Assembly: GCF_003260205.1 (NCBI RefSeq)
Contig: NZ_QERF01000008.1
Span: forward strand, 62,001-126,000
Direction of reading: 5' to 3'
Origin: Winogradskyella tangerina
GTDB taxonomy: Bacteria > Bacteroidota > Bacteroidia > Flavobacteriales > Flavobacteriaceae
DNA length: 64,000 nucleotides
Below are positions 1 to 64,000 of the stretch, one piece after another. Under the pieces are notes generated by a model. The model was not told the origin of the DNA. It saw nothing but the letters and a program-made list of their open reading frames with translations, and searched no databases. How positions within the stretch are numbered: position 1 is the stretch's first letter; every line of letters begins with the position of its first letter. A program made the translations under genes and the position numbers.

Positions 1-1
1 A

Positions 2-250
2 ATATTATTGTTTGGTATTCCTTTTTTATGGCAACTCATTAAACCAAATCGAAAACTGAATTTCTCATTGGGGATTGTGTTTGTTTGTTTGTCTTCTTAT
101 GTGATTTTGGCTTACTTGTCGGATGTGTTAAACATCGTCAATTGGTCTGAAAATGCTAAACGCTTCTTATTTTATAGTGGTGCCATTGTTATTGGAAACT
201 TTGTAATGTCGCTCTGGATCATTCGAAATAGTATTAAAAAGCTTTTTTAA
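2..250 (+). CDS. Membrane protein, 3' part only (cut by window edge)
   Basis: The reading frame is open to the left edge of the window, so this is probably the C-terminal end of a longer gene. The roughly 80 visible residues hold about two hydrophobic membrane-spanning segments, then a short basic tail ending IRNSIKKLF. A TTG at position 8 could be a start, but nothing supports it. I do not recognise a family. The stop lies about 40 bases before kdsA, which has its own promoter, so the two need not be co-transcribed. Confidence 0.5.
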   Translation: MLLFGIPFLWQLIKPNRKLNFSLGIVFVCLSSYVILAYLSDVLNIVNWSENAKRFLFYSGAIVIGNFVMSLWIIRNSIKKLF

Positions 251-252
251 TA

Positions 253-260
253 TATCTTTG
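253..260 (+). promoter_or_regulatory. Predicted -7 promoter element for kdsA
   Basis: TATCTTTG is an exact match to the Bacteroidetes sigma-A -7 consensus TAnnTTTG. It lies 28 bases before the kdsA ATG, which leaves a leader of about 20 nucleotides. Confidence 0.6.
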
Positions 261-288
261 CAACTGAATTTTTAACTCTGTTGCATCG

Positions 289-1098
289 ATGGCGATTCCT
301 AAATTAAAACATACCGATTCAGATAATTTCTTTTTGCTTTGTGGACCCTGCGCCATTGAAGGTGAAGATATGGCCCTACGCATTGCAGAACGTGTGGTGT
401 CTATTACGGATAAACTGAAGATTCCTTATGTTTTTAAAGGAAGCTTTAAAAAAGCAAATCGCAGTAGAATAGATAGTTTTACCGGTATTGGCAATGAAAA
501 AGCCTTAAAGATTCTTGAAAAGGTATCTCAGACTTTCGATATACCTACAATTACCGATATTCATGAGGCTTCAGATGCGGCGATGGCTGCAGCATATGTT
601 GATGTGCTTCAAATTCCTGCATTTTTGGTAAGACAAACGGATCTCGTAGTCGCTGCTGCAAAAACAGGTAAAGTAGTTAACCTGAAAAAAGGACAATTTA
701 TGAGTCCGGAAGCCATGAAACATGCTGTTCAAAAGGTTAAAGATGCGGGTAATGAAAACGCCTGGATTACGGATAGAGGTACAATGTTTGGCTATCAAGA
801 TATGATCGTTGATTTCAGGGGAATTCCGACCATGAGACAAATGGCTCCTACAGTTTTAGATGTTACCCATTCATTGCAACAGCCTAATCAAAGTGCTGGT
901 GTTACAGGCGGCCGTCCGGAAATGATCGAAACTATCGCAAGGGCAGGCGTGGTAAACCACGTAGATGGTTTGTTTATTGAAACACATTTCGATCCTGCAA
1001 ATGCAAAAAGTGATGGTGCTAATATGCTACATTTAGACAAACTTGAAGGTTTGTTAGAGCGCTTGGTTGCTGTTAGAAAGGTAATAAATACGTTTTAA
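289..1098 (+). CDS. kdsA: 3-deoxy-8-phosphooctulonate (Kdo-8-P) synthase
   Basis: Condenses phosphoenolpyruvate with arabinose 5-phosphate to Kdo-8-phosphate for lipopolysaccharide inner core synthesis, in the cytoplasm. The 269 residues span the complete TIM-barrel family. Recognisable blocks are the N-terminal CGPCAIEGED, the FKGSFKKANRS substrate loop, the KKGQFMSPEAM block, the TDRGTMFGYQDMIVD segment and the C-terminal ETHFDPANAKSDGANML. Residue 21 is cysteine (CGPC) where E. coli-type enzymes have asparagine; this is the signature of the metal-dependent class of the family. The ATG sits just behind a good promoter. The stop overlaps the convergent gene on the other strand by four bases. 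Confidence 0.97.
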   Translation: MAIPKLKHTDSDNFFLLCGPCAIEGEDMALRIAERVVSITDKLKIPYVFKGSFKKANRSRIDSFTGIGNEKALKILEKVSQTFDIPTITDIHEASDAAMAAAYVDVLQIPAFLVRQTDLVVAAAKTGKVVNLKKGQFMSPEAMKHAVQKVKDAGNENAWITDRGTMFGYQDMIVDFRGIPTMRQMAPTVLDVTHSLQQPNQSAGVTGGRPEMIETIARAGVVNHVDGLFIETHFDPANAKSDGANMLHLDKLEGLLERLVAVRKVINTF

Positions 1099-1361
1099 GC
1101 AGATTTTTCTCCGGTTTCGAATAAATGCCAACGACTTTTTAAATTTGAAAAGAAAGGTTCAGCTGTATCCTTTGAGAGTTCTATTTTTTGACTTTCAACG
1201 AAATAATCAAAAACATAACATTCAAAATCCTGACAACGATCGAGTATTGGAAATCGCATAAGAAATCGTGTCATTTTCTGACGAAAATCAAATTCAAATT
1301 GTATGCGTTTATCTAATTCATCACTAGATAACTGTGTATCTGAATGCCAATTAATTTTCAC
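1095..1361 (-). CDS. Small hypothetical protein
   Basis: An 88-residue protein rich in charged and aromatic residues, with no membrane segment, signal peptide or motif I recognise. The start is GTG (MKINWHSDTQ). It runs tail-to-tail against kdsA with a four-base overlap of the stop codons, an arrangement that fits a real convergent gene. Function unknown. Confidence 0.6.
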   Translation of the reverse strand: MKINWHSDTQLSSDELDKRIQFEFDFRQKMTRFLMRFPILDRCQDFECYVFDYFVESQKIELSKDTAEPFFSNLKSRWHLFETGEKSA

Positions 1362-1447
1362 GATGTGTTAGGGTCTAGGGATTTTATGCAATATACCCTT
1401 AAATGTTAAACTAACAAATAGCACACTTTAATTTCACAGAGTGATCT

Positions 1448-1837
1448 TTAGTCGTTTTTCTTGTGCTTTCCGCTTAAAACCAATTTAAAAGGGTTGATAT
1501 TTATAGCAAGTTGTTGTTCAATAACATAAACCACTACAGCATCGTTAATATCTTCAACACTTTTATACCGCAATGACGTCACTACTTTTCTGTTGGTTGT
1601 AACGAAATGCTCCCTGTATTGATCTAATTTATCACCATGCCAAAAGGCAAAATCAACGTAATCCTTAGACTGGTTTAAGTAACAAATAGGAAACCCATTA
1701 TTGTAATAAAAGGGTATGCCATATTTGAACTTTAATTCAGCATTAGGTGCTACAGCTTCAACGATAGCCTGTAGTTGTAGCAAAATAGTTTTATAAGGTT
1801 CGGGTTGTTTTAGGATGTAGGCTTCGGCCGGATTCAT
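1448..1837 (-). CDS. DUF1801 domain-containing protein
   Basis: A 129-residue soluble protein of the DUF1801 (YdhG-like) family. Recognisable features are the N-terminal AEAYILKQPEPYKTILLQLQAIVEAVAPNAEL helix pair, the KYGIPFYY strand and the VDFAFWHGDKL block. The family's biochemical role is not established. It is encoded just downstream of, and on the same strand as, a small membrane protein (three bases apart), so the two probably form one transcript. Confidence 0.85.
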   Translation of the reverse strand: MNPAEAYILKQPEPYKTILLQLQAIVEAVAPNAELKFKYGIPFYYNNGFPICYLNQSKDYVDFAFWHGDKLDQYREHFVTTNRKVVTSLRYKSVEDINDAVVVYVIEQQLAININPFKLVLSGKHKKND

Positions 1838-1840
1838 AGT

Positions 1841-2188
1841 TTAATCAAATAGTCTCAACAATCCAATTACAATTAAAGCTATTCCGATAATCGCTTTAAA
1901 TGGCATTAATGATGCCGATAACTTGCGCAGACTCGTTTCTAATGCTGGTACTTTACCAAATACATGTGTAAGCAACAAAATACCACCTAAAATACTAATG
2001 ATACCGATTACACTAAATTTAATTAAGGGCAATACTACTAGCGCCCCGCCAATCACCGTTTGAAATGGGGCCAAGACTCCTGCGATCTTATTAAAGAAGT
2101 TACTTTCTCCATCCCATTTATCTAATGTGGCCAATCCGAGGAGAATCCCGCCTGCAAGGTTGGCAATCGTTAAAAGCAATCCAAACAT
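1841..2188 (-). CDS. Small integral membrane protein
   Basis: A 115-residue protein with four predicted membrane segments: residues about 2-20, 43-60, 60-78 and 95-113. Glycine-rich helices (LAGGILLGLA, IISILGGILLL) recur. I do not assign a family. The ATG gives a hydrophobic N terminus immediately. It probably leads a two-gene unit with the DUF1801 gene and is divergent from the membrane protein gene at 2299. Confidence 0.75.
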   Translation of the reverse strand: MFGLLLTIANLAGGILLGLATLDKWDGESNFFNKIAGVLAPFQTVIGGALVVLPLIKFSVIGIISILGGILLLTHVFGKVPALETSLRKLSASLMPFKAIIGIALIVIGLLRLFD

Positions 2189-2269
2189 GATTATATCGAT
2201 TTTTGATGTTAGACTATAAATTTAGTTAATATCCTCTAAAATTGTTTTGCCAGAACCAGATAATTTTAT

Positions 2270-2293
2270 TTACTTTGTATTTCAAAGTACTTT
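2270..2293 (+). promoter_or_regulatory. Promoter with overlapping palindromic operator, copy 1
   Basis: The segment 2272-2288 is the perfect inverted repeat ACTTTG-TATTT-CAAAGT. It is followed directly by the perfect palindrome AAAGTACTTT at 2284-2293. The left arm is also the -7 element (TTACTTTG, one mismatch to TAnnTTTG). A protein bound here would cover the promoter of the gene at 2299. The same palindrome recurs before the Coq4-like gene. Confidence 0.55.
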
Positions 2294-2298
2294 TAATT

Positions 2299-2913
2299 AT
2301 GAGCAACGAAGACTATCTAAAAGACCTGAGCGAGATCAAGGATCTAATGCACAGATCCTCGCGTTTTATATCATTAAGTGGTTTATCGGGAATACTCGCT
2401 GGTGTCTACGCCTTAATAGGCGCAGCGGTGGTTTACTGGTTGGTTATCACCTATAGCGGAGGTACATTATATATTTTTCATGGATGGGTATTCTGGACAT
2501 GCATGGCCGTACTTTTAATGGTGGCCAGTCTAAGTGCTATAACTGGAATTATTCTAACCACCCGAAAAGCAAAAAAGAATGAAGAGAAGATTTGGGATAG
2601 TTCTTCAAAGCGCTTACTTTTTAATTTTCTCGTACCACTCGCTGTTGGTGGTATTTATTGCTTTATCATATTAAGTCAGGGACGCTATGGACAAACAGGT
2701 GGGCTTATGCTTATTTTTTACGGATTAGCATTGGTGAGTGCTTCAAAATATAGTCTGGGCGATATAAAGTATTTAGGATATATTGAGATTGTTCTGGGAC
2801 TTATAGCAAGTTACTACCCAGGATACGGCTTTTGGCTTTGGGTCATCGGATTTGGCATTATGCATATTGTTTACGGAACTTGGATGCATTTTAAATATGA
2901 TGCCAATAACTAG
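2299..2913 (+). CDS. Multi-pass membrane protein
   Basis: A 204-residue protein beginning MSNEDYLKDLSEIKDLMHRSSRF, a soluble amphipathic N terminus, followed by about six membrane segments that come in pairs. I chose the ATG at 2299 over an upstream TTG-type start because the upstream stretch lies within the promoter/operator region. No enzymatic motif is visible. It is the first gene of a run leading to a winged-helix regulator and an MpaB-like protein. In this kind of cluster the membrane protein often accompanies the regulator, but its function is unknown. Confidence 0.75.
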   Translation: MSNEDYLKDLSEIKDLMHRSSRFISLSGLSGILAGVYALIGAAVVYWLVITYSGGTLYIFHGWVFWTCMAVLLMVASLSAITGIILTTRKAKKNEEKIWDSSSKRLLFNFLVPLAVGGIYCFIILSQGRYGQTGGLMLIFYGLALVSASKYSLGDIKYLGYIEIVLGLIASYYPGYGFWLWVIGFGIMHIVYGTWMHFKYDANN

Positions 2914-2935
2914 CAATAACAAGGTTGGCTTTGAC

Positions 2936-2943
2936 TAACTTTG
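2936..2943 (+). promoter_or_regulatory. Predicted internal -7 element before winged-helix regulator
   Basis: TAACTTTG matches TAnnTTTG exactly and lies 16 bases before the TTG start of the regulator. It would give a nearly leaderless transcript. Confidence 0.45.
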
Positions 2944-2959
2944 AACAAATTTTATTGAA

Positions 2960-3253
2960 TTGAGCATAATAACCAACATAAATAAACTCTTTGATCATAG
3001 AATACGACTCGGTATAATGTCTATTCTAATGGTAAACGAGTATGCTGATTTTAATACGCTTAAAGAATTGTTGGGTGCAACTGACGGCAATTTGGCCAGC
3101 CACACTAAAGCTTTAGAGAAGGCTGAATATATATTGGTAGAAAAACAATTTATTGGTCGAAAGCCAAATACAAGATATAGCGCGACCAAACTGGGAAGAA
3201 AAGAGTTTAAAAAACATATTGAAGCCCTCGAAAAATTAATTAAAAAGACCTGA
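2960..3253 (+). CDS. Winged-helix transcriptional regulator
   Basis: A 97-residue single-domain DNA-binding protein of the winged-helix HTH_27/ArsR-like type. Visible elements are the first helix FDHRIRLGIMSILM, the recognition region TDGNLASHTKALEKAEYI and the wing VEKQFIGRKPNTRYSATKLGRKEF, then a C-terminal helix. There is no ATG at the N terminus of the domain. The start used is TTG at 2960, because the next ATG would remove the first helix. Its gene is four bases from the MpaB-like gene. It is the natural candidate to bind the AAAGTACTTT palindromes found before the units at 2299 and 4111. Confidence 0.85.
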   Translation: MSIITNINKLFDHRIRLGIMSILMVNEYADFNTLKELLGATDGNLASHTKALEKAEYILVEKQFIGRKPNTRYSATKLGRKEFKKHIEALEKLIKKT

Positions 3254-3257
3254 TAGC

Positions 3258-4016
3258 ATGACTAATTTTGTTGACAATAATTCTATTGTTAGAGAGATTT
3301 GGGGTAAAAGCGATACCATACTTATGGTGTTTGCAGGTGCTTCAGCTGAATTTGCGCTAAACAAGGCTGTGGATTGGTTGTACTTTACAGGGAAACTTCC
3401 AAAAGATCCTCTGGGTCGACTGTTCTCAACAGTGCAGTATGCTAAAATGATCGTGTTTTCAAAAAAGGAAAATGCACATAAGGCTATTGATCAAATAACA
3501 GCTATCCATGAGGCTGTTGAACAAAATCGCAATCAAAAAATCCCTCAATGGGCTTATAAAGATGTGCTTTACATGCTTATTGATTATTCGATCAGGTCTT
3601 ATGAATTATTACAAAGGCCACTCACTACGAACGAAAAACAAGAAGTCTTAACCGTATTCGGTAATGTTGGGAGACGAATGGGAATACAAGACGTACCGCT
3701 TAGCTATTCAGAATTTGAAAAAGATCGCACTAAACACCTCCAAGAAGATCTATTAAATGGCGAGCTTTCAAAAGACCTTTACAAACAGTATAAAAAGCAT
3801 CTCGGATTTATGAGATACTATTTACTGCTTGAAGCTCAAATCCTTTTGGTCCCAGAATCCGTTAGAGCCATGTTGCACTTAAGGAAATATTCATTTTTAA
3901 AACCTTTAGTTGCCGTATATAAAGTATTAAGACGTATTCGTTTAGACGGACCAATCAAAGACTTGCTCCTACCCACAGCTTACAAAGAAGACATCAAACG
4001 AATGAACATTACATGA
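3258..4016 (+). CDS. MpaB/rubber-oxygenase-like (DUF2236) protein
   Basis: A 252-residue protein resembling the catalytic domain shared by the fungal ER-bound oxygenase MpaB and latex-clearing oxygenases. Support comes from the N-terminal REIWGKSDTILMVFAGASAEFALNKAVDW segment, the central VLYMLIDYSIRSYELLQRPLTTNEKQ helices and the C-terminal VPESVRAMLHLRK region. Family members bind haem; I cannot identify the axial ligand with confidence. It lies immediately after the regulator gene, and the Coq4-like and CreD genes follow. The substrate is unknown. Confidence 0.75.
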   Translation: MTNFVDNNSIVREIWGKSDTILMVFAGASAEFALNKAVDWLYFTGKLPKDPLGRLFSTVQYAKMIVFSKKENAHKAIDQITAIHEAVEQNRNQKIPQWAYKDVLYMLIDYSIRSYELLQRPLTTNEKQEVLTVFGNVGRRMGIQDVPLSYSEFEKDRTKHLQEDLLNGELSKDLYKQYKKHLGFMRYYLLLEAQILLVPESVRAMLHLRKYSFLKPLVAVYKVLRRIRLDGPIKDLLLPTAYKEDIKRMNIT

Positions 4017-4037
4017 ATCTATTTTTTTACATATTTA

Positions 4038-4070
4038 CTCTGAATTTCAAAGTACTTTTCAAAAGTATTT
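4038..4070 (+). promoter_or_regulatory. Palindromic operator, copy 2 (before Coq4-like gene)
   Basis: Repeats the arrangement seen at 2270: an imperfect inverted repeat ACTCTG-AATTT-CAAAGT, then the perfect palindrome AAAGTACTTT at 4049-4058. A degenerate second copy, AAAGTATTT, follows at 4062-4070. The two regions share TGnATTTCAAAGTACTTTT. Probably a binding site for the winged-helix regulator encoded between them. Confidence 0.5.
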
Positions 4071-4110
4071 TAGAACATTTTGCCGTTGAACCAAATCAAA
4101 CCCAACTGCC

Positions 4111-4620
4111 ATGAACAGCCTACTAAAATATTGGAGGTCCAAAAGGAAACAGCTTATCATTTGGTTGTTTGAACATTCACAACGTATCTATACGTCACTT
4201 TTCAAAAGTCATCAACCCTGGGATGTTGACAAAGCAGATCTTTTAAATTTCCCTGTAGATTCCTTCGGAAGACATCTTGGTGAATTTTTAGACGAAAACA
4301 ACTTTGAACTAATTCCGAAAGTAGAACGCCACGATTGTTACCATGTGCTTTGCGGATTTAGCACTAAAGTTGAAGATGAAATTGCTCTGCAATGTCTTTG
4401 TTATGGCAATGGTAAACGAAGCCCATATTTATACGGCGCTATTATTCTAGGCATAGCTATATTACCAGACTATTTCAGCTACTATTACAACGCTTACAAG
4501 ATCGGCAAACAAGCCCATCCTTTTCACCATTACAACTACAGACAACTTTTAAACGTATCTATTGAAGACTTTAGATCGGCAATTTTCTCTAGATCCGCAA
4601 TTACATTTTTAAATATATAA
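4111..4620 (+). CDS. Coq4-like protein
   Basis: A 169-residue protein carrying the Coq4 metal-binding signature HDxxH-x11-E: H74, D75, H78 and E90 (HDCYHVLCGFSTKVEDE). Eukaryotic Coq4 acts in ubiquinone synthesis, but many Bacteroidetes homologues are encoded away from quinone genes, so the role here is open. C-terminal hydrophobic helices suggest membrane association. It is first in a unit with creD and three small membrane proteins, and its promoter region carries the AAAGTACTTT palindrome. Confidence 0.8.
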   Translation: MNSLLKYWRSKRKQLIIWLFEHSQRIYTSLFKSHQPWDVDKADLLNFPVDSFGRHLGEFLDENNFELIPKVERHDCYHVLCGFSTKVEDEIALQCLCYGNGKRSPYLYGAIILGIAILPDYFSYYYNAYKIGKQAHPFHHYNYRQLLNVSIEDFRSAIFSRSAITFLNI

Positions 4621-4643
4621 GTCAGATCAAAAAACATAACAAC

Positions 4644-6023
4644 ATGGAAAACTCAGAACAACAGAACAAAGCAAATCAACCTAACAAATTTGGAAATTGG
4701 TTAAGAACCTCAATTACGGCCCGAATGATAATCGTAGGGTTACTCATTATGGTTTTATTAATTCCGCTCACTTACGTTAATCTTTTAATCGAAGAGCGGG
4801 CATTTAGACAGCAAGACGTAATTAGGGAGATTAATGGCAAGTGGGGAAATGAAGTAATTATGTACGGTCCCATACTAAAAGTTCCTTATAAATCTTATTC
4901 AGAAACTTCAACCTATAATGAAAAAACCGACACTTACATAAAGGAAACTAAAACGCACACTAATTACGCGTATATTTTTCCAGAAACCTTGGACGCCAAT
5001 GTAGATGTTGAATCAAAATCCATCTACCTAGGAAATTTTGAGTCTGCCGTTTTCACTTCAAAAATTCAACTGACAGGAGGATTTAATTCTATTGATCTGA
5101 CTTCAAAAGATATTCAAAATGAGGATATCTTATGGGATAAGGCATCAGTGATTTTCAAAACCACCAATTTAAAGGGTATAAAAACCGAAATGCAGATTGA
5201 GGTTAATGGTACTTCATATGCATATGAAACCAATTTCATTGATAGTAAAAGCTATGGTACGCATCTCGATGAACTCGAAACTGGATTTATAAATGAAGAA
5301 ACTTTAAAAGAAGATTTTCAATTTAATATGAATGTGACCTATGACGGTAGTAAACAGATCCAGTTAATTCCGGTGGGTAAAACCACCACCATGGACATGG
5401 TTTCAAACTGGGCTGATCCTGGGTTTATTGGTAATTATTCACCAAACGATGAAACGAGAAGTATTTCAAAAAAAGGCTTTAAGGTAGATTGGAAAGTACT
5501 TTCTATAAACCGTGCTTTTTCTCAAACGTATTTCAATAAAATCCCGAATCTGAATCAATTTGCCTTCGGAACAAAATTTGTCATTCTGGTAGATGAATAT
5601 CAAAAAAGTGAACGCTCTGCCAAATATGGTTTTTTAGTGATCGGTCTAACATTTTTACTGTTCTTCTTAATTCAAACATTAAGTAAGATCAACATACATC
5701 CATTTCAATATTTAATGATCGGTTTAGCCTTGATAATGTTCTATACCTTGTTGTTATCGATATCAGAACATAGTAATTTCTTGAAAGCCTATCTCATTGC
5801 CGGCATATCAGTAGTTGCACTGATCACCCTTTATTCAAGGTCTATTCTGAAGAATATGAAATTCCCCATTTTCATAGGTATTTCATTATCGGCACTATAT
5901 GCCTTTATCTATGTAATAATTCAATTAGAAAATTACGCCCTGCTTGTAGGAAGTATTGGCTTATTCGTGATCCTTGCTATTGTAATGTACGTTTCAAGGA
6001 AGATCGATTGGAATAATGGTTAA
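4644..6023 (+). CDS. creD: CreD-family inner membrane protein
   Basis: A 459-residue member of the CreD family, known for effects on envelope integrity and colicin E2 tolerance when overproduced. It has one N-terminal membrane helix (about residues 27-47, MIIVGLLIMVLLIPLTYVNLLI), then RQQDVIREINGKWGNEVIMYGPILKVPY, which is highly characteristic of CreD. A periplasmic beta-rich domain covers about residues 50-320, followed by five to six C-terminal membrane helices. It lies 23 bases after the Coq4-like gene, and its end overlaps the next small membrane protein gene by eight bases, indicating an operon. Confidence 0.93.
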   Translation: MENSEQQNKANQPNKFGNWLRTSITARMIIVGLLIMVLLIPLTYVNLLIEERAFRQQDVIREINGKWGNEVIMYGPILKVPYKSYSETSTYNEKTDTYIKETKTHTNYAYIFPETLDANVDVESKSIYLGNFESAVFTSKIQLTGGFNSIDLTSKDIQNEDILWDKASVIFKTTNLKGIKTEMQIEVNGTSYAYETNFIDSKSYGTHLDELETGFINEETLKEDFQFNMNVTYDGSKQIQLIPVGKTTTMDMVSNWADPGFIGNYSPNDETRSISKKGFKVDWKVLSINRAFSQTYFNKIPNLNQFAFGTKFVILVDEYQKSERSAKYGFLVIGLTFLLFFLIQTLSKINIHPFQYLMIGLALIMFYTLLLSISEHSNFLKAYLIAGISVVALITLYSRSILKNMKFPIFIGISLSALYAFIYVIIQLENYALLVGSIGLFVILAIVMYVSRKIDWNNG

Positions 6024-6345
6024 ATCTTACATAAATCAAATGGATATCGTATTTGCCATAAAGAACACCTGTAAAGTAAGTGCATTAGTAAGTTTCGCCA
6101 TCGGAACGATCATTCTGATCTTATTTATGATAACTAGAGAAATTGACCCCTTTACTTACATTGGCATTTGGTATCTCTATGCGGCATTTGCCATTAATGC
6201 TATGCTCTTTTTTTTAGTCATATTATCGGCATTATTTCTTTGGAAAAACAGCATTGAACTTTTAGGACATGCTATGCTTTTAACACTAAATATTCCTGTG
6301 GCCATAGGGTACTTCTTTATTGTTTTAAATTTTATCGATTCATAA
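6016..6345 (+). CDS. Small membrane protein in creD operon
   Basis: A 109-residue protein with three predicted membrane helices after a short cytoplasmic N terminus (MVKSYINQMDIVFAIKNTCK). Not a family I recognise by name. It starts inside the end of creD and is two bases from the following gene, so it is translationally coupled. In related clusters small membrane proteins of this size follow creD; a role is not known. Confidence 0.75.
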   Translation: MVKSYINQMDIVFAIKNTCKVSALVSFAIGTIILILFMITREIDPFTYIGIWYLYAAFAINAMLFFLVILSALFLWKNSIELLGHAMLLTLNIPVAIGYFFIVLNFIDS

Positions 6346-6347
6346 CC

Positions 6348-6746
6348 ATGAAACTCCAATTCAACAAATATTACCTGGCGCTGGCACATTTTATTTTTCT
6401 ATTAGAATTAGCCATTGCTTTTATCATCAAAACCGGATTTATCCGATATACGCTAGGTGATTACCTAGTTGTAATTCTACTGTATGCAATTTTTAGAGGA
6501 TGCACTAGTCTGAGTGTGAGGGCCTCGGCTTTTGCCGTCCTCTTTATTGCGTATGGTATTGAATTGCTCCAACTCACGTCGTTCTTAGCCTACTTTAATT
6601 TACAAAACAGTACGGTTGCGAAACTTATTTTAGGCAGCACTTTTCAGCTCGGAGATCTCGTTGCCTATACATTAGGAATTATCACAATATTAATTTTTGA
6701 ACATTACTATGGAATCTATAAAAACACTAATACAGTCGAAGTTTAA
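6348..6746 (+). CDS. DUF2809 family membrane protein
   Basis: A 132-residue protein with about four membrane helices. The blocks KTGFIRYTLGDYLVVILLYAIFRG and TFQLGDLVAYTLG are typical of DUF2809. Biochemical function unknown. It is two bases after the previous gene and its last 38 bases overlap the start of the DUF1361 gene, so all are part of the same transcript. Confidence 0.8.
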   Translation: MKLQFNKYYLALAHFIFLLELAIAFIIKTGFIRYTLGDYLVVILLYAIFRGCTSLSVRASAFAVLFIAYGIELLQLTSFLAYFNLQNSTVAKLILGSTFQLGDLVAYTLGIITILIFEHYYGIYKNTNTVEV

Positions 6747-7371
6747 AACCTTATCATTGGTAGCAGTGGCACTTAGCTTTAGCTTAATTGCATTGATGGT
6801 AAGAATAAAGCTGAACAAATCTTTTTTCTATCTATTCTTAGTTTGGAACATATTTCTGGCAATTATTCCCTACACCATTACCATGTACTTGAGTACTACC
6901 AGGAATCTTAGTAAGGTTAAACTGGGGCTCTGGTTTTTGATTTGGCTGGCTTTCTTACCTAATGCGCCATACCTTGTCACAGATCTTATTCACCTTAGAA
7001 GCAGTAATGATCTTATGCTTTGGTTAGATGTTATAGTATTGATTTCTTTTGCTATTTCTGGGTTATTGTTGTTCTTTTTATCTGTACGCGATATGCAATG
7101 TTTAATGGCATTAACCTTCAAAAAGGCACCCATTAAATTAATGACCTTTTCAATATTAGGTCTTTGTGGTTTTGGTGTTTACTTAGGTCGAGTATTGCGC
7201 TACAACTCGTGGGAAATTATCAGTAACCCAAAGATTTTAATCATGGATGTTATTAATATTGTCCTTTCCCCTTTTCAACATTCAGAAGCATGGCTATTCA
7301 CCTTAGGTTTTGGCGGATTTTTAATGGTTGGTTTTTGGGTTTTTAAAAATTTACACCACAATGGTAATTAA
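6709..7371 (+). CDS. DUF1361 family membrane protein
   Basis: A 220-residue protein with about six membrane helices. The central LAFLPNAPYLVTDLIHLRSSNDLMLWLD segment is the hallmark of DUF1361. I chose the ATG at 6709 (MESIKTLIQSKF) rather than the upstream TTG because it avoids an unlikely longer overlap with the DUF2809 gene. Last gene of the Coq4/CreD run. Function unknown. Confidence 0.82.
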   Translation: MESIKTLIQSKFKTLSLVAVALSFSLIALMVRIKLNKSFFYLFLVWNIFLAIIPYTITMYLSTTRNLSKVKLGLWFLIWLAFLPNAPYLVTDLIHLRSSNDLMLWLDVIVLISFAISGLLLFFLSVRDMQCLMALTFKKAPIKLMTFSILGLCGFGVYLGRVLRYNSWEIISNPKILIMDVINIVLSPFQHSEAWLFTLGFGGFLMVGFWVFKNLHHNGN

Positions 7372-7471
7372 TTGAAATCCCAGTCATTACTCTTTAAATA
7401 AAAGAATTCAATCTCACTTTAAAGAAAATAAATGTAATTAATCTAATAAGCCATTTCCGTATTTTGATTTT

Positions 7472-7498
7472 GTACATAAATTCCTAAATTTCATGTAC
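7472..7498. promoter_or_regulatory. Inverted repeat before M48 protease gene
   Basis: GTACATAAATT and, after three bases, AAATTTCATGTAC form a long near-perfect dyad with outer arms GTACAT/ATGTAC. It ends 12 bases before the ATG of the protease gene, where it could be an operator or an RNA hairpin limiting translation. Confidence 0.4.
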
Positions 7499-7510
7499 TA
7501 AATTAAATCG

Positions 7511-9613
7511 ATGACAACAAATCTTTATCCTCCTAGCCCCAAAAGTGTTCCTAAAAAACTTACGGCTTTAACTGCCTCATATCAGACGCGTGCGTTTCTT
7601 GCAATTCTGTCTATAATTCTTTTCTTTGTTTTGTATGGCGCTCTAGTTGTAGCCCTAAGTTATCTGGTAATTTGGGCATTTACCTATGATATGGTGAGCG
7701 TAAATAAGTTAACAATCTTGGGTAAAATCGGAGCTATTGCCGGGACAGTAATGTTATGGTTTTTCACTTTGAAGTTTATTTTCAAATTAAAAAATCATAA
7801 ACGTGAAAATAGAATTAAACTCAAAAAGAAAGACTATCCGCAATTGTGGGAGTTTATCCTAAAAATTTGTGAGGAAACAGGCGCACCTAAGCCAAAAGCC
7901 ATATATGCCGATCCCGATGTGAACGCTTATGTTTCTTATACAAATATGTGGTTGAGTTTATTTCTTCCCGTAAGAAAAGAACTTACCATTGGTCTCGGAT
8001 TGGTTAGCTGTTTGAATCTAAGTGAATTTAAAGCAGTAATGAGTCATGAGTTCGGTCATTTTTCTCAGAGCAGTATGAAAATTGGCAGTTATATAATTTC
8101 TGCAAATACGATCATTCACGATATGATCTTTGCACGTGATAAATGGGATGACCTTCTCGATCAATGGCGAGCGTCGGACCTAAGACTATCTTTCGCCGCT
8201 TGGATCATTACGCCTGTAATTTGGATCATTAGACAAATTTTAAATCTTTTCTATCAATTTCTGAACATAATGTATTCTTCCTTATCTCGTGAAATGGAAT
8301 TTAATGCGGATAAAGTAGCAATCAGCACGACTGGAAGTGATGCCATCATTTCCGGATTATGGAAGTTAGATAGCGGTTTTGAAAAATGGAATAACACTAT
8401 TAATTATGCGTACTTAGCTTCGCAGAAAAAGCTTTTCACCCAAAACCTCTACACGCACAACAATTTAAGTTTGGCAAGAATTAAAGAGGCACAAATGGCG
8501 ATGCTAGAAGCACTTCCTGCAGATAATCGAGGTGGTAAAACGTATTTTACAAGCTCAGAACATTCTAAGGTGAATATGTACGCAAGTCACCCGCCGAATG
8601 ACATGCGACAAGACAATGCAAAGGTGCCTTTTGTGGAATGCGAAAGCAATGAGGATTCTCCGTGGTTACTTTTTAATAATAAGGAAGCGCTGCAAATAGA
8701 GATGACAAAACTTATTTATAAGCAGTATGTCAATAAAATTCCGCAAGAATTCTGTAGCACCGATGAATTTGAAAATTTTATTTCTTCCGAAAACCATGGG
8801 AAAGAATTACTCAATGAATTTGGTAATTCGTTTGAAAACAGATTTTTAAATATTCCTGAAATTGAAACTATCGAAAATGATCTCGATGGTGTGGATTTGA
8901 AAGCATCAGCCTATGATGATCTAAAACATAGGCTCGAAACGATCATGCAACCTATTAAGGAAATTGAAAACCTGATGCTTAAAGCGGGTGAAATCGCTGG
9001 TGGTACAACGAAGGAAAATTCTTTTGCTTTCAAAGGTAAAACCTATAAGAAACGAACAATTCAGGAAGGTTATAACGAATTATTAACCGAACGCGAAAAA
9101 CTGTTTTCAGAAAACTTCATTGAATGGGATACGGATTTTTGCAAATTCCATTTGGCCTTAGCTAAAAAGTTTGGTGATCAAAATCTTCTCAGTAATCTTT
9201 ATAAACAACACCAGGAGCTAACTATATTCTATAAGAAAACAGTGGCTATAAAAAATACCATTTATGGTGAACTAGCTCAATTACAAGCTCAAGAAGTTAG
9301 CGAAAGTGATGTGAGACGATTTGGATTTAGAGTGAATGATCTCGTAGTAAGTTTGAATGATGATTTAAAGAGTTTCGACAATATGACCTTCGTTGCGTTA
9401 CCAAATATCGATAGTATTGACGATCTAAAAGAAGCAATTATTGATGGTGGCGAATTCAGAAAGCAAGTAGGGAATATATTTGAAAATGGAGGCTTTAATA
9501 TCTTGCTTACCAATATTGAAAATGCAATTGTGCATTGCCAACGTCTAGATCAAAAGAACTTAGGGGTTATTTTGGAATACCATAAAAAACTACATGAACA
9601 TTTAAAATCATAA
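7511..9613 (+). CDS. M48 family zinc metalloprotease
   Basis: A 700-residue membrane-anchored peptidase. Two membrane helices (about 27-57 and 69-91) precede the peptidase domain. It carries the zinc motif HEFGH (H179, E180, H183) and the downstream third ligand E263 in SREMEFNADKVA, with another hydrophobic pair (about 219-250) between the two motifs. The C-terminal half, about residues 400-700, is a long charged alpha-helical region not present in short HtpX-type enzymes. M48 membrane proteases act in quality control of envelope proteins; the specific substrate is unknown. The gene stands alone with an inverted repeat just upstream. Confidence 0.9.
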   Translation: MTTNLYPPSPKSVPKKLTALTASYQTRAFLAILSIILFFVLYGALVVALSYLVIWAFTYDMVSVNKLTILGKIGAIAGTVMLWFFTLKFIFKLKNHKRENRIKLKKKDYPQLWEFILKICEETGAPKPKAIYADPDVNAYVSYTNMWLSLFLPVRKELTIGLGLVSCLNLSEFKAVMSHEFGHFSQSSMKIGSYIISANTIIHDMIFARDKWDDLLDQWRASDLRLSFAAWIITPVIWIIRQILNLFYQFLNIMYSSLSREMEFNADKVAISTTGSDAIISGLWKLDSGFEKWNNTINYAYLASQKKLFTQNLYTHNNLSLARIKEAQMAMLEALPADNRGGKTYFTSSEHSKVNMYASHPPNDMRQDNAKVPFVECESNEDSPWLLFNNKEALQIEMTKLIYKQYVNKIPQEFCSTDEFENFISSENHGKELLNEFGNSFENRFLNIPEIETIENDLDGVDLKASAYDDLKHRLETIMQPIKEIENLMLKAGEIAGGTTKENSFAFKGKTYKKRTIQEGYNELLTEREKLFSENFIEWDTDFCKFHLALAKKFGDQNLLSNLYKQHQELTIFYKKTVAIKNTIYGELAQLQAQEVSESDVRRFGFRVNDLVVSLNDDLKSFDNMTFVALPNIDSIDDLKEAIIDGGEFRKQVGNIFENGGFNILLTNIENAIVHCQRLDQKNLGVILEYHKKLHEHLKS

Positions 9614-9654
9614 GGTCCTAGGCGGACTTTTTCAAATTAAATCTCAGTGGTTTT

Positions 9655-9692
9655 CGGCATAATTTTTGCTGCAATTAGAGCAGCTAATGCCG
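9655..9692. terminator. Hairpin downstream of M48 gene
   Basis: CGGCAT (9655-9660) pairs with ATGCCG (9687-9692), and inside it GCTGC pairs with GCAGC. This two-part hairpin in the gap after the protease gene may be a factor-dependent terminator or stability element; it lacks a long T-run. Confidence 0.35.
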
Positions 9693-9831
9693 CCAAAATC
9701 AACTGTTTAAATCAGCCAAATAATTGGATTTTCATCCTGTTTATTTGCCGATTCATGGAATTTAATATTTACTTAATGGATTTTAGAAACGTAAGTATTA
9801 TCTTTATATAAGCTGTGAAATAGGATATAAA

Positions 9832-12171
9832 TTGAATACCAAAAATTTAAATAACGGTTTTATTGTATTCCTCTTCTTCCTTTTGTCCATTACTGTCAAT
9901 GGACAAGGTGAAAGAGATATTTGGTATTTTGGTCAGAAGGCAGGTATGCAATTTAATCTTGCAGGTAATCCCTCAAGTATTTCAGATAATACAATTGAAC
10001 GCAGAATCGTCTTTGGTTTTATAGAAGGGCCAGATAATCTTATATGTGCAAATAATGAAGAAGGTGATCTAATGTTCTATTCAGATGGACGTATTTTCAG
10101 AAACCGAGAGCATGAAAATATGCTCAATTCACCAACCGACGAGTACTCCGTATATTATGCAGATGCGGCCATATCAAGAGACCCAGGAAACGATAACCGT
10201 TACTATGTCTTTGTCAATATTCAAGATGGGCTAAAAAACTATTTGACCTATACCGTGGTGAACATGGAATTAGATGATGGATTAGGCGGCCTAGAACCCG
10301 ACAATACGCATGTGGTAATGATCAATGATGTAGCGCAACACATGGTGGTAGCAAGACACGGAAATGGTAGAGACCGCTGGCTTGTTGGCGTAAGACGAGG
10401 GCAATATTATGCGTACCTGATTACTGAAAATGGAATCGCAACTACACCAGTAGTTTCAGGTGCTGGAGTGAGTATTTTTGATGGTAACTTCGTAGACTAC
10501 GGAACCATTGAAGTGTCTCCCAACAACGATTTATTGGCAGCAACTTATCCAGGCCTTAATAAGCTATTTTTATTAGAGTTCAACAATCTTAATGGTCGTG
10601 TAAAATTTTTACATGAATATGAAGACGTTGATGATGATTTTAATGAACAACCTAATAGTGCTGTTGAGTTTTCAGCAAATGGTGAAGTGCTTTATTATGG
10701 CGAAGACAGTAGAGGCATAAAGCAATTTGATATTTCTGATATTGAAAATATACCAGAGCCAACTAGCATTGTCGATGGAGGTAGATTTCCTTATTTAAAG
10801 CGTGGCCCGAATGGCAAAATATACACTTTTGAACGTGGTAATTTCTTTGTTGGCGCTATCAATAATCCTGATGTCTTAGGCTTGGGATGTAATTTCGAAG
10901 AAAATGTGCAGGGTTTAACTAATGAAACACTTTTAGATTTTCCAGCATTTTTGCTTCCCAAATATCCTGAAGGTATTTATCATCAAAATATTTGTTTAGG
11001 CGAGAGTACTGAATTTAATTATTCAGCTCCGGTCTACAGACCAACATATATTTGGGATCTTGGTGATGGTACAACGGCCGAAGGCGAAAACATTGAGCAT
11101 ACCTATAGTGCACCTGGCACCTATACTGCCTCTGTGGAAGTTTACAACGATGATGACGAACTGATGTTTACAGACACAAAAGAAATAACAATTTACGACA
11201 CACCAGTTGCAAGCAGACCCGATGATCTTTTTCTATGTACAGAAGACAATAATATCTTCTTGTTTGATTATGATGAAGAAATTTTGAATGGTTTGGATCC
11301 AAATGTATTTAGTGTCTCTTACTATTTTTCAGAAATAGATGCCTTATTAATGAGTAATGAAGTTTCAGAATTTACTCCTGAAATTGGCACACAACCCATT
11401 TGGGTAAGAGTGGAGAACTCGATTAATCCGTCTTGTTTTGATATGACAAATTTCAGTGTCATCACACCAGAATATGTCACAATAGATATGCCGACCAAGG
11501 CATTTATATGTGATGAAAATGGCGCTACCCTAAGTCCTCCTGATGGATTTATTAGTTATGAATGGTCAACCGGAGATACCACCCAAGACATTACTGTCTT
11601 TAACACCGGACAATACGTCCTCACAGCTGTTAAAGACTTTGGTGATTTTGTGTGCGAGGCTGAGATCACTATTGTAGTTAATGATGCTGAAGCACCGATC
11701 ATTGAGGACATAAAAGTATTCGATTGGAGTCAAAATCATAATTCAATTAAAGTCACCTTAAGCAACAATACATCCGGAGAGTTTGAATATTCTGTTGACG
11801 GTGCGAATTGGCAATCTTCACCAGATTTTTATAATCTACCTATAGATGATTACACGGTTTATGTGAGAGATGTAAATTGTCTTTATGAGGTGTCGAGCGA
11901 GCGACTCTTTCTATTGTATTACGATAAGTTCTTTACACCAAACGACGATGGTGTAAATGATTATTGGCAGATCATTAATTCCCAAAAAGAAGAGGATATT
12001 GAGATCCACGTGGTGAATCGATATGGCAGAACTATGGCCATATTAGACTATAATGATCAGGGCTGGGATGGCAGACACAATGGTGTTGACCTCCCGAGTG
12101 ATGACTATTGGTTTAGAGTAGTTAGAAATAATGGTGACGTCCATTTTGGGCATTTCACGCTTAAACGATAA
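9832..12171 (+). CDS. Secreted PKD-domain protein with T9SS type B sorting domain
   Basis: A 779-residue exported protein. The signal peptide is residues 1-24 (FIVFLFFLLSITVNGQG). The first 360 residues resemble a propeller-like repeat region (RDIWYFGQKAGMQFN...). A PKD domain follows at about 405-455 (YIWDLGDGTTAEGENIEHTY). The last 85 residues form a gliding-motility-type C-terminal domain: FFTPNDDGVNDYWQI...VNRYGRTMAIL...GWDGRHNG...PSDDYWFRVV. That domain directs export by the type IX secretion system. The start is TTG, the only plausible codon giving an intact signal peptide. Role: probably a surface adhesin or motility-related protein. Confidence 0.9.
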   Translation: MNTKNLNNGFIVFLFFLLSITVNGQGERDIWYFGQKAGMQFNLAGNPSSISDNTIERRIVFGFIEGPDNLICANNEEGDLMFYSDGRIFRNREHENMLNSPTDEYSVYYADAAISRDPGNDNRYYVFVNIQDGLKNYLTYTVVNMELDDGLGGLEPDNTHVVMINDVAQHMVVARHGNGRDRWLVGVRRGQYYAYLITENGIATTPVVSGAGVSIFDGNFVDYGTIEVSPNNDLLAATYPGLNKLFLLEFNNLNGRVKFLHEYEDVDDDFNEQPNSAVEFSANGEVLYYGEDSRGIKQFDISDIENIPEPTSIVDGGRFPYLKRGPNGKIYTFERGNFFVGAINNPDVLGLGCNFEENVQGLTNETLLDFPAFLLPKYPEGIYHQNICLGESTEFNYSAPVYRPTYIWDLGDGTTAEGENIEHTYSAPGTYTASVEVYNDDDELMFTDTKEITIYDTPVASRPDDLFLCTEDNNIFLFDYDEEILNGLDPNVFSVSYYFSEIDALLMSNEVSEFTPEIGTQPIWVRVENSINPSCFDMTNFSVITPEYVTIDMPTKAFICDENGATLSPPDGFISYEWSTGDTTQDITVFNTGQYVLTAVKDFGDFVCEAEITIVVNDAEAPIIEDIKVFDWSQNHNSIKVTLSNNTSGEFEYSVDGANWQSSPDFYNLPIDDYTVYVRDVNCLYEVSSERLFLLYYDKFFTPNDDGVNDYWQIINSQKEEDIEIHVVNRYGRTMAILDYNDQGWDGRHNGVDLPSDDYWFRVVRNNGDVHFGHFTLKR

Positions 12172-12175
12172 GACC

Positions 12176-13384
12176 TTATTCTTTTCCGTCTACATAATCC
12201 TGGAGATAACTAAACCGCTCTGTTAATTGACCATCTGCGGTAGTGATCTTTGCACGCTTTAGAATCCCGTTGGCATCCGAATTAAAGAACGCTGGAATAA
12301 CATGCTCCACAAATGTTTCCCCAAAACCTTCACTAGCATCTTTTGGTAATTCACACGGTAAATTATCCACTGCCATGACAGTTATAGCGTCATCAGCATC
12401 GTATGCTACTTCTGATTCTGTTTGAGGTTGATATCCATAGAATGGTTCAGCGATGGTTGAAGGTCTAATGGTGCTTGCTACTGGCCCATCGATATCACAC
12501 GAAATATCGGCAACTAAATTAATTCTGAAATCAGGGTGCTTTGCATCTTCTCTTGTGAAAAAATATGGTGCGTTATTACCATAAAAATGACCAGCAATAA
12601 AATAGTCGGTTTGTTTCGCATACGCCATGAAATTACTTTCATAGCCTGAAGGATCTTTATAAAATTCTTGTCTTTCACCAACTTTACCATCCTTGCGTTT
12701 AGCATATTCCATCACATCGGCCATAACATATACTGGCTCCGTAAATTCTGAAGTGAGATATAAGGCATCACTAATTTCTTTGATCCCTAAATGATCTAGA
12801 ATTTCCTTAGCGCCACGTGCTACTTTTCCCGTTCCGGTTAGGAGGATCTTTATATTCGGAATAGTAATTTTATCGAGTTCAGCCTTCATTTCATTTAAGT
12901 CTGAAAGCGTTTCTGCCTTTGGTAAGTTGAATAATCCATCTCGCAATCCTAAGGCTCTAAAACCATTGTAGGCACCAACTAATCCGGCATATCGACCAAA
13001 ACCAATGAGTCTGTAACCTTTTTGATTCACAATAGTCTCATGATCGAACATTTCTATGTTCTTTTCGAGCATAGCTACCAATAACTTTCGATTATAGGGT
13101 TGCTTTTTGATAGTATGCGAAAAGTAAAAATACTTTTTGTTAGGTATAAGATTTTCAATAGGGACTTCCTTTACGCCTATCATCACATCGGCATCAGAAA
13201 CATCATTAGTAACCTCGAAGCCTAATTTTGCATAAGCCTCATCTGGGAATACTCTAATATCTGAAGACTCCACAATAAATTCAGCTTCTGGGAAGCGTTT
13301 ACGAGCTTCAGCAAGAGTTTCGGGTGAAAATACCACACGACGGTCTGGTGGGTTTTTGCGTTCTTTGATGATGGCGAATTTCAT
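12176..13384 (-). CDS. NAD(P)-dependent dehydrogenase, saccharopine/alanine dehydrogenase type
   Basis: A 402-residue cytosolic enzyme of the AlaDh/PNT superfamily. The N-terminal catalytic domain starts MKFAIIKERKNPPDRRVVFSPE, with the KEVP block near residue 75. A Rossmann fold follows with IKILLTGTGKVARGAKEIL. The late block DISCDIDGPVASTIRPSTI is typical of lysine-forming saccharopine dehydrogenases. In Flavobacteriaceae such proteins are usually annotated only as NAD(P)-dependent oxidoreductases, and the substrate cannot be fixed here. I use the ATG at 13384, two codons inside an upstream TTG. It is divergent from the tmRNA gene. Confidence 0.85.
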   Translation of the reverse strand: MKFAIIKERKNPPDRRVVFSPETLAEARKRFPEAEFIVESSDIRVFPDEAYAKLGFEVTNDVSDADVMIGVKEVPIENLIPNKKYFYFSHTIKKQPYNRKLLVAMLEKNIEMFDHETIVNQKGYRLIGFGRYAGLVGAYNGFRALGLRDGLFNLPKAETLSDLNEMKAELDKITIPNIKILLTGTGKVARGAKEILDHLGIKEISDALYLTSEFTEPVYVMADVMEYAKRKDGKVGERQEFYKDPSGYESNFMAYAKQTDYFIAGHFYGNNAPYFFTREDAKHPDFRINLVADISCDIDGPVASTIRPSTIAEPFYGYQPQTESEVAYDADDAITVMAVDNLPCELPKDASEGFGETFVEHVIPAFFNSDANGILKRAKITTADGQLTERFSYLQDYVDGKE

Positions 13385-13484
13385 GCGCAATAGGTTTTAA
13401 AACTGACAAAATGGTCAGGAAAATGGTCTGGAATAATTTTTGTGCGAAAATAATTGTAATAAAGAGGTTGCACAACTTTTTTTG

Positions 13485-13492
13485 TAAGTTTG
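13485..13492 (+). promoter_or_regulatory. Predicted -7 element of the tmRNA promoter
   Basis: TAAGTTTG matches TAnnTTTG exactly and lies about 60 bases before the mature tmRNA 5' end, so the primary transcript has a short leader. I see no convincing -33 TTG at the usual spacing. Confidence 0.55.
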
Positions 13493-13497
13493 CAGCC

Positions 13498-13527
13498 CGT
13501 TCGCCTGCTCTGAAGTTTCGGCGAACG
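13498..13527 (+). other. Hairpin in the tmRNA 5' precursor leader
   Basis: CGTTCGCC (13498-13505) and GGCGAACG (13520-13527) form a perfect 8-bp GC-rich stem. It lies between the promoter and the mature 5' end, and is probably a structure presented to processing enzymes. Confidence 0.45.
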
Positions 13528-13553
13528 AGAAAACGCACAAAAATTATCATTTT

Positions 13554-13944
13554 GGGGTCGACTGGTTTTGACAGCGAGATTAATGAAATGGTAAGCACGT
13601 CGTGTAATGGTATTGAAACACGTAAAAGGCTAGACCAAATTTTAAACGGCGAGAATAACTACGCTTTAGCTGCATAATCTGAATTATAGTAAGATTTGCC
13701 TAGTCCCGCGAGGCGGGAAAGCTAAATGTCTCCAGAAAGCCTTGGTTAGTGGCGTTCTATTTAGAGGCATCGTAAAAATTAACTAAGATTGGGTAGTGCT
13801 TCGATGCCCTTTCGAGATTTAGAAGCTAAGCTGTAAATGGGTAGTTTTTAATCAGTTTACAGTCGAAAATTAAATAAAAACTAAGCGTGTAGAAAGCCCT
13901 TTGGTTACTTGTTTGGACGAGGGTTCGAGTCCCTCCGACTCCAC
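13554..13944 (+). ncRNA. ssrA: tmRNA (transfer-messenger RNA)
   Basis: Rescues stalled ribosomes. The 5' end GGGGTCGACTGG and the 3' end GGGTTCGAGTCCCTCCGACTCCA form the alanyl-tRNA-like acceptor and T arm. The internal frame at 13648-13677 encodes the proteolysis tag GENNYALAA followed by TAA; the ALAA end is the usual degradation signal and GGC is the likely resume codon. A GC-rich pseudoknot stem (TCCCGCGAGGCGGGA) follows the tag. The genome does not encode a 3' CCA: after the discriminator A come C, T, A, so CCA must be added enzymatically. The last 14 bases are part of the attachment site of the element to the right. Confidence 0.96.
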
Positions 13945-13945
13945 T
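13931..13945 (+). repeat. Left attachment repeat (attL), end of ssrA
   Basis: TCCCTCCGACTCCAC, covering the 3' acceptor side of tmRNA; identical to 28204-28218. A standard tyrosine-recombinase target. Confidence 0.85.
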
Positions 13946-13952
13946 AAAAATC

Positions 13953-13988
13953 CTAGTATATATTATATATACTGGGGTTTTTATTTTT
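13953..13988 (+). terminator. tmRNA terminator supplied by the element
   Basis: CCTAGTATATA (13953-13963) pairs with TATATACTGGG (13967-13977, one G-U pair), followed by GTTTTTATTTTT. As it lies inside the element it replaces the original tmRNA terminator. Confidence 0.7.
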
Positions 13989-13990
13989 AG

Positions 13991-14007
13991 GTGACAAAAC
14001 AGATGAC
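13991..14007 (+). repeat. Candidate arm-type recombinase site, left
   Basis: GTGACAAAACAGATGAC resembles the right-end sequence GTGACAAAATCGGTGACAA at 28069-28087, in the same orientation. Matching sequences just inside both ends suggest accessory integrase-binding sites. Confidence 0.4.
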
Positions 14008-14120
14008 TAAATTAAGTTTGCAAATAACCTCACATATTTATTTTCCAACAAACATTATTGTAAATTAGAACATGGATTTAAATAAATCACAAAAGATTTA
14101 CGATATAAATTAATTTTAAA

Positions 14121-14157
14121 CCTCTGATTGTTTTTAATGATTTAGAGGCTTTTTTTA
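14121..14157 (+). terminator. Predicted terminator hairpin near left end
   Basis: CCTCT (14121-14125) pairs with AGAGG (14144-14148), followed by CTTTTTTTTATTG. The stem is short but the T-run is strong. It would stop transcription entering from ssrA or an unseen short transcript. Confidence 0.45.
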
Positions 14158-14187
14158 TTGCGAAATAATTACCAAAAACAAGTTAAT

Positions 14188-14397
14188 ATGAAAGATGTAA
14201 CTACAGCCCTATGGATTCGCCTACAAGAACTAAAAAGTAAGAAAAATTTAATGCCTATCGGCGTTTACAAAAAACAAATGAAAGAATTAAAACGAGTTGT
14301 AGACTTATCTCTAAAAATTGAATTGGAAATATCTATGGAACAACAGATGTTTCATAAGAACTTTGATGAATGGATTGATAACATAATTAATAAATAA
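14188..14397 (+). CDS. Small helical protein at element left end
   Basis: A 69-residue protein beginning MKDVTTALWIRLQELKSKKN and consisting almost wholly of predicted amphipathic helix. I chose the ATG at 14188 over the TTG at 14158 because the region before it runs straight out of a terminator. No family is recognised. It stands alone, about 1 kb before the first cargo operon. Possibly a small DNA-binding or regulatory protein of the element, but there is no direct evidence. Confidence 0.5.
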   Translation: MKDVTTALWIRLQELKSKKNLMPIGVYKKQMKELKRVVDLSLKIELEISMEQQMFHKNFDEWIDNIINK

Positions 14398-14796
14398 GTT
14401 TTATTATAACTTTGAAACAAAATATTATTTTATGCTAAAAAGGTAATATTGATGTTGCCGACAGCTATTGGGTTACCTAAATATAATGTATATACTCAGC
14501 TGACTGACTAAAATTCCAAGAGCATCTTGCGAGATGGCCCACAATAAGAAGCAACCTATTTATGAAAAGAATATAGTGAAACTTTTTAATTCACTGTCTA
14601 GGGTAATTACCGACCTTATAAATACATCTGAAAATGCGTGAAAATTTTATGATATATTTTATTAAATTTAAACTTTTAGTTAGGTTTAATCCCAAATTAA
14701 TTAATGGCGCCCCTTTTTGATAATAATAGCATTTCCCATGAGAGGTGCTTTTTGCCGTATTATAAATACAAATTAAAATCAGCGGACTTTATAGTA

Positions 14797-14949
14797 AGCC
14801 ATGAAAATTAGAAACCCATGGCAAATTCCGTTGTGAATCAAACATTTAGTAATTACCAGTCTTTCAGAAGAAATGAAATGTAATTGCCATGGAAATTACT
14901 GTAGTCAGCCATGGAAATAATAGAGCATGGCCATGAGAAATACGTAGTT
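14797..14949 (+). repeat. Non-coding CCATGG module, copy 1
   Basis: Starts with AGCCATGAAAA and a first CCATGGC, then (T)AATTAC-AG-TCTTTCAGAAGAAATGAAAT. Three units with a 22-bp period, each with GCCATGG or GGCCATG at the same place, follow at 14884-14905, 14906-14927 and 14928-14949. The same order of elements recurs at 18714-18960. No open frame runs through it. Confidence 0.7.
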
Positions 14950-15054
14950 CTACGTATAAAATTATGGTTATTATTTTATAACTTGTTGACTTGGCTCCTC
15001 ATAACTCAAGGAGATAAAAAAGGACATGTTAAATGAAATCAATTTCGCTTATAC

Positions 15055-15207
15055 GTGTTTGAAAAATACTCTGAACCTTGGATATACGTACAGGGAATTA
15101 GTCAGTATAAATCTAATGAAAGCCTTTTTAAATGGTTGGAATTAGTGCTAAGATCGAATAATATTGGGAAAGCTCATGCACCCAATATTCCGTACTATGG
15201 CTTTTAA
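15055..15207 (+). CDS. Possible small protein or gene remnant
   Basis: A GTG-started frame of 50 residues, reading FEKYSEPWIYVQGISQYKSN... and ending APNIPYYGF. It has a protein-like composition (many aromatics, few simple stretches). The same frame is open back to 15037 without an ATG. A second frame, from ATG 15026 to 15145 (39 codons, preceded by AAGGAG), overlaps it in another phase. One of them may be real or both may be remnants of a frameshifted gene. Confidence 0.25.
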   Translation: MFEKYSEPWIYVQGISQYKSNESLFKWLELVLRSNNIGKAHAPNIPYYGF

Positions 15208-15303
15208 ATTTATATCAAAATTGAAAAGGAATCTTGAATTTTAATAGTAATAAATCAAGAGATTAAAGTAACTTAGAGCGGAGCTTAAGCGGCTAAAAAA
15301 AAC

Positions 15304-15351
15304 TAAATTTGTAAATAATTATATTGGAAATAAACCCATTACATTTATTCC
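15304..15351 (+). promoter_or_regulatory. Promoter box of cargo block 1
   Basis: Begins with TAAATTTG, an exact TAnnTTTG -7 element, 81 bases before the start of the 115-residue gene. The 48 bases from here to TTTATTCC align without gaps to 18986-19033, about 36 of 48 identical by eye. The conservation includes the transcribed leader (TTGG..ATAAAC), suggesting control at RNA or operator level as well. Confidence 0.6.
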
Positions 15352-15391
15352 ATCGCTAGCAAAAATCGTAAAAAATAACAATTATCAAATT

Positions 15392-15739
15392 ATGAAAGCA
15401 TCAGTACAATATAACGATAGAAAAGGACACGCCTCTGCTGACATTGCAGGTATTGACTATAGCCAAATAGCTATACAATGTAATTTAGAAGAAAGGTATA
15501 CAATAATTGGAATTTCACTTTACGGAACTGATGATATTAGTGTATCACTTATATGCAGAGATAATGAAGATAGCACTGATGAGAGAGAGATTTTGGTTGA
15601 CGTATATCCAGCAGTAGAACTAACGGTAGGTGATGTTCTTGAACGACTTAACGTAACGATAAATATTTCTAATAATGAAGTTTATGACAATCCAAATCTT
15701 GACACTGATAGAGAACATACAATTGAGTTATTAGACTAA
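15392..15739 (+). CDS. Small acidic protein of unknown function, cargo block 1
   Basis: A 115-residue, strongly acidic protein, MKASVQYNDRKGHASADIAG..., with predicted mainly beta structure and no signal peptide or membrane helix. I do not recognise a family. It is the first gene after the conserved promoter box and lies 54 bases before the OLD-family ATPase gene on the same strand, so they are probably co-transcribed. Acidity and position would fit a partner, inhibitor or trigger of the following proteins, but that is only a guess from context. Confidence 0.65.
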   Translation: MKASVQYNDRKGHASADIAGIDYSQIAIQCNLEERYTIIGISLYGTDDISVSLICRDNEDSTDEREILVDVYPAVELTVGDVLERLNVTINISNNEVYDNPNLDTDREHTIELLD

Positions 15740-15793
15740 TGATCTTTTTAAAAAACAACGTTTTCTAACAAAGTGTATTAAAGAACAAAAAAT

Positions 15794-17716
15794 ATGATAT
15801 TAAAGGAAGTCACAATCAAAAAATTTAGAAATATCATTGATTCAACAAAAGTTGAAATTGAAAAGGATATTACATGTCTAGTAGGAAAGAACGAATCTGG
15901 AAAATCCTCTTTTTTAAATGCACTATATAGACTAAATCCAGTTCGGCAAAATGCAGATTTCAAGATTGAAGATCAATATCCTGCTTGGTTGGAGAAAAAA
16001 GATAGAATGAAAGGAGTTGTTCTCGAAGATGAACGACCAGTGAATACAATATTTGAGTTAGAAGAAAATGAAATTCAACTTATAAACAAAACATTTGGAG
16101 ACAATGTCCTTAAATCATCTACTCTGACATTAAGCAAATCCTATAAAGGGATACTATATCATTGGCTCAATTTGGACGAGAGTCAGTATTTAAAGAACAT
16201 AATCCAGGAGTTATCTTTTAGTAAGGAAACACGAACGCAGATAACCAACTGTTCGGAAGTTTTAGAATTAAAAAGTTTTCTTGATACCTATAAATTGAAT
16301 GAAGAAACTACAGAAAAAGAAAAAGAGTCGATCGGAACATTAAAAGAAAGGTTTGAAGAACAAATAGGAGACTCAAAAACATTAATTTTCGCTTGCTATA
16401 GTTTAATTCAGGAATTCATTCCAAAATTTATCTATTTCGATAAGTACAGCACATTACCATATACTGTAAAAATCAGAGAAGTATTAGAGGCAGATGATTC
16501 AACACTTGATGACAATTTGTTAACAGCTAAATCGCTGCTAAGAATGGCGGCTGCTGATGATGATTACCTGCTGAATCCTGACTATGAAAGAAGAAAAAGA
16601 GAACTAGAAAATGTAGCCAATGCTCTAACTCAGGATGTCCTTGAATATTGGAGTCAAAATTCTTCATTGCGCGTGAATCCTGATATTGACAAAATGACCG
16701 TCAACAAGACAAACGGCCAAACTACGGTCATTGATGAGCTAAAAATTAGAATATGGGACGATAAACACTTTCTATCACTTCCTTTTAATGAACATTCAAC
16801 AGGTTTTCAATGGTTTTTTTCTTTCCTTGCGGCTTTTAGCGAATATGAATATAAGGATGAACCTGTTATAATTTTACTAGATGAGCCAGGCTTGGGCTTA
16901 CATGGAAAAGCTCAAGCCGACTTTCTTAAATTTATTGAAGAAAGATTAGCGCCTAAAAGGCAAGTAATTTACTCAACTCATTCACCTTTTATGGTTCAGC
17001 CAGACAAATTGGAAAGGGCTAGAATAGTTGAAGAAAAAAATAGAGATGAAGGTTCGAAAGTCACCTCAGATGTAATGACTTCTGATCCAGACACTTTATT
17101 CCCGCTACAAGGAGCATTAGGTTATGACCTCTCACAGCATATGTTCATATCGAAAAACAACTTGATACTTGAAGGAACTTCAGATTATACTTATATCTCT
17201 GCAATATCAGACTACTTGTTAGCAAACGGACGAATTGGACTAAGAGATGAATGGACACTAATTCCCGTTGGTGGCGCAGACTTGATCCCAACCTTTGTTG
17301 CCTTATTAGGAATTCATTTAGATTTAACCGTGATTGTTGACGCGAGAAAAGAAGGAAATCAAAAACTAGCTAACCTCTCGACAAAAGGTTATTTAAAATC
17401 AAAAAGAATTATCACTCTCAATGAGATAGTAGCGTCAAAACTAGCTGATATTGAAGACCTTTTTTCGGAAAATGACTATCTAAAATTATATAATGATACT
17501 TTCAGCAAAAAATACAAACCTGAAGATCTTCAAGGAAATGATCAGATAGTAAATAAATTAGCTAGACTAGAAAAAATACCACGTTTCAATCATGGCCGAC
17601 CAGCTGATGTGTTCCTACGAAATAGAGATAAATATTTGGATGTATTATCTGAAGAAACCTTAAATAATTTTGAAAAGTTATTTAAGAAAGTCAACGAAAC
17701 TTTTGAAGAAAAATAA
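15794..17716 (+). CDS. OLD-family AAA ATPase with TOPRIM domain (putative defence nuclease)
   Basis: A 640-residue protein. The ABC-type ATPase half has Walker A GKNESGKS (31-38), a long helical insertion, Walker B LLDEPG (361-366) and the H-loop STHSPF with H396. The C-terminal half matches the OLD TOPRIM fold: LILEGTSD with E460 and D464, VGGADL, then VDARKEG at D516, and IEDLF near 553. In typical OLD nucleases the second motif is DxD; here the second Asp is Arg518, so metal-dependent cleavage may be altered. OLD proteins include P2 Old, GajA of Gabija and PARIS AriA. No UvrD-like helicase follows, so it is not standard Gabija. Followed 98 bases later by the HEPN-like gene. Confidence 0.88.
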   Translation: MILKEVTIKKFRNIIDSTKVEIEKDITCLVGKNESGKSSFLNALYRLNPVRQNADFKIEDQYPAWLEKKDRMKGVVLEDERPVNTIFELEENEIQLINKTFGDNVLKSSTLTLSKSYKGILYHWLNLDESQYLKNIIQELSFSKETRTQITNCSEVLELKSFLDTYKLNEETTEKEKESIGTLKERFEEQIGDSKTLIFACYSLIQEFIPKFIYFDKYSTLPYTVKIREVLEADDSTLDDNLLTAKSLLRMAAADDDYLLNPDYERRKRELENVANALTQDVLEYWSQNSSLRVNPDIDKMTVNKTNGQTTVIDELKIRIWDDKHFLSLPFNEHSTGFQWFFSFLAAFSEYEYKDEPVIILLDEPGLGLHGKAQADFLKFIEERLAPKRQVIYSTHSPFMVQPDKLERARIVEEKNRDEGSKVTSDVMTSDPDTLFPLQGALGYDLSQHMFISKNNLILEGTSDYTYISAISDYLLANGRIGLRDEWTLIPVGGADLIPTFVALLGIHLDLTVIVDARKEGNQKLANLSTKGYLKSKRIITLNEIVASKLADIEDLFSENDYLKLYNDTFSKKYKPEDLQGNDQIVNKLARLEKIPRFNHGRPADVFLRNRDKYLDVLSEETLNNFEKLFKKVNETFEEK

Positions 17717-17814
17717 CTTACTATAACGAATGGTATAGTCTATATTCTGTAGAATAAGTGCCATACCCAAGACATAGCCAAAACCTTCAGTCGTAACTCA
17801 ATCAACGAAATTGA

Positions 17815-18609
17815 ATGAATGAGAAGAATCTTAAATATTCTGCGAAAATTATAACCACATGCACTGAATCTTTTGCGATTTTTTGGCAAGAAATTCAGAG
17901 ATCAGAATCGCTTATGAGTTATTTAGAAGTTGGCAACAAACTTATTTCTAATAATTATGATGAGGCAAGAGAATATTACTCAAATATTTATGATCATGTA
18001 TACAATCCTAAAACTGTAAAGAAAAGTTTGGATAGTAATTTAGACGACTTTTTAAGCGTGAAATTTTATGAAATTCACTTAAGTTCCATGATTTACATTA
18101 ATTCAATTGATAACTTTACTAATTATTTTAAAGATGTTCTCTCAGAAGTTGTGGTGGTAAAACCTGAAATTTTAAAAACTCAAGAATCTGAAAGACTAGA
18201 CTTCATTTTGGAACATAAATCAATGGATGATTTAATTAGTTCTATCGCTAGTAAAAAGATTGAAGAACTATTTTATAAGGGAATCAAAGACATTGAAAAA
18301 TTCTTTCAAAATCGTTTAGGTTTAGAAATTTTTAAAACTGAGGTACAGAGAAAAAATATCAATTTTTATGTTAAACAGCGAAACCTAACTGTGCACAATA
18401 GACGTAAAATTACAAAAGAGTTTGCCAAGCAATTTCCTGAATTGAAAAATAATATTGGGGAATACTTAAATTTCGATTTCAGGTATGTTTCATGTATGAA
18501 TTTGAGCCTCTTCAATTTTCTCGCAACAATTGATGAAGAGATTTCACAAAAGTTTAAACTAAAAACTATGACTCTAAATAACGAATCTGCACTCAACAAC
18601 AAAAAATAA
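17815..18609 (+). CDS. HEPN-motif protein, putative ribonuclease effector
   Basis: A 264-residue alpha-helical soluble protein. Residues 189-194 are RNLTVH, matching the HEPN active-site signature R-x4-6-H in its common RNxxxH form. It lies in a basic helix context (YVKQRNLTVHNRRKITKEF) near the C terminus, as in MAE_28990/RiboL-PSP-like HEPN proteins. HEPN RNases are frequent toxins and abortive-infection effectors. The remainder (1-180) is not recognised. Its gene follows the OLD ATPase gene on the same strand, suggesting an ATPase sensor plus RNase effector pair; that pairing is inference. No antitoxin-like nucleotidyltransferase is adjacent. Confidence 0.6.
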   Translation: MNEKNLKYSAKIITTCTESFAIFWQEIQRSESLMSYLEVGNKLISNNYDEAREYYSNIYDHVYNPKTVKKSLDSNLDDFLSVKFYEIHLSSMIYINSIDNFTNYFKDVLSEVVVVKPEILKTQESERLDFILEHKSMDDLISSIASKKIEELFYKGIKDIEKFFQNRLGLEIFKTEVQRKNINFYVKQRNLTVHNRRKITKEFAKQFPELKNNIGEYLNFDFRYVSCMNLSLFNFLATIDEEISQKFKLKTMTLNNESALNNKK

Positions 18610-18713
18610 TAAAATAAAATTTTTGTAATTATTAATCAGCAAAAACTGCATAAAAAACAGGTTTATCATCTAAAGATATTGATCTAAAAAATTAAAACAG
18701 TAACCGTAATATA

Positions 18714-18960
18714 AAGCCATGAAAAGAAAAATCCATGGCTACTTAACCCTATACGCCAAACACCCTGTAATTACTGATCTTTCAGAAGAAATGAAATTTA
18801 ATTGCCATGGAAATCATGGTGTTTTGCCATGGAAATTATAGTGTATTGCCATGGAAATTATAGTGTATTGCCATGGAAATCATGGTGTTTTGCCATGGAA
18901 ATTATCACAAGAAGCAATGAAAATTTACCTGTGTTGGCATGGAAATGAAAACCATTTCAC
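18714..18960 (+). repeat. Non-coding CCATGG module, copy 2
   Basis: Same order as 14797-14949: AGCCATGAAAA, CCATGGC, CTGTAATTACTGATCTTTCAG (near-identical to copy 1), AAGAAATGAAAT, then a tandem CCATGG array, and later GGCATGGAAAT with a half-repeat. It precedes the second cargo block as copy 1 precedes the first. Confidence 0.75.
18802..18911 (+). repeat. Five tandem 22-bp CCATGG repeats
   Basis: Five head-to-tail units of exactly 22 bp starting at 18802, 18824, 18846, 18868 and 18890, each beginning TTGCCATGGAAAT. Units 1 and 4 end CATGGTGTT and units 2 and 3 end TATAGTGTA, so pairs of units are identical. The CCATGG palindrome recurs about every two helical turns, as expected of an operator array. 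Confidence 0.85.
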
Positions 18961-18985
18961 TTCTTTAATTAACTGGAAAAAATAC

Positions 18986-19033
18986 TAGATTTGTAAGCAA
19001 ACATTTTGGTAATAAACGTAATAAGTTTATTCC
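18986..19033 (+). promoter_or_regulatory. Promoter box of cargo block 2
   Basis: TAGATTTG matches TAnnTTTG and lies 72 bases before the ATG at 19065. Aligns gap-free with 15304-15351 through TTTATTCC. Confidence 0.6.
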
Positions 19034-19064
19034 GTTGTTGTAAGCCATTTAAACCATTAATTCA

Positions 19065-19478
19065 ATGAATGACACTTTAGATAAATTTGGAAAACTGATA
19101 GTTGAAAAGTTGAGGGATAAACAAATCGATAAGTTCCAAGGTCTATTACAGGGTAAATGGAGGGATAAAGAATCAAAAGATCTACATGCTAAACTTTCAA
19201 AATTATCCCAAGAACAAAAACAAGTGGTAGCAGACGTTTTAGAGGAAGCACTAGAGGGTGCTATGCACGATTTTCTATTTGCCATACAGGAAAGTGCCAA
19301 TTTAGACACTGAATTAAAAGTTTATATGGATAATAAAAACGTCGCAGAATTATCTGACGGTTTACATGGAGAGATCTTCGGTGAAGAAGGTTGGGTTCAT
19401 AGATTTAGCAGGCACAAGTCCTTTTATCAAAACAAAAATTCAAGCTGGATTAAGAAACTATTCAGTAAAAATAAATAA
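19065..19478 (+). CDS. Small helical protein of unknown function, cargo block 2
   Basis: A 137-residue soluble, mainly helical protein: MNDTLDKFGKLIVEKLRDKQ, then KLSKLSQEQKQVVADVLEEALEGAMHDFLFAIQE, then a short tail. It resembles small proteins seen beside many bacterial accessory genes, but I cannot name the family with confidence. It is the first gene behind the second conserved promoter box, the same position held by the 115-residue acidic protein in block 1; the two proteins are not obviously similar. A TIR protein gene follows 150 bases downstream. Confidence 0.65.
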   Translation: MNDTLDKFGKLIVEKLRDKQIDKFQGLLQGKWRDKESKDLHAKLSKLSQEQKQVVADVLEEALEGAMHDFLFAIQESANLDTELKVYMDNKNVAELSDGLHGEIFGEEGWVHRFSRHKSFYQNKNSSWIKKLFSKNK

Positions 19479-19630
19479 GGGTAAATAAAACAGCATACAA
19501 CAACGTCTATAGCTCATACCTCTGAATACACTAAAATTTATATATCTTTAATCTACAAAAATTTTGTTATATCACTCCTACTCTTTAGTCAGTACGGGCC
19601 ATACACGAATGCGTTAAGTACAAGCAAGTA

Positions 19631-20482
19631 ATGAATTCATCCTACTACCAAAATCAAGTAAATAAAATTGAGAAAGAATTATCTGATATTCAAAAGAAAA
19701 TTGCTGCAGAGAGCAAAAAGATAAATGATAAAAACAGGCAAATTGATTCTATTAATCGCTCCATTACTAGAAACACTTCAGCAACCTCTATTAGGAGTAA
19801 ACAAAGGCAAATTGATAGTCACTCGAAATTCATCGCCAATTGCAGAAAAAAAATTGCAGATTTTCAATTAAAGATATCAAATAAAACTTTAGAACTTGGC
19901 AAGAAAAAGCAAGCACTAAGAAAATCTGAATTAGATGAACAAGAAAAGCTAAGGCAAGAACAAATAGACTTTCAAAGACAGCTCCAATCTGAAATTGAAA
20001 GACAAAAAGATCAATTAGATTACCTTATAAATCAGAACTATACTTCATCAAACGCCAAAAAGGATGAGAAAAAAACTTCAAAAGAATATGACTTTTTTAT
20101 TTCCCATGCGACAGAAGATAAAGATGATATAGTTAGAGACTTGGCTGATTCACTGATAAATAATGGGTTTAATGTTTGGTATGATGAATTTGAATTAAAA
20201 ATTGGAGATAGTTTAAGAAAAAAAATTGATGATGGCCTAATTAAATCCAGGTACGGTATTGTTATTATTTCACCATCGTTTGTAAAAAAAAATTGGACAG
20301 AGTACGAGCTGAATGGAATGGTTGCAAGAGAAATGAACGGTCATAAAGTAATTCTCCCTATTTGGCATAAAATTACCAAAGATGAAGTCCTAAACTTTAG
20401 TCCATCTCTTGCTGACAAAATGGCTTTGAACACCTCTATTCATACTATTAATGATATCGTGAAATCTTTAAAAGAATTATAA
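19631..20482 (+). CDS. Coiled-coil TIR-domain protein (putative NAD-degrading effector)
   Basis: A 283-residue protein. Residues 1-135 are a long charged coiled coil (repeated KIEKELSDIQKKI, QIDSINRSI, QRQLQSEIERQKDQ) with a low-complexity linker to 150. Residues 152-283 are a TIR domain beginning YDFFISHATEDKD, with VWYDEFELKIGDSLRKKIDDGL and SRYGIVIISPSFVKKNWTEYELNG. E226, four residues after W222, is at the position of the catalytic glutamate of NADase TIR domains. Bacterial TIR proteins are commonly antiphage effectors that deplete NAD or make signals. No ThsA-like partner is nearby, so it is not Thoeris as such; the coiled coil probably mediates assembly. Confidence 0.85.
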   Translation: MNSSYYQNQVNKIEKELSDIQKKIAAESKKINDKNRQIDSINRSITRNTSATSIRSKQRQIDSHSKFIANCRKKIADFQLKISNKTLELGKKKQALRKSELDEQEKLRQEQIDFQRQLQSEIERQKDQLDYLINQNYTSSNAKKDEKKTSKEYDFFISHATEDKDDIVRDLADSLINNGFNVWYDEFELKIGDSLRKKIDDGLIKSRYGIVIISPSFVKKNWTEYELNGMVAREMNGHKVILPIWHKITKDEVLNFSPSLADKMALNTSIHTINDIVKSLKEL

Positions 20483-20772
20483 ATGCCAATGCCTAACAAA
20501 GAACTGAACGATATTTAAGTAGGAAAGAGAACGGTTTGTCATTGTTGTTGAAGTTATCGCCTCAAGGTGTATACTAATCTTAATTCTCTCTTTTGTAGTT
20601 TCTGATTAATCTTCTAAAAATAATAGATTGTAAACTTGAGACATATTTAATTCATGACGCAAGGCATACACGAACACATTGTACATAATTTGAACTGATC
20701 CATTTGAATAGATTTTGCAACATCAACAAAAATTATTCGTCTTTTAGAAAACTAACTTAAGAAGACAAAATT

Positions 20773-21492
20773 ATGGATGAAAAATTCAAAACACTTAAAA
20801 ACGAAATTCAACAACTAAAAAATCGTAATAGAAAAAAAGATATATTTCTCTCAATTATACTAGTATCTCTAGCAGTCTTTATTTATTTAAAGCATAGTAG
20901 CTTAAAAAACGATAAAATTATTCGTGTTCAAGGAATAATTGTTGAGGATGTCTCTGGAAAGGAAAGAATACTAATTGGTGCTCCGATTCCGTATGCTAAG
21001 AACAGAGCAAGGACTGATACTTTAAAAATTAAAGAAACTTGGGGTAAAAAATTTGGGGAAAAATATATGGGTTGGTATAAAGAATACAAACATGATGCCA
21101 ATGGAATAGTAATTTTAGATGAAAATGGTTGGGATAAAATAATTGTTGGAGATCCAACACCAGATCCAATAATTGGGAAAAGAATAGGAAATTCTACTGG
21201 AATAATAATTAACGACAAGACTGGTCTTGAAAGAACTGGATATGGCATTCTTGATGTTAATGGGAGTGACAGAGTTGTTTTAGGTTTAGATAAAAGCAAT
21301 GGAACTGAAGGAGCAACACTTTCAGTAATGCCAGATGGTACGACAGGACTAAATTTAAATTCAGATAAGCAATCCATATTCGTAGGAAAAGCTGCAAAAG
21401 GAAATTGGAACTCGCCTGACAAAGAAGAATTTCATGGAATAATTATCCGTGATGAAAAAATGGGGGAAAAAATAATATCTCAAAAGAATTAA
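20773..21492 (+). CDS. Membrane-anchored repeat protein of unknown function
   Basis: A 239-residue protein. An N-terminal helix (residues 1-22, coiled-coil-like) is followed by a single membrane segment at about 25-41 (IFLSIILVSLAVFIYLK). The rest is a repeated beta motif, roughly G-I-x-x-x-D-x-x-G-x-(E/D)-R/K-I-x-x-G, seen as GIIVEDVSGKERILIG, GIVILDENGWDKIIVG, GIIINDKTGLERTG and GILDVNGSDRVVLG. The repeats suggest an elongated beta structure, probably extracytoplasmic. Last cargo gene, 290 bases after the TIR gene; whether it belongs to the same system is unknown. Confidence 0.65.
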   Translation: MDEKFKTLKNEIQQLKNRNRKKDIFLSIILVSLAVFIYLKHSSLKNDKIIRVQGIIVEDVSGKERILIGAPIPYAKNRARTDTLKIKETWGKKFGEKYMGWYKEYKHDANGIVILDENGWDKIIVGDPTPDPIIGKRIGNSTGIIINDKTGLERTGYGILDVNGSDRVVLGLDKSNGTEGATLSVMPDGTTGLNLNSDKQSIFVGKAAKGNWNSPDKEEFHGIIIRDEKMGEKIISQKN

Positions 21493-21924
21493 AAGCCACC
21501 CACATAATTGACTTCCCTAATTACGGCGATTGGACTACGTCCGAATTCGCTGAGAATTGCTAACATCAATGCTGAGTAGAAAAATATTGACCGGAAGCCG
21601 TAACTGGCGATTATTCGCGATCGTTACGCAACATGGATTATTTTTTAAAAGTGCTTCTTAATTATAAAAACCGTAACTGACTTCCAACACAAACAAGTAT
21701 TTGATAATCAATTATTTAAATTGTTATCGATGTTGGAAGCTGTTGGAAATGCGCTTTTAGTTCCAACAGCTTCCAACAGCTTCCAACACCCTCCAACAAT
21801 ATTTTCAACAATTTATATTATCTAAACTATTAATTTTCAAGTATTTATATTAATGTTGGATTTGTTGGAAGTTAAATAGCTTATTTTTATGGACAAATCT
21901 TAATTTTCAAAATTAATATCAAAG
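21493..21924. other. Convergent intergenic region with iteron-like repeats
   Basis: 432 bases between the last plus-strand cargo gene and the primase gene. 21493-21660 is locally more GC-rich, with imperfect dyads around CGTAAC/GTTACG. 21682-21870 holds the TGTTGGAA repeat cluster. No coding frame is convincing. Confidence 0.6.
21682..21870. repeat. TGTTGGAA repeat cluster, candidate replication origin or regulator array
   Basis: TGTTGGAA occurs forward at 21731, 21741 and 21863 and reverse (TTCCAACA) at 21682, 21761, 21771 and 21781. Near copies lie at 21791 (CTCCAACA), 21804 and 21854. Within the core the spacing is exactly 10 bp, one helical turn. TGTTGGAAGCTGTTGGAA (21731-21748) and its exact complement at 21761-21778 form an 18-bp perfect dyad with a 12-base loop. 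The nearby primase-helicase gene makes an origin plausible; an alternative is a terminator or operator between convergent genes. Confidence 0.6.
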
Positions 21925-24900
21925 TTAACTTGGGATAAATTCATGACTTGACAATCTGTTTATTTCCTCTTTTAAATCAACTCCAATATTAATTTTATCT
22001 AAATTAACAGTATATGCAGAGGTATTTTTTGAATTAGCGCCAGACCCCATTCGCATACTTTTAACATTTTCAACATAGCAGCTATCGGCCTGTATTATTT
22101 TCATCATTTCATTATTTGATGGAGACAACTCTTTATATTGTTGATACCATTGCCTTTGGATCTTATTAAAACATTGAGTAAAATTGAAAGAAAGAAAATT
22201 ATTATTCAATTTTACATCGATACCAACTATTATACGGTCGTTATTTGCTCCTCTTAATGAAGCAATAAAACAATCCCACCATTTAGTAATTTTACTTGCG
22301 GAATTTATCTTTGCAATTTGCTTTTTAACACAGCTTTTCAAATGTTCTTCCATTTCTTGTTGAGTAAATGGAAATTCCAGATGATTTTTCAATAGGTGAA
22401 AGGTAGTGGTCAGTACCGCATTATCTGATATCATTCTTCCGACTGCTCCTGACAAAATGTTTGATAAATAGTCCTTTTGTTCTTGAAAGACCTTTTTGAA
22501 ATTGTCTATATAATATTCTCTATAGGTCAAGATTCTATCGGTGATATGGCTAACTCCCAGCTCACTCATTTCATTTAGACTATCATAATTTCTGTTTTCA
22601 TCTACCGTAAATTGGTTTTGATCCATTTCCATACACAATAATCTTGTAATCAATGGTGGATTATCTGGATAATCATTACCAGTCATTGCAACAGAACAAA
22701 GTATTGGAATACTTTCTGTAGAAACATGAGAATCAATAGTTCCTCTTTTATAACCGCGTCTATCATGAAGACCTTTGAGAATGCCATCCAATTTGGCGTC
22801 TCCACTCTTATACTCAGATAAATGAGAAATTAGATTCGAGAATTGTGCAAATTCACGAATTTTTGCTTTGTCAGTTGAAAGCCCTCCTTCTAAATTAATC
22901 GCAGTCTGAGGTTTGCCAAAAAAGCTCATACAACATTTTATTAGTTGATCTTTACCGGTAGATCCAGGCCCATAAATAAACATGAGTGGAAAGTTTTCAT
23001 TTTTATGGGATATGTAATCTTGAAAAATACTCGCCAGGGTAAATAATATCGCTGTGATCGAAAAATCTTTATGTACTTCTCGCATTTTTCTTGTATAATC
23101 TGCAAACGTTATTTCACTCTCCGAAGAAATTATTCTTTTTTGTGCTTCAAATTTATAAGGGTTGTTTTTAAATATAATATTGGCTGATGGCACATAGTAA
23201 CTTACTCCATTATGATTAAATATTCCGTTCTCATCAATCGGAATTATTTCTTTTGCTGTATTTACTTTGTTGTTCCATACCCAGAACCCTTCTGGCTGCC
23301 AACCCAAAGTTTCAACCTTTCTACCATTACCCATTTTATCGAATAAAAAGGCTCTTAACTTATCAAACTCGGAAGGTGATCCACTGAACAAAAAATTTCC
23401 ACATCCTGTCATTATGTTGTCAAACTTCTGCTTTGAATTAAGGTTATCAGATAGTGTATCAAAAACAAAACAGTCTCCATGGATGTTTTCTATTTTAATC
23501 AATTTCATTGGGAATTTCTCATCTTGCATATGTTGAATAATTTTTATAGCAAAATTCGAAATTGGCTTAAAGTGTTTTTTTTCGGATTCTTTTGCATTTG
23601 CAATAACCCAGATTTTGTTGTTATCAATAAAAAGACCATATTTCAATATATCTGAACTCAATTCTTCGAATGAAGTGGTAACCTCACTAGGCAACTCAAA
23701 TTGTTTATTATCTTCAAGATTTTGATTTGATCGTTCTGCTTCATTTTTTTTATCCTTAATCCAATCTCTTAAAATTCCTATTTTTATATTGGATTCTTTT
23801 TTTATCCATCCTAAATAGATTTCTTGTAAACCTTCATCCTCTATATCAGAAATAATACCACACAATTCTCTCGCTCCCATTGAAATTTCAGTGGCATCAC
23901 CACTCACCAACTCATTTAAAAGAAACTTGAAACCATCTTTACTGAATTTTTCAACAACAAATGATTCCAACCCAAGTTCTTTGAAATCTTCTTTAAACTG
24001 TCTCACAAATTCATCCGGGTCACATCCTGGAAGTACTATTGTATCAACTTTAAATCCTTGAGCAATAAAAGACTTAGCTGCTTTTACCGTTGCATTTGTT
24101 CCTGCTTTATCACTGTCAAAACACAAAACTACCTTTGAACAATACCGCTTTAAAATATTGATTTGAAAATCAGAAATTTCAGTTCCACAGGGAGATATAG
24201 TATTTATCACTCCATTTAGGTGCCATGAAATTACATCATTATAACCTTCAGTAATCCAGACCTGGTCTTTTGATCTAATTGACCGTAAGGCTCTGTGTAA
24301 ACCATACCAGACCTTGCTCTTATCATAAAGCAAATTGGTTTTTGGGTTAATCCATTTTGCTGCTTTTTCAGTATTGGAAATGTCTCTACCTGAAAATCCT
24401 ATAAGAATACCTTTTTGATCATGAATAGGGTAGATTACCCTATTCCAAAATTTATCACACTTCTTCTCGAGGTTTATTAGCCCCAAGTTCTCTGCATCAG
24501 TAAATTCCTTTTCATGAAAAAGTTTGTATAATTGCTGTCCTCCCCTAGCAAAACCAATTCCCCATTCAATTATGCATTCTTGAGTATATTGTCTTTTTTT
24601 CTCAATTTCAACTTTAGCCGAGTGGTCATTTTCAAGGTTAAAATATAACTTTTGATAATTCTTATGTGCTTTTATCAAGAGCTTCATTAACCTGCTTTTT
24701 TCACTTCTCTTACTTTCCAATTCTGCAGAGGATTCCTTACTTATATAAACAACTTCTTTACCTTGTTTTTTTGCTAAAATTTCAATTGCATCCTGAAAAC
24801 TAACATTTTCTAATTCCATGAGGAAATTAACGACATTTCCGCTTTTACCCGAACTAAAATCTTTGTAGCAGTTATTTTTTATATCTACGCAAAAGCTTGG

Positions 24901-25041
24901 AGTTTTTTCATCAGTAAATGGTGAGAGTCCAAAAAGTGACGCTCCCTTTGGTTTCAATTCTACATAATCCTTGATAATTTCCTCAATATTTGTGTCTTCG
25001 ATTATCATCAACACGAATTCCTTATTTATGAAATTTGCCAT
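21925..25041 (-). CDS. Element-encoded primase-helicase (CHC2-like, TOPRIM, P-loop)
   Basis: A 1038-residue replication protein. Residues 20-80 match the DnaG-type CHC2 zinc-binding fold (GLSPFTDEKTPSF...YKDFSSGKSGNVVNFLM). The usual Cys/His ligands are absent: SPFT replaces CPFH and DFSSG replaces CFGCG. The catalytic TOPRIM domain is intact: ITEGYND with E265, FDSDKAG with D309 and D311, and DPDEF at 341. A C-terminal P-loop ATPase follows with Walker A GPGSTGKD at 691-698, then a VAMTGND-type block. Such fusions prime and unwind element DNA. It is three bases after the 80-residue gene. Confidence 0.88.
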   Translation of the reverse strand: MANFINKEFVLMIIEDTNIEEIIKDYVELKPKGASLFGLSPFTDEKTPSFCVDIKNNCYKDFSSGKSGNVVNFLMELENVSFQDAIEILAKKQGKEVVYISKESSAELESKRSEKSRLMKLLIKAHKNYQKLYFNLENDHSAKVEIEKKRQYTQECIIEWGIGFARGGQQLYKLFHEKEFTDAENLGLINLEKKCDKFWNRVIYPIHDQKGILIGFSGRDISNTEKAAKWINPKTNLLYDKSKVWYGLHRALRSIRSKDQVWITEGYNDVISWHLNGVINTISPCGTEISDFQINILKRYCSKVVLCFDSDKAGTNATVKAAKSFIAQGFKVDTIVLPGCDPDEFVRQFKEDFKELGLESFVVEKFSKDGFKFLLNELVSGDATEISMGARELCGIISDIEDEGLQEIYLGWIKKESNIKIGILRDWIKDKKNEAERSNQNLEDNKQFELPSEVTTSFEELSSDILKYGLFIDNNKIWVIANAKESEKKHFKPISNFAIKIIQHMQDEKFPMKLIKIENIHGDCFVFDTLSDNLNSKQKFDNIMTGCGNFLFSGSPSEFDKLRAFLFDKMGNGRKVETLGWQPEGFWVWNNKVNTAKEIIPIDENGIFNHNGVSYYVPSANIIFKNNPYKFEAQKRIISSESEITFADYTRKMREVHKDFSITAILFTLASIFQDYISHKNENFPLMFIYGPGSTGKDQLIKCCMSFFGKPQTAINLEGGLSTDKAKIREFAQFSNLISHLSEYKSGDAKLDGILKGLHDRRGYKRGTIDSHVSTESIPILCSVAMTGNDYPDNPPLITRLLCMEMDQNQFTVDENRNYDSLNEMSELGVSHITDRILTYREYYIDNFKKVFQEQKDYLSNILSGAVGRMISDNAVLTTTFHLLKNHLEFPFTQQEMEEHLKSCVKKQIAKINSASKITKWWDCFIASLRGANNDRIIVGIDVKLNNNFLSFNFTQCFNKIQRQWYQQYKELSPSNNEMMKIIQADSCYVENVKSMRMGSGANSKNTSAYTVNLDKINIGVDLKEEINRLSSHEFIPS

Positions 25042-25043
25042 AA

Positions 25044-25286
25044 TTAATCTGTCATAATTGTTGATTTATTCTTAATCAAATCTAGATTAAGAACTTTTTC
25101 GTATAATTTGACGGCGTACTCAGAGGCCTTAATCAATTCATAACACTGTAAGAGTTGCTCACATGGATCCGAAATTCTTCTGATTTTTTTTATTTTAATT
25201 GCCAATTCATAAGAAGAAATTGAAACTAGATTGGCTTTACCTCCTGGATTTCTTGGGTTATTATACCGTTTTTTACTATATTTCAT
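25044..25286 (-). CDS. Small basic protein upstream of primase
   Basis: An 80-residue protein with a strongly basic N terminus (MKYSKKRYNNPRNPGGKANL) and a helical remainder. No family is recognised. It is encoded immediately before the primase on the same strand (three bases apart), so it is probably a replication accessory protein of the element. Confidence 0.6.
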   Translation of the reverse strand: MKYSKKRYNNPRNPGGKANLVSISSYELAIKIKKIRRISDPCEQLLQCYELIKASEYAVKLYEKVLNLDLIKNKSTIMTD

Positions 25287-25316
25287 CGTTTGTTGCCTTT
25301 ATGATAAACAATATTA

Positions 25317-25349
25317 AAACCCTATAGTACTGGTAATACTATAGGGTTT
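25317..25349 (-). terminator. Perfect hairpin after the excisionase-like gene
   Basis: AAACCCTATAGTA (25317-25329) and TACTATAGGGTTT (25337-25349) form a perfect 13-bp stem with a 7-base loop; on the minus strand it is followed by TTTTAATATTG. It separates the HTH gene from the primase unit and may stop or attenuate read-through. Confidence 0.75.
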
Positions 25350-25354
25350 CGTTC

Positions 25355-25645
25355 TTATTTTCTGTGATATTTTAAAGATTTGACCTCCTTGAGTGCTTGT
25401 GAAATATCACTTCGCTTGATTAATAGTTTTCTACCAACCTTTGACGCAGGCAAAATACCTTTACGGATATAAGAATAGATAGTTTGAGTGGTCACATCTA
25501 GTTCTTCAGCTGCCATTTCTGGAGAAATTTTCTCAGAATTCTCTTTATCAACCAATAGTGAGAGAGTTTCATTTATCTGATGAACCTTATTGAAGAGAGC
25601 CTCGAATTTTTCCTTATCAATATTTTGAAATACTATACCTTCCAT
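25355..25645 (-). CDS. Excisionase-like helix-turn-helix protein
   Basis: A 96-residue protein. The C-terminal half is a MerR/excisionase-type HTH_17 domain: ISPEMAAEELDVTTQTIYSYIRKGILPASKVGRKLLIKRSDI. A helical N terminus (FEALFNKVHQINETLSLL) probably dimerises. Proteins of this form are common beside Bacteroidetes tyrosine recombinases and act as directionality factors or regulators. Located between the recombinase unit and the primase. Confidence 0.85.
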   Translation of the reverse strand: MEGIVFQNIDKEKFEALFNKVHQINETLSLLVDKENSEKISPEMAAEELDVTTQTIYSYIRKGILPASKVGRKLLIKRSDISQALKEVKSLKYHRK

Positions 25646-25754
25646 ATTAATTAATTATGGTTAATAATGGTAAATTTATATTTACTGATAACCAAACCTT
25701 TGAATGTTTGAAGAATTCAAAAATTCAAAAAACTAATATATATATGGTAAATGG

Positions 25755-26774
25755 TTAAATGAACCTTAAGAGATTCAAATGCTCCTCTTCTTTGATACTT
25801 TCAGGATAATAGTTTTTAAAAGTTTTGCACGCTTCCGAGTAAGTACTCGGTTTTAATTCTAAACTAAAAGTCTTCGAAGCAAGGTTGATTAAATTTTTAT
25901 CATTACAGTGAACGAGATTCTGCTTTTTCAATAAAAAACAAAATGCACTTAATATTCTCAAATCTTTACAATTAACTTGTGAAATGATTTCAAGTTTATT
26001 ATTTACAATACCTCTCGTAATCAAAGATTTAATTATAGTATCAAACTTTTTTTTATCTCTGAATACTCCCCTCAAGTCGACATGGCCATTAACTTTGACA
26101 TTGTTATTGGATAATTCATTTATTTTCAATTTTATCGATTCTAGAATATGATCTGTTTCACTAAATTCAATCCATTTCCCTAAAAATTCTAAAAACTCAT
26201 CATTATACTCAATAAATTTTGCCTTATGATAATCTAAAAGAAATCTCATAAACCTTAGACTGATTGGAATTTCCCATTCTGGAGAATCATCTTTCGCATT
26301 AAAATTCAAATATAGACTTAACAAGGTAGTGGAATCACCTATGTAAAATTTAGCATATTCTTGCCAAGAAGGAAACCCGGTTCCAGGATGACCTTTATAT
26401 ATCGAAAAACCCAAGGAGCTCTTTGGAAAAAAATTTTCAAATTGAGCTTTGTAATAACCAATTTTGTCTTTTTTTTCAATAAAAGCGTTTGAATTAAACA
26501 CAATATCTTTAAAATCTAGACTACTATCACTAACCCTTTCCACGTAATCATTTAGAATTAGATAAATCTCATTCAGCAGAAGCTCAGATATCTCATAAGT
26601 TAAACCCTTGTAGTGAGTAAACAACTTAATCGATTCTGAGTCTTCAAAATCAAAGCCGTAATTCCTTTCATCAATTTTTATTATCTCCTTATCTAATAAT
26701 TGCTTAATGGTTTTTTTTCTGATAACAAATAGATTAACATTCTCTAAGCTACCTAAATATTTTGTTGTCTCCAT
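25755..26774 (-). CDS. Unknown protein co-transcribed with the recombinase
   Basis: A 339-residue soluble protein, METTKYLGSLENVNLFVIRKK..., without a recognised motif or membrane helix. The C-terminal end (TYSEACKTFKNYYPESIKEEEHLNLLRFI) is typical of mid-sized proteins encoded beside integrases in Bacteroidetes elements. A distant relation to RteC-type excision regulators is possible but I cannot support it from motifs. The ATG at 26774 lies six bases after the recombinase stop, so the two are translationally linked and may act together in excision. Confidence 0.65.
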   Translation of the reverse strand: METTKYLGSLENVNLFVIRKKTIKQLLDKEIIKIDERNYGFDFEDSESIKLFTHYKGLTYEISELLLNEIYLILNDYVERVSDSSLDFKDIVFNSNAFIEKKDKIGYYKAQFENFFPKSSLGFSIYKGHPGTGFPSWQEYAKFYIGDSTTLLSLYLNFNAKDDSPEWEIPISLRFMRFLLDYHKAKFIEYNDEFLEFLGKWIEFSETDHILESIKLKINELSNNNVKVNGHVDLRGVFRDKKKFDTIIKSLITRGIVNNKLEIISQVNCKDLRILSAFCFLLKKQNLVHCNDKNLINLASKTFSLELKPSTYSEACKTFKNYYPESIKEEEHLNLLRFI

Positions 26775-26779
26775 CAAAT

Positions 26780-28048
26780 CTAGACTTTTTTAAGTTTTGG
26801 TAATTCCATGCTTCCGAATGCTAGATTAATAGCATCTACCTTAGCTTCTATATCAACTTTGTAATAACTATTAAACGTTTTCAAGTCTCGATGTCCGGTC
26901 ATTTTCATTATCGTTTTATCGGCTATACCTTTCTTTTTCATGATCGAAATAAAGGTTCTTCTGGCTGTATGCGTAGATATCCTATCAAAAAAAGGCTTAA
27001 TAATAGTTTCTTTCTGCTTGTTTTTATTTCTTGAATACTGCACCTCAAAATCAAATTGAGCATCCTCAAAAACCTTTTTTATTAGTTGATTTTGCTTTTG
27101 GTTAGATATTAGTGGTAATTTATTATCATACTTTTTTAGAATATAGGCAGTTATATCAAACAATGGCACCTCTCTAGGTTCTTTTGTTACATCTTTATCT
27201 TCCTTTATCAGAAGTACTCCATCTCTTATAGTGCGCTTATTTAGTAGACGAAGTTCCCCATATCTAAGTCCAGTCAAACATTGAAATACAAAAATATCTC
27301 TAACTTTTTCCAACGATTTTGACTTTATTTCGAACTCAAAAATAGTCTTAACCTGATCTAATGTTAAAGCTATCTCTTCAGTGATTACACGTTCGGGTTT
27401 TTTAAAACTTATAAAGGCATCATTATACGTATATTTCTCTTTCAAGGCCCAATACATAAAGGTCTTAAAAAGACCAATGTTCCTAGAAAATGTATTAGTG
27501 CCATGGTCTAAAGTAGTGTAGCAATAATCTGTAAAATCAGTATAGAATTTCCCATTAATGTTGCTGAAAGTGAGTCTGTAATTAGCTCGTTCCTCAAAGC
27601 TTATTAAATGATTCTTAATATTGGTGTAACGTTTTATTGTAGATGATTTCCACTCTCGCCTCTTAATTTTCTCTTCAGTAAAAGCATCATATGCTAAATA
27701 AAAAATGTTCTTATTTTTTGAACTCTTCTTAAACTCGGAATCAAAATACTCTTTAAGTAACTTAGATGTTAAATCTTCATTTATTTTGGAATGTAAACCA
27801 ACTAATTCCTCAAACTTAATCGAGTATCGCTGTAATTGTTGTAGAACTGCCCTCGCAGTTATTGCAGCCTTACTACCTTTAAGGACTGGTCTATTATTCT
27901 GAAAATTCCAATTAATGGGTGCTATTTTTTCACCAGTAGAGTAAACAAACTTCTTCTTTTCTTTATTGAAGTGGCAAGTAAAATATACAAGCGTTGGCTT
28001 GGCCCCCTTTCTTTTCTGTGGCTCTTTAAGATAAAAAGAGTGTTTCAT
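26780..28048 (-). CDS. Tyrosine recombinase (integrase) of the ssrA element
   Basis: A 422-residue phage-type integrase of the Bacteroidetes group. An N-terminal arm-binding domain (1-90) is followed by a SAM-like core-binding domain (about 110-210). The catalytic domain shows R262 (TGLRYGEL), H360-x-x-R363 (STHTARRTF), H386 (TGHRDLKTF) and the nucleophile Tyr395 or Tyr396 (NSYYKVD). The full catalytic set indicates an active enzyme. The gene is at the right end, reading inward, about 155 bases from the attachment repeat, with candidate arm sites between. Confidence 0.95.
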   Translation of the reverse strand: MKHSFYLKEPQKRKGAKPTLVYFTCHFNKEKKKFVYSTGEKIAPINWNFQNNRPVLKGSKAAITARAVLQQLQRYSIKFEELVGLHSKINEDLTSKLLKEYFDSEFKKSSKNKNIFYLAYDAFTEEKIKRREWKSSTIKRYTNIKNHLISFEERANYRLTFSNINGKFYTDFTDYCYTTLDHGTNTFSRNIGLFKTFMYWALKEKYTYNDAFISFKKPERVITEEIALTLDQVKTIFEFEIKSKSLEKVRDIFVFQCLTGLRYGELRLLNKRTIRDGVLLIKEDKDVTKEPREVPLFDITAYILKKYDNKLPLISNQKQNQLIKKVFEDAQFDFEVQYSRNKNKQKETIIKPFFDRISTHTARRTFISIMKKKGIADKTIMKMTGHRDLKTFNSYYKVDIEAKVDAINLAFGSMELPKLKKV

Positions 28049-28068
28049 TTATATTGAAGTCATAATAG

Positions 28069-28087
28069 GTGACAAAATCGGTGACAA
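28069..28087 (+). repeat. Candidate arm-type recombinase site, right
   Basis: GTGACAAAATCGGTGACAA, itself a doubled GTGACAA, lies between the integrase start and the attachment repeat and resembles 13991-14007 at the other end. Confidence 0.4.
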
Positions 28088-28203
28088 TTTTAATATTATC
28101 AAATATAACTCATTATTATAATTAATTATAAAAAATCACTGATTATGAACATATCTATAGGATTCTAATATGTTAAAGTATGTTAAAGTTTAATAATTTC
28201 AAT

Positions 28204-28218
28204 TCCCTCCGACTCCAC
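28204..28218 (+). repeat. Right attachment repeat (attR)
   Basis: TCCCTCCGACTCCAC, identical to the ssrA 3' end at 13931-13945. Marks the right boundary of the element. Confidence 0.85.
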
Positions 28219-28249
28219 AAGAAGCGCCATTTGGTTGCGGATAAAACTT

Positions 28250-28290
28250 AAAGATCTTAGAAGTTTACTTGCTAAGATCTTTTTTGTTTT
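28250..28290 (+). terminator. Displaced original terminator of ssrA
   Basis: AAAGATCTTAG (28250-28260) pairs perfectly with CTAAGATCTTT (28272-28282), followed by TTTTGTTTT. It has no gene of its own directly upstream, which fits a tmRNA terminator pushed right by the insertion. Confidence 0.65.
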
Positions 28291-28358
28291 AAACGCCTGG
28301 ATTGTGAAGCCAGCAAATGGCATTTGCACTTTCGGCAAGGTGGGTCCAACGAAGTTAG

Positions 28359-28373
28359 TCCCTCCGACTCTAC
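28359..28373 (+). repeat. Third copy of the ssrA 3'-end sequence
   Basis: TCCCTCCGACTCTAC, one mismatch to the attachment repeat, 155 bp right of attR. A relic of an earlier integration or a secondary site. Confidence 0.6.
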
Positions 28374-28566
28374 ATGTACCCTGCGAAGCTTCAAACTTTT
28401 GAGAAGCGAAGTAGGGCTTCTTTATTCACTCTGCTTACCTATGTGTGTCAAAAATCGATTCATTTTTAAGGTCATTTTAATTACAGGATATTTCGTGTAA
28501 TTTAATTAAATTAGTTATCGTTAAAATTCTAATACTACTCCAAAATAACATCTAAATCCTTTCTTA

Positions 28567-29163
28567 ATGAAAAAACCAATCCTTATTAGCCTGCTTGCCT
28601 TAACCTTATTCTCCTTCACATTTCACTCTTTAGGATACATGACCTTGTTCGAAAATTCAAATAGTGCTAAATATTTCAAGTATGGTAAACATCACTTTAT
28701 TGAATATTTTGACAATGACAAAAAGACCTTTAACGATCTTGAGTACTATGTGAGATATAGAAAGTACAGTTGGGGCGATGTCGATACCGCCTACTACAGA
28801 AAAGCGGACACGCATTATTATCATTTTGATAGTAAAAACATGACCGAATCTATTACGCTTCCCGTAGAACCTCAACTTGGTGACAAGTGGTATGAAGCCG
28901 ATGAAAGCTGGAGCTACGAGGTTATTGAGACTGATCTAAAATTTAAAACACCAGCAAAAAAATACAAGAATTGTGTTAAGGTGCATTGCCTGCAATTAAC
29001 CAATCGAGATAAAAACAAACGCCAAGAATATTTCTTATTCTACTCGCCTGATTTTGGCTATGTGGGTAATGTTGATTCTAAAGGAAAAATATTAAGCTAC
29101 CTCAGTGAAATGAAAATAGATGCTAAAGAGGGTGAGGTTATTGGTGAAAAGTCTAAAAATTAA
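28567..29163 (+). CDS. Exported hypothetical protein
   Basis: A 198-residue protein with an N-terminal signal peptide (MKKPILISLLALTLFSFTFHSLG). The mature region is rich in aromatic and charged residues (YYVRYRKYSWGDVDTAYYRKADTHYYHFD) and is probably beta-rich. No family is recognised. Six bases separate it from the methyltransferase-like lipoprotein gene, so they are likely co-expressed. Confidence 0.65.
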   Translation: MKKPILISLLALTLFSFTFHSLGYMTLFENSNSAKYFKYGKHHFIEYFDNDKKTFNDLEYYVRYRKYSWGDVDTAYYRKADTHYYHFDSKNMTESITLPVEPQLGDKWYEADESWSYEVIETDLKFKTPAKKYKNCVKVHCLQLTNRDKNKRQEYFLFYSPDFGYVGNVDSKGKILSYLSEMKIDAKEGEVIGEKSKN

Positions 29164-29169
29164 AAATTC

Positions 29170-29877
29170 ATGAAAAACATAGTTTTAATACTTTCATTAC
29201 TGGTTTGCTTGGGATGTAAGGACAATCACCCTAAAGATACCGATCACCAAAAACACAAGAACGAAGAGCACCAGAAAGAGCATCATTCTGATCATAAAAC
29301 GGCCAATGACTATATGCATCAGTCATCTGTAGATGAACTGGTAAAGCGGTTTGAATCGCCCGAACGTGATGCATATCAAAAACCTGAAGAGGTATTGAAC
29401 TATCTCGGTGATCTGCAAGGAAAAACCATTATGGATATTGGTGCGGGTTCGGGTTACTTCTCGGTGAAACTAGCTGAAAAAGGTGCGAGTGTGATTGCTG
29501 CCGATGTTGACGACGGATTTCTAAACTATTTGAATAACCGGATAAACACTAACAATCTAGAAGGCATAGTAACACGTAAAATCCCTTACGATTCACCTAA
29601 TTTAGATGAAAATGAAGTTGATATGGTATTGATAGTGAACACCTATCATCACATTGAAAACCGACCTGAATATTTTAAAAAAGTAAAAACAGGAACAACC
29701 GATCATGGTGAGTTAGTTATTATCGATTTTATTAAGGCTGAAAATGAAATTGGCCCACCATTACACCATAAAATATCCATAGATCGCGTAGTTAACGAAT
29801 TAAAGCAGGCTGGCTATACTTCTTTCGATATTAATGTCAATTTACTTCCATATCAATATATTATTAAAGCGAAATAA
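29170..29877 (+). CDS. Predicted lipoprotein with class I SAM methyltransferase domain
   Basis: A 235-residue protein. A signal peptide with lipobox LVCLGC places C16 as the lipidated residue. A histidine-rich stretch covers about 22-55 (repeated H, HH and EHxKEHH). A class I methyltransferase domain follows from residue 70: KTIMDIGAGSGYFSVKLAEKGASVIAADVDD (motif I), then VDMVLIVNTYHHIENRPEYFKKV. The glycine-rich SAM loop is intact. S-adenosylmethionine is normally cytoplasmic, so a periplasmic lipoprotein of this fold is puzzling; the His-rich linker suggests metal binding. Substrate unknown. Confidence 0.8.
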   Translation: MKNIVLILSLLVCLGCKDNHPKDTDHQKHKNEEHQKEHHSDHKTANDYMHQSSVDELVKRFESPERDAYQKPEEVLNYLGDLQGKTIMDIGAGSGYFSVKLAEKGASVIAADVDDGFLNYLNNRINTNNLEGIVTRKIPYDSPNLDENEVDMVLIVNTYHHIENRPEYFKKVKTGTTDHGELVIIDFIKAENEIGPPLHHKISIDRVVNELKQAGYTSFDINVNLLPYQYIIKAK

Positions 29878-29888
29878 CCTTTCATAAA

Positions 29889-30116
29889 ATGAAAAAAGCA
29901 TTAAAAATAATATCTACAGTTGCCATTCTAATGTTCGGTATTCTTTGGGTGTTTAGCAAGTTTGAAATCTTAACTGCATATAATTCTATTGATCTTCGAA
30001 ATATTCTTGTGGTCATCTACTTGTTTACGAGTCTTAAATATTTTCAGATGGAGGTAAAGACTAAAAATGAGGAGATTCAAAAGCTAAGATCCCAACTTGA
30101 TAATTCGAAAACATGA
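29889..30116 (+). CDS. Small membrane protein with C-terminal coiled coil
   Basis: A 75-residue protein with two membrane segments (about 5-25 and 36-52) and a charged helical tail (MEVKTKNEEIQKLRSQLDNS). The last four bases overlap the start of the CAP-domain gene (ATGA). No family assignment. Confidence 0.6.
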   Translation: MKKALKIISTVAILMFGILWVFSKFEILTAYNSIDLRNILVVIYLFTSLKYFQMEVKTKNEEIQKLRSQLDNSKT

Positions 30117-30688
30117 AAAAAATAATTATCCTCGTCTTCACCATTATTGTTACCACATTTTCTGGTGATAAAACCATAGTTATTGATAAAGACGAAGCCC
30201 AAAACGCCTATGAATTGCTGAACCAGATTAGGCTCAATCCTGAAGACTTTGAAGATCAATTCCCGTTTTTAAGATATTCTAAAGTAAAAAAGACCGAACT
30301 CATTTGGAACGATACCTTAGCGAAAGTAGCTGAAAACAAGGCCTATGACATGGCCAAAAGAAACTACTATGGTCATGTAGATCCTTCTGGCTACGGCATT
30401 AATTATTATATCAATAAGAGTGGATACAAACTTAATCCGAGTTGGTTGAAAAATAAAAGAGATAATAATTTTGAATCCATTGCCGCCAATGTAGATAATG
30501 GTGTTTCAGCCATCTCTACGTTTATTATTGACAAAGGAGTTCCTTCTTTTGGTCATAGAATTCATCTGTTAGGACTCGATGAATGGAATGGTTCCTTAAA
30601 GGATATTGGTATTGGATTTGTGAGACGAGAAAAAGGAAGTAAATATAAAACCTATGTTTGTGTGATTATTGCCAAACACGATTGGTAA
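30113..30688 (+). CDS. CAP (SCP/PR1)-domain secreted protein
   Basis: A 191-residue protein with a signal peptide (residues 1-19, IIILVFTIIVTTFSGD). It carries a CAP domain: AYELLNQIRLNPEDF, LIWNDTLAKVAENKAYDMAKRNYYGHVDPSGYGINY, ESIAANVDNGVSAISTFIIDKGVPSFGHRIHLLG and DIGIGFV. The histidines of YYGHVDP and FGHRIHLL correspond to the CAP metal-binding cavity. Bacterial CAP proteins are secreted with poorly known functions. Overlaps the preceding gene by four bases. Confidence 0.9.
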   Translation: MKKIIILVFTIIVTTFSGDKTIVIDKDEAQNAYELLNQIRLNPEDFEDQFPFLRYSKVKKTELIWNDTLAKVAENKAYDMAKRNYYGHVDPSGYGINYYINKSGYKLNPSWLKNKRDNNFESIAANVDNGVSAISTFIIDKGVPSFGHRIHLLGLDEWNGSLKDIGIGFVRREKGSKYKTYVCVIIAKHDW

Positions 30689-30713
30689 TGCGGCACCAAA
30701 TAATTAATAAGCC

Positions 30714-30745
30714 AAACCCTTGCTGAAAACAGCAAGGGTTTTTGA
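30714..30745. terminator. Bidirectional terminator
   Basis: AAACCCTTGCTG and CAGCAAGGGTTT (30714-30725, 30730-30741) form a perfect 12-bp stem with an AAAA loop between two convergent genes; T-rich sequence follows on the plus strand. Confidence 0.85.
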
Positions 30746-30770
30746 TTTTGATTGATGAACAATCGATTGG

Positions 30771-31613
30771 TTAGACCTTGATATTCGCATTATTCCAAAG
30801 TCCGGTTTTAGCAACCTCATCTGAATATTCTTGAAATGTTTTGGGTGCTCTTCCTAAGACTTTTTCAATGTCGTGGGTCACTGTTGAATTATCCGGATTT
30901 CCGAGTACCACGGTAAATAGATAATCGATCAGCCAAACAAAGTCCTCAGGGAGTTGCATTTCACGCAGTGCATTACTGTAGGCTTCCAAACTCAAGGGCA
31001 CAAAAGAAATCTCTCGCTCAGTAGCCCTTGCTATAGTATCAATCGCCTCTTCAAACGTAAACAACTGCGATCCTGTAAGCTCATAAATTTCGCTATTGTG
31101 TTGATCGTTTAATAAAACTTCAACCGCTATATCAGCTATATCATCTGCATCTACAAAAGGAATCTTTACATGAGCTTGTGGTAAGGCCACGACCCCTTCT
31201 AAAATTGGCTCTAATAAGAAATTTTCACTAAAATTCTGATTGAACCAACTTGCTCTTAAAATTGTATAATCGATCCCAGAATTGATAACGATCTCTTCAC
31301 ATAGTTCTGCTTCACGCTCTCCCTTACCCGATAATAGCACCAATTTCTTTACTCCTGCATTTTTAGATACTCTTACCAATTCTGAAATGGCTTCTTTTGC
31401 TCCAGGCACCGCCAAATCTGGCTGATAGGTAATATAGATTTTATCAATTCCTTCAACGACTTCAGGCCAATTATGTGGTCGATCCCAATCAAAAGTTGGT
31501 TGTGCTGATCTTGAACCAATCAGTACGTTTTGACCTAAATTTTGCAAACGATCTACTATTCTTCGACCTGTTTTACCAGTTCCTCCTGTGATTAAAAAAT
31601 GTTCTGTTTTCAT
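30771..31613 (-). CDS. NmrA-like NAD(P)-binding protein
   Basis: A 280-residue atypical short-chain dehydrogenase of the NmrA/NAD(P)H-binding type. The N-terminal Rossmann motif TGGTGKTGRRIV is followed by IYITYQP and VKKLVLLSGKGEREAE, with a helical C terminus. I use the ATG at 31613 (MKTEHFLITGG), since the upstream frame runs into the neighbouring gene. It probably acts as a quinone-reductase-like or redox-sensing protein. Third gene of a unit with DUF1772 and DUF5367 membrane proteins. Confidence 0.88.
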   Translation of the reverse strand: MKTEHFLITGGTGKTGRRIVDRLQNLGQNVLIGSRSAQPTFDWDRPHNWPEVVEGIDKIYITYQPDLAVPGAKEAISELVRVSKNAGVKKLVLLSGKGEREAELCEEIVINSGIDYTILRASWFNQNFSENFLLEPILEGVVALPQAHVKIPFVDADDIADIAVEVLLNDQHNSEIYELTGSQLFTFEEAIDTIARATEREISFVPLSLEAYSNALREMQLPEDFVWLIDYLFTVVLGNPDNSTVTHDIEKVLGRAPKTFQEYSDEVAKTGLWNNANIKV

Positions 31614-31624
31614 GATTTTAATAT

Positions 31625-32122
31625 TTATTTTGTGATTTGTGTTGCTATAATTACTAAGGTTATAAATGATAGTATTGAGGTCATAGTTCTCACGAGATGA
31701 AGGCGGTTCCATTGGTCTTCGAATGCTAATCTAAGATCATTCAGCTCAACCTTACTCAAAGTTTCCAGCTGATGCTGATCAATCATTTCATTCAATGGTA
31801 CATTTCCAAAAACTGTTACGAGGATCACACCTAAGGCATAAAGAAGTACTGCTAACAAAAGCATCCACCAAACATGTGATTCTAAATTTTTGAATATGAA
31901 AAGATTGACTATCCCAAGAAAAAATGGTCCTAAGAACACCACAAAAAAAGTGGGATTTAATATAACGCGATTCATTTGTTGAAAGGCCATTAAAAAGCCC
32001 AGATCATCTAATCGTCCTATTCCTGCAGTTACTGTATTAGACCAAGTGAAACAGAGTCCTGCGCTAAGTCCGGTGCAAATTACCAATGTAAAAAATACAA
32101 TGTGTTGTAATGAGAATTCCAT
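31625..32122 (-). CDS. DUF1772 (anthrone oxygenase-like) membrane protein
   Basis: A 165-residue protein with four membrane helices. The FGNVPLNEMIDQHQLE block and the C-terminal FEDQWNRLHLVRTMTSI are diagnostic of DUF1772, the family that contains fungal anthrone oxygenases. Encoded four bases after the DUF5367 gene and 11 bases before the NmrA-like gene. Its substrate here is unknown. Confidence 0.85.
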   Translation of the reverse strand: MEFSLQHIVFFTLVICTGLSAGLCFTWSNTVTAGIGRLDDLGFLMAFQQMNRVILNPTFFVVFLGPFFLGIVNLFIFKNLESHVWWMLLLAVLLYALGVILVTVFGNVPLNEMIDQHQLETLSKVELNDLRLAFEDQWNRLHLVRTMTSILSFITLVIIATQITK

Positions 32123-32126
32123 GCGG

Positions 32127-32528
32127 CTACTGATTTAGTTTGATCGTTTTTGGATACACTTTGATATAGTAATAAAGTGCTGCTATGCATAAAAATTCTA
32201 AAGCTACCAACCAAAATCCGAATGAGGTGAAAAACGAAAAATGGTCAATCCCATTAGGCATCATAAAAAATGGGACTGTGATTAAAGCGTCTAATGCCGC
32301 ACTGGTCAATAAAAAGGCCTGTCCAACCTTATAGCCAGGAGTTGTGGATTCGGCTTTATAGTATAAAGCACTTCCGTACCATACTAACGGAATAACAGAA
32401 AGAAATAACACCAAATTGGCCTGCATTTCTGCATCTTCCATCATAGAAAATTGAAAGGAAATTGTGTACAAGGACACGCCCAGTATCCAGATGGTTACTC
32501 CGATTAAAACGACTCTAATAGTTTTCAT
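32127..32528 (-). CDS. DUF5367-type membrane protein
   Basis: A 133-residue protein with four membrane helices, with the central block GYKVGQAFLLTSAALDALITVPFFMMP typical of DUF5367. First gene of a three-gene minus-strand unit, just behind a good -7 element. Function unknown. Confidence 0.78.
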   Translation of the reverse strand: MKTIRVVLIGVTIWILGVSLYTISFQFSMMEDAEMQANLVLFLSVIPLVWYGSALYYKAESTTPGYKVGQAFLLTSAALDALITVPFFMMPNGIDHFSFFTSFGFWLVALEFLCIAALYYYIKVYPKTIKLNQ

Positions 32529-32553
32529 GTCTTAATAATTTTTAATTACAAGA

Positions 32554-32561
32554 CAAAAGTA
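32554..32561 (-). promoter_or_regulatory. Predicted -7 element of the DUF5367-DUF1772-NmrA unit
   Basis: On the minus strand this reads TACTTTTG, an exact TAnnTTTG match, 26 bases before the ATG at 32528. Confidence 0.5.
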
Positions 32562-32619
32562 TTTCTGCTTTAGAGCATTGACTTATTTGAAAAGAATTTT
32601 GATTTGTCGGAAAGGACGA

Positions 32620-33474
32620 TTATTTAATTTGACTGGGGCGATAGCCGAATTTATTCGCGAAAGCATTTGAAAACGAACTCAAACTATCGTAGCCAACGTG
32701 CCACGCTGCTTCCTGAACCGTTGCACTTTTGCTACTGATCATTTCGTGTGCGGTAGTTAATCTTTCATTTTGAAGATACTTGAAAACAGGGACGCCAAAG
32801 ACTTCCTTGAATTCCTTTTTAAGCTTGGTGGTGTTCAAGCCAATAATCTTGGATAACTCTGATAATGATGGTGGATTATCTAGATTTTGAGCTAGAATTT
32901 GTTTTACTTCTTCAAGGCGAGAACGATCGTGGGTTTTAAAACTTTTAGACTTATGAAGTGCCAACTGTCCAAAAAAGTGAGATAGCAAGGCGGTGATCTG
33001 ACTTCGGAAAAACATCATCCTAGCTTTACCTTCATATTTCATATTGAAAATACCATTCACAATTTTGAGCATCTCAGGTGTCATAAAAAAGCATGGACCT
33101 TCAACATAATGATCTTTTGGTTTTACCAATTGCTCGAGTAATTCAGAAAACAACTCACCTTCCTGATTTGGTAACTTGTGAAGGTTTCGTGTGGCTGTCG
33201 CTATAACGATACATTCTAGAGGGCAATCCTTTGTCACTGTATGATGACACATCACCTTTTCATCAGAATAAAAAGACAGAGCAAGGCCTTTGGTATAATT
33301 ATAGTGTTTGGACGCCGTAGGATATTCGAATTCTAAATCTACATTTCCTGATCCATAAAATGCTACTGCAATAACAGGCTCATCAAAACAGCAAGAATCC
33401 TGAATAGTTTCATCAGAATTTGCAGTCTCAACTAAAATGGTGAAATCGTTAATGTCAATAATGTCTCTGGTCAT
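32620..33474 (-). CDS. AraC-family transcriptional regulator
   Basis: A 284-residue protein. An N-terminal sensing domain (1-185) precedes a C-terminal AraC double HTH: LEEVKQILAQNLDNPPSLSELSKIIGLNTTKLKKEFKEVFG, then LTTAHEMISSKSATVQEAAWHVGYDSLSSFSNAFANKFGYRPSQ. I use the ATG at 33474 (MTRDIIDIND) because the longer frame would overlap the transporter gene. It follows the sugar transporter gene by 14 bases on the same strand. It could control that gene or the divergent-side unit; the ligand is not known. Confidence 0.92.
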   Translation of the reverse strand: MTRDIIDINDFTILVETANSDETIQDSCCFDEPVIAVAFYGSGNVDLEFEYPTASKHYNYTKGLALSFYSDEKVMCHHTVTKDCPLECIVIATATRNLHKLPNQEGELFSELLEQLVKPKDHYVEGPCFFMTPEMLKIVNGIFNMKYEGKARMMFFRSQITALLSHFFGQLALHKSKSFKTHDRSRLEEVKQILAQNLDNPPSLSELSKIIGLNTTKLKKEFKEVFGVPVFKYLQNERLTTAHEMISSKSATVQEAAWHVGYDSLSSFSNAFANKFGYRPSQIK

Positions 33475-33488
33475 AGCAATAAACTCTG

Positions 33489-34865
33489 TTACTCCCAAAA
33501 CGCTTCGATCTCTTCCAAGGTTTTACCTTTAGTTTCAGGAATGAACTTAAACGTTATAAAGATAATAACTAGTATAAACGCAATAAAAATAAAGTATGGC
33601 ATAGAACCATTCCAAGGTGCAGTATTATTGGTCTCACTTTCCATAACGATCGGAAAGGTTTGGGAAACAAGGTAGTTTGCCGCCCACTGACCTGCCACAG
33701 CAATTGCCATAGCGACGCTTCGAATTTTATTCGGAAACATTTCAGATAAAATCACCCAAACAACAGGACCCATCGACAGGGCAAAAGCACCAATGAATAC
33801 AAGCACACCAATTAATGATACCAAACCTACTGCTTCTTGCTGCAAGGAGATACCAAGTAGTAAGAAACCGATTATCATTCCTACAGAACCAATATATAAA
33901 AGTGGTTTTCTACCGTATTTATCTACAGTGACCATAGCAACAATAGTGAAGACGAGATTCACAAATGCTAGTAAGATTTGTTGTGCTAAGACATCTTCTT
34001 TTCCGAAGCCAAGTGCTTTTTCAAAAATATCGGCGCCATAGTATAGTACGGCATTGATTCCAGTAAATTGTTGTAAAACTGACAGTGCTGTTCCAATAAT
34101 GATAATGGCAAGAATTGCTTTTGAAAAGTAATTCACCTTTACCTTGTCTTCCTTGGTTTGCAAAGAAGCCTTGATTTCTGCAATCTCTTGTTGGGCATGC
34201 TCTTCACCATGAACTTTAGTCAGAATTCCTAATGCTTCTTCGTCCCTACCCTTTATTGCCAACCAGCGCGGACTTTTAGGCACCAAAAACAGCAATACCA
34301 AGAACAAACCGCTTGGCACCAACTCGGACCAAAACATACGGCGCCAGCCGAATTCAATATTTTCGGCTTCAGATAGACTATTTCCAATAAAATAGGTAGC
34401 TAAAAACACCACAAAAAACCCAATTACTATCGCCAATTGGTAATAGGTTACCATTTTACCTCGAATATGACTAGGCGCAATTTCGGCGATATACATAGGC
34501 GCATTCATTGATGCGATCCCAATACCTAAACCGCCGATAATTCTGAAGATCACCAAAACAGTAACCGTTTCTGGAAAGATATCAGGTAACCCTGAGCCCC
34601 AAGCGGATAAGGTAAATAACAATGCCGATATAATCAATGAACTTTTCCGCCCAATAACTATACTCAATACACCTGCTATTAAGGCACCAACAAGACAGCC
34701 AATTAGTGCACTACCAACAACCCAACCTTTTAATGCTGGATCGAGTTCAAAATATTGACTTAAAAAATACTGCGCGCCGTTTATAACACCCGTATCATAC
34801 CCAAATAACAAGCCCCCTAATGCTGAGATGGCCGTAATGAGTAATAAATATGCTCCTTTGTTCAT
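33489..34865 (-). CDS. Sugar porter family MFS transporter
   Basis: A 458-residue inner membrane transporter with 12 helices, of the XylE/GalP proton-sugar symporter type. Signature motifs are GGLLFGYDTGVINGA (helix 1), the RGKMVTYYQL and GRKSS loop motifs, the PKSPRWLAIKGR sugar-transporter motif before the central loop, VLQQFTGINAVLYYG (helix 7), DKYGRKPLL, and the C-terminal PETKGKTLEEIEAFW. The specific sugar cannot be read from sequence. Followed by the AraC regulator gene. Confidence 0.95.
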   Translation of the reverse strand: MNKGAYLLLITAISALGGLLFGYDTGVINGAQYFLSQYFELDPALKGWVVGSALIGCLVGALIAGVLSIVIGRKSSLIISALLFTLSAWGSGLPDIFPETVTVLVIFRIIGGLGIGIASMNAPMYIAEIAPSHIRGKMVTYYQLAIVIGFFVVFLATYFIGNSLSEAENIEFGWRRMFWSELVPSGLFLVLLFLVPKSPRWLAIKGRDEEALGILTKVHGEEHAQQEIAEIKASLQTKEDKVKVNYFSKAILAIIIIGTALSVLQQFTGINAVLYYGADIFEKALGFGKEDVLAQQILLAFVNLVFTIVAMVTVDKYGRKPLLYIGSVGMIIGFLLLGISLQQEAVGLVSLIGVLVFIGAFALSMGPVVWVILSEMFPNKIRSVAMAIAVAGQWAANYLVSQTFPIVMESETNNTAPWNGSMPYFIFIAFILVIIFITFKFIPETKGKTLEEIEAFWE

Positions 34866-35036
34866 TTGATTTTAGTTAGTTGTTCTGATAAATATACCCT
34901 AAAAAAATCAATTCAAAATCATTAAAAATTTAAGAGCACTTTAACCTCCATGATGCAAGGAATATTGACTTTCATCGACTAACTTAGCACTTCCAAAAAA
35001 GGCTATTTATTAACTAGAAAAGAAAGGACATATTGT

Positions 35037-35498
35037 ATGCTAACTTGGAAAGATGTGATCAATTTTGCTGTAAATGGAAATCCAACGCCAGACAGACGTG
35101 TTGAGAAATCCGAAGCAGAATGGAAAGCACAATTAACACCAGAACAATATAGAATAACGCGTGAAAAAGGGACTGAACGTCCACACAGCGGTGAACTTTG
35201 CAGTATCTACGACGCTGGTAAATATAACTGTGTTTGCTGCGGAACACCATTATTTGATTCTACAATTAAATTCAGTTCAGGAACTGGTTGGCCTAGTTTT
35301 ACCCAGCCTATAAAAGAAAATGCCATTAAATATGAAAAAGACACATCATACGGAATGGTAAGGGTTGAAGTGATGTGTAATACTTGCGATGGACACTTAG
35401 GACATGTTTTTCCTGATGGCCCAGAACCAAGTGGATTGCGTTATTGTATTAATTCTGAATCAATGACTTTAGAAAAGGAGCTGGCTAATGACAACTAA
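35037..35498 (+). CDS. msrB: Peptide methionine (R)-S-oxide reductase
   Basis: Repairs the R-epimer of oxidised methionine. The 153 residues hold two zinc CxxC pairs, C65/C68 (NCVCCG) and C114/C117 (CNTCDGHLGHVF). The GTGWPSF substrate block and the RYCINSES active site with catalytic C137 are present. No signal peptide, so cytoplasmic. The stop overlaps the start of msrA by 11 bases, giving tight co-translation. Confidence 0.97.
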   Translation: MLTWKDVINFAVNGNPTPDRRVEKSEAEWKAQLTPEQYRITREKGTERPHSGELCSIYDAGKYNCVCCGTPLFDSTIKFSSGTGWPSFTQPIKENAIKYEKDTSYGMVRVEVMCNTCDGHLGHVFPDGPEPSGLRYCINSESMTLEKELANDN

Positions 35499-36033
35499 AA
35501 ATTTACAAATTGCCACAATTGGCGGAGGATGCTTTTGGTGCACGGAAGCTGTATTTCTTGAAGTAAAAGGTGTTGAAAAAGTAGTATCAGGATATTCAGG
35601 TGGAAATGTCCCAGGGAAACCAACATACAGAGAGGTATGTTCAGGATTAACAGGGCATGCTGAAGTTATTCAGGTAACTTTTGATGCCGACGTTATAAGT
35701 TACGAGGATATTCTTGTCATTTTTATGACCACTCACGATCCCACGACCTTGAACAGACAAGGAGCTGATCGTGGCACACAATATCGTTCCGTAATTTTTT
35801 ATCACGATGACACGCAAAAGGCAATTGCTGAGGCCGTAATTAACGAACTCAGTAAATACTTTGAAGACCCTATAGTAACTGAAATCTCTGAAGCTCAAAC
35901 GTTTTTTGAAGCTGAACAAGAGCATCAGGACTATTACAGGAATAATGAACAACAAGGCTACTGCAGTTTTGTGATTACACCAAAACTGGTGAAGTTTCGC
36001 AAGCTTCACGCAGATAAATTAAAAAATACTTAA
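35488..36033 (+). CDS. msrA: Peptide methionine (S)-S-oxide reductase
   Basis: Reduces methionine-S-sulfoxide. The 181 residues have the active site GGGCFWCTE with catalytic C15, then VVSGYSGG, HAEVIQVTFD, FMTTHDPTTLNRQGADRGTQYRS and EQEHQDYY, all MsrA hallmarks. Begins inside the end of msrB; a strong hairpin follows its stop. Confidence 0.97.
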   Translation: MTTKNLQIATIGGGCFWCTEAVFLEVKGVEKVVSGYSGGNVPGKPTYREVCSGLTGHAEVIQVTFDADVISYEDILVIFMTTHDPTTLNRQGADRGTQYRSVIFYHDDTQKAIAEAVINELSKYFEDPIVTEISEAQTFFEAEQEHQDYYRNNEQQGYCSFVITPKLVKFRKLHADKLKNT

Positions 36034-36042
36034 AGTTGAATT

Positions 36043-36070
36043 CAAAGCCGCTGATTTAGCGGCTTTGAGT
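36043..36070 (+). terminator. Hairpin after msrA
   Basis: CAAAGCCGCT (36043-36052) and AGCGGCTTTG (36058-36067) form a perfect 10-bp stem with a 5-base loop, followed by AGTTT. The T-run is short. Confidence 0.65.
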
Positions 36071-36091
36071 TTATGCACTATTCAATCAAAT

Positions 36092-36349
36092 ATGGCTCAT
36101 TCTAAAATTAAATTATTTGGTGCAGCACGTTGCCATAAAACGCAATACTATCAGCAGTTTTTAGATGACCAAAATTTAGATTATTCTTTTTTAGATGTTG
36201 AATTGAACGACGATTACGCTGAAGAATTACGCAACCTATATGAAAATCGAAAACTCAATTTTCCTACTATAACCATTGGCAAAAAGAAACTTAGAAATCC
36301 ATCAGATAAAGAACTATTAAAATGGCTAAAAAAACTAGAATTGGTTTAG
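36092..36349 (+). CDS. Glutaredoxin-like protein with monothiol-type motif
   Basis: An 85-residue thioredoxin-fold protein: IKLFGAARCHKTQYYQQFLDDQNLDYSFLDVELNDDY, then NFPTITIGKKKLRNPSDKELLKWL. The active site is C-H-K-T rather than CxxC, so only one thiol is present. The cis-Pro is in FPTI. I use the ATG at 36092 (MAHSKIKLF), which leaves the upstream terminator untranslated. The end overlaps the aldo/keto reductase gene by 28 bases. Confidence 0.8.
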   Translation: MAHSKIKLFGAARCHKTQYYQQFLDDQNLDYSFLDVELNDDYAEELRNLYENRKLNFPTITIGKKKLRNPSDKELLKWLKKLELV

Positions 36350-37281
36350 GATTAGCCGCTTTAGGCCGACCAGATTATATCAATATTCGCTCGAATCCAG
36401 ATATTGATAAATCTGTCAATGCTTTTAAAAAAAATACTTTTGAAGTCTTAGACAAGGCCTACACTATGGGTATTAGAGATTTTGATGTGGCACCTTCATA
36501 CGGTTTGGGTGAACAATTCTTACTCGAATGGAATAAGTCAAGAGCCTATTCTGATGTTAACCTTTCAACTAAGTTTGGTTATACTTATGTGGCTAACTGG
36601 GAAATCGGTTTTAAAGGCAAACATGAAATAAAAGAGCATTCTTTATCAAAATTGAATGAGCAATGGGAAGTATCTAAAGCTTTTTTGCCAAATTTGAGTA
36701 TATATCAAATTCATTCTGCAACCCTCGAAACTGGTGTATTAACCAATAACAAAGTACTTTCTAGACTGCATGAATTGAAACAAACTCATGGATTAAAAAT
36801 CGGGTTGTCATCAAGCGGAACTGCTCAAAACGCAATTATTTCTGAGGCTCTTAAGGTTACCTTTGATGGTGTGGAATTGTTTGATAGTTTTCAGGTGACC
36901 TTCAATATTTTTGAACAGTCCACCTTTTCAATTTTGAAACAATTACTGGTAAATAACAAAACCGTAATCATAAAAGAAGCTCTAGCGAATGGACGTGTTT
37001 TTAAACATTCAAATTTTGAAAATTACCAAGAGGCCTATCATCTACTCGAATCTCTTCAAACTAAATATAATATCGGAACCGATGCTATTGCCATTCGTTA
37101 TATTATAGATATTCTAGCACCGACCATAGTACTAAGCGGCGCTTCTAATACGGCACACTTAAAACAGAATTTAAAAGCCTTAGATTTCGAATTGACTGAT
37201 TCAGAACTAGAAAAACTAAAATCCTTAGCAATTTTGCCTAAGCATTATTGGGCCGAACGGCAAAGCTTGGAGTGGAATTAA
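36322..37281 (+). CDS. Aldo/keto reductase
   Basis: A 319-residue NADPH-dependent oxidoreductase of the AKR barrel fold. Expected tetrad elements are visible: D and Y in FDVAPSYGLGE, K in STKFGY and H in YQIHSA; the C-terminal LSGASNTAHLKQNLKAL binds the cofactor. The substrate is not predictable. It starts within the glutaredoxin-like gene, so the two are translationally linked, and runs tail-to-tail into the TolC gene with a four-base overlap. Confidence 0.92.
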   Translation: MAKKTRIGLGLAALGRPDYINIRSNPDIDKSVNAFKKNTFEVLDKAYTMGIRDFDVAPSYGLGEQFLLEWNKSRAYSDVNLSTKFGYTYVANWEIGFKGKHEIKEHSLSKLNEQWEVSKAFLPNLSIYQIHSATLETGVLTNNKVLSRLHELKQTHGLKIGLSSSGTAQNAIISEALKVTFDGVELFDSFQVTFNIFEQSTFSILKQLLVNNKTVIIKEALANGRVFKHSNFENYQEAYHLLESLQTKYNIGTDAIAIRYIIDILAPTIVLSGASNTAHLKQNLKALDFELTDSELEKLKSLAILPKHYWAERQSLEWN

Positions 37282-38699
37282 TTTGGTAGTCCCCTGTAGT
37301 AATCTAATACCTTAACACGCAGTAAATAATCGTACTTTGCATTAGCCAGATTTACTCTTGCATTGTCTAAGTTATTTTTACTGGTTACATAGTTTAAAAA
37401 GTTTGAAATCCCACTATTGAATCGAATTTCATTGATTCGGTAAGACTCTTCGTAAGCCTCCACCTGTTTTAACAGACTATTGTACCGATTGAAGGCGGCC
37501 TGCATGTCAAAATGAACTTGGGCAATCGTGTTTTTAATATCGAGATGTGTTCGTTCTAACTCGATCATAGATTCTTCCATCTGAATTTTCTGCAAGGCCA
37601 CATTATTCTTTGCCCTAAATCCATTAAACAATGGCACACTCACAGAAACACCAATTACAGTATTGAGGTTATTATCTAACTGATCCTCGAAGCTTATGGT
37701 CTGTGCATCAAAATTCATTTGTTCATTGAATACGGGTAAATCCTGACCATCGACGGTAACAAACAAACCCGTATCTACGATTTCAGTTCCGGTCATATTA
37801 AATATCTGGGCAGCACTAGAATAGTTGGTATTTATACCACCAAAAACGGATACCTCTGGCGTAAATTGAGACTTTGCTACACTGATTCCTTTTTTAGCAG
37901 CTTCAATCCGTTTTTCATTTGCTTGAAAGGTCAATAAATTTTGTAACGCTTCATTGTAAACCTCGTCAGCAGATAAGTTATAACCTGTCATTTCTAGCAA
38001 AAGATTTTCAGCATCAACATTAACATTGCCTGGTAAATTCATTAATCGGATCAAGTCACGTTTAGAATTATTCAGATTCGATTCTGAAACTAAAATACTC
38101 GTTTCATCGTTGGCAATTTGCCCAAGAAGATCAGTATAATCTGCAGGGTTTCCTGATTCATTTTTATAAAAATCCTCCTGAATTTTCAGTTGTTTCTTTG
38201 TGGCTTCATATCGTTGCTTGGTGAGTTCTAAAACCGCTTTATTATTCAATACCTGAAGATAAGTCAATGTAACATTCAGAACCAGATCTTGTTCTGCTGC
38301 CTCAACTTCAAGAGTCGCAGCTTCGCGATTTAATTTATTTTGTTTGGCGGCATTTAACAGTCGAAAACCATTAAAAATGGTCATATCTAAACTTAACCCC
38401 ATATTAGAAAAGGTTAACTCCTGATTGATAAAATCATTGGTAAAAGGGTCAATACTTCGTCCGTCATTAACTCCCAAATTAAAGGTTCCATTAATGCTAG
38501 GTAGCAAATTTGCCTTAGTTTGCTGATGATTTATTTTAGCAGTATTTGCCCGTAAATTCGATGATTTTAGATCGAGGTTATTTTCGAGCGCTATTTCAAT
38601 ACATTCGTCTAAGGTATAGCTTTGTAGTATCTGATTTTGAGCATAGCTCACCTCAGCCATCAGTAACAAGATGGTAATTATTAAATTATATGTTTTCAT
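37278..38699 (-). CDS. TolC-family outer membrane efflux protein
   Basis: A 473-residue protein with a signal peptide (residues 1-20) and the duplicated TolC/OEP organisation: YTLDECIEIALENNLDLKSSNLRANTAKINHQQTKANLLPSINGTFNLGVNDGRS in the first half, and VSVPLFNGFRAKNNVALQKIQMEESMIELERTHLDIKN in the second. Long coiled coils build the periplasmic tunnel. It is the last gene of the six-gene efflux operon and provides the outer membrane channel for the ABC permeases. Confidence 0.95.
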   Translation of the reverse strand: MKTYNLIITILLLMAEVSYAQNQILQSYTLDECIEIALENNLDLKSSNLRANTAKINHQQTKANLLPSINGTFNLGVNDGRSIDPFTNDFINQELTFSNMGLSLDMTIFNGFRLLNAAKQNKLNREAATLEVEAAEQDLVLNVTLTYLQVLNNKAVLELTKQRYEATKKQLKIQEDFYKNESGNPADYTDLLGQIANDETSILVSESNLNNSKRDLIRLMNLPGNVNVDAENLLLEMTGYNLSADEVYNEALQNLLTFQANEKRIEAAKKGISVAKSQFTPEVSVFGGINTNYSSAAQIFNMTGTEIVDTGLFVTVDGQDLPVFNEQMNFDAQTISFEDQLDNNLNTVIGVSVSVPLFNGFRAKNNVALQKIQMEESMIELERTHLDIKNTIAQVHFDMQAAFNRYNSLLKQVEAYEESYRINEIRFNSGISNFLNYVTSKNNLDNARVNLANAKYDYLLRVKVLDYYRGLPN

Positions 38700-38711
38700 G
38701 ATATCCTTGTT

Positions 38712-39383
38712 TTACGGAACTATTTTTCCATCGAGCAGATTAATGATTCTCGAACCATAAGCTGCATTTGCTTCCGAATGTGTAGCCTGAATTATGGTAA
38801 CTCCTTCTTTATTTAATTGAGAAAACAACTCCATAATCTCTCTACTTTGCTTAGAGTTTAAGTTACCGGTAGGTTCGTCTGCTAAAATAAGTTTTGGTTT
38901 TCCTATTAATGCGCGAGCTATTCCAACTAATTGTTGCTGACCACCACTAAGTTGCCGTGGAAAAAGATCTTTTTTACCTACGATATTAAATCGATCTAGC
39001 ATATCTCCCACCAAGGCTTTGCGTTCCGAAGATTTAATATTTTTATACAACAAGGGTGTTTCAATGTTTTCCCATACGTTTAACTCGTCGATAAGATGGT
39101 AGGCCTGAAATACAAATCCGATATAATCTTTATATAATTTTGATCTGTTCTTTTCTTTCATGCTGTGCACAGGTTGTCCTAAAAAGGTATAACCACCATC
39201 GGTGAAACTATCTAGCATACCAATACAATTTAGTAAGGTAGACTTGCCAGAACCTGATGGCCCCATTAGTGATATAAATTCACCTTCATTCACATTTAGT
39301 GTGATGTCTTCGAGTAAGTTGATTCGATTACTACCTGAATTCACAGCACGTGTGGCTTCGTTTAAACTTAATAATATGTTCAT
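38712..39383 (-). CDS. ABC transporter ATP-binding protein (MacB/LolD type)
   Basis: A 223-residue ATPase with Walker A GPSGSGKST, Q-loop FVFQAYHLIDEL, signature LSGGQQQ (followed by LVGIARAL), Walker B LILADEPTGNL and H-loop QATHSEANA. The domain architecture fits the FtsX-like permease partners rather than importers. Twelve bases separate it from the TolC gene. It is the second of two ATPases in the operon; each probably serves one of the two permease genes, or both are interchangeable. Confidence 0.93.
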   Translation of the reverse strand: MNILLSLNEATRAVNSGSNRINLLEDITLNVNEGEFISLMGPSGSGKSTLLNCIGMLDSFTDGGYTFLGQPVHSMKEKNRSKLYKDYIGFVFQAYHLIDELNVWENIETPLLYKNIKSSERKALVGDMLDRFNIVGKKDLFPRQLSGGQQQLVGIARALIGKPKLILADEPTGNLNSKQSREIMELFSQLNKEGVTIIQATHSEANAAYGSRIINLLDGKIVP

Positions 39384-39400
39384 TTTTTGATTGATGTTTT

Positions 39401-41848
39401 TTATTCAGAGCGCAGCGAGTTCACTGGATTAACACTTGCTGCTCTTAAGGTTTTCACACTTATTACAATGAGTGCGAACACGATCATAGCTATACCACTT
39501 AAAAGAAATACCCAATAACTGATTGGCTCTTTGTATGAAAAGTCTTGTAGCCAATCGTAAATTCCGTACCACGCAATTGGTGCCGCTATGACAAAGGCTA
39601 TGGCCACTAATATCAAGAATTCCTTACACAACAAGGTGTTGATTTGTAAAATAGATGCTCCTAAAACCTTACGTACTCCAATTTCTTTTACACGTCTATT
39701 TGTGGTATAAATTACTAACCCAAGAAGTCCTAGACAACTTATTAATATTGATAGTCCTGTCGCCCAATTGAGTAATTTTGAGACTTTCTTTTCTCGGTCG
39801 TAAAATCTTGCAATTGTTTCATCCATAAATTCAATTCGGTAATCATCAACCTCCGTGTAAACCGATTTATAGGTTGATTCAATTTTTGATAATGCAGATT
39901 TAAGATCGTCACCTTCTAAATTTTGTAAAGCAACATGTATTGCTTGATATCTACTAAAATCTGGTCTATACCAATCTCCTACCAAGGCCATAGGTTTAAT
40001 ATCAGTCTTTAACGATCTTTGATGAAAATCTGCCATTACGCCTACTACAGGTACTTTTTCATCACCAAAGTCTACTAAAGCTCCAATAGCTTTTTCGGGT
40101 GAATCAAATCCATAAATGCGTTGCGCCGTCTCATTAATGACCAATTCTCTAATAGTATCGTTTCTGAAATTTCTTCCAGCGAGTAATTTTAGTTCAAAAA
40201 GATCGAGATATTCGGTATCGCCAAAAATGAATTGCAGATCAGATTGCACCTCTGTTTTTCCGTTATTCACAGTGGTTGAAGATGTATTTGTATTGTAAGA
40301 GGCGGGTGCCATACCACCAATACTAATTTTTTTGATCTGAGGAATCGAGGTTAGTTTTTCGGCAAACAATTCTTTTTTGGAAAGTGCTCTCTCAGCACGC
40401 GGACTAAATACTGAAACTATAGCTTCTGTTTGAAAACCCATATCCTTGTTCAATAAGAAATTAATTTGCCTTCCGACGAGAAGCGTTCCAATAATGAAAA
40501 TCTGTGCGATCGTAAATTGAAATACTGTAAGGAACTTTCGGAGTCCAACTTTTTTATCTCCTATACCTAAATGATTTTTTAAAACTGAAACTGTATTGAA
40601 TTTCGACAATACGACAGCCGGATAAAAGCCTGAAAGAAAAGTTACAAATACCAACAGAATTACAATTCCTATTAAGATCAACGGTGTTCCGATTAATTTG
40701 AATTCAAGATCAGCCGGCACAAAATCTGAAAAGACATTTATCAACCACTTTGTTAATCCAATAGAAAGCAAGGCAGAAATTACAACAAGCATAAAGGTCT
40801 CGCCCATAAATTGCCATATTAACTGCTTACGCGAACTTCCTAGGGTTTTTCTAATGCCTATTTCTTTAGCACGCTGCGTAGCCTGTGCAGTATTTAAATT
40901 GATGAAGTTGATACAACCAAGTAGGAGCAAAAATAATGCAACTAAGGCCAAATTTCTAAGTAATGGTTTACTAGCCATGCCACGTTCCCAATCATAAACT
41001 CCGTAATCCTCATTAAAATGGATATCTCTTAATGGTTGTAAGGTAAAGGCTCGAGTTTGGCCATAACGCTTCATATCTTCATCAATGTGCGCATCCGCTA
41101 ATGCTTTCAATTCATCGTTAATCTGATTGATGTTTGCATATTGTTTGACTTTAACAAATAGTTGCGAATTGGAATTTGTACTATTCCAGTTATTATCTAA
41201 AATAAATTCGCGTGTATTCGTCTGTAATAAGGTGGGATGGGATATGAATTCTTCAAAAACAATATCGCTACGTTCTTTAAAATTTTCAACAATTCCGGTG
41301 ACTTTCGTATTAATCGAATCATTATATACAAGGGTCTTGCCAATAATTTCAGAAGGTTTCAAATTTGGAAAATAGTCCTTAGCTCTGTTTTCAGATAGGA
41401 TCACTTCATTAGGGTTAGCTAATACGTTATCCATGTTTCCTGCTAAAAAATTATACTTGAATATATCAAAGTATTCCCCATTTGTATAAATAACAAATTT
41501 GGGCCATTTAAACTCGAGGTTACTTTCTCTGTTTTCTACTTTTGAAGGGCGCTCAGTATAAAACCCATTTATAATTTCAAAATTTGAATTCTCCTTTATT
41601 GCATCCTCTAAGGCAACAGTAACACCCGGATTATGAAACTGACCTTCAGGACTCGTAAAATCTGTTACCACTCGATAAATACGATCATCATCTTTATGAA
41701 AGTTATCGAACGTGTAATCGTAATAGATCATTAATCCAATGACAAAAGATGCACTCAGTCCTATGGTTAAACCAATAATATTAATAAGAGAAAATACCTT
41801 GTTCTTCATGATATTTCTCCATGCTATTTTGAAATAATTTTTGATCAT
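39401..41848 (-). CDS. ABC permease, FtsX/MacB_PCD type (second)
   Basis: An 815-residue permease with the duplicated Bacteroidetes layout. An N-terminal helix (MKNKVFSLINIIGLTIGLSASF) is followed by a large periplasmic domain, three helices from about residue 290 including CINFINLNTAQATQRAKEIGIRKTLGSSRKQL, a second periplasmic domain (about 470-680) and final helices with TNRRVKEIGVRKVLGAS. The C terminus ends VNPVNSLRSE. It exports an unknown substrate across the periplasm together with the HlyD and TolC partners. About 27 bases from the first permease gene. Confidence 0.93.
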   Translation of the reverse strand: MIKNYFKIAWRNIMKNKVFSLINIIGLTIGLSASFVIGLMIYYDYTFDNFHKDDDRIYRVVTDFTSPEGQFHNPGVTVALEDAIKENSNFEIINGFYTERPSKVENRESNLEFKWPKFVIYTNGEYFDIFKYNFLAGNMDNVLANPNEVILSENRAKDYFPNLKPSEIIGKTLVYNDSINTKVTGIVENFKERSDIVFEEFISHPTLLQTNTREFILDNNWNSTNSNSQLFVKVKQYANINQINDELKALADAHIDEDMKRYGQTRAFTLQPLRDIHFNEDYGVYDWERGMASKPLLRNLALVALFLLLLGCINFINLNTAQATQRAKEIGIRKTLGSSRKQLIWQFMGETFMLVVISALLSIGLTKWLINVFSDFVPADLEFKLIGTPLILIGIVILLVFVTFLSGFYPAVVLSKFNTVSVLKNHLGIGDKKVGLRKFLTVFQFTIAQIFIIGTLLVGRQINFLLNKDMGFQTEAIVSVFSPRAERALSKKELFAEKLTSIPQIKKISIGGMAPASYNTNTSSTTVNNGKTEVQSDLQFIFGDTEYLDLFELKLLAGRNFRNDTIRELVINETAQRIYGFDSPEKAIGALVDFGDEKVPVVGVMADFHQRSLKTDIKPMALVGDWYRPDFSRYQAIHVALQNLEGDDLKSALSKIESTYKSVYTEVDDYRIEFMDETIARFYDREKKVSKLLNWATGLSILISCLGLLGLVIYTTNRRVKEIGVRKVLGASILQINTLLCKEFLILVAIAFVIAAPIAWYGIYDWLQDFSYKEPISYWVFLLSGIAMIVFALIVISVKTLRAASVNPVNSLRSE

Positions 41849-41875
41849 AACAGTTTGTTTTTTGATTGATTGAGA

Positions 41876-44281
41876 TTACTCTGTACGTAATGAATTAACT
41901 GGGTTTGCAGTTGCGGCCTTAATGGCTTGATAGCTCACTGTTAAAAGCGAAATTAAGACAGCACCAGAACAAGCAAGCGCAAAAACTGTCCATGAAATGT
42001 CAGTTCTATAAGAGAACTTTTGCAACCACTGGCTCATCATGTAATATGCGATTGGAGAACCAATGACCAGTGCAATGATTACAAGGGTTATAAAATCTTT
42101 CGATAATAAAATCCAAAGTTGCTTAACCGATGCACCTAAAACTTTTCTTACGCCAATTTCTTTGGTTCGTTGCTCAGCTATAAATGAAGCAAGTCCAAAT
42201 AATCCAAGACAGCTAATAAAAATTGCCAGTATTGTAAAAATGCGTGCTAAACTTGCCACGCGTTCCTCAGCCCTAAATTTTGCTCCATATTCTTCGTCTA
42301 CAAATTGATAGCTAAATGGTACATTAGGAAAATTTCTTTTGAAAACCGCTTCTATCGTTTCTAGATTATCGCTAATACTGCGATCTGGATTCATCCTTAA
42401 ATTGTAGTAACTTTCATTTTCATAGGCATCGAATACATACATAGCTTGCTTAACAGGCTCGTAAGGTGATTGGACGATGTAGTCTTGAATAACTCCAACA
42501 ATCTTTAATGGTGGCGCAGGATCTGGATCATTATAATCAGAATCTCTAATTAACTTACCTATAGGGTTTTCGATATTCATATATTTTACAGCAGTTTCAT
42601 TTAGTATCACCGCTGTTGAATCGGATGCAAATTCTCTCGAAAATCCACGACCTTCGATTAGATTTAAACCTAAGGTCTCGACAAATTCATAAGATACAGC
42701 GGTCCATGCCAAGTCCTCTTGAAACCCTTCAGGCTTCCCTTCCCAGTCATATCCACTTCTGTTAGACCAAACATTGGTTGTTGGGCTACTCGTTGTTGCC
42801 ATTTCCACTACTGCACCCGATTCTATTAGTTGCATGCGCATAAAGTCTTTCTTACCTGAAAACTCAGCACTCATAACAGGCACCTGTATGAGACTATCTT
42901 TATCATAACCCACAGGACGATCTTTAGAATATTGAATCTGATTGATCACAACTATGGTTCCGATGATTAATGCGATTGAAACTGTGAATTGCGCTACCAC
43001 CAGAATCTTTCGAGGTAAAGCCGAATATTTACCTGCTTTAAATGTTCCCTTTAATACTGCAACAGGATTGAAAGATGACAAATACAAGGCTGGATAACTT
43101 CCGGCTAAAATCGCTGTGATAAAAATGAATAAAATGGAGGCTATCCAGAATTGATAGTTAGTCCATGGAAAAACAATTTGTTTTGCAGCTAGGTTATTGA
43201 AACCATCTAAAGACAGTAAAACAATTCCAAAAGCGAGCACAAATGATAGTAACACAATTAAAAAAGATTCGCTTAAAAACTGAAATATCAACTGACTTCT
43301 ATGCGAACCAATAGACTTTCTAATTCCTACTTCTGTTGCTCTTTTTTCTGAACGTGCTGTACTTAAATTAATAAAATTGATACAAGCTAATAGTAAAACG
43401 AATGTTCCTATAATTCCAAATAGCCAAACATTCTCAATACGGCCACCAGATTGCACGCCATTCTCATAGGTATCTCTAAGATGCCAATCTTTCATTGGTG
43501 CCAAAAATATTTCCGGATTAAATTCAGCTTCCTCTGGAGATCGTTCTTTTTTTACATTAATGATTTTATTTGTAACCGCTTCCATGGTTGTATTATCATT
43601 GATCTGAACAAAAGCCTGAAACGAATTATTCCCCCAGTGATCTTCAGCTTCCCTGATCCAATCCTGCCAAGTGATATAAAATTTCCAAGGCATTACAAAT
43701 TCAAGATCTGAAAATGAATTGTTATCTGGAATATCCTCATACACTGACGTTACTTCCATTTCAAAAGAATCGCTTAATTTCAATATTTTTCCTATTGGAT
43801 CTTCATTTCCAAATAATTTTTCAGCAGTAGATTCGGCCAACATTATAGAATTTAAATCCTTCAGTCCATTTGGTTTGCCGTTTATGATTTTTAAACTGAG
43901 CATATCAATGACACCTTCTTGCATAAAACTGCCTAGAAAGTTGATGTTCTTTTCATCATATTTGAGGTACCATGGAAAATTCCAAGATGACATAACTATA
44001 TGCTTAAAGTTATCATTATGTGCTTCTCTCAGAGCAAATTCTAAAGGTCTTGGTATGGCTTCACTAGTTTCTGTGTCTCCATTATTTGATTCATTTTGAT
44101 AAATCTGAGCAATGGTATCATAATTTTCAAAATGCTTGTTATAACTTAACTCATCATAGATCCAAAGTCCAATGAGCATGGTGGCCGCCATTCCGATAGC
44201 TAAACCAGAAATATTTATAAATGAATACACCTTGTTTTTAAGGAGGTTTCGAAAGGCTATTTTGAAATAATTTTTAAGCAT
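41876..44281 (-). CDS. ABC permease, FtsX/MacB_PCD type (first)
   Basis: An 801-residue paralogue of the next gene, with the same order: LLKNKVYSFINISGLAIGMAATM, periplasmic domain, ACINFINLSTARSEKRATEVGIRKSIGSHRSQL with its helices, a second periplasmic domain and FIAEQRTKEIGVRKVLGASVKQL with the last helices; C terminus ANPVNSLRTE. The two permeases share the same ends and clearly arose by duplication. About 190 bases separate it from the upstream ATPase gene, and these contain a hairpin. Confidence 0.93.
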   Translation of the reverse strand: MLKNYFKIAFRNLLKNKVYSFINISGLAIGMAATMLIGLWIYDELSYNKHFENYDTIAQIYQNESNNGDTETSEAIPRPLEFALREAHNDNFKHIVMSSWNFPWYLKYDEKNINFLGSFMQEGVIDMLSLKIINGKPNGLKDLNSIMLAESTAEKLFGNEDPIGKILKLSDSFEMEVTSVYEDIPDNNSFSDLEFVMPWKFYITWQDWIREAEDHWGNNSFQAFVQINDNTTMEAVTNKIINVKKERSPEEAEFNPEIFLAPMKDWHLRDTYENGVQSGGRIENVWLFGIIGTFVLLLACINFINLSTARSEKRATEVGIRKSIGSHRSQLIFQFLSESFLIVLLSFVLAFGIVLLSLDGFNNLAAKQIVFPWTNYQFWIASILFIFITAILAGSYPALYLSSFNPVAVLKGTFKAGKYSALPRKILVVAQFTVSIALIIGTIVVINQIQYSKDRPVGYDKDSLIQVPVMSAEFSGKKDFMRMQLIESGAVVEMATTSSPTTNVWSNRSGYDWEGKPEGFQEDLAWTAVSYEFVETLGLNLIEGRGFSREFASDSTAVILNETAVKYMNIENPIGKLIRDSDYNDPDPAPPLKIVGVIQDYIVQSPYEPVKQAMYVFDAYENESYYNLRMNPDRSISDNLETIEAVFKRNFPNVPFSYQFVDEEYGAKFRAEERVASLARIFTILAIFISCLGLFGLASFIAEQRTKEIGVRKVLGASVKQLWILLSKDFITLVIIALVIGSPIAYYMMSQWLQKFSYRTDISWTVFALACSGAVLISLLTVSYQAIKAATANPVNSLRTE

Positions 44282-44385
44282 GACTTCTGTGATTAATTGA
44301 TCTAACTACGCCTTGGCTTCGATAGACCGTTCGTTTTTTGATTGATGCATCATTGCAATTACAATTCTGCTTTAATTTGGTTTCT

Positions 44386-44427
44386 ACACTTCAGTATAAT
44401 TTTTTGGCTGGTCTCATACTGAAGTGT
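44386..44427 (-). other. Perfect inverted repeat inside the efflux operon
   Basis: ACACTTCAGTAT (44386-44397) and ATACTGAAGTGT (44416-44427) are exact complements with an 18-base loop, in the 193-base gap between ATPase and first permease genes. No T-run; more likely an RNA-processing or stability element, or an operator, than a terminator. Confidence 0.5.
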
Positions 44428-44474
44428 TTCCACCATGATTGATTGATTATGTATTTTGATTGATGATTCCATGT

Positions 44475-45161
44475 CTAAGCCAGAATATTTTCGGTTACTT
44501 TCTGTCCGTCTAACATTCTAATAATTCTATGGCTGTACTTGGCATCGTGTTCACTGTGAGTGACCATAACTATAGTTGTTCCGGCTTCATTAAGATCAAT
44601 TAGCAGATCCATAACTTCATTACCATTGGTACTATCTAAGTTTCCAGTAGGCTCATCCGCAAGAATAAGCTTTGGTTTGTTTACCACCGCTCTTGCTACA
44701 GCCACTCGTTGCTGCTGTCCCCCGGATAATTGTTGGGGGAAGTGATTTCTACGATGCATAATTTGCATCTTCTCTAAAACTTCTTCTACACGCTTTTTGC
44801 GTTCCGCCGGCTTTACACCAGTGTAGATTAATGGCAGTTCTACATTTTCGAAAACTGTAAGTTCGTCGATAAGGTTAAAACTCTGGAATACAAATCCGAT
44901 ATTGTGTTTACGCAGTTCTGAACGCTTACGTTCGCTATATCCAGAAACCTCTTCGCCATTAAACATAAAACTCCCACTATCTGGATCATCTAGTAGCCCG
45001 ATAATATTGAGTAATGTAGATTTACCACATCCTGATGGTCCCATTATGGCTACAAACTCACCTTCTTTAACTCCAAAGGATAATTTATTTAAGGCTATAG
45101 TTTGAACCTCTTCAGTTCTGTAAAATTTCTCCAGGTCTTTAATTTGTATCATGGTATTCAT
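44475..45161 (-). CDS. ABC transporter ATP-binding protein (MacB/LolD type)
   Basis: A 228-residue ATPase with Walker A GPSGCGKST, Q-loop FVFQSFNLIDEL, signature LSGGQQQRVAVARAV, Walker B LILADEPTGNLDS and H-loop VTHSEHDA. Closely similar to the second ATPase of the same operon but better matched to consensus. Sits directly after the HlyD-type gene (18 bases). Confidence 0.94.
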   Translation of the reverse strand: MNTMIQIKDLEKFYRTEEVQTIALNKLSFGVKEGEFVAIMGPSGCGKSTLLNIIGLLDDPDSGSFMFNGEEVSGYSERKRSELRKHNIGFVFQSFNLIDELTVFENVELPLIYTGVKPAERKKRVEEVLEKMQIMHRRNHFPQQLSGGQQQRVAVARAVVNKPKLILADEPTGNLDSTNGNEVMDLLIDLNEAGTTIVMVTHSEHDAKYSHRIIRMLDGQKVTENILA

Positions 45162-45179
45162 TTTTTAATTGATTGTATC

Positions 45180-46448
45180 TTATTTTAATATCAGTTCTTC
45201 TGCATCACCAAACGAATCATAGCTTGAAGTAACTACCTTGTCTCCTATATTTAAGCCTTCTAATACTTCGAAATATTCTGTATTCTGACTTCCCAGACGC
45301 ACATCAATTTTGTAAGCGGTATTACCATCCTCACTTATTTTGTACATCCAATTGCCACCTGTTTTTTGGTAGAATCCACCTTTGGCCACTAGTAACGCCT
45401 CTTTTTCAGCACTTAAGGCTAATCTAATTTGAAGATTTTGGCCTCTTCTTATGCCTTCCGGAGTTTCACCTTCAAACTTCATGTCTACCTGAAAACGCCC
45501 GTTAGTGACTTGTGTAAATACTTTTTTAATTACTAATGTGTAGGTTTTGTCATTTAGTGTGAATGTTCCAGACTGACCGGTATAAATTCGAGAAATATAA
45601 TGTTCGTCAATATCAACACGTACTTTATATCCACTTGTTACATCTACTTGTCCTAAACGTGTTCCTTTATTGATTGACTGACCAATTTCAGCATCGAGCG
45701 AAGTTAGCTGTCCATCAATTGGGGCTCGTACTACCAGATCACCTACCTTTTTTCGCATAAGTTCTAAGGCACTTTGTGTTCTGGCATAAGAGTCTTTGGC
45801 TTGTTTAATTTCGAGCTTTGAAGAAATGGAGTCTTCGGATAACACTTGCTTTGCTAGTTTCATACGTTCTTTTTGATACTCAAAATCATTTTGAGATGAT
45901 TCAAAATCTTGTCTTCCTATTGCTCCTTTCTCATAAAGACGCTTATTCAAATTATAAACACGTTCGGCTTCAATGAGATTATTTTCAACATCGGTGAATT
46001 GGTTTTGTCTATTGATAGTATTCTGGCGCGCAGCGTTTTGAGAAATCTGCATTTGGGTCAATAAATTATATACGGAAGTCTCTTGGTTAATGAGACTTAG
46101 CTCTAAATCTGTATTTGAAAGTCTTAAAATAGGCTCACCTTTTTTTAGCATGGCACCGTCTTCAACAAACTTCTCCTCTACACGCCCACCTTCTAAAGCA
46201 TCTAAATAGATCGTCGTAATTGGCAAAATAATTCCACTAACAGGAATATTTTCCTGAAACACTTCTCTATTGACAGTATGAATGGTTATGCGTTCCTTTT
46301 GAACATTTAATTTTGAACCACCTGAAGTTTGAATTATAACAAACACAATCAATGCGACGATGGCTAGAATTCCAGCAATTAAGCCTAGTTTTTGTTTTGA
46401 AAATTTCTTCTTTTGAATTGGTATGTCCATTGTAATTTGTTTTGACAC
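45180..46448 (-). CDS. HlyD/MacA-type periplasmic adaptor
   Basis: A 422-residue membrane fusion protein: cytoplasmic start, one membrane helix at about 21-41 (LGLIAGILAIVALIVFVIIQ), a split lipoyl/barrel-sandwich domain (VSGIILPITTIYLDALEGGRVEEKFVEDGAMLKKGEPILRL, completed after the coiled coil by VRAPIDGQLTSLDAEIGQSI), a helical hairpin at about 125-235, and beta-barrel domains at the C terminus (GRFQVDMKFEGETPEGIRRGQ). Bridges the ABC permeases and TolC. First gene of the operon, behind a probable sigma-54-type promoter with paired upstream sites. Confidence 0.94.
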   Translation of the reverse strand: MSKQITMDIPIQKKKFSKQKLGLIAGILAIVALIVFVIIQTSGGSKLNVQKERITIHTVNREVFQENIPVSGIILPITTIYLDALEGGRVEEKFVEDGAMLKKGEPILRLSNTDLELSLINQETSVYNLLTQMQISQNAARQNTINRQNQFTDVENNLIEAERVYNLNKRLYEKGAIGRQDFESSQNDFEYQKERMKLAKQVLSEDSISSKLEIKQAKDSYARTQSALELMRKKVGDLVVRAPIDGQLTSLDAEIGQSINKGTRLGQVDVTSGYKVRVDIDEHYISRIYTGQSGTFTLNDKTYTLVIKKVFTQVTNGRFQVDMKFEGETPEGIRRGQNLQIRLALSAEKEALLVAKGGFYQKTGGNWMYKISEDGNTAYKIDVRLGSQNTEYFEVLEGLNIGDKVVTSSYDSFGDAEELILK

Positions 46449-46456
46449 TTAATATA

Positions 46457-46474
46457 TAGTGAAGATGATGCCAA
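46457..46474 (-). promoter_or_regulatory. Candidate sigma-54 promoter of the efflux operon
   Basis: On the minus strand the stretch reads TTGGCAT, five bases, TCACT. The -24 GG half is good; the -12 GC half is degraded to AC. No TAnnTTTG element is visible in the region. It lies about 10 bases before the adaptor ATG. Weak by itself; the neighbouring sigma-54 activator supports it. Confidence 0.35.
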
Positions 46475-46525
46475 AAATTTATTATACTGATTATCATATA
46501 CTTACATTTTTAATTGATTTTAAAA

Positions 46526-46569
46526 GTGTTCGATTTTGATACACTCTGTGTCCGAATTTGCACACTTTG
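46526..46569. promoter_or_regulatory. Paired activator-binding repeats (putative UAS)
   Basis: Two near-identical direct repeats, 46526-46548 (GTGTTCGATTTTGATACAC then TCTG) and 46548-46569 (GTGTCCGAATTTGCACAC then TTTG). Each is a dyad GTGT...ACAC. They lie 50-100 bases upstream of the candidate promoter, the usual place for NtrC-type enhancer sites. Confidence 0.55.
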
Positions 46570-46634
46570 AAACATTAACTTTTTTTGAATTCAGAAGCTT
46601 TTAAGGCTGAAGATAAAATCGTAATATTGTAAGG

Positions 46635-47987
46635 ATGGTATTAAAAAATGCTCGCATATTAGTTGTCGATGATGACGCCGATGTCCTAAACGCCTTGAGA
46701 CTACTTCTAAAGCCACTTGTAAAAGAAGTAGTCACAGAGAAAAATCCGAACAATATTAATTCTCAAATTGAACGAACCAATTACGATATCGTTATTTTAG
46801 ATATGAATTTTAGTGGCCTCGTTAATACAGGGAATGAGGGTATCTTTTGGTTAAATAAAATTAGATCTATTCGACCAGAAACTGCAGTTATATTAATGAC
46901 CGCCTATGCCGATATTGATCTTGCCATTAAAGGGCTAAAGGAAGGTGCTTCTGATTTTTTAATGAAACCTTGGAAGAATGAAAAGATTATTGAAACCATC
47001 AGCACCATATTAGGAAACAAAAAATCTAAGACTTCGCAAAAACAAGCTTTAACAAATAGCTCAGTAGATATTATTGGCAATAGTGATGCTATGAATGATG
47101 TTTTTGTAAAACTCAAAAAAGTTGCACCAACTGATGCTAATGTGCTTATACTTGGTGAAAATGGTACAGGAAAAGACCTAGTTGCACGAGCCATTCATGA
47201 TAATTCAAACAGAAAAAATCAGCCTTTTGTTAAGGTTGATGTTGGTGCCCTCACCTCCTCACTTTTTGAAAGCGAACTTTTTGGATATAAAAAAGGTGCA
47301 TTTACAGATGCCCGCGAAGACCGAAAAGGTCGTTTTGAAGCTGCAAATGGCGGAACTTTATTTTTAGATGAGATTGGAAATATAACGCTCGGACAACAAG
47401 TAAGGTTATTGACTGTTCTGCAAAATAGGCAAGTTACGCCTCTTGGATCAAACGAAGCCGTTCCTATAGATATCAGACTCATTTGTGCTACAAATGTCGA
47501 CCCTAAAACTCTGGCTGACGAAAAGAAATTTAGAAAAGATCTTATTTATAGAATAAATACGGTAGATATTATGATGCCACCACTGCGAGAACGTAGTACA
47601 GACATTACTGAACTCGCTCATTATTTTGTATCTCTTTATGCAGAGAAATATAATAAAAGTGCATTCAAATTCGATCCTGCATTTATTTCAAAGTTAAAGA
47701 AACACGAATTCCCTGGAAATGTTCGTGAATTACAATATGTCCTTGAGCGTGCTGTAATAATGACTGATGGAAATATATTAAAACCTGAGGACCTAGTCTT
47801 CTCTTCTATTGAGCGCTCCGCCACCACTAAAAGCATTAATACAACAAGCTTAAATCTCGATGATGTTGAGAAGAACACAATCCTCACCGTACTCGAAAAG
47901 CATAAGGGTAATGTTTCTAAGTCTGCTAAAGAACTAGGAATTACCAGAGCGGCATTGTACAGACGATTGGATAAATATGAACTATAA
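46635..47987 (+). CDS. Sigma-54-dependent response regulator (NtrC family)
   Basis: A 450-residue regulator. The receiver domain (residues 5-125) has phospho-acceptor D56 (VILDMNF). The AAA+ domain (about 145-375) has Walker A GENGTGKD, the sigma-54 contact loop as GAFTDA instead of GAFTGA, Walker B GGTLFLDEIGN and the arginine region FRKDLIYRINT. A C-terminal Fis-type HTH follows ([23 protein letters not shown]). Divergent from the efflux operon and overlapping its histidine kinase gene by 11 bases; probably activates the efflux operon from the paired repeats. Confidence 0.95.
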   Translation: MVLKNARILVVDDDADVLNALRLLLKPLVKEVVTEKNPNNINSQIERTNYDIVILDMNFSGLVNTGNEGIFWLNKIRSIRPETAVILMTAYADIDLAIKGLKEGASDFLMKPWKNEKIIETISTILGNKKSKTSQKQALTNSSVDIIGNSDAMNDVFVKLKKVAPTDANVLILGENGTGKDLVARAIHDNSNRKNQPFVKVDVGALTSSLFESELFGYKKGAFTDAREDRKGRFEAANGGTLFLDEIGNITLGQQVRLLTVLQNRQVTPLGSNEAVPIDIRLICATNVDPKTLADEKKFRKDLIYRINTVDIMMPPLRERSTDITELAHYFVSLYAEKYNKSAFKFDPAFISKLKKHEFPGNVRELQYVLERAVIMTDGNILKPEDLVFSSIERSATTKSINTTSLNLDDVEKNTILTVLEKHKGNVSKSAKELGITRAALYRRLDKYEL

Positions 47988-49320
47988 AGGCTACATTCAA
48001 AGGCTATTCTTTAGAATTTTTCTACTCGTTGGTCTAATTCTCATACTTCTTTATTTTATAAAAGAAGATCAAACACCATACTTAATTATTGCAAGTATGG
48101 CAATTCTTTATCTTATGGGGAATACTTACACATTTATTAAACGTCGCTTTGTGGCTATGGATGATTTCTTTGAAGCCGTGAAATATCGAGATTTCTCTCG
48201 ATGGTTCCCTGAGGATCGCGGACCAAAAGACATAAGATTTTTATACACAGGTTTTAATGAGATCAACCGAACCATCAAAGAGATAAATTCTCAAAATCAG
48301 GCACAATATGTTTACCTTCAGAAAATCTTGGAGATGGTAGATATTGGCATCATTGCCTACAATCTCGAAACTGGAGACGTCCTATGGAGTAACGACTCTT
48401 TTGGTGAGATTTTAGATATGCCTTCTTTCAAGAATATCAGATTTGTCGAAAACCGAAAACCCGAATTATTCAACACAATCTTTGAAACCTATCACCGCGA
48501 ACCAAATTCTATATCTATAGCCCTTCAGAATGAAAGCATTAAAATATTGATCTCAGATACGGTTTTTCAAGTTGATGAGGATGCCTTCAAACTAATAGTG
48601 ATTCAGAATATAGATGACACTTTAAATAAGAATGAATCAGAATCTTGGAAAAAGTTATTGAGTGTAATGACCCATGAAATCATGAATTCAATTACGCCAA
48701 TTTCGTCTCTCGCTGATACGCTTCAAACTAATTTAGAGCAAAGTATTAAGGAACCTAAGAATCACCAACTAGAACTTGAAGATCTTAATTCTGGAATTAA
48801 AACCATCAAAAATCGTAGTGAAGGTCTTCTCAAATTTGCAAAAACCTATCGAAGCTTAAGTAAGGTGACAAACTTAAATCTGCAACGTGTAAGAGTTTCC
48901 GAATTATTTAGCAATATTCAATTATTAATGGCACCTTCCATAGAAGCGAAAAATATTGATATTGAATTTAAAATATCGGGGCCAAAACTAGAACTAGATA
49001 TCGATACTCATCTTATTGAGCAAGTCTTAATTAACCTCTTATTAAATGCTGTTGACGCCTGTAAACACAGGGAAGATGCTCAAATTAAAGTTTTAGCTTC
49101 TCAGAATCCGAATCGAGATATTGTCATAAAAGTATATGACAACGGATCTGGAATCCCAACAAATATATTAGAGAATATTTTTGTTCCTTTCTTTACAAGT
49201 AAAGCCACGGGAAGTGGTATCGGGCTTAGTCTTTGCAAACAAATTATGCTACTTCACAAAGGTCGTATTATGGTAAAAAGTATTGAAGGTGAAGGCACTG
49301 TATTTAGTCTTGTCTTCTAA
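47977..49320 (+). CDS. Sensor histidine kinase
   Basis: A 447-residue membrane kinase. Two N-terminal membrane helices (about 8-28 and 35-53) with almost no periplasmic loop suggest sensing within the membrane. A HAMP/PAS-like region follows (about 60-215). The HisKA motif is [16 protein letters not shown] with phospho-acceptor H233. The HATPase boxes are [17 protein letters not shown] (N), VYDNGSGIP (G1) and [17 protein letters not shown] (G2). Cognate partner of the overlapping sigma-54 response regulator; the arrangement resembles NtrY-type pairs that control efflux operons in Bacteroidetes. Confidence 0.95.
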
Positions 49321-49353
49321 GATTATAAAATTTTCTAAAAATTCAAAATTATA

Positions 49354-49384
49354 TTTGTATGTACAAACATTATTTATATCTTTG
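49354..49384 (+). promoter_or_regulatory. MarR promoter and operator
   Basis: TTTGTATGTACAAA (49354-49367), a near-perfect palindrome, followed by the -7 element TATCTTTG at 49377-49384, nine bases before the marR-type ATG. The operator lies in the spacer, where a repressor would block transcription. Confidence 0.65.
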
Positions 49385-49392
49385 CTCCATAA

Positions 49393-49821
49393 ATGGAAAT
49401 ACAGGAAACTAAATATTGTACATGTTTATATCATTCAGCAAATGCTTTTGCTCGTGTGATGACCAAAATGGCAGATGAAGCATTTGCCCCTACCGGGCTT
49501 TCTACTTCGTATGCTTTTTTGTTAATGACCGTGAATGATTCACCTGGTATTCAGCCTAAAGCTATAAGCTGTCAAATGCAATTAACACCTTCGACCGTGA
49601 CGCGCCTTATCGAAAAGATGGAGTATCGCGGTTTATTAGAACGTAAATCAGTTGGTCGTGCAACACAAGTTTTCCCAACGGAAAAAAGTGAAGCGCTAAA
49701 ACCTGAACTAAAAAAAGCTTGGCAGAGCTTGTATAAACAATACACCTCAATTTTAGGAAAAGAGACCGCCAGAAAATTAACAGACGATATTCATAAGGCC
49801 TATATGGAAATCGACAAATAA
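49393..49821 (+). CDS. MarR-family transcriptional regulator
   Basis: A 142-residue regulator: helical N terminus (CTCLYHSANAFARVMTKMADEAF), winged helix with recognition region PKAISCQMQLTPSTVTRLIEKMEYRGLLERKSVGRATQVFPTEK, and C-terminal dimerisation helix. The CTC motif near the N terminus offers two cysteines that could sense thiol oxidation. Identical 19-bp operator copies stand before it and before the next gene, so it probably represses itself and the SDR operon. Confidence 0.92.
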   Translation: MEIQETKYCTCLYHSANAFARVMTKMADEAFAPTGLSTSYAFLLMTVNDSPGIQPKAISCQMQLTPSTVTRLIEKMEYRGLLERKSVGRATQVFPTEKSEALKPELKKAWQSLYKQYTSILGKETARKLTDDIHKAYMEIDK

Positions 49822-49840
49822 AAATTTTTACACATACTTA

Positions 49841-49859
49841 TTTGTATGTACAAACATTA
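49841..49859 (+). promoter_or_regulatory. Second MarR operator, before SDR gene
   Basis: TTTGTATGTACAAACATTA is identical over 19 bases to the sequence before the marR gene. It lies 18 bases before the SDR start. Confidence 0.65.
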
Positions 49860-49876
49860 AATTAAACTTAAAAATC

Positions 49877-50608
49877 ATGAAAAAAGTAGCATTAGTAACA
49901 GGAGCCAATAAAGGTTTAGGATTTCAAACCGCTAAAGAATTGGGACAACAAGGAATCAAAGTCTTAGTTGGAGCCAGAAATGAAGAGCGCGGCAATAAAG
50001 CCGTAGCTGAACTTAAAAACGAAGGTGTTGACGCAGAATTTGTACAACTAGATGTTTCAGATTCTAAAAGTATTAAGAATGCTGTTGACACAATTAGTAA
50101 AAATCACGATCATTTAGATATCCTTGTAAATAACGCTGGGATCATACATTCCAAGGAAAGCTGGGATGCCGATAGCGTCAATTCTTTAACGCAAGACATT
50201 CTAAGAGATACGTTTGAAACCAACTTCTTTGGTCTTGTAGATCTAACACAACAATTAGTACCACTAATCAAAAAGAGCGATCAGGGTAACATCGTAAATG
50301 TTTCAAGTATTTTGGGTTCATTGGGTGAGGCAAACAATCCGGAATCAGATTACTACCAAGTGAAACCATTTGCCTATAACGCCTCTAAAGCCGCTGTGAA
50401 TTCGTATACCATTCATTTAGCAACGGCTTTAAAGAATGACAACATCAAGGTAAACTCTGCACACCCAGGTTGGGTTCAAACAGATCTTGGTACCGAGCAT
50501 GCTCCATTGACTGTTGAAGAAGGTGCCAGAACCATTGTTGATTTGGCCTTAGATAGTTCAGATAAAACTTCAAGTTTTGAGCACTTAGGACAAGCAATAG
50601 CTTGGTAA
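49877..50608 (+). CDS. Short-chain dehydrogenase/reductase
   Basis: A 243-residue classical SDR: TGANKGLGFQTA cofactor motif, LDILVNNAGI, catalytic S in IVNVSSILGS and the YNASKAA triad motif (Y-x-x-x-K). Similar to carbonyl-reductase-like SDRs induced by electrophiles. First gene behind the second MarR operator. Confidence 0.94.
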   Translation: MKKVALVTGANKGLGFQTAKELGQQGIKVLVGARNEERGNKAVAELKNEGVDAEFVQLDVSDSKSIKNAVDTISKNHDHLDILVNNAGIIHSKESWDADSVNSLTQDILRDTFETNFFGLVDLTQQLVPLIKKSDQGNIVNVSSILGSLGEANNPESDYYQVKPFAYNASKAAVNSYTIHLATALKNDNIKVNSAHPGWVQTDLGTEHAPLTVEEGARTIVDLALDSSDKTSSFEHLGQAIAW

Positions 50609-50638
50609 TATTTATTCAACCAATAAAATCAATTAATT

Positions 50639-51286
50639 ATGAAAACTATAGGAATCATAGGCTCTGGAGTTGTAGGTCAATCACTAGCCGCAGGTTTTGT
50701 TAAACATGGCTATCAGGTAATGGTAGGAACTCGAGATACTTCAAAACTGAGTGAATGGCAATCGCAAATTGGACCTGGGCTTCAGCTAGGAAGTACAGCT
50801 GAGACCGCAAAATTTGGTGATACTCTGGTATTAGCAACTAAAGGTACTGTCGCAAAAGATGTAATCAATACATTAGACGACAATGATCTGTCTAACAAAA
50901 CCATCATAGACGCCACTAATCCTATTGCAGATGCGGCACCCGAGGATGGTGTTTTAAAATTCTTCACTAGCAAAGAGAAATCTTTGATGGAAGAATTACA
51001 AGAGGCAGCACCAAATGCCAACTTTGTTAAGGCATTCAATACAGTAGCAAGTACTTACATGGTGAACCCTGAATTTGAAAGCAAACCTACCATGTTTCTT
51101 GCTGGTGATAACGAAAATGCCAAAAAGGAAGTGACCGAAATTGTTGCACAGTTTGGTTTTGAACCTGAAGACATGGGAACGGCAAAAGCTAGTGGTGTTC
51201 TAGAACAGTTGTGCATACTTTATTGTATCCCAGGATTCAGAGAAAACCGTTGGAATCATGCATTCAAGCTTATGAAAGCCAAATAA
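50639..51286 (+). CDS. NAD(P)-binding reductase, F420-dependent NADP reductase-like
   Basis: A 215-residue protein beginning with the dinucleotide-binding fold IGIIGSGVVGQSLAAGFVKHGYQVMVGTRD, then LVLATKGTVAKDVI and the IDATNPI block typical of the NADPH:F420 reductase-like (NADP-rossmann) family. In bacteria lacking F420 such enzymes use flavins or unknown acceptors. Follows the SDR gene by 30 bases in the MarR regulon. Confidence 0.85.
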   Translation: MKTIGIIGSGVVGQSLAAGFVKHGYQVMVGTRDTSKLSEWQSQIGPGLQLGSTAETAKFGDTLVLATKGTVAKDVINTLDDNDLSNKTIIDATNPIADAAPEDGVLKFFTSKEKSLMEELQEAAPNANFVKAFNTVASTYMVNPEFESKPTMFLAGDNENAKKEVTEIVAQFGFEPEDMGTAKASGVLEQLCILYCIPGFRENRWNHAFKLMKAK

Positions 51287-51321
51287 TATAAGAATACGGT
51301 CTCTATTGTTATAACTTGAAT

Positions 51322-51377
51322 CACCATCATTCTGGACTTGTCGCTTTTAAGTGGCGACAAGTCCAGAGCTGATGGTG
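51322..51377. terminator. Very long bidirectional hairpin terminator
   Basis: TCTGGACTTGTCGC (51331-51344) pairs perfectly with GCGACAAGTCCAGA (51354-51367). An outer pair CACCATCA (51322-51329) and TGATGGTG (51370-51377) extends it to 22 paired bases. Between convergent genes. Confidence 0.75.
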
Positions 51378-51398
51378 TATTATATTTCAATAATTTAA

Positions 51399-52439
51399 TT
51401 AGGCTTTTCGGCTTAAAACTCTATTCCAAAATTTATTTCTGAAGACTGCCAAACTAATCTCTTTTATGGTAACTACATTGAGTGGGAATTCTAAAACCAC
51501 ATGCAATAAACTCAAGAAAAATAAGGCTATAATTCCTGTAGTGTAATCATATAAATATAACGCCACTGAAGCCACCCAAATACCGACAATATATTTAGTT
51601 CGCTTATTGGTTAGACTTTTTTTCCAGCCGATAATAGAGGTTTTTGAAAACCAGTTGAGATAATGATAGGTATAAGCAAAAGCGATAAATATTTGGATTT
51701 TTACGCCAGTCTCAGACAACAAAGCAAATTTCTCCATATCTGCACCTATCAAATTTGCTAAACTGTAATTAAGCGGAATAAAACCACTATCCGTAAAAGA
51801 TGCTTTGGTATAATCTGAAACTAAATACCGAGTTGCATCTAAATCTAATAGTAAGATAAGGAAAGGTACCAAAGCAATTAATAAAACACAGATTATACCT
51901 GGAATACTCTTTGATTTTAAAACACCATATAACATAAAGAGTAGCGTAAAAACATAGACATGAATTATGGTTGGCAAAAACACACCAACAACAACAACTA
52001 TTTTTGGGATGACTAATGCAAAAATTAATGAAAGGACTATGCTAAGCACTAAGGCAAGTACTAAATAATTCAATTTTCGAATTACAATCAGTGCCATTGA
52101 AAATAGAAATCCAGAAAGTAAAAGAATGGCATTTATATTTGGTCCGAGCCACTCCATAAGTCGTTCAAAAACCGCAACATCTTCAAGATATTTCATCATT
52201 GGAAATATTGCAACCACAATAGCGAATACAATAAATAACCGCTTAATTATAAGTTTTGGCTTAATGAAATAGGTTTTATCATCTAACCAATTTATCTCCG
52301 TCAAATAGTGTAATGGCCCGAGAAAGGCATACGAAAAAAGGAATAATTCAAAAGGTAAAACTATGGCTGCAATCAAGGATATAATAAGCAGGCCTATGTT
52401 TACAATATCTATAGTTACACTTTTCATATCGATTTTCAA
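51399..52439 (-). CDS. Polytopic membrane protein of unknown function
   Basis: A 346-residue protein with about ten membrane helices. Histidines recur at helix ends in conserved-looking contexts: LGPLHYLTEI (about 42-51), LPTIIHVYVF, FAYTYHYLNWFSKTS and LLHVVLEFPLN. This pattern suggests a membrane metal- or haem-binding or lipid-modifying enzyme, but I cannot name the family. The gene stands alone between a terminator and a divergent nitroreductase gene. Confidence 0.7.
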   Translation of the reverse strand: MKIDMKSVTIDIVNIGLLIISLIAAIVLPFELFLFSYAFLGPLHYLTEINWLDDKTYFIKPKLIIKRLFIVFAIVVAIFPMMKYLEDVAVFERLMEWLGPNINAILLLSGFLFSMALIVIRKLNYLVLALVLSIVLSLIFALVIPKIVVVVGVFLPTIIHVYVFTLLFMLYGVLKSKSIPGIICVLLIALVPFLILLLDLDATRYLVSDYTKASFTDSGFIPLNYSLANLIGADMEKFALLSETGVKIQIFIAFAYTYHYLNWFSKTSIIGWKKSLTNKRTKYIVGIWVASVALYLYDYTTGIIALFFLSLLHVVLEFPLNVVTIKEISLAVFRNKFWNRVLSRKA

Positions 52440-52513
52440 GATAAGCTTTAATTTAAAATTGGGCTATTTTCTGCTTTATTCATTTATCTTGTACCTAAAT
52501 ACAGATGATTAGC

Positions 52514-53242
52514 ATGGAAAAAACGGTTTCAGAAGCAATTGCATACCGACGGTCAACAAGAGTTTATAAAGATATTCCTATCGACACCCAAAAAGTGAAA
52601 CAATGCCTCGTCAATGCTGCATTAGCACCAACGAGTAGTAATCTTCAACTTTGGGAGTTTTATCATGTGACCGATAAAGAGAAGCTTAAGCGACTTGCAG
52701 AAGCATGTTTTAATCAGAGCGCAGCTAAAACTGCACAACAATTAGTTGTCATCGTTGCACGGAAAGACCTATGGAAAAAACGTAGGCAAGCAAATATTGA
52801 TTTTATCAACAAGGCCTATGATAAAGAGGGTTTAAGTGAGCGCGATCTAAGGCGAAAAAAAATGGCAACGAATTATTATAAAAAACTCATTCCAACAGTA
52901 TACACCGATTTCCTCGGTATTTTAGGAATGATTAAATATGGCGTTTTTCAAATTATGGGCTTATTTAAACCGATTTATAGGCAAGCACGACAAAGCGATA
53001 TGCGCATTGTTGCCCATAAAAGTGCCGGACTTGCTGCACAAAACTTTATGATCAGTATGGCTGCGATCGGTTATGATACCTGCCCAATGGAAGGTAGTGA
53101 TACTCTACGAGTGAAACGGATTTTGAAACTACCGAGAGGCGCTGAAATAAATATGGTTATTGGCTGCGGAATTAGAGATGAAAAAGGGATTTACGGAAAG
53201 CGTTTCAGAATTCCTTTTGAAGAAGTATACTTCGAGGTCTAA
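52514..53242 (+). CDS. Nitroreductase family protein
   Basis: A 242-residue flavoprotein: VSEAIAYRRSTRVYKDIPID at the N terminus and ALAPTSSNLQLWEFYHV form the FMN-binding signatures. AAQNFMISMAAIGYDTCPMEG and VIGCGIRDEKGIYGKRFRIP form the C-terminal half. A central insert (about 80-165) is longer than in minimal nitroreductases. I use the ATG at 52514. Substrate unknown. Confidence 0.9.
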   Translation: MEKTVSEAIAYRRSTRVYKDIPIDTQKVKQCLVNAALAPTSSNLQLWEFYHVTDKEKLKRLAEACFNQSAAKTAQQLVVIVARKDLWKKRRQANIDFINKAYDKEGLSERDLRRKKMATNYYKKLIPTVYTDFLGILGMIKYGVFQIMGLFKPIYRQARQSDMRIVAHKSAGLAAQNFMISMAAIGYDTCPMEGSDTLRVKRILKLPRGAEINMVIGCGIRDEKGIYGKRFRIPFEEVYFEV

Positions 53243-53244
53243 TA

Positions 53245-55221
53245 TTATTTCTTGAAATTTTCCAAACCGGTTTTTAACCACTCCAAGTAGGCTTCTGCAT
53301 TAGGCTCGTAAGCATTCGTAGTATTTAGAAGTTCCATTTCTGAATTCAAAAGCACATAATATGGCTGTGAGTTATCCTCAAAATTTGTGGTTTGCAAGGC
53401 AGTCCATTTATCACCTTTGGTTTCAATCGTCTTTACTGTTCCATTCGATCTGATATAATCGAATTGTTTATCAGCCGAAAGTTCCCTTCGATCATCTACG
53501 TATAATGAAATAATAACATAGTTATCTTTAAGCATATCATATACTTCTGATTTGCTCCACACCTGCTCTTCCATCTGCCTGCAATTCACACAGGCCCAAC
53601 CTGTAAAATCTAAAAGTATGGGCTTATTTTCAGCCTTTGCTAATTCAATACCTTCATCAAGGTCTTTTCTACAATTCAGATCGAGAGGACATTCTGAAGC
53701 TTTTTCATAAATACTGTAGAACATTGGTGGTGGAAAACCACTAAGTAATTTGAGGTTTGCCCATTTCGAATTCGTCAATCCAGGTATCAAATAAATCACA
53801 AAAGCCACAAATAAAATACCTGTAGTAATTCGTCCCTTACCGAGTTTTTGCAACGGACCGTCATGTGGAAATTTGATTTTTCCGAATAAATATAATACGA
53901 GTCCGATGCCAATTATAATCCAGAGTCCTATAAACACTTCACGCTTTAAAAGTCCCCATTGTTCAACAAGGTCGGCATTAGATAAAAACTTAAGTGCTAA
54001 AGCCAATTCAATAAAGCCTAATACCACCTTTACTGTATTTAGCCAACCACCCGATTTAGGCAGTGTATTCAGCCACTTCGGGAACATAGCAAACAGAGTA
54101 AATGGTAAAGCTAATGCTAACCCAAAACCACTCATACCCATAGTAAGTTGCATGGCTCCGCCATCAGCGGTTAATGAACTTCCTAATAGTGTTCCTAAAA
54201 TTGGACCGGTACATGAAAAGGACACAATGGCTAGTGTGAGTGCCATAAAAAAGATTCCAACAAAACCGCCAATCTTATTAGCACGATCATCCATAGCCGC
54301 ACTCCAAGACTGTGGTAATGTCAGTTCATAATAGCCGAAAAATGAAAAGGCAAAAACGATGAATATGATAAAGAAAATGATGTTAAGCGTTACGTTGGTA
54401 GAAATATTATTTAATATTCCAGGGTCAACAGAATCTAGAACATGAAAAGGAATACTCAATAAGGCGTAGATTAAAAAGATAAATAGCCCATACAAAATAG
54501 AATTGAATAATCCTTTCTTATTCTCACCAGAACTCTTGGTAAAAAACGAAACAGTTAACGGAATCATTGGGAATACACAAGGTGTAAGCAAGGCAATTAG
54601 ACCGCCTAAAAATCCAAGGAGAAAAATGGTAAAATTACTTTTCTCTTCAACAGTTTGTTTTTCGTATTTCTCCCATCCTGTGACATTCATATTTAACCCT
54701 TCACTTAGCTGCTTACTCCTTTCATCAATTTCTACAGCTTTCTTTTCTATGGCAGAACCATCAAGTGATAAATAAAACGTGAAATCACCCGGAATACATT
54801 TTGCATTATCACAGGTCTGGTACTCTACAAATACTTCAATCTGATTCAAACTTGAATTAATAAGCGATATACGCTGTTCAAATATTGCCCGATCTTTGAA
54901 TTTAACTACGTTCTCTTCAAAGATCTTATCATAAATTGGTTCTACTTCGGGTTCCGAAGTCTTGCCATCAAGCTGATAGTTATCATCCTGTCCTCTAAAT
55001 TCAAAGTAAGTTTCTGGGGCAAAGCCATCTTCTTCTTGCCTATTTTGAGAATAGATATACCATCCTTTATCAATATTTGCTGTGAAAACCAGTTTATATT
55101 CAGTATCTGAAATCTTTTCGACCTCAGATTCCCACTTTACTGGCTCCAAAATCTGTGCATTCAAATTGAGTGAAAAACAAACTGCCAAGATGCAGTAAAG
55201 AAGTGCTTTCTTAATAATCAT
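53245..55221 (-). CDS. dsbD: Thiol:disulfide interchange protein of DsbD type
   Basis: A 658-residue protein carrying electrons from cytoplasmic thioredoxin to the periplasm. A signal peptide and N-terminal DsbD-alpha-like domain (about 20-150, with CDNAKCIPGDFTFYL) come first. Then eight membrane helices of the CcdA/DsbD core (about 205-500, TPCVFPMIPLTVSFF and SCTGPILGTLLG, each with its transport cysteine). A C-terminal thioredoxin domain follows with FTGWACVNCRQMEEQVW (CVNC). All three redox centres are present. Heads a cluster of thiol-redox genes. Confidence 0.94.
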   Translation of the reverse strand: MIIKKALLYCILAVCFSLNLNAQILEPVKWESEVEKISDTEYKLVFTANIDKGWYIYSQNRQEEDGFAPETYFEFRGQDDNYQLDGKTSEPEVEPIYDKIFEENVVKFKDRAIFEQRISLINSSLNQIEVFVEYQTCDNAKCIPGDFTFYLSLDGSAIEKKAVEIDERSKQLSEGLNMNVTGWEKYEKQTVEEKSNFTIFLLGFLGGLIALLTPCVFPMIPLTVSFFTKSSGENKKGLFNSILYGLFIFLIYALLSIPFHVLDSVDPGILNNISTNVTLNIIFFIIFIVFAFSFFGYYELTLPQSWSAAMDDRANKIGGFVGIFFMALTLAIVSFSCTGPILGTLLGSSLTADGGAMQLTMGMSGFGLALALPFTLFAMFPKWLNTLPKSGGWLNTVKVVLGFIELALALKFLSNADLVEQWGLLKREVFIGLWIIIGIGLVLYLFGKIKFPHDGPLQKLGKGRITTGILFVAFVIYLIPGLTNSKWANLKLLSGFPPPMFYSIYEKASECPLDLNCRKDLDEGIELAKAENKPILLDFTGWACVNCRQMEEQVWSKSEVYDMLKDNYVIISLYVDDRRELSADKQFDYIRSNGTVKTIETKGDKWTALQTTNFEDNSQPYYVLLNSEMELLNTTNAYEPNAEAYLEWLKTGLENFKK

Positions 55222-55327
55222 ATTAAAAACCTTATAGCGCAAATGTAAGTGTTGCGTCTCTATTATTCTTTAAGAGTCGTCTAATTTATAAAAACCTTAA
55301 GAATTAAAAAATGAAGATAAATTGGCA

Positions 55328-55353
55328 TAAAAAAACCGAACTTTCGTTCGGTT
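55328..55353 (-). terminator. Terminator after the rhodanese pair
   Basis: On the minus strand AACCGAAC, loop GAAA, GTTCGGTT, followed by TTTTT. A strong intrinsic terminator just after the rhodanese lipoprotein stop. Confidence 0.85.
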
Positions 55354-55359
55354 GGTTTA

Positions 55360-55770
55360 TTAAGACTTTACTTCGATCTCTATTTTATCTGAATGTCGCC
55401 ATTTGGAAATACCGCCTTCGAGATCGTATATTTTTTCAAATCCTGCATCTTGCAGCTTCTTGGCACATTTTGCGCTTCTATTACCACCTTTACAATACAA
55501 GATCACTGGCTTCTCTTTATCGAGCTTCGCTATATCCTCATCAAAGGTTGGTGAATTAAAATCAATGTTTTGTGAATTCACAATATGCTCCTTTTCATAT
55601 TCTTTTTCAGTGCGTACATCTACCAATTGCACATCCTCCATCTCTAAAATGGATTGCATTTCTTCTGCAGTGACAAGTTTAACTTCAGTATCGTTAATTT
55701 TACTGTCTAGACAACTTGTTACAAAACTTACTGCCAAAATAAGACAGCCAACAATAGCTAATTTTTTCAT
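55360..55770 (-). CDS. Rhodanese-like lipoprotein
   Basis: A 136-residue protein with a lipoprotein signal (VSFVTSC, C about 19) and one rhodanese domain: VQLVDVRTEKEYEKEHIVNSQNIDF, then the active-site loop VILYCKGGNRSAKCAKKL with catalytic Cys. I use the ATG at 55770, which places the lipobox correctly. It would move sulfur or sense persulfides in the periplasm. Follows the second rhodanese gene by 16 bases. Confidence 0.88.
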   Translation of the reverse strand: MKKLAIVGCLILAVSFVTSCLDSKINDTEVKLVTAEEMQSILEMEDVQLVDVRTEKEYEKEHIVNSQNIDFNSPTFDEDIAKLDKEKPVILYCKGGNRSAKCAKKLQDAGFEKIYDLEGGISKWRHSDKIEIEVKS

Positions 55771-55786
55771 TTTTTGATTTAATGTT

Positions 55787-56113
55787 TTATTCGTTGAAAG
55801 CAACCTCACCTTGCCATTCACTAAAACCGCCTACCAAATTATAAGTATTTTGAAACCCTAACTGATTCATTACTGCACAAGCTTGAGCACTTCGGCCACC
55901 TGCTTTGCAATACACATAATAATTTTTGGTTTTATCTAAAGCCTCTACCTCTTCAATAAATCCTTGACCTTTATAAATGTCAATGTGAATTGCTCCAGGT
56001 ATAACGCCTAAATCGATCTCTTCTTGGGTTCTAACATCTAAAACAACCGAATTATTGTCTTCTTCGAGCTGTTTTGTCCAATCATTTTGCAATAAATCCA
56101 CTTTTCCTAGCAT
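55787..56113 (-). CDS. Rhodanese-like protein
   Basis: A 108-residue single rhodanese domain without signal peptide: NSVVLDVRTQEEIDLGVIPGAIHIDI and catalytic loop YYVYCKAGGRSAQACAVM. Cytoplasmic counterpart of the neighbouring lipoprotein rhodanese, in the same unit. Confidence 0.88.
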   Translation of the reverse strand: MLGKVDLLQNDWTKQLEEDNNSVVLDVRTQEEIDLGVIPGAIHIDIYKGQGFIEEVEALDKTKNYYVYCKAGGRSAQACAVMNQLGFQNTYNLVGGFSEWQGEVAFNE

Positions 56114-56153
56114 TTTTATTAAACAAAATTAACATTTCCTTGTGAAATAGACG

Positions 56154-56183
56154 AAAAAAAACCCGAAGTGTTACACTCCGGGT
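56154..56183 (-). terminator. Terminator after redoxin gene
   Basis: Minus strand: ACCCGGAGTGT then ACACTTCGGGT with a short loop, followed by TTTTTTT. Classic intrinsic terminator; it separates the redoxin gene from the rhodanese unit. Confidence 0.88.
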
Positions 56184-56222
56184 TCAATATTTAACATTAT
56201 TTCTTTGAAATAGCTCTGTTTG

Positions 56223-56840
56223 CTATGATTTCACCTTGATTGAACAACCAATTGCTCTTGTTTGGTCAACTTCGATCGACTTGCCATCTAATAAAGCGTC
56301 AACAGCATTTTCTACGTATTTAGTGTTCACTTGTGCAGCATCTTTATAATTATCGTCAATCGCTCCGATGTACTTCACTACATTGCCTTCTTTTTCTTTT
56401 TGTAGTATATAAACATGTGGTGTTTTTGTTGCACCATATTGCGGATAGATCTCCTGACCCTCATCCATTAAATAAGGAAATGTAAACCCTTTGGCTTTGG
56501 CTCTCGCTTTCATGGCTTCCATATTATCTCCAGGCTTAATATCTGTATCATTTGGCATTATGGCAACAACAGGATATCCTTTATCTGCATACTTTTTGTT
56601 TAAAGCCTCAATTCTATCCTCGTATGCTACTGCGTATGGACAAGTGTTACAGGTAAATATGACGATAAATCCTCTTGCATCTGTAAAATCTGCAAGTGAT
56701 ACCATTTTACCATCAATATTCATTAGGCTAAAATCTGTAGCTACATCTCCAACCTTATAACCGGTTCCATCAGATTTAATTGTAAAGGCCGTCGTCGTAA
56801 TTGCTACCACCAATACTACTAGTAATTTTAATGTTCTCAT
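56223..56840 (-). CDS. Exported redoxin/thioredoxin-family protein
   Basis: A 205-residue protein with a signal peptide (MRTLKLLVVLVVAITTTAFT) and a peroxiredoxin-like thioredoxin fold: VGDVATDFSLMNIDGKMVSLADF, then IVIFTCNTCPYAVAYEDRI with the CNTC pair, and VVAIMPND. A member of the group often annotated as thioredoxin family/redoxin and found with DsbD. Probably reduced by the DsbD encoded nearby. Confidence 0.9.
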   Translation of the reverse strand: MRTLKLLVVLVVAITTTAFTIKSDGTGYKVGDVATDFSLMNIDGKMVSLADFTDARGFIVIFTCNTCPYAVAYEDRIEALNKKYADKGYPVVAIMPNDTDIKPGDNMEAMKARAKAKGFTFPYLMDEGQEIYPQYGATKTPHVYILQKEKEGNVVKYIGAIDDNYKDAAQVNTKYVENAVDALLDGKSIEVDQTRAIGCSIKVKS

Positions 56841-56882
56841 TGTTTTTAAATTTAGGTTTTGTGTTTTATGTTAATTGCTCAA

Positions 56883-57431
56883 CTAAGGAGTTAAAAATTG
56901 CTGTAATTCGGTTTCAAGTTCTTCTAATGTAAAGGACTGTTCGTAAAAATTACGCTTATCACCCTTGTAAATAATAGTTGCTGGTAATGCACCAGTCCAG
57001 TTTTCATTTATCGCCGGAATCCATCTATTCTGATCGACATCGTCAAAAGCTACAACCTCAGATTTTAATCCATGCTTTATCATAAAAGGCTTCAACTTTG
57101 AATCGTAGTTTCGAGGAAAATCTAGGCTTACCAGCAGTACTTCTACATTTTGATCTGCATATTTTTCATTGATCGTTTCAAAATAAGGTAACTCCTTTAC
57201 ACAAGGTGCACACCAAGTGGCCCAGAAATTTACAACATGAACATTGTCATCAGACTTATTGATCAGAGGTTCTAAACCATCGTAATCATAAATTCTCAAA
57301 TCGATTTCAGACTGCGCATTAAGATTAACGACGTCTTCTTCTACAACCGCAGCCGAATCCTTTTCTACCTTGGCCGTCTCATTTTTACAAGACAACAAGC
57401 TCACCAGAACAATGAATAATATTCGCTTCAT
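56883..57431 (-). CDS. TlpA-type thioredoxin lipoprotein
   Basis: A 182-residue lipoprotein (lipobox VSLLSC, C15) with a thioredoxin domain: VHVVNFWATWCAPCVKELPYFETI, active site WCAPC, and later GALPATIIYKGDK with the cis-Pro loop. Periplasmic disulfide reductase of the TlpA/ResA group, working with DsbD. Divergent from the trp operon. Confidence 0.92.
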   Translation of the reverse strand: MKRILFIVLVSLLSCKNETAKVEKDSAAVVEEDVVNLNAQSEIDLRIYDYDGLEPLINKSDDNVHVVNFWATWCAPCVKELPYFETINEKYADQNVEVLLVSLDFPRNYDSKLKPFMIKHGLKSEVVAFDDVDQNRWIPAINENWTGALPATIIYKGDKRNFYEQSFTLEELETELQQFLTP

Positions 57432-57494
57432 GCTATAAAGTTATTAATCCATTTGCAGTCGATTTAATAATTAACAAAAAATTAATTGATTTGC

Positions 57495-57525
57495 TTGAAT
57501 TTAAATATTTTCATTTCTATATTTG
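57495..57525 (+). promoter_or_regulatory. trp operon promoter
   Basis: TTG at 57495-57497, 20 bases, then TATATTTG at 57518-57525: both Bacteroidetes promoter elements at correct spacing. Transcription would start a few bases before the leader ATG. Confidence 0.75.
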
Positions 57526-57533
57526 ACATTCAA

Positions 57534-57590
57534 ATGAAAACGATAATAAACAATACTTGGTGGTGGAATTTCTCAAACTTATGTTCGTGA
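57534..57590 (+). CDS. trpL: trp leader peptide (MKTIINNTWWWNFSNLCS)
   Basis: An 18-codon frame immediately behind the trp promoter with three consecutive Trp codons (TGG at 57558-57566, codons 9-11), ending TGA. Seventy-two bases on is trpE, and between them lies an intrinsic terminator. Trp-tRNA shortage would stall the ribosome at codons 9-11 and let the polymerase pass the terminator. This is the structure of a classical attenuation leader, recognised directly in the sequence. Confidence 0.88.
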   Translation: MKTIINNTWWWNFSNLCS

Positions 57591-57620
57591 AATAATCCTT
57601 GGTATCTATAATATAAAAAG

Positions 57621-57650
57621 AGGCTTGTCATTCACGACAAGCCTTTTTTA
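57621..57650 (+). terminator. trp attenuator terminator
   Basis: AGGCTTGTC (57621-57629), loop ATTCAC, GACAAGCCT (57636-57644), followed by TTTTT, ending 13 bases before trpE. A perfect 9-bp GC-rich stem. It can only regulate trpE and downstream genes. Confidence 0.9.
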
Positions 57651-57662
57651 ATTCAAAAGTGA

Positions 57663-59063
57663 ATGAAAACATTTAGTTTATATACACATTACAAAAAAAT
57701 TCTTGCGGATACGATAACGCCAGTTAGTATCTACCTTAAGATAAGAGACAAATTTCCAAATAGTATCTTACTTGAAAGTAGTGACTACCATGCTAACGAT
57801 AATAGTTTTTCTTACATCTGTTGTAATCCAATTGCCTCCATTCAGGTTAATGAAGGAATCATTTCTCAAACTTATCCTGACGGGAGTTCAAAAAACAACT
57901 TTGTAGATACTGTAGGTGTAGTTGAAGAAATTCACAAATTTACCCAGCGCTTTAAAGTCGATTCTAACAAAGAATTTAAATTTATAAATAATGGCATCTT
58001 TGGATACACTGCTTATGACGCTGTTAAATATTTCGAAGACATTGATATCTCCAAAAAGGAGCATGCAATTGATATTCCAGATATTTACTATGCGGTTTAC
58101 CAAAATATTATTGCCATTAATCATTTCAAAAATGAAGCCTATATTTTTGCTCACTGTTTTGATACCGAAAATAATATTGATGAGATTCATCAACTCATTC
58201 AAACCAGACAATATGCTTCCTACAGCTTCAATGATGAAGGCGACATAAGTTCTAACCTTTCTGATGAGGAATACAAGGAACAGGTGGAACTTGCCAAAAA
58301 GCACTGTGCCAGAGGCGATGTGTTTCAACTTGTACTTTCGAAACAATTCTCACAAAAATTTAGTGGCGATGAATTCAACGTGTACCGCGCCCTTAGAAGT
58401 ATTAATCCTTCGCCATATTTATTCTATTTTGATTACGGGAATTTCAAAATATTCGGCAGTTCGCCTGAAGCGCAACTGATTGTGAAAGACAACAAAGCAG
58501 AAATTCACCCAATCGCTGGTACTTTCAAGCGAACCGGAAATGATCTTCAAGATGCTGAACTCGCCGAAAAACTGATCAATGACGACAAAGAAAATAGCGA
58601 ACATGTGATGCTAGTTGACTTGGCCAGAAATGATCTTAGTAGACATAGCCATGATGTCACAGTGGAAAATTACAGGGAAGTTCAATTCTTCTCGCATGTC
58701 ATCCATTTGGTAAGTAAGGTGACCGGAATAAAGCATAAAAATGCAGACACCATGCAAGTGGTTGCTGATACTTTTCCTGCAGGAACACTTAGTGGTGCGC
58801 CAAAACATATGGCGATGCAATTGATAGAACGTTACGAAAAAACAAGCAGAGGATTTTATGGCGGCGCTATAGGATTTATGGATTTTGAAGGGAATTTTAA
58901 CCATGCCATTATGATTAGAACTTTCCTTAGTAAAAACCACCAATTGTTCTGGCAAGCTGGAGCTGGTTTGGTAGCCAAATCAAATCCTGAAAATGAATTA
59001 CAAGAAGTATATAATAAGCTAGGTGCTTTAACTAAGGCCATAGAATTAGCAAAAGATATTTAA
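57663..59063 (+). CDS. trpE: Anthranilate synthase component I
   Basis: Makes anthranilate from chorismate with the TrpG amidotransferase. The 466 residues carry the N-terminal feedback-binding motif LLES-x10-S (residues 36-50), so tryptophan inhibition is expected. The catalytic chorismate-binding block is complete: FQLVLSKQFSQKF, SPYLFYFDYGNFKIFGSSPEAQL, IHPIAGTFKRTG, DKENSEHVMLVDLARNDL, TFPAGTLSGAPKHMAMQLIE and GGAIGFMDFEGNFNHAIMIRTF. First structural gene after the attenuator; one base separates it from trpG. Confidence 0.97.
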   Translation: MKTFSLYTHYKKILADTITPVSIYLKIRDKFPNSILLESSDYHANDNSFSYICCNPIASIQVNEGIISQTYPDGSSKNNFVDTVGVVEEIHKFTQRFKVDSNKEFKFINNGIFGYTAYDAVKYFEDIDISKKEHAIDIPDIYYAVYQNIIAINHFKNEAYIFAHCFDTENNIDEIHQLIQTRQYASYSFNDEGDISSNLSDEEYKEQVELAKKHCARGDVFQLVLSKQFSQKFSGDEFNVYRALRSINPSPYLFYFDYGNFKIFGSSPEAQLIVKDNKAEIHPIAGTFKRTGNDLQDAELAEKLINDDKENSEHVMLVDLARNDLSRHSHDVTVENYREVQFFSHVIHLVSKVTGIKHKNADTMQVVADTFPAGTLSGAPKHMAMQLIERYEKTSRGFYGGAIGFMDFEGNFNHAIMIRTFLSKNHQLFWQAGAGLVAKSNPENELQEVYNKLGALTKAIELAKDI

Positions 59064-59064
59064 T

Positions 59065-59631
59065 ATGAAAAAGATATTAGTTATTGATAATTACGACAGT
59101 TTCACCTACAATTTGGTACACTATCTCGAGGATCTCTATTGCGAGGTAACTGTAAAACGAAACGATAAACTCACAATTGAAGACGTAGAGCCATTTGAAA
59201 AAATTGTACTGTCACCAGGACCTGGAATTCCGGATGAGGCAGGCTTATTAAAAGAAATCATTGCCACTTACGCCCCAACTAAAAGTATCCTAGGAGTTTG
59301 TTTGGGGCAACAAGCGATTGGTGAAGTTTTTGGAGGTTCACTGGTAAATTTAGATAATGTATATCATGGTGTAGCTACTAACGTAACGCTATCTGTTGAG
59401 GATGAAAATCTTTTCAACGGATTAGATAAAACGTTCGAAGTTGGTCGGTACCATTCGTGGGTAGTAAGTAATGACCTCCCTGAAAGTTTAGAAGCCACCT
59501 CCTATGATACTAATGGACAAATAATGTCCTTACGTCATAAAGTGTACGATGTGAAAGGTGTTCAATACCATCCGGAGTCGGTTTTAACGCCCAATGGAAA
59601 AAAAATATTAGAGAACTGGGTGAATAGTTAG
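59065..59631 (+). CDS. trpG: Anthranilate synthase component II (glutamine amidotransferase)
   Basis: Supplies ammonia from glutamine to TrpE. The 188 residues hold the class I amidotransferase triad: nucleophile Cys in ILGVCLGQQAIGE and His/Glu in VQYHPESVLTPNG. The DNYDSFTYNLVHYLEDL start is standard for TrpG. Directly follows trpE. Confidence 0.97.
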   Translation: MKKILVIDNYDSFTYNLVHYLEDLYCEVTVKRNDKLTIEDVEPFEKIVLSPGPGIPDEAGLLKEIIATYAPTKSILGVCLGQQAIGEVFGGSLVNLDNVYHGVATNVTLSVEDENLFNGLDKTFEVGRYHSWVVSNDLPESLEATSYDTNGQIMSLRHKVYDVKGVQYHPESVLTPNGKKILENWVNS

Positions 59632-59644
59632 TTTCTGATTTGAT

Positions 59645-59693
59645 GAGACAAGAGATAGGAGATGAGAGATAAGAGATTAGAGATCAGAGACAA
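59645..59693 (+). repeat. Seven tandem 7-bp repeats (GAGAYNN) before the four-helix-bundle gene
   Basis: Seven consecutive heptads in exact 7-bp register: GAGACAA, GAGATAG, GAGATGA, GAGATAA, GAGATTA, GAGATCA, GAGACAA. Only the last two or three bases vary. A complementary array lies after the gene at 60063-60090. Confidence 0.88.
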
Positions 59694-59713
59694 ATTAGAT
59701 AAAGTAGCATAGA

Positions 59714-60070
59714 GTGAATAATTATAAGGAATTAAAGGTCTGGCAAAGGTCAATGGAATTGGTTGAGAATATTTACAAAATAGGTACCATGTTTCCTTCT
59801 GAAGAAAAGTACGGTTTGCTGAGTCAAATTCAGAGAAGTGCCGTTTCAATTCCATCTAATATTGCTGAAGGTGCAGGACGAAATTCCGACAAAGAATTTA
59901 AAAACTTTTTAAGTATAGCCTATGGTTCTAGTAATGAATTAAACACACAACTTTTGATTTCTCAAAGAGTTGGCTACTTAAAAAAAGAGGATACAATCAT
60001 AATTTTTAATCAGATTGAAGAAGTTCAGAAGATGTTATTTTCATTAATTAACAAATTCTCAAATCTATAA
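59714..60070 (+). CDS. Four-helix-bundle protein (23S rRNA intervening-sequence type) inside trp operon
   Basis: A 118-residue protein of the S23/IVS four-helix-bundle family: YKELKVWQRSMELVENIYKI, FPSEEKYGLLSQIQRSAVSIPSNIAEGAGRNSDKEFKNFLSIAYGSSNEL, then two more helices. Homologues are encoded within 23S rRNA intervening sequences and as stand-alone genes; a relative is the accessory protein of diversity-generating retroelements. The start is GTG. It has no known role in tryptophan synthesis, interrupts trpG-trpD, and is flanked by complementary heptad arrays, so it looks like an inserted element in the same orientation as the operon. Confidence 0.9.
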   Translation: MNNYKELKVWQRSMELVENIYKIGTMFPSEEKYGLLSQIQRSAVSIPSNIAEGAGRNSDKEFKNFLSIAYGSSNELNTQLLISQRVGYLKKEDTIIIFNQIEEVQKMLFSLINKFSNL

Positions 60071-60090
60071 TCTTAAATCTTTTATCTTTT
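60063..60090 (+). repeat. Four tandem 7-bp repeats (ATCTNNN) after the four-helix-bundle gene
   Basis: Heptads ATCTATA, ATCTTAA, ATCTTTT, ATCTTTT in exact 7-bp register, starting just inside the stop region and ending three bases before trpD. Reverse complements (NNNAGAT) match the upstream array AAGAGAT, so the two arrays can pair as RNA. Confidence 0.8.
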
Positions 60091-60092
60091 AA

Positions 60093-61085
60093 ATGAAAGA
60101 GATATTAAACAGACTTATAAATCAAGAAAGCATTTCTAGCGAAGAGGCTAAAAACGTGTTGGTTAACATTTCAAACGGTGAATACAACCAAAGTCAGATC
60201 GCTTCTTTTTTAACAGTGTATATGATGCGAAGTATTACAATCGATGAACTTCGTGGCTTTAGAGATGCCCTTTTAGAATTGTGTATTCCTGTTGATCTCG
60301 ATGGCTATAATACCATTGATCTTTGCGGAACCGGAGGAGACGGCAAAGACACATTCAATATTTCTACCCTTTCTTCCTTTGTAGCTGCAGGCGCAGGCAT
60401 AAAAGTCACCAAACACGGTAATTACGGCGTATCTTCAGCTTGTGGATCTTCAAATGTAATGGAAGAATTAGGGATAAAATTTTCAAATGATATAGACTTC
60501 CTAAAACGAAGTATTGATGAAGCTGGGATTTGTGTTCTACACGCTCCTTTATTTCATCCTGCGATGAAAAATGTTGCACCGATCAGACGCGAATTAGGTG
60601 TTAAAACTTTTTTCAATATGTTGGGACCCATGGTAAATCCTGCCTTCCCAAAGAATCAAATGGTTGGTGTTTTCAATCTTGAATTACTTCGACTTTACGG
60701 TTATCTATATCAGGAAACTGATAAAAACTATGCTGTGGTTCATGCACTCGATGGTTATGATGAAATTTCACTAACAGGAAAAACTAAAGTCATTTCAAAT
60801 ACTTCTGAAGTTTTATTCTCGCCTAAGGATCTCGGTGTAGATCAGATAGAACAATCGGAAATATTTGGTGGTAACACGGTAAAGCAAGCTGCAAGGCTAT
60901 TTAACAAAATTATTAATGGTAAAGGCACAAAAGCCCAAAACAATGTTGTTTGCGCCAATGCTGGCTTGGCCATCGCCACTGTTAATCAAATATCGCACAA
61001 GGAAGGTTTTGAATTAGCTAAAGCCTCTTTATTAGGAGGAAAAGCAAAACAGAGTTTGAATCAATTAATAGCCTTAAGTCAATGA
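60093..61085 (+). CDS. trpD: Anthranilate phosphoribosyltransferase
   Basis: Joins anthranilate to PRPP. The 330 residues have CGTGGDGKDTFNIST (PRPP loop), KHGNYGVSSACGSSNVMEELG, HPAMKNVAPIRRELGVKTFFNMLGPMVNPA and VHALDGYDEISLTG. Complete. The ATG lies three bases after the heptad array. The stop overlaps trpC by four bases. Confidence 0.97.
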   Translation: MKEILNRLINQESISSEEAKNVLVNISNGEYNQSQIASFLTVYMMRSITIDELRGFRDALLELCIPVDLDGYNTIDLCGTGGDGKDTFNISTLSSFVAAGAGIKVTKHGNYGVSSACGSSNVMEELGIKFSNDIDFLKRSIDEAGICVLHAPLFHPAMKNVAPIRRELGVKTFFNMLGPMVNPAFPKNQMVGVFNLELLRLYGYLYQETDKNYAVVHALDGYDEISLTGKTKVISNTSEVLFSPKDLGVDQIEQSEIFGGNTVKQAARLFNKIINGKGTKAQNNVVCANAGLAIATVNQISHKEGFELAKASLLGGKAKQSLNQLIALSQ

Positions 61086-61870
61086 ATATTTTAGACAAAA
61101 TAGTTGCAGATAAGCGTAATGAAGTTGCCTTGAGGAAATCCTTGATTCCAACCAATCAACTTGAGGCGTCAATACTATTCCATCGAGAAACGTATTCTTT
61201 GTCGAATGCGCTAAAAAACAGCACTTCCGGAATCATAGCAGAACACAAAAGGCGCTCACCTTCAAAATCGGTGATCAACCAAAATTTAAATGTTCAGGAT
61301 GTAGCATCGGGTTATGAAGCAGCAGGTGTTTGTGGGATGTCGGTCTTAACAGATGGTAAATATTTTGGTGGTGCTTTGGACGATTTGTTACTAGCTCGAG
61401 CTAGTTTAAAACTACCGTTACTACGAAAAGAATTTATAATTGACCCCTACCAAATTATTGAGGCTAAAGCATATGGTGCGGATGTTATTCTTTTGATCGC
61501 TGCAATTTTAAGCAGATCGGAAATCAAAGAATTTTCAGAATTGGCAAAAAGTTTAAATCTTGATGTCTTACTTGAAGTTCATAATGAGGAAGAATTACAT
61601 AAGTCTATTATGCCTTCATTAGACATGCTTGGTGTAAATAACAGAAATCTGAAAACTTTTGAAGTAAGTCTAGATACCAGCAAACAATTGAGTTCAATAA
61701 TTCCAGACGACTTTGTAAAGGTTTCAGAGAGTGGAATAAGCTCGGTGCGTGCAATTAAAGAATTACAAACTTATGGTTACAAAGGGTTTTTGATTGGTGA
61801 AAATTTTATGAAAACTGATAACCCTGGGCAAAGTGCCAAGGCATTTATCAACCAACTAGAACAAAAGTAA
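61082..61870 (+). CDS. trpC: Indole-3-glycerol-phosphate synthase
   Basis: Ring closure of the tryptophan pathway. The 262-residue barrel has IIAEHKRRSPSKSVI, VCGMSVLTDGKYFGG, LLRKEFIIDPYQI, ILLIAAIL, GVNNRNLKTFEV and VSESGISS. All phosphate- and substrate-binding segments are present. A separate gene, not fused to trpF. Confidence 0.97.
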   Translation: MNILDKIVADKRNEVALRKSLIPTNQLEASILFHRETYSLSNALKNSTSGIIAEHKRRSPSKSVINQNLNVQDVASGYEAAGVCGMSVLTDGKYFGGALDDLLLARASLKLPLLRKEFIIDPYQIIEAKAYGADVILLIAAILSRSEIKEFSELAKSLNLDVLLEVHNEEELHKSIMPSLDMLGVNNRNLKTFEVSLDTSKQLSSIIPDDFVKVSESGISSVRAIKELQTYGYKGFLIGENFMKTDNPGQSAKAFINQLEQK

Positions 61871-61871
61871 A

Positions 61872-62507
61872 ATGAAATTAAAAGTCTGTGGAATGAAATA
61901 TAATACTGCTCAGGTGGCTCAATTGCAACCCGACTACCTAGGCTTTATATTTTATGAGCAATCACCACGGAATTTTAAAGGTGAAATTCCTGAGATCCCC
62001 AAATCCGTTAAAAAGGTTGGTGTTTTCGTTAATGAAACACCAGACAAGGTTTTGGAAAAAGTCAATGCATATCAACTAGATTTGATACAATTACACGGAG
62101 AAGAAACACCAGAATACATCAATGATCTAAGAAGATTATTTGTTGATTCAGGAATCATATTTCCTCAGATCATCAAAGTTTTTTCTATAAAAGATGAATT
62201 TGATTTTAGTGTATTAAAGCCTTTCGAATCTATAGTAGATTATTTCCTTTTTGACACTAAAGGAAAACACCCTGGCGGTAACGGCTACACCTTCAATTGG
62301 AATGTATTGCAAGCATACCCATCTACTAAACCCTATTTTTTAAGCGGTGGAATTGGACTGAACGAATTAAAAAGTGTTCAATCTTTCCTCAGTAAACAAG
62401 AGTCAGAATATTGCTATGCCATCGATGTCAATAGTAAATTTGAAATCGAACCAGGCTTAAAACATATTAATGAATTAGAAAAATTTAAAAATGAGTTACA
62501 ACATTAA
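61872..62507 (+). CDS. trpF: Phosphoribosylanthranilate isomerase
   Basis: Amadori isomerisation step. The 211-residue barrel: KVCGMKYNTAQVAQL with catalytic Cys, YLGFIFYEQSPRNF, KVGVFVNETPD, LIQLHGEETPEY, FLFDTKGKHPGGNGYTFNW with catalytic Asp, and FLSGGIGLNEL. One base after trpC; its last 17 bases overlap trpB. Confidence 0.96.
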   Translation: MKLKVCGMKYNTAQVAQLQPDYLGFIFYEQSPRNFKGEIPEIPKSVKKVGVFVNETPDKVLEKVNAYQLDLIQLHGEETPEYINDLRRLFVDSGIIFPQIIKVFSIKDEFDFSVLKPFESIVDYFLFDTKGKHPGGNGYTFNWNVLQAYPSTKPYFLSGGIGLNELKSVQSFLSKQESEYCYAIDVNSKFEIEPGLKHINELEKFKNELQH

Positions 62508-63672
62508 CGAAAAAGGATACTACGGCGAGTTCGGCGGGGCGTTCATTCCTGAAATGCTCTATCCTAATGTAGAAGAACTACGACAGAATTATTTGAAGAT
62601 TATGGCAGAACCTTCTTTTCAGGAGGAGTTTAATCAACTTCTGAAAGATTACGTGGGCAGACCTTCACCACTATATTATGCCAAGCGACTTTCAGAAAAA
62701 TACAATACCAAGGTTTACCTTAAACGCGAAGATCTAAATCATACTGGTGCGCACAAAGTAAATAATACGATCGGACAAATATTAATGGCAAAGCGTCTTG
62801 GTAAAAACCGAATCATTGCTGAAACAGGCGCAGGACAACACGGTGTGGCTACGGCTACTGTGTGCGCGTTAATGGGAATTGATTGTGTAGTTTATATGGG
62901 TGAAATTGATATTGCGCGTCAGGCGCCAAATGTAGCGCGCATGAAAATGCTCGGCGCTGAAGTTCGTCCGGCGCTATCGGGTAGCCGAACACTTAAAGAT
63001 GCAACCAATGAAGCCATCAGAGATTGGATCAATAATCCGGTAGACACCCATTATATTATTGGTTCTGCCATTGGGCCACATCCTTATCCGGATATGGTGA
63101 CTCGTTTTCAGTCTATAATTTCCGAAGAAATCAAATGGCAACTCCTAGAAAAAGAAGGCCGCGAAGCACCAGATTATGTTGTGGCATGTATTGGAGGAGG
63201 AAGTAATGCTGCTGGGACCTATTACCATTTCCTGGATAATGAAGATGTAGGTATTATCGCTGTAGAAGCTGCTGGTAAGGGCATTCACTCAGGTGAAAGC
63301 GCTGCTACGTCTGTGCTAGGTAAAGAAGGTATTATTCACGGTTGTAAAACCTTATTGATGCAAACCAACGACGGACAAATAACAGAGCCGTATTCTATTT
63401 CGGCCGGATTAGATTATCCGGGTGTTGGTCCTCTTCATTCCCATTTGTATAAATCGGGGCGTGGAGAATTTTACTCGGCTACAGATGACGAGGCCATGAC
63501 TGCTGGTTTAGAATTAGCACAGCTTGAAGGTATCATTCCTGCTATTGAAACGAGTCATGCTCTAGCAATTTTCGAGTATAAAACATTTAAACCTGAAGAT
63601 ATTGTTGTGATCAGTCTATCTGGTCGAGGCGATAAAGATCTTCAGAATTATATTGATTATTTCAAACTGTAA
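62491..63672 (+). CDS. trpB: Tryptophan synthase beta chain
   Basis: PLP enzyme joining indole and serine. The 393 residues include the YYGEFGGAFIPE start, KREDLNHTGAHKVNN with the PLP lysine, AETGAGQHGVATATVCALMG, CIGGGSNAAGTYYHF and VISLSGRGDKD. Full length. The alpha subunit gene is not in the window; the next gene is unrelated. Confidence 0.97.
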   Translation: MSYNINEKGYYGEFGGAFIPEMLYPNVEELRQNYLKIMAEPSFQEEFNQLLKDYVGRPSPLYYAKRLSEKYNTKVYLKREDLNHTGAHKVNNTIGQILMAKRLGKNRIIAETGAGQHGVATATVCALMGIDCVVYMGEIDIARQAPNVARMKMLGAEVRPALSGSRTLKDATNEAIRDWINNPVDTHYIIGSAIGPHPYPDMVTRFQSIISEEIKWQLLEKEGREAPDYVVACIGGGSNAAGTYYHFLDNEDVGIIAVEAAGKGIHSGESAATSVLGKEGIIHGCKTLLMQTNDGQITEPYSISAGLDYPGVGPLHSHLYKSGRGEFYSATDDEAMTAGLELAQLEGIIPAIETSHALAIFEYKTFKPEDIVVISLSGRGDKDLQNYIDYFKL

Positions 63673-64000
63673 ATGAAATATTGGATCTATATTTTTAGTT
63701 TCATGGTTTGTGTTTCGTGCCAAACATCCCAGTCAGAAGTTATAGAAATAGCGCTGAGTGATGACATTGTTATACCTAAACATTACATTGTCACTAAAAC
63801 AACAGATTCAATAATAATTGATGGGAAAGCGAGTGAGCCTAGCTGGACAAAAGCTGAATTCACTGATAAATTTATTGATATTGAAGGCGAAAAAATCCCA
63901 AAATACGATACACAAGTAAAAATGCTTTGGGACGATAACTACCTCTACATTTATGCGCAATTAGAAGAACCTCATATATGGGGAACATTGACAGAACGCG
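63673..64000 (+). CDS. CBM9-like lipoprotein, cut by window end
   Basis: Starts directly after the trpB stop. The 109 visible residues show a lipoprotein signal, MKYWIYIFSFMVCVSCQT (lipobox VCVSC, C16). They continue DSIIIDGKASEPSWTKAEFTDKFIDIEG...PKYDTQVKMLWDDNYLYIYAQLEEPHIWGTLTER, typical of carbohydrate-binding family 9-like domains. It is an envelope protein embedded in the trp operon. The 3' end lies outside the window. Confidence 0.8.
   Translation, partial: MKYWIYIFSFMVCVSCQTSQSEVIEIALSDDIVIPKHYIVTKTTDSIIIDGKASEPSWTKAEFTDKFIDIEGEKIPKYDTQVKMLWDDNYLYIYAQLEEPHIWGTLTER

Follow-up and report, generated by a model that had tools for sequence, protein, structure and literature searches.

What kind of insert separates trpG from trpD in Winogradskyella tangerina, and is the symmetry of the repeats that bracket it kept as DNA or as RNA? 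In the window, by which we mean the whole stretch of 64,000 nucleotides that was analysed (contig NZ_QERF01000008.1), the junction is filled by a gene of the IVP (S23) family standing between two arrays of 7-bp units. The features of the locus are listed below in window coordinates.

59065..59631, + strand: trpG, the upstream neighbour, a 188-aa ORF (name from reading the sequence)
59632..60092, + strand: the entire insert, from the trpG stop to the trpD start (of the 30 junctions read, 8 have 2 nt in its place)
59645..59693, + strand: upstream array, seven GAGAYNN heptads with G over C (period-7 statistics and genome pattern search)
59714..60070, + strand: gene of the IVP/S23 four-helix-bundle family, 118 aa, starting with GTG (PF05635, 141 bits; TIGR02436, 131.1 bits)
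60063..60090, + strand: downstream array, four ATCTNNN heptads, the reverse-complement type of the upstream array (register check)
60093..61085, + strand: trpD, the downstream neighbour, a 330-aa ORF (relatives with 76-93% identity in 38 of the 41 genomes searched, its own included)

The insert and its arrays

The protein matches the PF05635 profile (23S_rRNA_IVP, S23) with 141 bits, against a curated cut-off of 33.8, and TIGR02436 with 131.1 bits, against a cut-off of 24; a previous reading of the letters without database searches (the sequence-only reading) had named the same family, the four-helix bundle of intervening sequences (IVSs). Its other match in Pfam is to bAvd, below the cut-off. 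Within 59632..60092 the IVP gene is the only sense ORF of at least 60 aa, and the insert encodes no transposase, polymerase, or nuclease. The start codon is GTG here and ATG in L012 and L014, the two relatives with the gene at the trp junction. The first downstream heptad overlaps the final 8 nt of the IVP ORF, which ends at 60070. The start of trpD itself (60093-60106, ATGAAAGAGATATT) holds the array unit GAGATNN, where relatives have, for example, ATGAAAGAAATT; the unit may have been seeded by the neighbouring trpD, or may be invading it.

The upstream heptads (GAGAC/T) start at 59645, 59652, 59659, 59666, 59673, 59680, and 59687, and the downstream heptads (ATCT) at 60063, 60070, 60077, and 60084. 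Periodicity exceeds chance on both sides of the gene: lag-7 identity is 35/49 in the upstream array, where the top value among 5000 dinucleotide shuffles was 31, and 19/29 in the downstream array, a value equalled by 0 of 5000 shuffles. Starts and lag-7 statistics both agree with the exact 7-bp register that had been described for the seven GAGAYNN and four ATCTNNN heptads. A pattern made of the tripled unit (GAGAYNNGAGAYNNGAGAY) gave five overlapping matches in the 3.5-Mb genome, all at the trp locus, and its backward-read control gave none. In a stringent period-7 scan of 464 kb of the same genome (the 64-kb window plus twenty 20-kb stretches), the trp array was the sole pass; at each of the periods 4-6 and 8-12, 0-2 arrays passed.

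The complementarity of the two trp arms is moderate by Watson-Crick pairing and clear as RNA. The Watson-Crick local score is 11.5, with 178 of 3000 shuffles as good; as an RNA duplex, the arms reach -31.3 kcal/mol versus -21.2 +/- 3.0 kcal/mol in shuffles, of which 1 in 500 was as low. The mismatches in the aligned arms include four G.U and no A.C. When the 461-nt intercistronic RNA is folded to minimum energy, 38 upstream positions are predicted to pair with the downstream arm region, in keeping with the proposal that a transcript stem enclosing the whole gene can form; the example offered for it, AGATAAGAGAT with ATCTTTTATCT and one G-U, is correct by inspection.

The trpG-trpD junction in relatives

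Thirty trpG-trpD junctions were read, the window's own included. Eight are empty (stop, 2 nt, and ATG), and two contain the gene (L041, which is the window's own, and L065); the gene also stands at the trp junction of another relative, G026 (L012). In one junction (L043, from G010), about 12 codons of the IVP start run directly into the last downstream heptads, and by its letters this remnant is a decayed copy of the trp element. A heptad array without a gene was found in four junctions (L056 and L061-L063) and other fillings in 15, the trpG end of L048 not being reached. The empty junctions and the remnant speak for the insert-like unit that the sequence-only reading had supposed, and the empty sites are too short and too diverged for any target-site duplication to be read.

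The gene-less arrays of L061, L062, and L063 (genomes G014, G032, and G005, respectively) are long, consist of GTGAGAA units, and lie right after trpG, and that of L056 is built of GAAGTTG. Nine relatives (L047, L048, L054, L056, L057, and L061-L064) have in common a non-IVP insert of ~200-270 nt, situated upstream of trpD in the trpG-trpD junction, with a palindromic, ATTCCGACATAGTCGGAA-like core.

The same anatomy at other loci

The genome of W. tangerina has six members of the IVP family. By eye, four of the others have CAGT-, AGAGTT-, AATTAG-, and AATTAC-type arrays upstream and the reverse complement downstream, and the sixth (L006) is truncated, with no arrays seen and an arm-similarity score of 9.0. 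The family is present in 36 of 41 genus genomes and in 232 of 296 phylum genomes. We compared three sets of loci. The genus set holds 115 loci from the 41 genomes searched, which is not every match; the phylum set, the phylum being read as Bacteroidota, holds 83 loci after 6 of 89 were dropped (three short, three masked with N); and the wide set holds 72 usable loci of 80 that were found with Xcc0516 in many phyla, some of them again Bacteroidota. Each upstream flank was compared with its own reverse-complemented downstream flank, and mispaired loci (which in the genus take in orthologous loci) and far flanks 450-670 nt away served as controls.

In the genus, median arm similarity is 14.0 within a locus, 9.0 between loci, and 8.5 for far flanks. 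The 95th percentile of the far flanks is exceeded by 89/115 genus, 71/83 phylum, and 62/72 wide-set loci, and that of the mispaired loci by 70/115, 58/83, and 56/72, respectively; 9 of the 72 wide-set loci score 10 or less. Autocorrelation peaks at 7, 14, and 21 appear on both sides of the gene in all three sets and are absent from the far flanks. The genus has a lesser peak at 8 and 16 too, and its far flanks show the codon period only. The mean array period is 7 bp, and the unit varies from locus to locus. The anatomy extends across many bacterial groups and one archaeon; by eye it was seen in Xanthomonas, a Clostridiaceae, a Cloacimonadota, and an ANME-1 archaeon. The G-rich arm is the upstream one, with G 1272 and C 476 upstream and C 1176 and G 510 downstream in the aligned arms of the genus, and G 650 and C 219 upstream and C 656 and G 211 downstream in those of the wide set.

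Heptads missing from other family copies would have spoken against an insertion unit; the opposite was found, and arrays flank most of the copies examined. The arrangement of arrays and gene is not peculiar to trp, since other junctions look alike. The GAG repeats were also considered as TRAP-like sites of a trp operon, and this was rejected because the array unit changes from locus to locus and other junctions have this anatomy too.

Most of the 14 viral-contig and plasmid loci that were read (from 8 of 11 viral and 6 of 29 plasmid records) look alike by eye. Two viral contigs (L427 and L428) carry a near-same IVP copy; exact identity stops inside the upstream heptad array, beyond which a common block longer than 8 nt was not found, and the break could be due to recombination at the array or to assembly. 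Locus L023 (G014:C22) has long ACGAATC-type heptads that are apparently direct on both sides, and its inverted score is the lowest of the 115 (5.0). In a Pseudanabaena galeata plasmid (L431, NZ_CP112875.1), the IVP gene lies between cas6 and cas4, and its long arrays of AAAAGCT / AAAAGCC heptads look direct, not mirrored.

DNA symmetry or RNA pairing

The IVP gene is co-directional with both neighbours in 113/115 genus and 71/83 phylum loci, compared with 199/351 ordinary genes (naive ORF calls); the p values of 1.8e-25 (genus) and 1.7e-8 (phylum) apply only if loci are independent, which they are not. Such sense placement in operons fits an RNA-processing element, whose arms would pair in the trp mRNA and are cut by RNase III, so that the IVP cistron is removed or has a separate fate, and whose arrays are kept for that purpose. 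The predicted trp stem, with its 38 paired positions, a duplex energy reached by 1/500 shuffles, and four G.U and no A.C, fits this explanation, as does the excision of the Coxiella rRNA IVS by RNase III that is described in PMC4990558. So does the pairing energy of the genus loci, where the RNA duplex of a locus's own arms is -35.5 kcal/mol versus -24.6 kcal/mol for arms of different loci, and 50/115 fall below the 5th percentile.

Selection on RNA should, however, leave more G.U than A.C in the aligned arms and a sense stem stronger than the antisense stem. G.U is not above A.C in the genus (66 v 90), the phylum (45 v 66), or the wide set (35 v 62); the totals are 146 versus 218, with a pooled p of 2e-4 in the direction opposite to RNA selection, orthologues not being independent. 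Other alignment settings, for genus and phylum, gave the same direction, with G.U below A.C. The mean stem in the genus is -35.5 kcal/mol in sense and -36.4 kcal/mol in antisense, and the two are equally stable in that the sense stem is the stronger one in 52 and the antisense stem in 63 of 115 loci. Both outcomes could in part be masked or mimicked by a mutation bias that is strand-specific, which could blur the G.U comparison. Arms swapped among orthologous loci also pair equally well (923/5000; 93 loci, 15 junctions), and co-evolution of the two arms within a genome was rejected as a candidate, since such a swap costs nothing overall. The symmetry of the flanks is present at the level of DNA. 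The trp stem can form, yet it is not what is visibly maintained; on this point the sequence-only reading, which had the arrays serve RNA pairing, is not supported, and we consider an RNA-processing element an unlikely explanation.

Dispersed arrays in the Xanthomonas family and beyond

In Xanthomonas, the IVP genes are flanked by GGGAATC-type heptads and their complement. Gene and array are associated among 159 genomes of the Xanthomonas family: 40 have the gene and (GGGAATC)n, 29 the gene only, 10 the array only, and 80 neither (p = 3.6e-10, shared ancestry ignored). Likewise, (GGGACTC)n was found in 25/69 genomes with the gene versus 6/90 without it (p = 4e-6, again with shared ancestry ignored). 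Gene flanks were read at 50 loci in 42 of these genomes, among the matches listed. With GGGAATC beside the gene, at least 10 dispersed matches were present in 9/9 genomes versus 14/33 otherwise (p = 0.002), and with GGGACTC beside the gene in 6/8 versus 7/34 (p = 0.006), both over the 42 genomes. GGGACCG is found in cis in 2/42 genomes (G397 and G515, with 16 and 83 genome-wide matches, respectively, the gene's own arrays included); four further genomes of the 159 have it (G365, G385, G468, and G497), the unit being absent at the gene copies read. GGGCTCA stands in cis in G391 alone among the 42, and G391 is the sole genome of the 159 with GGGCTCA dispersed (85 matches). The backward control of GGGACTC spells GGGCTCA, which is the unit of G391 itself; reversed heptads are therefore not always neutral controls.

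Two units were followed outside the family. Of 24 genomes, just one, and the predicted one, had GGGAACA (23 matches on 11 contigs), and the same was true of GGGACAA (two overlapping matches in one place). Genome G362 has 86 GGGACTC matches and no detected gene, and in the 3.5-Mb genome of the window a pattern search found the trp unit not dispersed. Which unit is dispersed in a genome can often, though not always, be told from the unit at its gene. Gene-less arrays occur in varied places (20 pairs, hand-picked for being convergent). In G344, convergent GGGAATC pairs surround 180-270 nt that are open in one frame (L400 and L402), and these arrays look as if they bracketed a piece of a host gene.

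Slippage could also make heptad microsatellites among which IVP genes merely happen to lie. By eye, array length changes quickly, heptads occur at relatives' trp junctions without the gene (L056 and L061-L063), and heptameric repeats are described as over-represented in many bacteria (PMC4692102), all of which suits a neutral by-product. That account is very improbable in our judgement, as the only passing period-7 array in 464 kb of the window's genome is at an IVP gene, units in cis and dispersed units agree by genome beyond chance, and slippage alone would not set a mirror-image array across the gene in most loci.

Inheritance and selection

The 115 genus loci correspond to 33 junctions. 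On a tree of 114 IVP proteins (of the 115 loci, the short L006 was left out), the junction label changes 34 times for 32 labels, where the possible minimum is 31. Inheritance is close to one clade per junction: a copy arrived about once at each genus junction and was afterwards passed on or lost. With 34 changes against a minimum of 31, the gene has stayed at its junctions almost without exception, and active hopping, which the word mobile in the earlier account implied, is not seen within the genus. The median dN/dS within junctions is 0.11 (248 of 320 pairs, with dS 0.1-2), and purifying selection acts on the IVP protein within the genus.

Similarity of the unit and similarity of the IVP protein were compared over 31 merged genus junctions; r is 0.09, and 608 of 5000 permutations gave a value as high. 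The unit thus does not track the protein, which argues against simple sequence recognition by it. A protein-determined unit had been a candidate on the strength of a first Mantel r of 0.227; this value was owed to a single junction that had been divided into two, and the candidate was rejected when merging the junctions and using cross-arm similarity only gave r = 0.09.

The same result weighs on the possibility that the arrays are operator-like DNA sites, which the IVP protein would bind on both sides to regulate the operon or shape the chromosome, neither making nor moving them. Plasmid pSM19035 reportedly has a heptad centromere of a comparable kind. The unit is kept per junction across species (the duplex energy of own arms and its equality with that of swapped orthologous arms both fit this), the core is conserved with free positions (GAGAYNN), and the dispersed cognate arrays could be additional sites. 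The unit, however, does not track the protein; array length and sequence turn over quickly between species (by eye), and the gene-less arrays of the 20 hand-picked pairs lie in varied places. We think operator-like sites improbable, to about the same degree as RNA processing.

A proposed mechanism

The reading that we prefer, with our confidence in it evenly divided, is that of a very widespread element of the IVS type, with a protein that works on heptad arrays of DNA and may do so in trans as well. The trp insert would be one copy of it: two inverted arrays of degenerate heptads with an IVP gene (S23, an Avd-like four-helix bundle) standing between them. It would lie in sense orientation at sites where a break or cut in the transcript harms little, that is, among co-directional genes here and, according to the literature, in the rRNA of other bacteria. 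A multimeric IVP protein may recognise heptad arrays as DNA, or help to build them, and would thereby bracket its own gene; a cDNA intermediate is an alternative route, thinkable given the kinship with Avd. In some lineages the IVP protein may also spread and homogenise cognate arrays elsewhere, as RAYT does REP palindromes. Hairpin formation in the transcript and cleavage by RNase III, the latter plausible for long stems such as those of rRNA, would be a consequence only, a tolerated by-product and not what keeps the arrays. More speculatively, a G-rich strand at the 3' side of each chromosome end facing the insert would result if the same G-rich heptad had extended both ends before they were joined.

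Several observations count against an IVP protein acting on arrays. GGGAATC arrays are missing from 29 of the 69 gene-bearing genomes of the Xanthomonas family, and 10 genomes have the arrays with no gene detected; G362 and the four genomes with GGGACCG but not at the gene copies read are exceptions, the arrays of L023 and L431 look direct, the unit does not track the protein, the trp unit is undispersed in its own genome, and the insert is without a polymerase, nuclease, or transposase.

A wider proposal is offered tentatively, as one that we hold to be possible and rather less probable than the element itself. The IVP/S23 protein may be the working part of an unrecognised heptad-array system of bacteria and archaea, in which, at DNA ends or hairpins, G-rich 7-nt arrays are synthesised or copied under its direction, the G-rich strand first and the C-rich strand second. 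The 23S IVSs, the G4 heptamers of Xanthomonas, and the cyanobacterial STRRs would then arise by a single mechanism, in which, to judge from the Avd kinship, a reverse transcriptase might take part in trans.

One anatomy appears to be common to the ORF-bearing IVSs of 23S rRNA, the heptamers of Xanthomonas and cyanobacteria, and operon genes annotated as four helix bundle protein; this link ties together repeats and inserts that were previously described separately and left unexplained. Should heptad arrays be what IVP proteins act on, a common family would gain the function that it has lacked, IVSs would cease to be a curiosity of rRNA, and removing a single gene would put the origin of dispersed heptads to the test.

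Comparison with known systems

In RAYT-REP systems, a gene is bracketed by inverted repeats, the repeat unit recurs dispersed in the same genome, and inheritance is vertical and in place; RAYT proteins are Y1 (HUH) transposases that spread REP palindromes. The IVP element shares the bracketing inverted repeats and vertical inheritance in place. Dispersed cognate repeats were found for several units of the Xanthomonas family and in two outside genomes, not in the window's genome. The IVP protein differs in being a helical bundle without a nuclease domain, Pfam giving PF05635 and a weak bAvd match in place of a Y1 (HUH) transposase, and its repeats are heptad arrays, not palindromes. Nor does the insert encode the transposase of a DNA transposon or insertion sequence.

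A relation between IVP and Avd, the accessory protein of diversity-generating retroelements (DGRs), is stated in PMC10053308. The matches of the trp protein to Avd profiles are weak (bAvd, 22.2 bits with a cut-off of 40; NF033474, 21.2 bits with a cut-off of 80; phrog_3206, 23.1 bits), the first two lying below their curated cut-offs.

The GGGAATC / GGGGATT heptamers of Xanthomonas and Nostoc are described as tandem, intergenic G-quadruplex repeats, with 70 convergent inverted pairs in Xcc and 75 in Xac (PMC4692102); the main text of that paper does not mention S23, four helix, or XCC0516. Like the IVP flanks, they are tandem 7-bp arrays, and GGGAATC itself brackets the IVP gene in Xanthomonas. 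The trp unit differs from the heptamers of that description in having no G-run and in not being dispersed in its own genome. Cyanobacterial STRR sequences are 7-bp, hairpin-forming repeats of unknown function in the account of PMC2670836; they share the 7-bp unit with the IVP flanks, and IVP genes of cyanobacterial plasmids have heptads (six records, by eye). Tandem 7-bp units, as in STRRs and G4 repeats, are thus present at trp, whereas many dispersed copies are found for the units of Xanthomonas-family genomes and not for the trp unit. Among the openly licensed papers searched, we recognised none that links IVP genes to heptad arrays outside rRNA.

The closest likeness, already drawn in the sequence-only reading, is to the IVSs of 23S rRNA. 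Five 23S motifs are absent from the 399 fetched loci, and with no rRNA-resident copy found among these the comparison rests on the published account of Coxiella burnetii. According to this account (PMC4990558), the 23S rRNA IVS has GACAGAT heptads directly upstream of the S23 start, in numbers varying by strain, and a 28-bp terminal stem, and it is excised from the rRNA by RNase III; the S23 ORF is described as decaying, and Xcc0516 as a homopentamer of four-helix bundles. On the features given there, the trp insert resembles the IVS in its protein family, in the complementary ends around the S23 ORF, in the sense orientation of the ORF in the transcript, and in the heptads directly before its start. 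It differs in lying between two protein genes, trpG and trpD, and not inside an rRNA gene, in having heptads on both sides, and in encoding a protein that purifying selection maintains in the genus, the Coxiella ORF being described as in decay. By its sequence, the trp insert is probably of the same kind as the Coxiella rRNA IVS, though it lacks the rRNA location that defines the latter.
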